Origin: a virus
DNA: 23,748 nucleotides
Reading direction: 5' to 3' (one strand)
Virus record (IMG/VR): IMGVR_UViG_3300040960_001307
Location: 1 to 23,748 of that record
The position numbers and the translations under genes are program-made. The notes beneath the pieces were generated by a model. That model was not told the origin of the DNA. It saw only the letters and a program-made list of their open reading frames with translations, and did no database searches. Below, piece by piece: positions 1 to 23,748 of this stretch; position 1 is the first letter of the stretch; each line of letters opens with the position of its first letter.

Positions 1-1444
1 CGAGGGTAGGGGCTCCGGGGCCTTGTGGTCCTGCCACGCTGGGCAGGCTTCCACCCCCTCCCGAGTCGGGCTGCGTGCCTCCCCCTTGGAATTGTTGTTT
101 CTTGATGTTCTGTACGTTCTTCAAACCCATGGCAGCGGTGGCAGCAGCTGCGATAGGTGCAAGAACAGGACCGACAAACGGAGTACCCACGACGCTCTTG
201 TATGAGGCGATGGTAGCCTCGAAGGTGGAGATGAGGGCCTGTGCCGCTTGTATCTTCTTCGACCTCTCGAAGCCTTTCCTCTGCTGCTCTTCCGAATCGC
301 CTGTGAACGACTCGTTGAGTTGGGACAGCATATCGAGGGTGTACCTCCCTGCGTTGAGCATGGTCTCTTGGTCCTTCAGGACGAACTCCTTGAAGACCTC
401 GAATTCCTCCTTCCTGATGAGGCGACGCTTCTGGCTTTCGTCTTCCAAGATTTGCGTCTGCCGTATCTGCCCCATGAGGCCACGCTCCAACGTTTCCTGT
501 TCTATCTGTGCTACCTGCACCCTCCTCTCGTTCAGCGCATCGCGGGTCTTGATGAGGAGGTCCAACTCCTCCTCACGTTGGCGGATGGCCTCCGCTCGGA
601 TGGTGTTGAGTTTGTTTTGTAGCGTCGTCTGAATCTCGAGCGACTCTTGGGCGAGGTTGAAAATTTCAGCCTCCAGCTCCGCTACCTTCTGCCTGTCTTC
701 CGTCGTGCTTGCCGTATTCTCGAGGCGTGCCTTGGCGATAGCCAACTCTTCCTCTGCTTGTGCCTTGCGCTCTTCAAACAAAGCCCGCTCCAACTCCCCC
801 GCACGAAAGGCGGCTGCCTCACGTTCTTCGATGGTCTTGGTAACGTCCTCCGCGATGAGGTTGAGTTCTTTGATTTCCGCCCGTGTCTTGGCCGTCTGTA
901 CGATTTGCTTGATACGCGCATCCTCGAGGGCTTGTTCCCTCAACAGCAACTCATCGAAGAGGACTATCTCTTCACGGATTTCTTCGTTGATACCTGAGAC
1001 AGCCGCTCGTGCCGTCTCTGCGGCTCCTTTGAAGTTACCCTCGAAGACCTGCACCACAGCCTTCCCCAGCATCCCGAGACGGTCCACGATGACGTTGGTG
1101 ACGGTTGTAATAACTTCCATGCCGCGAGCGAACTTCCGCGCTCCCTCTTCCGACTTGGTGAATGCCGTGACAACAGCCACCAGACCCACCACCAACGCTC
1201 CGATACCTGTGGCGATGATAGCCGTCTTGGTTAGCTTCAACCCGTTGATGAAGCTCTTCGTGCCTTGGGCGGCATTCTTGAAGCCACTGATGGCCCCGCC
1301 CGTCATCTTGTCGAGTTGGTTGGTAAGAACCGAAGTAGAGTCGGCGGTCTTTTGGATGCCTTGGTCTACGCTCTGGATGTTCTTCTCGACACTCGACGTA
1401 TCTGCCTTGAATTGCAGGACTACCTCTTGATTCTTTATAGCCAT
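1..1444 (-). CDS. Tail tape-measure-type protein (3' end beyond window)
   Basis: The reading frame is open from an ATG at 1444 to the left edge with no stop, giving about 481 residues; the C-terminus is missing. It begins MAIKNQEVVLQFKADTSSVE and has a hydrophobic segment near residues 79-96 (IIATGIGALVVGLVAVVTAF). A very long Glu/Lys/Arg-rich, heptad-like alpha-helical stretch follows (about residues 150-390), then an Ala-rich region and a Gly/Pro/Gln-rich tail. This is how Bacteroidota phage tape-measure or tail-length proteins look: a helical ruler inside the tail tube with a membrane-active segment. The start overlaps the end of the preceding 57-residue gene by 10 bases. It would be short for a tape measure if it ends soon after the edge, suggesting a short tail. 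The function is inferred from architecture and position, not from a catalytic motif. Confidence 0.8.
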   Translation of the reverse strand, partial: MAIKNQEVVLQFKADTSSVEKNIQSVDQGIQKTADSTSVLTNQLDKMTGGAISGFKNAAQGTKSFINGLKLTKTAIIATGIGALVVGLVAVVTAFTKSEEGARKFARGMEVITTVTNVIVDRLGMLGKAVVQVFEGNFKGAAETARAAVSGINEEIREEIVLFDELLLREQALEDARIKQIVQTAKTRAEIKELNLIAEDVTKTIEEREAAAFRAGELERALFEERKAQAEEELAIAKARLENTASTTEDRQKVAELEAEIFNLAQESLEIQTTLQNKLNTIRAEAIRQREEELDLLIKTRDALNERRVQVAQIEQETLERGLMGQIRQTQILEDESQKRRLIRKEEFEVFKEFVLKDQETMLNAGRYTLDMLSQLNESFTGDSEEQQRKGFERSKKIQAAQALISTFEATIASYKSVVGTPFVGPVLAPIAAAATAAMGLKNVQNIKKQQFQGGGTQPDSGGGGSLPSVAGPQGPGAPTL

Positions 1445-1608
1445 GACCAGAGCTTATAGATTCCGAACGCGATGACACCACAGAACGTCACGAGGTACAC
1501 ACCCGCCAAGAGATAGTCCAAGGGGATGAGCCACCACGGGAGGGAGGTCTTCTTCTTGTATGCCTGCAACAAATCGATAGCGGGCATTATGTGGCGGGGG
1601 TCTTTCAT
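1435..1608 (-). CDS. Small membrane protein upstream of tape measure
   Basis: This 57-residue protein starts at the ATG at 1608, which overlaps the previous stop as ATGA; an upstream in-frame start at 1698 would lie inside the preceding gene and was not used. The N-terminal half is basic (MKDPRHIMPAIDLLQAYKKK). The C-terminal half is one long hydrophobic segment, from about residue 23 to 55 (LPWWLIPLDYLLAGVYLVTF and on), which could form one or two membrane spans. In siphoviruses the short gene before the tape measure is often a tail assembly chaperone, but the membrane segment argues against that. I do not recognise a family. Confidence 0.7.
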   Translation of the reverse strand: MKDPRHIMPAIDLLQAYKKKTSLPWWLIPLDYLLAGVYLVTFCGVIAFGIYKLWSWL

Positions 1609-3860
1609 GAGGGTTGTGTGGCTTGTGGTTTTGGTTTGCAGATGCCCATCGGTGACGTAGCTCCGGGATAGGGAACCCCCGGTGAGATAATCACCCACTC
1701 GTATCCGTACAGCTCACAGCACGCCTGAGAGCCGAAGTCGGGGGTCGTCGGTCCCGAGTTATTGAACCGGATGAAGTTGTACCTGTCGTCGAATCCCGTG
1801 GGCGTGTCGTCGCAGATGGCTACGTCGGAGAGTTCCTTGATGAGTTCCACCTGACACACCCCCTCCACGTTTGCGTCGTAGGAGAGCTTCTGAACCCTCC
1901 AATACGAGTCCTTGAGGTAAATCCTATCTGAGAACTCGAACGCGGCTATATCGGCCTGTGAGAGCCTCATAGTGCACGTCATGATGCGAGCCTCCTCGGA
2001 GTAGAGTTCTTTGACGTATTGTGCCCAGTATTGGAAGTACAGGGTTCTCCACGGTGGGATGTTGATAGGAAAGAACGGCTGCTCCATCCCGAAGTTCAAG
2101 TCCTCGTGGGTGAGGGTGGCGTAGTCCTCCGAGTAATTGGAGAACGAAGGGAAGAAGGTCGAAGGCCCCACCGTCGCGCCTGTATCGTCACGAATCCACC
2201 AATAACCATATCTATCCGAGATTCCATGCCAGTACGCTATCATCGGGAGCGGGTCTTGTATCGCGGTGCCGTCGGCTTTGAGGCTGCGATGGAGAGGGTA
2301 GTTAGCCCCCGGGATGAGCGAGGTCATGTACTGCCCGAACGTCGTCTCCACCGTCTTCTCTCCCGTGGCGAAGTCGTTGCTGGGATCCGTCACCTCGTAT
2401 TCTCCGTACACCCTGTCGAGGGACTTCTGCACCGCGTCAGAGATGAAGTCGATGCCGGGCTTGTAGGTCCACTTGTACTCCTTGCTTTGAAGGTCTGTGG
2501 TAGGGGCGAGGGTCACGTCCTTGGAATAATCTACGCGGTCGCTCCAGTCCTTCGCGGTGCCCGTGCTCACATAGTCCATGAAGGGTTCGATGAGGAGGTG
2601 GTTGGGTTTGTTCTTGTCTTGGACGAAGACGAGGTTGAACATCTTCTGCAAGCCCAGCACGAAGTCGATTTGCTTCATCTTGGGCATATTCGCAGCCACG
2701 TCGATGGTTTGCCCTGACAAAGGGTTGGCCCCTACGATGGTCATGCCCGTGAAGATTCCCGTGGCCCATGTGTTGTTCCCGAGGATGGCATGGCCGTGGC
2801 CTGAGCCTGTAATCTTCCCCCACATCTCCACATAATCGCCTGCCGATAGGAGAACCTCGTATTGTTGGAATTGGTTGAATCCGTATTGCTGTGTGGAGGT
2901 ATTGAGCTGAACGTACTGCGTCCCGTTGATGTAGATATATATCTCCACGTGGTCATCGTCAGGGCGGGAGTCGTAGCTCCACACCACATACAAGGTGAAG
3001 TTCGCGGTGTATGGCGCGGTATATCGGTAGTTCGTATTGCTCCAGTTGCTCCCTTCGTCGACTCCGTTGGTGACGGTATCTACGAGAGGTAGCTTGGCTA
3101 CGGTTCCAGCGGTGGTATAGTTTGCTGCGAGTGCAACGCTGGCTGCCGCAAGATATGCCTGTGTAGCTATCGGGGCTTGGATTCCGTTGTATGCCGGGAG
3201 GTACATCTCGCTCATATTGCCCGTCCCGGTGGCATCGAAGAAGGAGGAGTCGTAGGTGAAGCCTGCCTCGTCCATGATAGCATCAAATACCTTCTTCACT
3301 TGAATGAAGGGCGTGAGCTCGCCTTGATACAAGCCGTCGGTTTCCGTCCACGGAGGGTTATCAGGGAACGACCAGTTGAAGCCTTTGTCGAGGAGTCCGT
3401 ACCGAATCTCGGGACCGATGGTTGTATTTCCCCACGAGGCTATGATGTTCGCCTGATTGAGGGCGTGGTTGTAGGTTGATAGGTCGAGGTCTGTCAGCAT
3501 CCCATCCCCGATGGCTGTCTTCAGGTCGGTAGCTCCTGCGAAGAATACGACCTCGATGTCTGCGTAGCGTTCCTTCTGGAGGTACACCTTCTTCACCTGA
3601 CAATACCCCCGGAGGATGGGGACCGAGTTGGCTACGAGCTCCGCTGAAATCTTCGTCTTGAGGTCCACCCCCACAGCCGAAGGAGACACCAAGTTTCCGA
3701 GGATGCCGAGGTTGTTGGGAGTAGCTGGGATGCGGAAGGTCTGGGAGTAGCTCCCCGCCGCTCCGTTGATGTTCTGCACATCGGAGAATTGGAGCGTGAG
3801 GTTGACGCTCTCGTCTTGGTATAGGTCGGCTTCGGTGCCGTTCATGTAGAGCCTCAGCAT
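1605..3860 (-). CDS. Large tail structural protein, 751 residues
   Basis: The start ATG at 3860 overlaps the preceding gene by 7 bases, and the stop overlaps the next start as ATGA. The N-terminus (MLRLYMNGTEADLYQDESVN) is followed by a beta-rich domain with a SQTFRIPATPNN motif near residue 39. I know this pattern from large tail proteins of Bacteroidota phages, where it takes the baseplate or tail-tip place. The middle (about residues 220-400) is Thr/Asn/Tyr-rich and beta-like. The protein ends in a short Cys- and Pro-containing tail. Its position, between another tail protein and the tape measure, supports a virion role such as tail tip or distal tail. No enzymatic motif is visible, so the exact role is unassigned. 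Confidence 0.75.
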   Translation of the reverse strand: MLRLYMNGTEADLYQDESVNLTLQFSDVQNINGAAGSYSQTFRIPATPNNLGILGNLVSPSAVGVDLKTKISAELVANSVPILRGYCQVKKVYLQKERYADIEVVFFAGATDLKTAIGDGMLTDLDLSTYNHALNQANIIASWGNTTIGPEIRYGLLDKGFNWSFPDNPPWTETDGLYQGELTPFIQVKKVFDAIMDEAGFTYDSSFFDATGTGNMSEMYLPAYNGIQAPIATQAYLAAASVALAANYTTAGTVAKLPLVDTVTNGVDEGSNWSNTNYRYTAPYTANFTLYVVWSYDSRPDDDHVEIYIYINGTQYVQLNTSTQQYGFNQFQQYEVLLSAGDYVEMWGKITGSGHGHAILGNNTWATGIFTGMTIVGANPLSGQTIDVAANMPKMKQIDFVLGLQKMFNLVFVQDKNKPNHLLIEPFMDYVSTGTAKDWSDRVDYSKDVTLAPTTDLQSKEYKWTYKPGIDFISDAVQKSLDRVYGEYEVTDPSNDFATGEKTVETTFGQYMTSLIPGANYPLHRSLKADGTAIQDPLPMIAYWHGISDRYGYWWIRDDTGATVGPSTFFPSFSNYSEDYATLTHEDLNFGMEQPFFPINIPPWRTLYFQYWAQYVKELYSEEARIMTCTMRLSQADIAAFEFSDRIYLKDSYWRVQKLSYDANVEGVCQVELIKELSDVAICDDTPTGFDDRYNFIRFNNSGPTTPDFGSQACCELYGYEWVIISPGVPYPGATSPMGICKPKPQATQPS

Positions 3861-5071
3861 CGGATGTCTTGGGCGAGGGTGATGGTGAAGCTCACGTCAA
3901 ACGTCTTGGACGCAGCAGGGATAACCTGATAGCTCGAGGTGTCAATCGTGCAGGGTAGCCAGTCGCCTGTCCCTACTCGGAACATGACATTCTTCGAGCG
4001 GAAGGCGTATTGCAAGAGGTCGCGCTCCGAAGCCGTGAAGAGTTGATTCCTCAAGGCGTACTGCTCCTTGCCTGTGATATGGTAGGGTGTGGTCTGCCGG
4101 TCCCACGAGTTGAAGGAGAAGCCGAGGCTCTTGCGGTAGTTTTTACCCTCCGTCTGGATGGTCTTCAGGTTCCTCCCGTCGAAGCGTAGGTAGTCCCACC
4201 CTCCGACCGTGTTGGCCCATGCCAGCTGTACGGGGTCGTGCTTGATAGGGCGGCAGTCCCTGTCGACTCTGATGGAACAGGTGACAGCGGTAGGCGTGCC
4301 GGCCCCGTCGGTGCCTCGGATGGTGTAGTAGTCCCAGTCATTATCCCACGACCCCCCAAAGAGGGTGGCGAGGTTGGCAGGCCCCAAGGGGACGATGATG
4401 TAGTTGGCTCCTACGATGGTGCTGGCTACGACGTTGTTGCTTAGGGTCCATACGTTGATATTGTTCTTGAAGAGCTTCACCTCAATCTCATCGAGCGAGG
4501 TCAGCGTCCCGAGGTTGTCGGTCTGGATGAGGACTGCGATAGCTTCGTCCTCGGCAGCCATGACCATATCAATCCGTCGTCCGGTAGAATCCAACTGGCG
4601 GTCGGAGAGCCACGACTTCACGGTGGATCCTGTGGGGTAGTAATCGGCGAAGCTGGGGTGTAGCCCCTGCGAGATTTGCATCGCACCACCCAAGAGGTAG
4701 ACCACATCGGAATCCTCTGCGAGCGTAGCCGTACCCGCGTTGTATTGCCCCGCCTTGACGGTGTACTTCCTGATGACAGGTTCTGTGGTGGTTCCCACAG
4801 ATGTGACCACCGTATGGATAACCCCAGCCGATTGGGTGTCGGGAGCTGCCACCCTGCCTTCTGCGATGTCGCTCAGGTCGAAGTATCCGTCACCATTCGC
4901 ATCGGGTGTAATGTAGTACGTTCCTATGAGCGTCCCGTCGGTAGTGGTGAGCAGGGACTCGTAGACCTGCACGATGTATCGGTCCGGTGTCGAAGCCTCC
5001 TCCATCTTGAAGACGAGGGGCTGACCAGCGGGGCGGAGGAGGTCGGGAGCGGAGGTGATGCTTACGGCCAT
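3854..5071 (-). CDS. Tail structural protein, 405 residues
   Basis: The start ATG at 5071 overlaps the previous stop as TAATG. The protein is beta-rich with few Lys/Glu helices. It contains a segment QLAWANTVGGWDYLRFDGR near residue 284 that recurs, as far as I recall, in tail proteins of Bacteroidota phages, followed by a basic region (KNYRKSLGFSFNSWDRQTTP). A stretch near residue 58, TPDANGDGYFDLSDI, resembles a calcium-binding DxNxDGxxDxxD loop (dockerin/EF-type) and may bind a metal ion. It sits between the gp10-like protein and the 751-residue tail protein and is probably part of the tail tube or tip. No membrane segment or signal peptide is seen. Confidence 0.75.
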   Translation of the reverse strand: MAVSITSAPDLLRPAGQPLVFKMEEASTPDRYIVQVYESLLTTTDGTLIGTYYITPDANGDGYFDLSDIAEGRVAAPDTQSAGVIHTVVTSVGTTTEPVIRKYTVKAGQYNAGTATLAEDSDVVYLLGGAMQISQGLHPSFADYYPTGSTVKSWLSDRQLDSTGRRIDMVMAAEDEAIAVLIQTDNLGTLTSLDEIEVKLFKNNINVWTLSNNVVASTIVGANYIIVPLGPANLATLFGGSWDNDWDYYTIRGTDGAGTPTAVTCSIRVDRDCRPIKHDPVQLAWANTVGGWDYLRFDGRNLKTIQTEGKNYRKSLGFSFNSWDRQTTPYHITGKEQYALRNQLFTASERDLLQYAFRSKNVMFRVGTGDWLPCTIDTSSYQVIPAASKTFDVSFTITLAQDIRC

Positions 5072-5613
5072 TACTTGGGTTTTACAGTGATATTGCCCGA
5101 CTTGAATTCGAGCGACTTCAGGAGGTCTTGGGCGAGGGCTTCCCCGAGCTTGGTTTGGAACTTGGGGACTTGGGCTTCAAGGGCTGCCTCGTAGTATCGC
5201 AGGCCCTCGATGCCGTTCCTCTTGATGCTTCGAGCGATGAGGAAGGCGGCACTCTGGAGGCGTGACTCGGTGGCTTTCACGAAGCGTCCGTCCTTGTCCC
5301 TCACCCTCACAGGCTTCACCTTCATCCACTTCCGGATGGCATCGGTGGGGGGTTGCTTCTGACGAAACGAGAAGGGAGCCTGACGGTTTTTCTCCGTTCC
5401 ATTCACGCCCCAATGGATGAAGGCAGCATACGGCAAAGGACTCCCGAAGGAGACCCTGCCGCCGCTTATCTTGTATTCGAGAGATTTCTGCAGGCTCCGC
5501 GAGGCCACCCCATAGGAGCGGTTCTTGCCTATCTTCCTTGACCCCAGCTCTCGCTTGGCGGCAAGGTTGACCTCCTCGGCAAAGTCCTTGAGTATCTTCT
5601 CGAATTCCGTCAC
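5071..5613 (-). CDS. HK97 gp10-like neck/tail-completion protein
   Basis: This 180-residue basic protein begins with a helical segment (MTEFEKILKDFAEEVNLAAK). In its middle it carries PYAAFIHWGVNGT (about residues 61-73), which matches the recurrent PYAxxxHxGxxGT signature of HK97 gp10-like proteins that join head to tail. The region after it (APFSFRQKQPPTDAIRKWMK) is also typical, and a long C-terminal helical part follows. The start overlaps the previous stop as ATGA at 5613; its own stop overlaps the next start as TAATG. Family knowledge places such proteins at the neck, helping tail completion. It is the best-anchored assignment in the left tail block. Confidence 0.8.
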   Translation of the reverse strand: MTEFEKILKDFAEEVNLAAKRELGSRKIGKNRSYGVASRSLQKSLEYKISGGRVSFGSPLPYAAFIHWGVNGTEKNRQAPFSFRQKQPPTDAIRKWMKVKPVRVRDKDGRFVKATESRLQSAAFLIARSIKRNGIEGLRYYEAALEAQVPKFQTKLGEALAQDLLKSLEFKSGNITVKPK

Positions 5614-6149
5614 GAGAGCTCGCGAGCGTAGAGGATGGTGCGGTCCGTAGTTCCAGAGACACGAACCTCACGAACCGGGAAGGGAAGGAACTGACAAGGC
5701 TGCGAGGCGTCAATCTCCACGGTGACCTCGGCACGATTGGAACCTTTCACCAAACGGAAGTTGATAACTACGGATTCCGTGGTGGTGATGCTTAGGTGGT
5801 CGCCCTCCTTGTATCCCGTGCCTGCGGTGTCGGCTGCGAGGACTGTCAGGACTCCGTTAGAATCGAAGGCGTACGAGAACTGCGCCCCGCTTCCTTCGCT
5901 GTCGATGTTTGTGGCTGCGATGTTAATCCCCACAGCAGCACCCGTATATGAAGGGGCGTTGGTGACACCAGCGAGCTGCGATACGGAAGGAGATATGACA
6001 AGGGGAGCAGCGAACTCCGTCCCCAGAGGCACCACGGTGAGGGTGATGTCGATGTCGGCGTTGTGGGCGATGTAGCTGGAGCCGGTAGGCAGCTCGAAGA
6101 AGCCGTCGCTGAACTGTCCGGTATATGTTCCGTTGAGGTAGTAAATCAT
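5610..6149 (-). CDS. Beta-rich tail protein, paralogue of the 608-residue tail protein
   Basis: This protein has 179 residues. Residues 25-51 and 58-171 align with two separated parts of the large protein encoded at 7117-8943. Shared blocks include YIAHNADIDITLTVVPLGTE against YIAAGEDNDFSVEVSPVGKE, GDHLSITTTESVVINFRLVKGSN against the corresponding block, and FPVREVRVSGTTDRTIL against FPVTKMRVADSTDRRVL. The protein therefore is a compact version of the same beta domain without the inserted module. A virion role (tail fibre or decoration) is inferred. The start overlaps the previous stop as ATGA. No signal peptide or catalytic motif is visible. Confidence 0.7.
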   Translation of the reverse strand: MIYYLNGTYTGQFSDGFFELPTGSSYIAHNADIDITLTVVPLGTEFAAPLVISPSVSQLAGVTNAPSYTGAAVGINIAATNIDSEGSGAQFSYAFDSNGVLTVLAADTAGTGYKEGDHLSITTTESVVINFRLVKGSNRAEVTVEIDASQPCQFLPFPVREVRVSGTTDRTILYARELS

Positions 6150-6307
6150 GACTTCTTGGATTTGCCGAGGATAATGGCACTGAGGATGCGCTTGATGAGG
6201 TCAACGATGTCGTCGTCCTTGGTGGTTTCCGTGAGGGCGGTGATGGTTCCCGCAGCGGAGATGATAGCGAGGGCGATTTCTGCCCAGTGGGTTTGGAAGA
6301 ATTCCAT
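6146..6307 (-). CDS. Small hydrophobic protein, holin-like candidate
   Basis: This gene is 53 residues long and was found by reading the gap between neighbouring genes. The ATG at 6307 lies one base after the previous stop, and its TGA overlaps the next ATG as ATGA. The sequence is MEFFQTHWAEIALAIISAAG, then TITALTETTKDDDIVDLIKR, then ILSAIILGKSKKS. It has one N-terminal membrane segment (about residues 10-25), an acidic turn, a second amphipathic or hydrophobic helix (about residues 35-47) and a basic tail. Small proteins of this form recur in Bacteroidota phage tail regions. Holin is possible but unproven, since the clear endolysin is 13 kb upstream in the operon order. Confidence 0.75.
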   Translation of the reverse strand: MEFFQTHWAEIALAIISAAGTITALTETTKDDDIVDLIKRILSAIILGKSKKS

Positions 6308-6308
6308 A

Positions 6309-6662
6309 TCAGGGGGTTTTGATGTTGTAGTATGCTTTGATGCAGTGGTCCTCTTCGATGTAGTCGAGGAGACGCTGAAGGGAAGTACCCGTCCGTGAGA
6401 GGGTGCCCCTCACGAGGTTCGCCCCCAGCACTGCCGAGATGGTCTGATGTCCAAAGGGGTATCCGTTGGGCTTCAGGAGTACGTCGGTAAGGAGAAGCTC
6501 CGCGAGGATAGAAGCCATGAAGGAAGCCCTACGTCCGAGGTCGTAGAGCCACCCCCACGGTCGGAAGTCGGTGAAGACACGCACGAGGAATCCGTAGGCG
6601 GGACCCACCACGAAGAGGGCGAGCCCTGCGAAGACGAGAGGTATGATGAGCAGATTCTTCAT
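6309..6662 (-). CDS. Membrane-anchored protein, unknown function
   Basis: This 117-residue protein starts with a strongly hydrophobic segment (MKNLLIIPLVFAGLALFVVG) that is either a membrane anchor or an uncleaved signal sequence. A second moderately hydrophobic helix lies near residues 45-65. The C-terminal half, with GYPFGHQTISAVLGANLVRG and a polar end, looks soluble. The start ATG at 6662 overlaps the preceding stop as ATGA. I do not recognise a family. Its place next to the 53-residue hydrophobic protein suggests the two act together at a membrane during infection, lysis or DNA entry, but this is inference only. Confidence 0.7.
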   Translation of the reverse strand: MKNLLIIPLVFAGLALFVVGPAYGFLVRVFTDFRPWGWLYDLGRRASFMASILAELLLTDVLLKPNGYPFGHQTISAVLGANLVRGTLSRTGTSLQRLLDYIEEDHCIKAYYNIKTP

Positions 6663-7117
6663 TCCTCATGGGTGAACCATCCATTCTCCACCATGTACTC
6701 GTAGGAGCGAACGGTGGCGGTGCTGGGGATGATTTGACCGAACGTTATCTTCTCGCTCGTGGCGATGAATCCCTCGAGCATAGCCTTCTCATATTCGCTC
6801 ACCTCCGGGAAGGCAGCCACGAGGCGTGAGAGGTCCACCTCGGGAGAGCAGTAGATGACGAAGTCCGTGTCCACCTGAAGGGCGTATTGACCCTCGGTGG
6901 GGATGGTCTCGCTGAGTACTTCCCCGGTCTCAGGATCCAGCTCGATGACAGGCTGTGGGTTGTCGGGATGGGCGAGGACTTGGAATACCTTCCCGTTGGC
7001 TTGGTAGTCGAACTGCTTGGCTACGGGTGCCGTGACGTTGTACAGCTCCCGTGTGATGAGGTTGGCCCGCTCCTTGCTCGTGAGTTCTTCGGTGGGGAGG
7101 ATGATGAGAAATTCCAT
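6659..7117 (-). CDS. Hypothetical protein in tail block
   Basis: This protein has 152 residues and is acidic overall. The start ATG at 7117 overlaps the stop of the large tail protein as TGATG, and the stop overlaps the next gene as ATGA. It contains mixed alpha/beta sequence with an IELDPETGEVLSE hairpin-like segment near residue 58 and a helical C-terminus ending in WFTHEE. No signal peptide, membrane span or metal-binding pattern is visible. Because it directly follows the receptor-binding-type gene, a fibre chaperone or assembly role is conceivable, but I do not recognise a family. Confidence 0.7.
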   Translation of the reverse strand: MEFLIILPTEELTSKERANLITRELYNVTAPVAKQFDYQANGKVFQVLAHPDNPQPVIELDPETGEVLSETIPTEGQYALQVDTDFVIYCSPEVDLSRLVAAFPEVSEYEKAMLEGFIATSEKITFGQIIPSTATVRSYEYMVENGWFTHEE

Positions 7118-8943
7118 CAGTAGATGTTGTAGTAGTCGTTGATGTTCGTCTCGATGCCTGTGCGGTTGGTGCTTTGGTCAGAGTTGTAGTAGATGCACTC
7201 TTGGACATATCCGTAAAATGGAACTATGTTTGTTGCTTGCGTTCCTATTGAAATTTTCGTGTTTGCGGCCGCTACATTTGCGCTTGTTGTTAATGTGCCC
7301 CCATTTATCGCTGCAAAATCTCCCGCGTTGTCCGCTCCGAAGTAATGCAAGTTGAGTCCTTGTTCATTCCCGGCGTACACGGTTTGCGTTGACGAAGAAA
7401 GAATGCGCCATTCCGTTAAGGTAAAAAACACAAAGCATTCCGGAGTAAAAAACAACGCGCGGGTTGTGCTGCCGCCGCTAATGTTTCCTACTGCAAAATT
7501 TGTCGCTGTCCCCGTTGCGCTAACTGTGCCGCTGTTCAAATAATCGCCTGCAAAAAGCGCAGCGGGCAAGTTGTTGTCTTCGTCTAAAATTACTCCCGTA
7601 CTGCTGTCGCAAATCTTCGGCTGACTTCCAGTTGCCTCCTGCTCCGCATCATTCCCTCCCGGACCTTGGTCGTACCAAACTTTGACGAAGCCGTTGGTGC
7701 CTGCACAGAAAGCCTCCAGAGAAGCCGTGTCGAGGTTGCCCTGCCCATCGAAGTAGATGTCCAACTCGTCGTTGTTGGACTCCCTCCTGACACGCACCGC
7801 AGGCCCCGTATAGGCCGAGCGAAGGCGACGCAAGGAATAAGCCGCAGCAGCACCCTCGTAGTTGTCGAGAAGGTACGGGGTAGGCTTGGGGAAAACGTAG
7901 CGGCTGCGCTGGTCCATGATGAGCACTCTGCGGTCTGTGGAGTCCGCCACCCGCATCTTGGTGACAGGGAACGGGACGGGCTTGCTTGGCTTGGTGGCTT
8001 CCATCCCCACGGTGACCGTGGTAGCGTTGCTGCCCTCTACGAGGCGGAACTCGATGTCGTGGCCTTCATTGGTGGTAATGGAGAGCTTGTCGTCTACCCT
8101 GTATCCTTGGCCTGCGTCGGTGGCTTCAATCAGGACGAGCTTCCCGAGGGTGTCGAATTGGTACTTGAACTTCCCGCCCGAGCCTGTGCCTGTGAGGGTG
8201 GTCGCTGCTATCCCTCCCCCCGAGGCTGCCCCCGTATGGGTGTGGGTTCCGTTGCATATCCCCGGCACTTGGTTCTGTACTCGGCTGAAGGAATCCCAGC
8301 TCCTCGTGACGGCTTCGGTAGTGGTAGGGATGTACTCGGTGGCTTTGTCGGCTGCTTCGAGTTGTGCGTCTTGGATGTAAATAGTACCCACGCCAGTCAC
8401 AATCCTTGCGTAATAAACTGTGCCCGTGTTATTGGTTGTTACACTGCAACGATACCACCCACCACCAACGTCTGTAATATCCGCACTTATCACGTCACCA
8501 AAATCAGTACCTAATGAACCAGCAGCAGACAAATTAAAAACTTGACCATTGGTACCAGCGGATGTAAAAACATCCAAAGTAAATTGACTTAGTGTGCCTT
8601 GTTTGGCATATATCGAAAATGTTGAAACACCAACCTGACTGTAATCCTGATAAATTGAAAACGAGGTCGATGTGCTATTCAATAGCCAAGCATCATTTGT
8701 TCCATCGTATCCGTTTTGTCCGCTTGTTAAAGTTGCGCTATTTAATACCCACTTGGTATCAAACTGATTCGACTGGAGGATAAGATTTGTCCGTGGCACC
8801 ACGAGGGGGGCGGGGTATTCCTTCCCGACGGGGGATACCTCCACGGAGAAGTCGTTGTCCTCTCCTGCTGCGATGTATCCGTTGATGGTCTGTACGTCGG
8901 AGGTGTTGTTGCCCGTGAAGGCTTTGCGAAGTTTCCAGTTCAT
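7117..8943 (-). CDS. Receptor-binding-type tail protein with carbohydrate-binding modules
   Basis: This protein has 608 residues and a mosaic build. Residues 1-49 and about 213-342 form a beta domain shared with the 179-residue paralogue at 5610-6149. Between them, residues 50-212 form an inserted module beginning RTNLILQSNQFDTKW and ending QLEAADKATEYIPTTTEA. This is the RTNLL...QLE...YIPT pattern known from carbohydrate-binding modules of phage tail proteins. From about residue 368 (AYSLRRLRSAYTGPAVRVRR, then VWYDQGPGGNDAEQ) it resembles the lectin-like arabinofuranosidase-B-type domains found in phage tails, and it closes with GYVQECIYYNSDQSTNRTGI and NINDYYNIY. The role is probably surface glycan recognition. 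The inserted module and residues 435-585 are clearly more AT-rich than the rest, suggesting exchange by recombination. The start overlaps the previous stop as ATGA. Confidence 0.8.
   Translation of the reverse strand: MNWKLRKAFTGNNTSDVQTINGYIAAGEDNDFSVEVSPVGKEYPAPLVVPRTNLILQSNQFDTKWVLNSATLTSGQNGYDGTNDAWLLNSTSTSFSIYQDYSQVGVSTFSIYAKQGTLSQFTLDVFTSAGTNGQVFNLSAAGSLGTDFGDVISADITDVGGGWYRCSVTTNNTGTVYYARIVTGVGTIYIQDAQLEAADKATEYIPTTTEAVTRSWDSFSRVQNQVPGICNGTHTHTGAASGGGIAATTLTGTGSGGKFKYQFDTLGKLVLIEATDAGQGYRVDDKLSITTNEGHDIEFRLVEGSNATTVTVGMEATKPSKPVPFPVTKMRVADSTDRRVLIMDQRSRYVFPKPTPYLLDNYEGAAAAYSLRRLRSAYTGPAVRVRRESNNDELDIYFDGQGNLDTASLEAFCAGTNGFVKVWYDQGPGGNDAEQEATGSQPKICDSSTGVILDEDNNLPAALFAGDYLNSGTVSATGTATNFAVGNISGGSTTRALFFTPECFVFFTLTEWRILSSSTQTVYAGNEQGLNLHYFGADNAGDFAAINGGTLTTSANVAAANTKISIGTQATNIVPFYGYVQECIYYNSDQSTNRTGIETNINDYYNIY
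8307..8796. other. Inserted carbohydrate-binding-type module within the 608-residue tail gene
   Basis: This segment codes for residues 50-212 of the tail protein. It is absent from the otherwise alignable paralogue at 5610-6149. Most of it (about 8375-8795) is visibly richer in A and T and uses different codons from the flanks. The edges are estimated by eye to within roughly 10 codons. Confidence 0.65.
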
Positions 8944-9398
8944 TTGATGGGGTTGTTGCAGGAGTCGTACAAGTAAGGAACCGCGATGGCTATGTCCAAG
9001 AGGCAGCCCGCCAAGACGTTCGATTGTGTCTCTTCCAAGGGTGTCACGCTGGCACTGCTCACCGTGTAGTTATATCCGAAGGTGAAGATGACACCCCCCG
9101 TCTCGATGTCTGCGAGGATGTCCTCGGCTATCTGCTCCGAGTCGCTGAAGGCTTCCTGTTGATGCGTCACCTTGTCGGTCTCCGAAGGTGGGAGGGTGAG
9201 GATGTACAGCTCGAGGTTGTACGTCTTGGTTCGGTCGGTGTTGTAATCGGCTCCCGTATATACCAAGTGGACGAGAGGGTAGCGTTCAAACTTGTCAAGA
9301 TCCACATCCGAGGGACTCCCGTGGGAGAAGGTCTGAATCATGGCATGATTCGAGCAGAACTTCTCGAAGCGGTTGACGATGTTGTTGTAGGTAATCAT
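8940..9398 (-). CDS. Tail-completion/terminator-like protein
   Basis: This 152-residue protein starts MITYNNIVNRFEKFCSNHAM at the ATG at 9398, which overlaps the stop of the shifted frame of the preceding gene as ATGA. It shows alternating beta and alpha elements, a TYNLELYILTLPPSETD strand-rich middle, then a helical QQEAFSDSEQIAEDILADIE segment and a C-terminal strand pair. This length and layout resemble the tail terminator or completion proteins that sit between neck and tail genes in Bacteroidota phages. I assign the role from layout and position. There is no membrane segment or catalytic motif. Confidence 0.65.
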   Translation of the reverse strand: MITYNNIVNRFEKFCSNHAMIQTFSHGSPSDVDLDKFERYPLVHLVYTGADYNTDRTKTYNLELYILTLPPSETDKVTHQQEAFSDSEQIAEDILADIETGGVIFTFGYNYTVSSASVTPLEETQSNVLAGCLLDIAIAVPYLYDSCNNPIK

Positions 9399-9616
9399 TG
9401 CTTGCGCTTATGTTCGAGGTCCTTCAGGAATGCGAGGTGGGTGAAGAGGTGGCCGATAGGCGAAGCCGTAACCGCATCCATCTTGAGATAATCCTCCCCA
9501 GCCAAGGAGAAGAGGAGCGGGTACCATCCCCACTTCTCAGCAAACGCATCGCCTCCCTCGTTGTTTGAATCAAAGAGGACTGCAAAGTGGTCAGCAGTTC
9601 TCGTTCGGTAGTCCAA
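9395..9616 (-). CDS. Downstream (-1 frame) half of split tail-block gene
   Basis: The frame has no ATG, and its first codon after the T9 run is TTG at 9616. It encodes about 73 residues, including FAEKWGWYPLLFSLAGEDYL, a KWGW-type block that I recall in single-frame small proteins of other Bacteroidota phage tail regions. Protein-like composition and the stop position mark this as the genuine C-terminal half: the stop forms an ATGA overlap with the next gene, as at most other junctions. The 0-frame continuation instead ends at 9424 in Ser/Arg/Leu-rich sequence that looks like shadow. It is most likely made by a -1 frameshift on the T run from the upstream half, giving a fused protein of about 227 residues. 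Confidence 0.65.
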   Translation of the reverse strand: MDYRTRTADHFAVLFDSNNEGGDAFAEKWGWYPLLFSLAGEDYLKMDAVTASPIGHLFTHLAFLKDLEHKRKQ

Positions 9617-10077
9617 AAAAAAAGCAACGCTCCCGAGACGAGAGGGGCAGGCATCTCCAGAAACGCCTCAGCGTCTTCTTTTGCCGTGTATGGGGCTATG
9701 GTATACTTATCGCCCCAACGTCTGTCTATGGGCCTATAAAGGACGCTCATGGCTTTGTGGGCGTTCCTCCAGAAGTCCTTGGTGTAGTCCTCCATATCAA
9801 TCCACTCCCCCGTCGAGAATTCTTCCCAGTTCGGGATGAAGCCGTAGGTCACCCCTCCCAGTTCTATGATAGGCTTGTGTTGGGCCTGTTCCTTCTGGAG
9901 TAGGGTGGTGAGGTGTGTGTCGGCTTCTGTGATGAGGACACGAGGCATCGCTCGTAGCTTGTCGTAGGGTACGCCTGTGACTGCCGAAACCCGCTTCACA
10001 GGGTCGGTGTCTGATTCCAAGGCCATGAGGTGGCGAAGGGTGAGGTCAGCATAGTGGGCAGGCAAGCGAAGCTCCAT
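9424..10077 (-). CDS. Upstream (0 frame) half of split tail-block gene, possible tail assembly chaperone
   Basis: The start chosen is the ATG at 10077 (MELRLPAHYADLTLRHLMAL). It follows an AT-rich 35-base leader after the terminase stop; an ATG at 10125 would overlap the terminase by 14 bases and is an alternative. About 154 residues, up to LVSGALLFF, look like a real protein. Beyond the T9 run the frame stays open to 9424 but the sequence loses protein character. The gene lies between the large terminase and tail completion. By analogy with lambda G/GT-type genes, both a short unshifted and a longer shifted product may be made. Chaperone identity is inferred from position and frameshift. Confidence 0.6.
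   Translation of the reverse strand: MELRLPAHYADLTLRHLMALESDTDPVKRVSAVTGVPYDKLRAMPRVLITEADTHLTTLLQKEQAQHKPIIELGGVTYGFIPNWEEFSTGEWIDMEDYTKDFWRNAHKAMSVLYRPIDRRWGDKYTIAPYTAKEDAEAFLEMPAPLVSGALLFFWTTERELLTTLQSSLIQTTREAMRLLRSGDGTRSSSPWLGRIISRWMRLRLRLSATSSPTSHS
9615..9623 (-). promoter_or_regulatory. Slippery T9 run, candidate -1 frameshift site
   Basis: On the minus strand the 0 frame reads CTT TTT TTT TGG, which contains a perfect T_TTT_TTT heptamer. A -1 slip gives TTG GAC and enters the downstream frame. Starting 16 bases after the run is a possible 5-bp hairpin (ACTGC at 9598-9594 with GCAGT at 9583-9579); GGACT/AGTCC could pair instead. A missing T in the assembly or transcriptional slippage would explain the same layout. 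Confidence 0.55.
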
Positions 10078-10111
10078 ATCTGTATAAGTAAAAAGAGGGT
10101 GATTTCTCAAG

Positions 10112-11266
10112 TTATCCGAGGGCATATTTCCCAAAGTTCGGATTCGTTTGGTTCCAAGTGATGGCATAGCGGCTCGCATCGAGGAAGTGGTTGAAGGCAT
10201 CCACGGGTTCGTTGAGCCTCCGACCGTTCTTGTCTTCCTTCCACTTGTAGTTCCTCAGCTCCTTGATTCCGTTGATACTTCGCTCGGTGATGAGGAGCGG
10301 ACGTGAGCGGAGGAAGTCGATGCCCGAGCGTACCGAGTCGGGACCTTTGCGGGCTGGGTGTACGTTGAGTCCGTGGCCGTGGATGTCGTCGATGCTCTTG
10401 GGTTCTGCCGAGTCCGCCACGATCATCGTCTTGCCTACCTCTGCATCGCGGAGGGTGCGTGCTATGTCTGCATTCGTGAGTCCGGTGGCGTAGCATACCT
10501 CATCGAGGCAGAAGGCATGACCATCGGTGTATACCTTCACGATGGCTGTGGGGTCGTTGGTATATCCGAAGTCAAGGCCCACCGTCATGAGCTTCCACCC
10601 ATCGGGGACCTCGGGTACTGTCTTCCAATGCGTGAGAATAGTGGCCCGAGAGACACCCCGCTCTCCGAGTCCGTAGACCCTCCAGTAGTCGGGGTCTGCC
10701 TCTTGGAGTCGCTCAATCTCTTGAACGGTGGACGGGGGGAGGAAGGGGTTGTCGAGGTAGGTGGTTTGGAAGAAGGCGTGGTCATCGCGGGTTAGGATGT
10801 GGTCGTATATCCAGTGGAACTCATCGGAGGGGTTGTAGTCGATGATGGCTCTCCCGGTGGTGCGGAGCATAAGCTGCCTCCAATCTTCGAGGGTGAGTTC
10901 GTTCGCTTCATTGACGAAGAGAATATCGCGCTTTCTTCCCCTGACTTTCTGTGGTTGGTCGACACTTATGAACTCCACCATGTTACCAAAGAGGATGTAT
11001 GTGGCTTCGGACTTGTTGTGGAGCTCCGGGTTGTAGAGGTCCTCCCTTTCGAGTATCTCGAAGAAGTCCCTCATGACCGAGGCTCTGATGGCTGGGAACG
11101 TCTTGCGGGCTATGGTGATGACCGCCCCCGAGTTCTCGTTGCGATGGCACAGCTCGATGAGAGCCGTGAGGATAGAATAGGTCTTGCCCGAGCGTGTGCC
11201 TCCTTGGTGTACTTGAATCTTGGCTGGGCAGGTGGTGACGTGGTAGTATGTGGCAGGCTGTCTCAA
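10112..11266 (-). CDS. Terminase large subunit
   Basis: The protein is the DNA-packaging motor ATPase and nuclease. Counted from the chosen start it has 384 residues. Walker A GGTRSGKT is at 22-29, Walker B RDILFVNEA at 113-121, and the RNase-H-like nuclease residues are in VGLDFGYTNDPTA (Asp 232), MIVADSAEP (Asp 285) and HFLDASRYA (Asp 363). Length is normal for a compact phage terminase. I chose the TTG at 11266 because it overlaps the small-subunit stop as TTGA, matching the coupling used elsewhere in this genome; a GTG at 11293 would add nine residues. It acts with the small subunit encoded just before it and docks on the portal. Confidence 0.93.
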   Translation of the reverse strand: MRQPATYYHVTTCPAKIQVHQGGTRSGKTYSILTALIELCHRNENSGAVITIARKTFPAIRASVMRDFFEILEREDLYNPELHNKSEATYILFGNMVEFISVDQPQKVRGRKRDILFVNEANELTLEDWRQLMLRTTGRAIIDYNPSDEFHWIYDHILTRDDHAFFQTTYLDNPFLPPSTVQEIERLQEADPDYWRVYGLGERGVSRATILTHWKTVPEVPDGWKLMTVGLDFGYTNDPTAIVKVYTDGHAFCLDEVCYATGLTNADIARTLRDAEVGKTMIVADSAEPKSIDDIHGHGLNVHPARKGPDSVRSGIDFLRSRPLLITERSINGIKELRNYKWKEDKNGRRLNEPVDAFNHFLDASRYAITWNQTNPNFGKYALG

Positions 11267-11622
11267 CTCACCGTTGTGGTGTCCGTGAACCACGAGAGGG
11301 GCTTCTTCTCTGCCACCTCAATCTCTTGGCGTTCGATGTATCCCCTGCCCTTGCCTTTGGTCTTCAGGAAGAAGATGGTGGCGGCTGGGTTGCCTTCCTT
11401 GATGAGCTTGTGGAGGTGGCTCTCTGCGAAGTCGAGCACCCGCCCGTCGATAGCTTGGACGGCCTGCTTGTAGTCGGGGTCATCCTTCATCCATTGGTAG
11501 TGGGTAGTCCTCCCGATGCCTACCGCATTGCAAGCTGTCGTCACGATTCCCAGCGAACGCTCCAAGGCTTCGAGCATCTGGTCTTTTTTGGTGTTCGTCC
11601 TGTTCTGTTTTACTGCTTCCAT
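11263..11622 (-). CDS. Terminase small subunit
   Basis: This 119-residue protein carries an N-terminal helix-turn-helix (about residues 15-48: QMLEALERSLGIVTTACNAV followed by GIGRTTHYQWMKDDPDY). After it come a helical oligomerisation region, the LHKLIKEGNPAATIFFLKTK segment and RGYIERQEIEV. The segment order is typical of small terminase subunits that recognise the packaging site and recruit the large subunit. It overlaps the methyltransferase gene by 13 bases upstream and the large subunit downstream. A packaging site is often in or near this gene, but I see no clear repeat array here. Confidence 0.85.
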   Translation of the reverse strand: MEAVKQNRTNTKKDQMLEALERSLGIVTTACNAVGIGRTTHYQWMKDDPDYKQAVQAIDGRVLDFAESHLHKLIKEGNPAATIFFLKTKGKGRGYIERQEIEVAEKKPLSWFTDTTTVS

Positions 11623-12791
11623 AGCTCTGCCTTTTTACCTGTGAAGTCCTCCCATCGCTTGACGATTACGTCGCAGTATTTGGGGTCGAGTTCCATGCCG
11701 TAGCATTTGCGCCCTGTCTTTTCCGCCGCAATAAATGCCGAACCACCACCCGCGAATGGGTCGACGATGTTTTCCGACTCTACTTGCCGCAGTAGCGTTT
11801 CAAGTAATTCGACGGGCTTGGGTGTTGCGTGTTCGGCTTCTCTGTCCCTCTTGCATTGTATAACGTTTGGGGTTTTTCCGTCGCCAATTTTCCCGGCCAA
11901 CCTTGACCCAAACAAACACAACTCGTGTTGATTTCTAAAGGGCATTCCCATGCCCATCTGTACCTTGTCCCAAACAATCATATTGCGAACGCGGTATCCT
12001 TTGGCCTCCGCGATGTCTTGATTGTGTACCCACATTTTCCAATCGCAGAAAACAAAGGCCGTGTGAGCGGTGCGCAAGTTTGCCAGCACCTTGTCCATGA
12101 GTGCGACATATCCCCGGGTTGACAGGTTGTCGTTTTCAATTTTCTTTTGACCTCTTGCGCCAATGCTTCCGGAGGTTTTCCCGCTTTCTTGGAATCCACC
12201 TGAGGAATAAGGCGGGTCGGTTAAAATGATTTCGGGCTCGGTTCCATTCATAAGCAATGCAACATGGTCGGCGTTGGTCGAGTCGCCACACATGACGCGG
12301 TGGTCTCCTAATATCCAGAGGTCGCCCGGTTTGGTCTTGGGTTCTTCGGGAACCTCTGGCACATCGTCGGGGTCTGTCAGTCCTTCGGTTGGTTCATCTT
12401 CAAACGGGATTTCCAAGCCCCAGTCACCCAGTTCTTCTGCGTCCCATTCGTTGGCAAGCATATCCCAGTCCCACTCCCCGAAGGCGAGGTTATCCTTGAT
12501 GATGAACTCCTTGTGTTTGGCTTCCTCCCACGAAGCGATGTAGACGGGGACTTCCTTGAGTCCTGCCTCCTGTGCTGCCTTCAATCTCATGTTACCACCC
12601 AACACCACGAAGTCGGGGTCGACTACGATGGGACGTGCCTCGAGCATCTCGGGGAATTCCCGCAGGCTCTTCACCAGCTTCTGGAGTTGGTCCTTCCGAA
12701 TCGAGCGTGGGTTATTCGGGTTCGTCTTCAGCTTGCTGGTCGCGATAAGCATCTGCTGCGTTGAGGATGTTTCTGAGGGTTTCTCTGACAT
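11610..12791 (-). CDS. ParB-like/DNA methyltransferase fusion
   Basis: This protein has 393 residues. The N-terminal ParB/sulfiredoxin-type domain (about residues 14-125) shows NPNNPRSIRKDQLQKLVKSL and the GGNMR box at 65-69. An acidic Pro/Glu linker (130-155) follows. The DNA amino-methyltransferase domain has DPPY at 192-195 and the cofactor loop DPFAGGGS at 344-351, i.e. the beta-class order (motif IV before motif I). It should methylate adenine-N6 or cytosine-N4 in phage DNA. The ATG at 12791 overlaps the upstream gene by 80 bases; an ATG at 12752 is a good alternative that still covers both domains. Base use in roughly 11700-12300 differs from the rest, with fewer GAGG-type codons and more AT, so the methyltransferase part may have been exchanged. 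Confidence 0.9.
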   Translation of the reverse strand: MSEKPSETSSTQQMLIATSKLKTNPNNPRSIRKDQLQKLVKSLREFPEMLEARPIVVDPDFVVLGGNMRLKAAQEAGLKEVPVYIASWEEAKHKEFIIKDNLAFGEWDWDMLANEWDAEELGDWGLEIPFEDEPTEGLTDPDDVPEVPEEPKTKPGDLWILGDHRVMCGDSTNADHVALLMNGTEPEIILTDPPYSSGGFQESGKTSGSIGARGQKKIENDNLSTRGYVALMDKVLANLRTAHTAFVFCDWKMWVHNQDIAEAKGYRVRNMIVWDKVQMGMGMPFRNQHELCLFGSRLAGKIGDGKTPNVIQCKRDREAEHATPKPVELLETLLRQVESENIVDPFAGGGSAFIAAEKTGRKCYGMELDPKYCDVIVKRWEDFTGKKAELWKQ

Positions 12792-12948
12792 GGTAGTCGT
12801 TGATTGCGATGTTCAAAAGTAGCTCCCACGATTCTGCCGAAGGATAGAAGGCTCCGAGTTCGGCTTGCGTCTCTCCGGTCTTCTTCATGGTGAAGAGTAT
12901 CCAGTCGTCGCTCTCGTTGAGCATCCGTTTGGCTTTGCGTGAGGTCAT
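12712..12948 (-). CDS. Hypothetical protein, 78 residues
   Basis: The start ATG overlaps the preceding stop as ATGA at 12948. The protein starts with a basic segment (MTSRKAKRMLNESDDWILFT), continues with mostly helical sequence, and has an acidic end (AYRDQQAEDEPE). The C-terminal 80 bases overlap the start of the methyltransferase gene in another frame. I recognise no family. It could be a small regulator, but no DNA-binding motif is evident. Confidence 0.65.
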   Translation of the reverse strand: MTSRKAKRMLNESDDWILFTMKKTGETQAELGAFYPSAESWELLLNIAINDYHVRETLRNILNAADAYRDQQAEDEPE

Positions 12949-13289
12949 GCGTTGAGGAATCGGTGGTACTTGTGGCGGAAGTTTCGGTCTACCTCGTAGA
13001 GCTCATTTCCCCTACGCACCGAATATACGGACGTTGAGTGGTCCCCGCGTCCCAAAATTTTCGAGATAGCCTTGTATCCGAAGCCGCAGTCACGGAGGTA
13101 CTTGGAGCATATATGTCGTGCGTCGCATATCTCACCCCTTCGGCCCTTGATGATTACGTCTTCCCACTTCACCCCGAGGATGACGACCCCTCGCTTGCAC
13201 CGTTCGAGGGCCACCCGCTTGTCGAGCTCTGGGACGTAGAGCTGGCCAACGGCTAAATAAAGGTGCGTCAGTAGGACTTTCTGCTCCAT
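12945..13289 (-). CDS. DnaA domain-IV-like DNA-binding protein
   Basis: This protein has 114 residues from the ATG at 13289; an ATG at 13301 would add four. The C-terminal half carries the hallmark of the DnaA C-terminal DNA-binding domain: DARHICSKYLRDCGFGYKAI followed by SKILGRGDHSTSVYSV. The LGRxDHST helix is the part that reads DnaA boxes. No ATPase domain is present, so this is a stand-alone DNA reader, perhaps acting on the phage origin or interfering with host DnaA. It overlaps the small 48-residue gene upstream and is coupled (ATGA) to the gene downstream. Confidence 0.8.
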   Translation of the reverse strand: MEQKVLLTHLYLAVGQLYVPELDKRVALERCKRGVVILGVKWEDVIIKGRRGEICDARHICSKYLRDCGFGYKAISKILGRGDHSTSVYSVRRGNELYEVDRNFRHKYHRFLNA

Positions 13290-13414
13290 TGAACGGCACA
13301 TATTGCGAGGCGTTGCTCCTCTTTTGGGAATTCTGTTTTCATGGTGTCATTGCTCATGCAGCGAGCGACGAAGTCGTCCATCTCTTCGGACGCTTTAGGA
13401 ATTGGAATCGGCAT
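13268..13414 (-). CDS. Small conserved phage protein, 48 residues
   Basis: This gene was found by reading the gap. The ATG at 13414 lies inside the end of the Cys-rich gene, and the TGA at 13268 lies just inside the start of the DnaA-like gene. The sequence includes MPIPIPKASEEMDDFVARCM and EFPKEEQRLAICAVQW. A very similar pattern (Pro-rich start, FxxRCM, then EFPxxxQRxAICxxxW) is familiar to me from small phage genes near portal or protease genes. Its biochemical role is unknown. Here it sits in the early block rather than beside head genes. Confidence 0.75.
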   Translation of the reverse strand: MPIPIPKASEEMDDFVARCMSNDTMKTEFPKEEQRLAICAVQWSRKSY

Positions 13415-13787
13415 TGTTTACTAAGGTTTCGAGTTCTTTCATGAGTTTGGAGTTGCACGGAGGACACGATCCGGCGGCTTTACCTGCCCCGAGGTACTTG
13501 TTGGCGAGCATGGTAAGCTCTCCCGTGGTGCGTAGCTTGTTGTCGCGGTTCAGGAATTCGCGTATCTGTTCTATATCCTCCGACTTGACGATGGCTTCCC
13601 ACTTACCCAGCGGACACGAAGCCGTCTTCAGGCGTGTCTTAGTGGGCATATGGCATCCACAGAGAGGGGAGTCGGTGAATGCTTCCTTCACCAAGGGTCC
13701 ACACGAGGAGGTCTTTTCTACGAAGTGCTCGCAGGAGCGGCATATCTCGAGGCGTTTACTTCTGATTTGTGCGCTTACTAATAACAT
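13395..13787 (-). CDS. Cys-rich, probably zinc-binding protein
   Basis: This protein has 130 residues. Cysteines at 16, 19, 29, 43, 45 and 58 (ICRSCEHFVEKTSSCG, PLCGCHMPTKT, SCPLGKW) form a likely zinc-binding N-terminal domain, and a second CPPC pair is at 108-111. The middle is a charged helix. The N-terminal part (RLEICRSCE, CGCHM, CPLGKW) matches small Cys-rich proteins common in Bacteroidota phages. It overlaps the sigma-factor gene by 32 bases upstream. Nucleic-acid binding is a reasonable guess but is not shown. Confidence 0.7.
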   Translation of the reverse strand: MLLVSAQIRSKRLEICRSCEHFVEKTSSCGPLVKEAFTDSPLCGCHMPTKTRLKTASCPLGKWEAIVKSEDIEQIREFLNRDNKLRTTGELTMLANKYLGAGKAAGSCPPCNSKLMKELETLVNNADSNS

Positions 13788-14241
13788 GGCGGAGCTTGTT
13801 CTTGGATTGACTGATGGACTCGTAGAGTACCGAGACGTTGATACCTGACTCCCGAGCTACCTGTGCCATACTCCACCCGTCAAGGTATAGAGAAAGCACC
13901 GTTCTATCAAACCACGAGAGATGGTTGGCCATAATCATCGCCTCTTCTCTTTTGATGGCTTCCGAGATGTCGTAGTCGGAGACGAGGGTATCGGTGGGTG
14001 TCTCATGGATTTCATAGAGTTTCCTGAAGAGGTTCTGTGCTTGGTTCCACATCGAGGTATGGAAGTATCCCGGGAGGTTGTCGATGATGTTCTGGTTGCT
14101 TTCGAGGGCGTTGATGCATTGTAGGTATGTGTGGTGCACGAGGTCGCGAGGGGAGTCGTGGAACCTGCGGGCCGTATGGACCAGCTCTTCGTAGTGCTTT
14201 ACGAACCACGCATCAAAGTCCCTTCGTGCTTCGGAGCTCAT
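13756..14241 (-). CDS. RNA polymerase sigma-70-type (ECF-like) factor
   Basis: This protein has 161 residues. An N-terminal region 2-like part (about residues 8-75) contains FDAWFVKHYEELVHTARRFH, then SPRDLVHHTYLQCINAL. After a linker comes a region 4-like helix-turn-helix (about 108-155: LSWFDRTVLSLYLDGWSMAQ, then VARESGINVSVLYESISQSK). This two-domain form is that of ECF-like sigma factors. Such a phage factor could redirect host polymerase to late promoters, although only one promoter with the normal Bacteroidota consensus is visible in this window. It overlaps the NinG-like gene by 29 bases. Confidence 0.8.
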   Translation of the reverse strand: MSSEARRDFDAWFVKHYEELVHTARRFHDSPRDLVHHTYLQCINALESNQNIIDNLPGYFHTSMWNQAQNLFRKLYEIHETPTDTLVSDYDISEAIKREEAMIMANHLSWFDRTVLSLYLDGWSMAQVARESGINVSVLYESISQSKNKLRHVISKRTNQK

Positions 14242-14596
14242 CGACCTTTCTCTTGTAGTGGTGGTACATCTGCTCGAGCTCGTCGCGACTCCAGCGGGCT
14301 GTCATCTTGGAAGCTATGAGCAGGGCCTCGGCGGTGCCCTCCCCGTATTCTTCCTCGAGACGAATGGAGAATTTGTACTGTTCCCCCGAGCGGAACCCGT
14401 TGCACCTCTTGCACTGGAATTGTACGTTCTTCTCGTCCCAGCGTGTCTTCATGCAGGCGCGGCTCATGAAGTGGCCTGCGTCGACTTCGGTGTAGTGGCG
14501 GACGGATCCACAGGTGAAGCACTCCCCCATGCCCCGGTGGTCACTCGCCCTCAGGCGGATGTACTGGCTGAACACCGTGTCCAGCTTCTTCACCAT
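14213..14596 (-). CDS. NinG/Rap-like recombination nuclease
   Basis: This protein has 127 residues from the ATG at 14596 (MVKKLDTVFSQYIRLRASDH). It carries CFTCG (Cys 26 and 29), VDAGHFMSR (His 42) and QCKRCN (Cys 62 and 65), followed by YKFSIRLEEEYG. This order of a Cys pair, AGHF and CxxCN is the core of lambda NinG (Rap), a structure-specific endonuclease that acts on recombination intermediates. The protein is shorter than lambda NinG and consists mainly of the core domain. The start lies 56 bases inside the preceding gene. An upstream in-frame ATG at 14701 would give a Pro/Arg-rich extension that looks like shadow sequence. Confidence 0.85.
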   Translation of the reverse strand: MVKKLDTVFSQYIRLRASDHRGMGECFTCGSVRHYTEVDAGHFMSRACMKTRWDEKNVQFQCKRCNGFRSGEQYKFSIRLEEEYGEGTAEALLIASKMTARWSRDELEQMYHHYKRKVDELRSTKGL

Positions 14597-15188
14597 CGCT
14601 GACCGTGTTGGGGTACGGGATGTGTTCCCACCGTCCCCGCTCGTCGACTTTGACGGGTTTGATTTCTTGGGCCTTCTTGAGTTCCTCCTTGGCGGCTTCA
14701 CGTCGTTTCTTTTGATTCTCGTATAGTTGGATGAGCTGGTCGTCGGAGAGGCGTTCTGGGGCGTGCTTCTTGAGCTCGTTCCAGTTCTGCTCCCTGATGG
14801 CTGCCCGCTCCCCTTCGTACTGCCGAAATATATCTACAAGTTCCGGAAGTTTCAAACGCTCGTATCCGGGGCGGTATTCTCCCGTCTTGAGGCGGTGCAT
14901 GATGATTCTCCACTCCTCGAGCTTCATCGCTGGGAACTCGTTCATGAGGTGGTGTACGGCATCAAGTACGTCGCGGTCCGCTGTGATGCTTCGGGAGTAG
15001 TCGAGGTATGTGAGGGTTTCCTTCAGAAGTAGCAGCAGCGTCCCTTCGGTATGTGCGGGGCTCACCCGATAGGCCGCGAGGACGTTGGTGCCTTCACGCC
15101 AAGCTCTCTCCGGACTGAGCGGCGAGCTTGCGGAGATGTTCTGCAATGAGCGAGCCGTCTGAAGGGCCAGGTCTGTTTTGTTTTGCAT
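14541..15188 (-). CDS. Replication-associated protein, helicase-loader-like
   Basis: This protein has 215 residues from the ATG at 15188 (MQNKTDLALQTARSLQNISA). The middle, LTYLDYSRSITADRDVLDAV followed by MKLEEWRIIMHRLKTGEYRP and ELVDIFRQYEGERAAIREQ, is a helical layout I know from Bacteroidota phage and plasmid replication regions, next to winged-helix initiators. The C-terminal part is a charged helix with QLYENQKKRREAAKEELKKA. It follows the initiator-like gene with a 95-base overlap, which fits an initiator plus loader pair. The family assignment is from memory and moderate. No ATPase motif is present. Confidence 0.65.
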   Translation of the reverse strand: MQNKTDLALQTARSLQNISASSPLSPERAWREGTNVLAAYRVSPAHTEGTLLLLLKETLTYLDYSRSITADRDVLDAVHHLMNEFPAMKLEEWRIIMHRLKTGEYRPGYERLKLPELVDIFRQYEGERAAIREQNWNELKKHAPERLSDDQLIQLYENQKKRREAAKEELKKAQEIKPVKVDERGRWEHIPYPNTVSDGEEAGHGVQPVHPPEGE

Positions 15189-15753
15189 TGGGTTTGAATT
15201 GTGCGGTTCTACGTATCCAGCCGCGAGCGGCGGCCTTCCAATCTTTGATGGGTTTGTTTCGTCCTTGGGTCCATCCGTTGGCTTCGTAGTAGTCGAAGAA
15301 TGCCATCGCATCATCCTCCCCTGCACCCACCTCCCGGAAGGCTTCCAAAACTACTTCCAAATCCTTCGGGCGTGTCCCTATCTCTTTAGATGTGTTTTTA
15401 GTTGTTCTTTCTCTTGTATTAGTAGAGGTATCATTTGGGGATGCTGCCTCCCCATTTTGGGTACTCTGCCTCCCCATTTTGGGGATGCTGCCTGCACGAG
15501 TTACGATGCTTCTGGTTCTTCCGTTGAACGTCACCTCCACATACTCAAGCTCTTGCAGCTTCTTGATGCTTCGGCCTATGGTGTTGCGTGAGATGCCGTA
15601 CTCCTGCTGGATGGTGTCGTTGCACTTCATGAAGCTCCTCCCATTGCCTGTAAATGAATCTATCTCTGCAAGCAACGCACGCTCTACCAAGGTCAGCCTG
15701 CTATCGAGCCAGATATGAGCCTCAATCCACACCCCCTTGAATTGTCTTTCCAT
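15094..15753 (-). CDS. Winged-helix replication-initiator-like protein
   Basis: This protein has 219 residues. The N-terminal winged helix (about 1-90) has FKGVWIEAHIWLDSRLTLVE, LLAEIDSF, and a recognition-helix region YGISRNTIGRSIKKLQELEY. This layout is typical of replication-organiser and initiator proteins of Bacteroidota phages. A Thr/Lys/Arg-rich linker (95-125) follows. The C-terminal domain has AMAFFDYYEANGWTQGRNKP followed by IKDWKAAARGWIRR, a frequent partner of such winged helices. The ATG at 15753 overlaps the Mom-like gene by 32 bases. It probably opens or marks the phage origin, which is often inside this kind of gene; the linker-coding DNA around 15420-15500 contains a direct repeat of CCTCCCCATTTTGGG. 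Confidence 0.75.
   Translation of the reverse strand: MERQFKGVWIEAHIWLDSRLTLVERALLAEIDSFTGNGRSFMKCNDTIQQEYGISRNTIGRSIKKLQELEYVEVTFNGRTRSIVTRAGSIPKMGRQSTQNGEAASPNDTSTNTRERTTKNTSKEIGTRPKDLEVVLEAFREVGAGEDDAMAFFDYYEANGWTQGRNKPIKDWKAAARGWIRRTAQFKPNAKQNRPGPSDGSLIAEHLRKLAAQSGESLA
15446..15481. repeat. Direct repeat in initiator-like gene
   Basis: The 15-mer cctccccattttggg occurs at 15446 and again at 15470 (plus strand), with a related gggatgctgcct flanking each side. It lies in the linker-coding part of the initiator-like gene, where iterons of phage origins are sometimes found. With two copies only, an origin role is a guess. Confidence 0.5.
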
Positions 15754-16342
15754 GCTTTCTGTTTAGGTCAAATATCCAAATTCTTTTTGGCTTTCCTTCT
15801 TCGATGTATGCCTCGCCTGTCTGGATGGCTTCTCGCAGTCGGTAGCTATATTCTCTATCGATGCTCAAACTCCTTGGATGGTATCGTTCACCGTTCCACC
15901 AGACATTCATCGACGGTGAGGTCTGTCCTACGCATTGAAAATTGGACGCCTTGTAGATGGTTCCAATGTGCCCCTCTGTCAAGTCCGAATAGGAAAGAAC
16001 GTACCTCGCGTCTGTATTCTTGCGAATCCACTTCACCAGTTGTCCGATGAAATAACTCTCAGAGTTTCTCGGGCTCGAATCAAGGCAAGCCATTCGTCGA
16101 ATATCAATGGCCCCGGGATATTTTGAGGAGTGCCGTGGGGGACCAAGTACGGCCCCCCCGACAACTTTGTGGGCATAGATGAGAGCAAAACATTGTGTGA
16201 TGCCTCCACCAATCCTGCTTCCCTTGTAGTGAAACTTTTTGAATATCTGTGAAACGTCTGAGTATTCACAAGCTACCACGCTGGCGTGTTCCTTTCGGAA
16301 CTTATCCAGAGCGTCACGATATTCTTGTTCAAACAAGCTCAC
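15722..16342 (-). CDS. Mom-like DNA modification acyltransferase-fold protein
   Basis: This protein has 206 residues from a GTG at 16342 that overlaps the previous stop as GTGA; no ATG is available near the conserved start. It shows VVGGAVLGPP (about 60-69), RRMACLDSSPRNSESYFIGQ (82-101) and the strongly conserved-looking SYSDLTEGHIGTIYKASNF (117-135). These are followed by RYHPRSLSIDREY and a C-terminal KPKRIWIFDL. This is the pattern of phage Mu Mom relatives, GNAT-fold enzymes that convert adenine in phage DNA to a carbamoylmethyl-type derivative and so block restriction. A methyltransferase is encoded 3 kb downstream. Substrate and exact chemistry here are inferred. Confidence 0.75.
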   Translation of the reverse strand: MSLFEQEYRDALDKFRKEHASVVACEYSDVSQIFKKFHYKGSRIGGGITQCFALIYAHKVVGGAVLGPPRHSSKYPGAIDIRRMACLDSSPRNSESYFIGQLVKWIRKNTDARYVLSYSDLTEGHIGTIYKASNFQCVGQTSPSMNVWWNGERYHPRSLSIDREYSYRLREAIQTGEAYIEEGKPKRIWIFDLNRKHGKTIQGGVD

Positions 16343-16572
16343 ACCTCCCCCTCTCTTATCGGTAGCAGCTCTTTCAACTCGTGCTCCCTCCACTCCACCT
16401 CCCCATTGAGTTGTAGGAAGGTGGTATTCTTGGAAGCTACGATTTCGGGTGCGTGCTTCAGGATGCCGCGAGGGTTCTTCCGAATCCAGTTCCCCACCGT
16501 CTGCTCGGTGACCCCGAGCTCCTCGGCACACTTCTTATTCGTTCCCCAGTGTTTCTTGATGAATTCTCTCAT
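16339..16572 (-). CDS. Helix-turn-helix regulator, Cro/YdaS-like
   Basis: This 77-residue protein starts MREFIKKHWGTNKKCAEELG and continues VTEQTVGNWIRKNPRGILKH. The segment from about residue 10 to 32 is a helix-turn-helix of the Cro/YdaS or xre type, where the repeated host or phage promoter half-site is read by the VTEQTVGNWIR helix. The C-terminal half is acidic and could mediate dimerisation. It is coupled by ATGA to the gene before it and by GTGA to the Mom-like gene after it. Being single and co-directional with its targets, it looks more like an early regulator than half of a divergent cI/cro switch. Confidence 0.75.
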   Translation of the reverse strand: MREFIKKHWGTNKKCAEELGVTEQTVGNWIRKNPRGILKHAPEIVASKNTTFLQLNGEVEWREHELKELLPIREGEV

Positions 16573-16865
16573 GACTTCTTGAATTTAAACATACCCCACA
16601 GGATTGAAACCTCGCGGTATTGAACCTGCTCAACCTTGCGTGGTTTCTTCGTGCGTGGTTCTGTAAAGTTGATGGAGGTCTGTCCGACTACGTGTTTTTT
16701 GCGACCCCTCCTGTGTCTTAAGTTTAGGTATCGTCGTCTCATCCTGATAGATTCTGGTGTCCTTCCGAGTTCTTCTGCTATCTGCTCGTCGGGCACCCCA
16801 TCTTCAAATCTGACCTTGACGGTTTTCATTTCTGCTGCCGTCCATCTTTGGAAATCTCTGTTCAT
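16569..16865 (-). CDS. Myb/SANT-like helix-turn-helix DNA-binding protein
   Basis: This protein has 98 residues. The N-terminus reads MNRDFQRWTAAEMKTVKVRF, then PDEQIAEELGRTPESIRMRR. The Trp-x-x-x-Glu start and the DEQIAEELGRTPESIRxRR recognition helix are typical of short Myb/SANT or GcrA-like HTH proteins. The remainder is very basic (RRGRKKHVVGQ, RTKKPRK), consistent with DNA binding. It is coupled by ATGA on both sides. It may act as an early transcription regulator. Confidence 0.75.
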   Translation of the reverse strand: MNRDFQRWTAAEMKTVKVRFEDGVPDEQIAEELGRTPESIRMRRRYLNLRHRRGRKKHVVGQTSINFTEPRTKKPRKVEQVQYREVSILWGMFKFKKS

Positions 16866-17119
16866 CGTGACTTGTATTTGCGTTGTGAATTGTACTCGTC
16901 TTCTATCTCGAGCTCTTGCTGGTAGGGGCTTATGAATGCCCTCCAGTGGTCAGGTTGTGTCCTGTGGTATGGTATGGTTCTCCACTCGCTTCCGTCCCAT
17001 CGGTGTACCTCGTAGTCGAAGCGAGGCAGGTCTATCCCGAGGACGCGGTGGGTCCATGCTACGAGGTAGCGTCCGGGTTCGTCAGGGGTCCCCGTGGACC
17101 ACATCTCTCGCGCTCTCAT
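16862..17119 (-). CDS. Small protein, DUF551-like pattern
   Basis: This protein has 85 residues from the ATG at 17119, in ATGA overlap with the previous stop. It contains PDEPGRYLVAW, a VHRWDGSEWRTIPYHRTQPD segment and a DHWRAF block. The order TPDEPGxYLV...W...HW resembles small phage proteins of the DUF551 type, whose function is unknown. The C-terminus is charged (EIEDEYNSQRKYKSR). An ATG at 17104 (MWSTGTPDEPGR) is an alternative start. Confidence 0.6.
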   Translation of the reverse strand: MRAREMWSTGTPDEPGRYLVAWTHRVLGIDLPRFDYEVHRWDGSEWRTIPYHRTQPDHWRAFISPYQQELEIEDEYNSQRKYKSR

Positions 17120-17682
17120 GGCTGGACCTCTTGCTTGATGATGTCACGGCAACGAAGGGCAAGGCGTGCAGCCGAGAGAACCACTTCGTCGTATCGGTTC
17201 TGGGTGGGGTCACCTGCCACCTGCATCGCTACCCCCACAGCCCACGAAGCGATGATACCTTTCGTAGCGTCTGGATCCTGCTGGCGAGAACCACCCGGGG
17301 TGAAGCCAGGCTTGTCGAGCTTCAGGCGTGGTCCCCACTTCGTCTGGAGGTGTTCCTTGATGACTACCTCGTCGCCTACCTTCCACTTGTCAGCGGAGAG
17401 AGCGTTGACTTCTCCTATCATCCCGTTCTCGAGGATGCAGTCGAACTTGTAGAATGTCTTCCCCTGTGCTTCAAAGGTTCCCTGCGGGGTCAGGTTTTGA
17501 ATTTTGGTTTGTTCCATTGTGTTTTGGATTGGAATTTCTTTCAGTTTGTGGACGTTGTAGGAGCGGCCTGCCAGCTCCATAGCTATCGACATAGCCGTAT
17601 CGTAGTCGGGAGCGTTGAATTCTTCCTTCTCCCAGTCGTCCTTGTCACGACCGAAGATGAGCAAAGCCTCCCAGCGTTTCAT
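17116..17682 (-). CDS. Early protein, possible two-part gene with OB-fold-like C-terminal domain
   Basis: This protein has 188 residues. Residues 1-54 (MKRWEALLIFGRDKDDWEKE and on to HKLKEI) look like a complete small domain. At residue 56 an internal ATG (17517) follows an A-rich leader typical of starts in this genome. From there, MEQTKIQNLTPQGTFEAQGK, VGDEVVIKEHLQTKWGPRLK and the helical end look like an OB-type, possibly single-strand-DNA-binding, protein. The two parts are in frame with no stop between them. The gene may give both a fusion and a shorter 133-residue product, or be a recent fusion of two early genes. The ssDNA-binding idea is an inference. Confidence 0.7.
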   Translation of the reverse strand: MKRWEALLIFGRDKDDWEKEEFNAPDYDTAMSIAMELAGRSYNVHKLKEIPIQNTMEQTKIQNLTPQGTFEAQGKTFYKFDCILENGMIGEVNALSADKWKVGDEVVIKEHLQTKWGPRLKLDKPGFTPGGSRQQDPDATKGIIASWAVGVAMQVAGDPTQNRYDEVVLSAARLALRCRDIIKQEVQP

Positions 17683-17891
17683 GTGTTCTTCTGGATGTCT
17701 CGTTTGAAGTCAGCCCAGAGGCGGTCGAACTTGGCCTTGAAGTCGTCGGCGTAGTATTCTACCTCCTTGCGCGTGATGTGTTCTATCCATTCGTTGTAAT
17801 CCTTGGCTGGATTCTCTGGGTAGACGGTGTGTGAGATGCCGTTTGGTTTGAGCATGGTATTGAAGGTTTGTGTCAGGGTTTGCCCTGTCAT
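17679..17891 (-). CDS. Hypothetical early protein, 70 residues
   Basis: The start ATG at 17891 overlaps the previous stop as ATGA, and the stop overlaps the next start the same way. The sequence is mostly helical, with aromatic and charged residues (YNEWIEHITRKEVEYYADDF, then KAKFDRLWADFKRDIQKNT). No metal ligands, signal or membrane segment is visible. I recognise no family. Confidence 0.65.
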   Translation of the reverse strand: MTGQTLTQTFNTMLKPNGISHTVYPENPAKDYNEWIEHITRKEVEYYADDFKAKFDRLWADFKRDIQKNT

Positions 17892-18058
17892 GTGTTGTTC
17901 GTGCGTCGGGTTAAGTCCTGACGAGTATTTTGTTTCATTTGCTTGACGTATTCGTAGACGGCCAGAGCTACTCGCGCTTCAGAGTCGAAACGTGCGGTGC
18001 AGTAGGTCTCGAACTCGAAAAGGTTTCGGAGAATCTCTTTCTCATTCATCTTCTTCAT
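17888..18058 (-). CDS. Hypothetical early protein, 56 residues
   Basis: This small gene reads MKKMNEKEILRNLFEFETYC, TARFDSEARVALAVYEYVKQ, then MKQNTRQDLTRRTNNT. An ATG at 18049 is an alternative that drops three residues. The stop overlaps the next start as ATGA. The sequence is a continuous amphipathic helix with a polar tail. The function is unknown. Confidence 0.65.
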   Translation of the reverse strand: MKKMNEKEILRNLFEFETYCTARFDSEARVALAVYEYVKQMKQNTRQDLTRRTNNT

Positions 18059-18146
18059 CGTCTAAAAATTCACAATGCTCTCCGCATCGGAAGCAGATGC
18101 CCATATCCTCGTCGCTGGGCCAGTCGCAACAATCGCTGTTTCTCAT
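18042..18146 (-). CDS. Tiny Cys-rich protein, 34 residues
   Basis: This is a small early gene reading MRNSDCCDWPSDEDMGICFR, then CGEHCEFLDDEEDE. Two Cys at 6-7 and a CxxCxxHC cluster (Cys 18, Cys 21, His 24, Cys 25) suggest one bound zinc ion, and the tail is acidic. Proteins with this CC...CxxCxxHC layout are familiar in Bacteroidota phages. It overlaps its upstream neighbour by no bases and its downstream neighbour by 17. The function is unknown. Confidence 0.65.
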   Translation of the reverse strand: MRNSDCCDWPSDEDMGICFRCGEHCEFLDDEEDE

Positions 18147-18147
18147 G

Positions 18148-18294
18148 TCAAAGGTTTTTCAGGTCCAAGTAATAAGCCATAGCGAGGCGGAACTTCTCAA
18201 TCTGTTCGTCGCTCATGGTCTTAAATTCGTTCCTGCGGAGTTTCAGGATGATCTCGGTGGCGAGGTCTTCTCCGTAAATGGGTTCTTTTTTCAT
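18148..18294 (-). CDS. Hypothetical early protein, 48 residues
   Basis: This small gene reads MKKEPIYGEDLATEIILKLR, RNEFKTMSDEQIEKFRLAMA, then YYLDLKNL. It starts with an ATG at 18294 within an A-rich context and ends with TGA at 18148, one base before the next ATG. It is helical and balanced in charge. No motif is recognised. Confidence 0.65.
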   Translation of the reverse strand: MKKEPIYGEDLATEIILKLRRNEFKTMSDEQIEKFRLAMAYYLDLKNL

Positions 18295-18308
18295 GGGGAG
18301 GAAGTAAA

Positions 18309-18322
18309 GGGGCCGAAGCCCC
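18309..18322 (-). other. cUUCGg hairpin between two early genes
   Basis: On the minus strand GGGGC-TTCG-GCCCC forms a 5-bp stem with an extra-stable C(UUCG)G tetraloop, followed by TTTACTTCC. It sits in the 35-base gap after the first early gene. The U-run is too short for a strong terminator; a partial attenuator or mRNA-stabilising or processing element is more likely. Confidence 0.5.
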
Positions 18323-18329
18323 GTTTGAT

Positions 18330-18524
18330 TTATGCCAAGGTGAAGCGGTTGCCGTCAATCTTGTAGTGGCCCTTCATTGGTTCGATGAATCCATTCTCGT
18401 TGAGAACCTCAATCCACTTTCCGAATTGGTCTTCGGTGTGCCCGATGATAGTCAGGCGGAGGTCGTAGTTGGCTTGGTCGTTGTAAAGAACCGTGGTTCC
18501 GAAGGGGAGGTCTGCGAGAGTCAT
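18330..18524 (-). CDS. First gene of the early operon, 64 residues
   Basis: The sequence begins MTLADLPFGTTVLYNDQANY from the ATG at 18524. An in-frame ATG at 18575 lies upstream of the mapped promoter elements, so it cannot be on this transcript. One at 18548 would be at or next to the predicted transcription start, giving an almost leaderless message. The 18524 start leaves an A/C-rich 5' leader (AATAACACACAAACACACACA-like), usual for Bacteroidota genes. The protein is beta-rich with a HYKIDGNRFTLA end. The function is unknown. Confidence 0.7.
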   Translation of the reverse strand: MTLADLPFGTTVLYNDQANYDLRLTIIGHTEDQFGKWIEVLNENGFIEPMKGHYKIDGNRFTLA

Positions 18525-18552
18525 TGTGTGTGTTTGTGTGTTATTCATGTCC

Positions 18553-18583
18553 CAAATATACAACTCTTTTTTCATTCTCCAAA
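18553..18583 (-). promoter_or_regulatory. Bacteroidota-type promoter for the early operon
   Basis: On the minus strand TTTG (18583-18580) is followed by 19 bases and then TATATTTG (18560-18553), matching the Bacteroidota -33 TTTG and -7 TAnnTTTG consensus. The transcription start should be near 18547. It is directly downstream of the terminator at 18603-18634, so it makes a fresh transcript for the early genes. Confidence 0.75.
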
Positions 18584-18602
18584 CATTTCGAAAAGTTTTT
18601 TC

Positions 18603-18634
18603 AAAAAAAAGACCCCCCGACGTTTCGGAGGGCC
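18603..18634 (-). terminator. Intrinsic terminator ending the head/lysis operon
   Basis: On the minus strand GGCCCTCCGA and TCGGGGGGTC form a 10-bp stem (two G-U pairs) around an AACG loop, followed by eight T. It starts 24 bases after the last stop codon. The plus strand lacks a T-run after the stem, so the terminator acts on minus-strand transcripts. Confidence 0.88.
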
Positions 18635-18657
18635 TTCAAACCTGAATAACGTATGCT

Positions 18658-18873
18658 CTACTTCTCGAAGAAGGAAAGGCACAGAGGGGTCACTCCGACC
18701 CCGCACAATACAATGCCCTCCCAAGATAGGCCAAATTCATGAATCTGCCACAAGGCCTCTATCACAATCGCACCCCCAAGGGTTCGCTTCGCACTCCACC
18801 GGCGTAGGTCTCCCTTCGTCTTGAAGATTTCCGTCACGTCGAGGCGTGAGACAAGGCCCAGCCACGGGTTCAT
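18658..18873 (-). CDS. Small membrane protein, last gene before terminator
   Basis: This protein has 71 residues from the ATG at 18873, overlapping the phosphoesterase stop as ATGA. The N-terminal half is basic (KTKGDLRRWSAKRTLGG). The C-terminal half has two hydrophobic stretches (GGAIVIEALWQIHEFGLSWE and GIVLCGVGVTPLCLSFF), which could be two membrane helices. It could be a holin or lysis-accessory protein, given the endolysin two genes upstream, but I recognise no family. Confidence 0.65.
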   Translation of the reverse strand: MNPWLGLVSRLDVTEIFKTKGDLRRWSAKRTLGGAIVIEALWQIHEFGLSWEGIVLCGVGVTPLCLSFFEK

Positions 18874-19715
18874 GTTGCCTCCCTGACTTCCCATATGTAG
18901 GTATCGTTGCGTTCCGTACATCGTGCCCACCACCCCCCGAGGCGTGGCGTGGCGAAGTTCTTCTCCGTAGCCCACCCCGCGTACCTGTCGCCCAGTTTCT
19001 TGTACGATCCCATCCTCAAGTGGTGGACCGTCCTCTGCTCAAGGCGGAAGTGGTGGTTCAGCCTGTCGATAGTAACGGGCAGATGCCACTTCTGGTGGTC
19101 GTGGCCTCGCAAGATGAAGTCCGCATCTGGGAAGTCCTTCTGGTCTATATCGGCCCCGAGGATGCCCTTGGAACGCTTCGCCCCACCTCCGTATCCGTGG
19201 TGGTAGTGAACATTGAATCTACGCTTCGAGGAGCCGTTCCTGTGCGTCGTAACAACCAGCCAGCCGGCATATCCTCCCACCTCGACATGGCCCCCGGCTG
19301 TGTTGATGATTTGTGCCACCCTGTCGATAGGACTGACCATCATTCGCTTCTCGATGTTCGTCTCGTGGTTGCCCTTGGAGATGAACTTGATGACGTCCGC
19401 ATATTTGGCGAGCTTCTCCCCTACGTCTTGGATAACCTCGTCGACATAGATGCACGACTTGTACTCGGGCCTCAGCTCGGAGTAGTTCCCGCGAGGGTCG
19501 AACCTTCCCTGCATAAGGTCGAACAAGTCCCCAAAAATAAAAACCCCCGCCCCCAGCTCTCGCGCTTCGTCGAAGTGTCTGTGGAGGAGGGAGCGGTCGC
19601 ACTTCATCGCGTCGTAGTGGATGTCAGAGATGAAGAGGAAGTCCTTGCTGGAGCCCCTGCTCGGGAGGTTCACGTCGACTTGGTGTACGGTGCGGCTCTT
19701 TCTTAGTAGGTCCAT
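18870..19715 (-). CDS. Calcineurin-like metallophosphoesterase
   Basis: This protein has 281 residues from the ATG at 19715, which lies 13 bases inside the endolysin gene. The five dimetal motifs are present in order: DIH (31-33), GDLFD (62-66), GNHE (115-118), a His pair in VHYHHGYGG (about 170-173) and GHDH (204-207). The protein is therefore predicted to be a metal-dependent phosphoesterase. Related enzymes include DNA nucleases, cyclic-nucleotide or dinucleotide phosphodiesterases and protein phosphatases; I cannot choose among them from sequence. It is placed in the lysis block rather than with DNA metabolism, which is unusual. A counter-defence role against nucleotide signals is possible but speculative. 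Confidence 0.85.
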   Translation of the reverse strand: MDLLRKSRTVHQVDVNLPSRGSSKDFLFISDIHYDAMKCDRSLLHRHFDEARELGAGVFIFGDLFDLMQGRFDPRGNYSELRPEYKSCIYVDEVIQDVGEKLAKYADVIKFISKGNHETNIEKRMMVSPIDRVAQIINTAGGHVEVGGYAGWLVVTTHRNGSSKRRFNVHYHHGYGGGAKRSKGILGADIDQKDFPDADFILRGHDHQKWHLPVTIDRLNHHFRLEQRTVHHLRMGSYKKLGDRYAGWATEKNFATPRLGGWWARCTERNDTYIWEVREAT

Positions 19716-20059
19716 ATAACGTTGGGGTCTTTGTTTGGATCCATATCGACATGGATGTAGTCCTTTCCTATCCCAAAGCGATTGAAGCCAGCGTCCAAGA
19801 GGGCTTCCATCATGAGGAAACGCTTCCGGCTTGACACCACCTTGAGGTCGGCAGCCCACCCCAAGAGGTGAGAACTGCGGGGACTCCCATTTACGGCCTT
19901 GTTGTGTTGCACCGTCCGCACCCCCGAGGTCACGATGAACGGGAAGCCTGCGATGTCACGGGCCACATCGAGAGCTTCGAGAACGTCGTGTTCCATGAGC
20001 TCCCCCGTTCCGGGTCTGTCGGGGCTGTCGAATTCGCTGAGCTTGAAGTATTTGTACAT
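19703..20059 (-). CDS. Peptidase M15-type endolysin
   Basis: This protein has 118 residues from the ATG at 20059, overlapping the previous stop as TGATG. It has the M15A peptidase zinc motif SxHxxGxAxD (residues 62-71, SSHLLGWAAD, ligands His 64 and Asp 71) and the third ligand His 103 in KDYIHVDMD. The substrate-site segment FIVTSGVRTVQHNKAV is also present. The length is that of a single catalytic domain with no wall-binding domain or signal peptide, so it needs a holin. Family knowledge says it cleaves peptide bonds in peptidoglycan stem peptides. It follows the small membrane/coiled-coil gene at 20059-20262. Confidence 0.88.
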   Translation of the reverse strand: MYKYFKLSEFDSPDRPGTGELMEHDVLEALDVARDIAGFPFIVTSGVRTVQHNKAVNGSPRSSHLLGWAADLKVVSSRKRFLMMEALLDAGFNRFGIGKDYIHVDMDPNKDPNVIWTY

Positions 20060-20262
20060 CAGATGCCCTTCTTTGCCAGCAATATCTTCAATTCGTGAAT
20101 ACCCTCGACGCATTCTTTGAGCATTTGTTTCAACTCATTATGGTCACTCTCGAGGCGGTACACCCTCCCCTTGAGCTTGGCGATGTCGCTGTTCAAGTTT
20201 ACCCAGACCCCCAAGGCTACGAGGACAGAAGGTATGAGAGTTATCAAGATTTCGATGTTCAT
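20059..20262 (-). CDS. Small membrane/coiled-coil protein, holin- or spanin-like
   Basis: This protein has 67 residues from the ATG at 20262, overlapping the preceding stop as ATGA. An N-terminal hydrophobic helix (MNIEILITLIPSVLVALGVW) is followed by a heptad-type coiled coil (SDIAKLKGRVYRLESDHNEL, KQMLKECVEGIHELKILLAK). A single span with a soluble coiled coil, just before the endolysin, suggests a holin or spanin-like lysis component. The order (membrane first, coil second) differs from XhlA-type proteins. Confidence 0.7.
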   Translation of the reverse strand: MNIEILITLIPSVLVALGVWVNLNSDIAKLKGRVYRLESDHNELKQMLKECVEGIHELKILLAKKGI

Positions 20263-21473
20263 CGTAGGAGGGTTATATGTCCCGTCAGTAGATGCCCCGT
20301 CAGGGAATGGGCGTAGATGGTATAGGTATAGACCCCTTCGGCTGCTCCCTCCCCTGTCCAAGGCTCGTGGATATTGTAGGTATGCCAGACGAGCATCCCC
20401 CATCGGTTGAAGACAGACACCTCCCACGTCCCCCAGCACGAAGTATCGGTCTTCCACTTCCACCTGTCGTTGATTCCGTCGTCGTTAGGCGTGAAGGCAT
20501 TCGGGACGTAGATGTCGCAGCGGTAGCATTCCTCCTGTGTCTCGCAGTCCAAGTATTCCACGACGTGGTGTTGAATAGTATCCCACAGGAAAACAGGCTG
20601 AACCGAGAACACAGTATCAATGAAGGGGAGGTAGAGCGTATCTACCGAGGTCAGCCACAGCGTATCGGTCTCCGTGAGCCATAGCGTATCTGTAAGGATT
20701 TCCGTCAGGATCAAGGTATCCGTCTGCGTGAGGTAGAGGGTGTCCGTTTGGAATTCTGTCAGCCACAAGGTATCGGTCACCAGAAGCGTATCCAACAACG
20801 TCTCCGTAAGCCACAAGGTATCGAGCTGAGTGAGCCACAGCGTATCCGTAACGACAAGCGTATCGAGCTGCTGGACATACAGCGTGTCGGTCTCCGTCAC
20901 CACCACTGTATCGGTCTGGGTTACGTAGAGTGTGTCGTACTCCGTTTGTACGATGATGACATACTGCGGGAAGTACAAGGTATCATAATCGTACACCACG
21001 TCCACCACGTCGTAGCAGAAGCACTCTGTCACCCTGTTATTCCACGGAGTGGGGTCAGGATAGGGCGGGGTGTCGTTGGCTGCCGAGGGTCCGTTGGTCC
21101 ATCCGTAGGGGGAGTCCCATGTGTGGAGGGTCTGACTTCCGTCTATCTGCCAGATGACGAGCTCCACGCATACGCTGTCGCGGAGGTTCCACAGGTTTTG
21201 GAAGTTCGGGTTGAAGACATCCTCGAACTCGTGCGTCCACGTCTCCATCACCGAGAGGTTCGCAGGGAACGAAGCAAAGGCCCACCCTATGTGCCACACA
21301 TCAGAGAGCCCCGGAAGCCATGCCGTGTCCAGTCCCACAGCATGGATGCCCATCACTATCTGGTTAGCTTCTCCGCTTTCGCAGGTCACCGTCCATCCCG
21401 TCTCGCTTGTCGTGAGGCTGAGGTCTACCTGTCCCCAGATTTGAAGTGGAAGAAGAAGCAGGGCGAGTCTCAT
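20259..21473 (-). CDS. Secreted DTL-repeat protein with T9SS type B sorting domain
   Basis: This protein has 404 residues. It begins with a short signal peptide (MRLALLLLPLQIWGQ), then an unrecognised Trp-rich beta domain (about 16-158). About 16 short repeats of the type DTLxxTxx follow (164-288), then a Cys-containing connector (CETQEECYRC, 310-319). The C-terminal domain, 321-404, has YVPNAFTPNDDGINDRWKW, VSVFNRWGMLVW and GVYTYTIYAHSLTGH, with an ITLLR end. It matches the gliding-motility-associated CHU_C/type B sorting domain used by the type IX secretion system. The ATG at 21473 is the only possible start, because a stop lies 12 bases upstream in frame. Export to the host surface is the inferred fate; its role is unknown. 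It sits between head genes and the lysis genes. Confidence 0.8.
   Translation of the reverse strand: MRLALLLLPLQIWGQVDLSLTTSETGWTVTCESGEANQIVMGIHAVGLDTAWLPGLSDVWHIGWAFASFPANLSVMETWTHEFEDVFNPNFQNLWNLRDSVCVELVIWQIDGSQTLHTWDSPYGWTNGPSAANDTPPYPDPTPWNNRVTECFCYDVVDVVYDYDTLYFPQYVIIVQTEYDTLYVTQTDTVVVTETDTLYVQQLDTLVVTDTLWLTQLDTLWLTETLLDTLLVTDTLWLTEFQTDTLYLTQTDTLILTEILTDTLWLTETDTLWLTSVDTLYLPFIDTVFSVQPVFLWDTIQHHVVEYLDCETQEECYRCDIYVPNAFTPNDDGINDRWKWKTDTSCWGTWEVSVFNRWGMLVWHTYNIHEPWTGEGAAEGVYTYTIYAHSLTGHLLTGHITLLR
20610..20984. repeat. Tandem DTL-type repeats coding for residues 164-288
   Basis: On the minus strand the coding DNA repeats units of about 24 bases that encode DTLxxTxx, for example DTLWLTET and DTLYLTQT, with occasional two-residue insertions. 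The copies differ in sequence, mostly at third positions, so they are not recent exact duplications. It is not a CRISPR array: there are no identical repeats or unique spacers. Confidence 0.85.
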
Positions 21474-21516
21474 GGAGCCAGCGTTTCAGAAGTTGGATAT
21501 TGTCTTCTCGGGTCAT
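21364..21516 (-). CDS. Possible 50-residue overlapping gene
   Basis: The ATG at 21516 overlaps the previous stop as ATGA, the junction style used throughout this window, whereas the T9SS-type gene starts 39 bases after that stop. The frame reads MTREDNIQLLKRWLHETRPA and on to GDLRKRRS before TAA. The first 18 residues are protein-like and the rest is Arg/Ser-rich and may be noise. It overlaps the next gene by 110 bases, so it is a low-confidence call. Confidence 0.35.
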   Translation of the reverse strand: MTREDNIQLLKRWLHETRPASSSTSNLGTGRPQPHDKRDGMDGDLRKRRS

Positions 21517-22085
21517 CGGATGGTACGCAAGAGGCGGCGACCCAAGTCAGGGTCCACCCCATCGGCTCCTATCGAGATGGTCATCCCATTCTGATAGTAT
21601 GCGGTGTACTCGGGGATCATGTCAGCGTCCGTATTCGAGGTGTACTCGGGGAAGGAACTCGAGTTGAACATCAGATAGTCCACGAGGCGGGTGGTGTAGA
21701 ACTGTGCATTCTGCCGCGCGTTCTCGATTTCTCGGTGCAGGTCGTCGGGGCCGATGGCTGCCGTGTTCTCTGCCGTCCGAATCACCAGACCTCCGTTGTC
21801 CAATTTGACGTACAAATTAGGCAACATCTCCACCATAGCCCACCATACCGTCACCTTGCGGACGTAAGTGTCCAGAAGGGTCGCGTATGCGCCTGCAACG
21901 GTGCCGTCGTTTACGTCCTTCTTTAGCTTGTTCAGGAGGTCCGTCCCGAGGTACTGCTGGAGGTACTTGTCCTGAGCCAAGATGATAGCCGGAACCATGA
22001 CCGCATCCTCTACCCCTCCGTTGAGCTGGGTGATGCGCTTGATATAATCAGGGTTCACGAAGAGAATCTCTGCTTGTAGTGCCAT
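21513..22085 (-). CDS. Head-tail connector/adaptor-like protein
   Basis: This protein has 190 residues from the ATG at 22085, which overlaps the portal stop as TAATG; an in-frame ATG at 22130 would extend into the portal gene and was rejected. The sequence begins MALQAEILFVNPDYIKRITQ and has a helical VPAIILAQDKYLQQYLGTDL block and a TYVRKVTVWWAMVEMLPNLY helix. Its place directly after the portal and its helical N-terminus fit an adaptor protein that completes the head-tail joint. The assignment is by position and resemblance to small connector proteins of Bacteroidota phages. No catalytic motif is seen. Confidence 0.65.
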   Translation of the reverse strand: MALQAEILFVNPDYIKRITQLNGGVEDAVMVPAIILAQDKYLQQYLGTDLLNKLKKDVNDGTVAGAYATLLDTYVRKVTVWWAMVEMLPNLYVKLDNGGLVIRTAENTAAIGPDDLHREIENARQNAQFYTTRLVDYLMFNSSSFPEYTSNTDADMIPEYTAYYQNGMTISIGADGVDPDLGRRLLRTIR

Positions 22086-23748
22086 TATCGAGGGTTTAAG
22101 TAGCCGTGGTTGGGCATGGTTGAAGGCCATTGACTGACGCGAGGGTCATCATTCGGAGGAAGCGGGTTCTTGCGTCGCTCTTCTTCCGGTAGCTGTGAGA
22201 TAATTTGACGCGCTCGGTTTACGCTGATGCGTTGGTTGTTCTTCTTGAGATACGTCCTACGAATCCACCGATGGTGGCAGTTGGGTCCGCCTTTGAATAA
22301 TAGGATGTCATACGTATCAGTCCCGTTCGGGCCAAATCCGGGATTAACCGCACGAGCCGAAGCTCCTCCGAGTTGTGCGGGGTAATATGGTCCTACCAAA
22401 TCCTCCCTGCGATATACGCGGTTTGCACTCATCATCTTGCGACAGAACTCACGCTCGGGGCTTTTACTCCCATCGTAAGCATAGCGGACCTTGATGATGT
22501 CGTTGTCCATATTGGACTTCGCTTGAGGTTTGGAGGACGGCACAGATGCAAAGCTCCACAGCATATCGTGAGCAAGATCTGTGTCGGGATTGTAATCGCG
22601 CTCGTCGATGAGCTCCCATTCCTCATCCACCTCTTCTCCACGCTCAATAATCCAATCTGCCAAGTCCTCTCTGAGTTGGCATTCCTCCTTCGCTTGGATT
22701 TGGATGGTTGGAACCTCCTGCACCGTCACAAGGGATGAAGTACCCGCAGCGGATAGGATTTGTTGCACCGCGTCCTCTACGATTCTTTGGTAGGGCTTGA
22801 TGACTTGCCTGTCGAAGAGTTCCGAGGCGATTTCAAGCTCTTGCGTATTTCCAAGCTGTCCTGCCGTCTTGACGCCAAACATAGCCGAGCTAACAACGCG
22901 ATGGCCAACCATAATTTTGTCGGACACCTCGGTGCTGAGGAATTGGTATTGCTTGTCGGCATCGGAGAGGGGGAACGGCTCGAAATCGGGCTTTCTGTCG
23001 GGGGAATCCGAGTACGTCACGATGAACTTACCCGCATTGGTAGCCCCAGCGAGCTGACGTTCGATGTCGTTGCGAATCTTCCTACGCTCCTCACTCGCCG
23101 GCACCCCGTTCTTGAAGTGGATGGTGAAGGAAGGAGCGAGTCCGTTCTTGATATTGTTGATATGGTACTTGCCGATTTCCTTGTCGAGCTCGATGTAGTC
23201 GATACTTCCGATGTAGTCGGGCTTGGGGTAGTAGTAGGAACCGGGAGAGAACGGCTTGACGTAAAGGATTTGAGTGGGGTGCTCCAGCTTCATCTCGGGG
23301 TCGAAGGCATGGACCGGGACGGGTTCTTCGAACTTGTCCGACCAGTCCTTCGAATAATAATACCAGTGGCACTCCTCGTTCTCGTCGACCTCGCCTGAGC
23401 GTACGTTCTCAAAGGGGCAGTGGCGTACCTTGGAGATGGTGCTCCGGTCGATGGAATATACAATCTCAAGGGCGAAGCCTCCCTGAATCTTCAGGTCTAC
23501 GCAAGCCTTCCGGATTTCGTCGTCCAAGCCCCACTCCTCAATCTTCAATCGTGCGTCCAAGTCGTTGGCCTGCACCCCATCGCCAAAAATCATGTAGGCG
23601 ATAGAAGTACACAAGGCGTTATGTGTCGCGCTCGACTTGTAGAGGTCGATGAGGTACTGCGGGAAGAGGTTGTCGTCGCCATACTTCACCCACCCCTCAC
23701 GGCTGGGAATCTCCGCATAGGAGCGTTCTTCGTATTCTTTGAGCTTCA
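22085..23748 (-). CDS. Portal protein (5' end beyond window)
   Basis: The frame is open to the right edge with no ATG between 23689 and 23748; residues K-L-K-E-Y...GWVKYGDDN read straight in from outside, so a GTG at 23689 is not the true start. At least 553 residues are present. Typical portal blocks are KYGDDNLFPQYLIDLYKSSA, the VVSSAMFGVKTAGQLGNTQE region and the LFDRQVIKPYQRIVEDAVQQ helix. After about residue 390 (counted from the edge) comes an extra C-terminal domain with EFCRKMMSANRVYRREDL and LFKGGPNCHHRWIRRTYLKK. This Cys/His segment, GGxxCHHxWxRR, also occurs in phage head proteins and may bind metal. The protein forms the ring for DNA entry and works with the terminase. Confidence 0.88.
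   Translation of the reverse strand, partial: KLKEYEERSYAEIPSREGWVKYGDDNLFPQYLIDLYKSSATHNALCTSIAYMIFGDGVQANDLDARLKIEEWGLDDEIRKACVDLKIQGGFALEIVYSIDRSTISKVRHCPFENVRSGEVDENEECHWYYYSKDWSDKFEEPVPVHAFDPEMKLEHPTQILYVKPFSPGSYYYPKPDYIGSIDYIELDKEIGKYHINNIKNGLAPSFTIHFKNGVPASEERRKIRNDIERQLAGATNAGKFIVTYSDSPDRKPDFEPFPLSDADKQYQFLSTEVSDKIMVGHRVVSSAMFGVKTAGQLGNTQELEIASELFDRQVIKPYQRIVEDAVQQILSAAGTSSLVTVQEVPTIQIQAKEECQLREDLADWIIERGEEVDEEWELIDERDYNPDTDLAHDMLWSFASVPSSKPQAKSNMDNDIIKVRYAYDGSKSPEREFCRKMMSANRVYRREDLVGPYYPAQLGGASARAVNPGFGPNGTDTYDILLFKGGPNCHHRWIRRTYLKKNNQRISVNRARQIISQLPEEERRKNPLPPNDDPRVSQWPSTMPNHGYLNPR

Follow-up and report, generated by a model that had tools for sequence, protein, structure and literature searches.

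A predicted type B cargo of the type IX secretion system occupies a variable slot between the head and lysis genes of a marine Bacteroidota phage

Results

We found that a phage of marine Bacteroidota (the putative host group) has, between its head and lysis genes, a cargo slot of variable content, new here, and that the gene occupying it encodes a protein whose export by the host type IX secretion system (T9SS) is well supported by its sequence. The DNA analysed, referred to below as the window, comes from IMG/VR, where this 23,748-base record is listed as linear; it is probably a fragment of a phage genome (Table 1). Our preferred reading, to which we assign a probability of about one half, is that this is an accessory late phage gene with a T9SS-exported product that resides on the surface of the infected cell, where it likely masks or alters phage-binding structures and would limit adsorption.

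Table 1. Positions in the window of the cargo gene, the parts of its product and the surrounding genes.
Feature	Position	Strand	Basis
Type B T9SS cargo gene, 404 aa	20259..21473	-	ORF, domain matches and purifying selection
Predicted Sec signal peptide, residues 1-14, cleavage before Q15	21432..21473	-	Bacteroidetes Q-rule, by inspection
N domain, residues 15-158	21000..21431	-	homology with the corresponding domain of M43-cassette type B proteins
DT[LVI] repeat linker, residues 164-300	20574..20984	-	16 copies at intervals of 6-16 aa
Type B C-terminal sorting domain (TIGR04131 / CHU_C), residues 322-404	20262..20510	-	profile matches
Portal gene, runs off contig	22085..23746	-	phrog_33693, E 1.6e-84
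DUF6712 head-region gene, left border of the slot	21513..22085	-	PF20459, 76.8 bits
67-aa TM/coiled-coil holin-like gene, right border of the slot	20059..20262	-	weak phrog_1296, E 0.003
M15 peptidase endolysin	19703..20059	-	PF08291, 47.9 bits; phrog_894
Metallophosphoesterase, downstream of the lysis genes	18870..19715	-	PF00149
Putative micro-ORF (MTREDNIQLLKRWL...)	21364..21516	-	start and motif alike in nearly all relatives

Domain architecture and selection

An earlier note on this DNA had described the gene product as a type B surface protein with a signal peptide, a Trp-rich domain, about 16 DTL repeats and a sorting domain, and this architecture was borne out. The C-terminal domain scored 40.2 bits (hmmscan) and 42.9 bits (genome search) against TIGR04131, whose cut-off is 35, and 53.8 bits against PF13585 (CHU_C; cut-off 27), with the match lying at the extreme C terminus of the protein. 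Inspection of the N terminus (MRLALLLLPLQIWG/QVDL) placed a Q at position +1 after the predicted cleavage, in line with the Q-rule, a Bacteroidetes trait that is absent from related phyla (PMC5837995). The most hydrophobic 11-mer lies at residue 3, and a search for a lipobox or a second TM segment revealed neither, the single N-terminal hydrophobic segment ending before the Q. Both Q15 and the CHU_C domain were found in every aligned relative (23/23), and across the loci 108 of 117 distinct cargo ORFs carried a Q-rule signal peptide, the remainder being GTG starts or fragments.

The DT[LVI] motif was counted 16 times in the protein (13 of them DTL), whereas 20,000 shuffles of its sequence averaged 1.3 occurrences, with 8 at most. 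The repeat units differ in codons, indicating that the array is not a recent duplication and that it is maintained by selection on the protein; their number varies in two relatives (L002 and L003). The N domain (~145 aa), which is the domain previously described as Trp-rich, holds 10 of the protein's 24 tryptophans. Four C-terminal strands appeared in the AF2 model at a poor pLDDT of 35, and nothing usable was obtained as a fold for the whole protein. The protein had no match in PHROGs and none to a known anti-phage defence family in PADLOC.

dN/dS, computed for the window against its two closest relatives (three contigs), came to 0.13-0.17 for the gene overall, demonstrating that it is under purifying selection. 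The values were lowest in the N domain (0.05-0.09) and the C-terminal domain (0.04-0.08) and higher in the linker (0.18-0.33); thus, constraint acts on the N domain and the export end, with the spacer left to drift, a pattern that a stalk-borne surface protein would be expected to show.

Genomic context

On the minus strand the genes follow the order portal, DUF6712, cargo gene, holin-like gene, M15 endolysin and metallophosphoesterase, which agrees with the placement proposed earlier, on the same strand and between the head and lysis genes. The overlapping junctions that had also been proposed were found downstream, where ATGA occurs twice (with a 4-base overlap between the cargo and holin-like genes), but not upstream, where 39 nt separate the stop of the DUF6712 gene, its start codon having been picked by comparison with relatives, from the ATG of the cargo gene. 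A putative micro-ORF spans this gap, beginning in the ATGA that ends DUF6712 and extending into the cargo gene. Across the loci of the portal clade this micro-ORF encodes 23-55 aa with the pattern M[TS]R[KQE].NI..LK.WL and, in many of them, a K/P-rich tail, and several phages have its stop codon overlapping with the following gene's start.

No integrase match was detected in the window and 18 related records (19 in total, all of them fragments). No PorP/SprF-like gene adjoins the cargo gene, the next genes being the holin-like gene and the M15 endolysin; a PF11751 search for such genes gave no match in 15 records, and its positive control gave no match either. Elsewhere in the window (7117-8943, minus strand) lies a gene for a 608-aa protein that combines a phrog_5939 tail match with similarity, over one stretch, to an arabinofuranosidase model (PF09206, 37.7 bits).

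A variable cargo slot

Searching directly with the protein recovered two contigs, whose best-matching segments share 87-90% identity with it, and a search of cultured phages revealed no close relative of the protein. Through the portal, the search yielded 571 relatives, of which 80 were kept, the nearest cultured ones being the Nonlabens phages P12024S and P12024L (32%). Both borders of the slot were visible in 53 loci, two of which (L003 and L027) represent one contig. The slot was empty in 33 of these loci, and in the closest relatives with an empty slot 39 nt lie between DUF6712 and the holin-like gene. It held a signal-peptide M43 metalloprotease in 11/53 loci, a protease together with a type B protein in four, a type B gene alone in four and other genes in one; another 14 contigs, outside the 53, end within an M43 gene. 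The slot of sister phages thus also takes other signal-peptide proteins with sorting-like tails. In one portal-clade phage (L078, 12315-13003) it holds two holin-like genes that are also seen in the lineage defined by phrog_6681, which suggests that lysis genes have been exchanged between the two lineages.

The M43 proteases of the slot harbor a signal peptide, an HExGHxxxxxH motif, a PF05572 match of 54-70 bits and a dockerin-like region. Their tails scored 11-19 bits against TIGR04183, under its cut-off of 23, and so we name them type A-like only. A supposed M43 pseudogene (L057/L083) was dropped, as the contigs read as intact 612-aa proteases (L132/L133). Signal-peptide metalloproteases of the M43 family are widespread in several viral lineages (239 viral loci, including L109-L174), some forms being ~380 aa and devoid of the long C-terminal part. 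Separately, type B-like C-terminal domains were observed in LR745206.1 (at ~27.7 kb) and LR756502.1 (at ~418 and ~519 kb), which are uncultured phage genomes of ~635-642 kb.

Taken together, the scores above both cut-offs, the Q-rule signal peptide, the selection on the gene and the other occupants of the slot give good support to the export half of the earlier reading, while its surface role, in superinfection exclusion, gliding or adhesion, is carried forward here as a proposal. The variability of the slot and the pairing of a related type B protein with an M43 protease in other phages go beyond the earlier note.

A protease/type B cassette in several phage lineages

Using the second gene of the protease/type B cassette as a query, we recovered 24 viral contigs, and a protease scan added five. 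In all 29 cassette contigs the M43 gene lies directly upstream of the type B gene, with an ATGA overlap in the five junctions inspected, and in most phages of three lineages the cassette genes adjoin holin-like genes. Carriers of the cassette fall into at least three unrelated phage lineages, namely the window's own portal clade, a lineage that encodes an Amidase_2-type endolysin and shows no matching portal (L087, L088, L092-L094) and a lineage with a TerL of phrog_6681 (L096, L097, L102, L105, L107). The cassette N domains are 66-81% identical between lineages, whereas the window N domain is only 25% identical to the cassette N domain of its own portal clade, and so the cassette has most likely been transferred between phages. 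One contig (L103, 7968-9029) has its type B gene broken into two reading frames, while that of the near-identical L101 is intact.

The window itself has DUF6712 and no M43 protease directly upstream of its cargo gene, indicating that it carries a relative of the cassette's type B gene and not a cassette. Architecturally the two appear to be bridged by a 113-kb record (L164), in which a type B protein with a DTL/DTV linker adjoins an M43 gene; a TonB receptor is also found on this record, which may therefore be partly host DNA, and so we excluded it as evidence of a phage-only cassette. When L164 and L131 were included in the cassette profile, hhalign matched the window N domain with 95% probability (P 2.6e-8, 92 columns), compared to a weak 52% for the core cassette family alone, whose HMM by itself misses the window protein. 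Both N domains have in common the signatures GWA..FP, C....VWQI and YPD....N.

For the cassette N domain, structure prediction gave a model of fair confidence (pLDDT 76, pTM 0.76), mostly beta strands with one helix, and a PDB fold search returned no solved-structure match for it (nothing below E 0.04). In BFVD two viral proteins matched the profile model of the cassette N domain, A0A516LFN5 (E 7.6e-14, 61% identity) and A0A516LPX6 (E 2.2e-6, 23%). Scanning 84,980 species genomes of bacteria and archaea twice brought up no relative of this domain, though the patterns used were narrow and distant cellular relatives may exist.

Discussion

Type B domains are required for export by T9SS, and PorP/SprF-like shuttles handle them and fix their final location (PMC12618676, PMC9143113), the exported proteins being held by PorP-like proteins (PMC9143113). 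On our preferred reading, the cargo gene would be read together with the head and lysis genes, and its product would pass through Sec by its Q-rule signal peptide and be taken by its type B domain across the outer membrane via the host type IX system, whereupon a PorP/SprF-like shuttle of the host would hold it on the surface of the infected cell. The DT[LVI] linker would act as a spacer presenting the N domain, which would most likely bind or mask surface structures used by phages. Such masking would limit adsorption by competing phages or, alternatively, keep the phage's own progeny off the dying cell and its debris. In F. columnare, phage resistance arises via gld/spr mutations tied to T9SS (PMC9233685), indicating that, in at least one host, surface features that depend on T9SS have a bearing on adsorption.

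Some points count against this reading. The type B cargo of F. johnsoniae needs a cognate or closely related shuttle (PMC12618676), and as no PorP/SprF-like gene adjoins the phage gene, a host shuttle must accept its product; a porP/sprF-like gene directly downstream is common but not defining, given that 3 of 12 F. johnsoniae type B cargo proteins are orphans. The late position of the gene leaves little time for export, and since the N domain has no solved-structure match, binding is a guess.

Adsorption control is our first choice, followed by other surface roles. The protein may be exported and yet serve the host cell or virocell in adhesion, biofilm formation, nutrient capture or competition, alone or with the sister-type M43 protease, an unlikely reading in our view but the one that survives best beside masking. 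It draws on the known or predicted adhesins among the type B cargo of F. johnsoniae (PMC12618676), on the consistent pairing of M43 and type B genes in the cassette contigs (29/29) and on the T9SS-labelled endoglucanase and glycoside hydrolase genes of Cryophage (PMC7468147). Against it stand the 19 fragment records, whose lack of an integrase match gives no sign of long-lived lysogens, and the place of the gene beside the lysis genes, which points to the last minutes of infection.

The absence of the cargo gene from 33 sister phages that share its holin-like and M15 neighbours makes a role in lysis or in the virion less likely. A lysis aid, either an outer-membrane disrupting factor replacing spanins or a factor releasing virions from the envelope, would suit the ATGA overlap with the holin-like gene and the holin-like neighbours of the cassette genes in most phages of three lineages, but the protein has neither a lipobox nor a second TM segment, and the slot is otherwise occupied by proteases whose fold is unrelated; we thus consider this role improbable. 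The virion use that the earlier note had offered as an alternative, as a tail or head decoration with a chance CHU_C-like fold, appears more improbable still: the gene does come after the head genes, and Nonlabens phage P12024S has a tail-fibre-like gene between its portal and lysis genes, but the protein combines a signal peptide with a complete and strongly constrained type B domain, has no PHROGs structural match, and is dispensable in most sisters (slot empty in 33/53). Least of all do we credit a host gene picked up by chance and useless to the phage, as type B domains are indeed a bacterial trait but the gene is under purifying selection between three contigs, T9SS-type cargo fills the slot repeatedly and the species genomes scanned yielded no relative for the cassette N domain.

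Phage-borne T9SS cargo is already known from Cryophage (PMC7468147) and crAss-like phages (PMC6949934). Like the window, Cryophage has proteins with T9SS sorting domains, located in variable regions, for which its authors propose hijacking of the host system and superinfection exclusion; unlike in the window, its domains are of type A, on enzymes and a PA14 protein, and the part of the report at hand describes no defined head/lysis slot. BACON cluster 2 of the crAss-like phages likewise has ORFs with T9SS sorting domains near the phage head section, but they are BACON-associated and presented, in what is accessible of that paper, with neither M43 pairing nor slot analysis. Among cellular proteins, SprB and Fjoh_3952 of F. 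johnsoniae resemble the window protein in having a Sec signal peptide and a C-terminal TIGR04131 domain for T9SS export (PMC12618676, PMC9143113); type B cargo of that species usually lies beside a PorP/SprF-like shuttle gene, whereas the window gene lacks one and resides in a phage. Phages of Porphyromonas gingivalis encode Q-rule proteins (PMC10367356) that have the same Bacteroidetes type of signal peptide and are thought to reach the host envelope, but no T9SS sorting domain is reported for them. Our search of the open-access literature yielded no account of type B cargo located in a defined slot, nor of the M43/type B cassette and its spread across lineages.

The use of the type IX system by phages, described earlier as isolated cases in two papers, now looks like a recurrent strategy, comprising one defined slot, several interchangeable exported proteins and at least three phage lineages, and including a protein domain not found in the bacterial genomes searched. 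Tentatively, and with the odds somewhat against so broad a statement, Bacteroidota phages may possess a dedicated, horizontally exchanged slot next to their lysis genes for loading the infected cell with T9SS effectors (M43 and type B) that serve general adsorption control or progeny release. Filled and empty slots in close relatives offer a clean comparison for the benefit of exported cargo to a phage, and a natural type B cargo that would depend on host shuttles bears on the specificity of shuttle recognition. Phages thus seem to remodel the surface of the infected cell from one small genomic slot.
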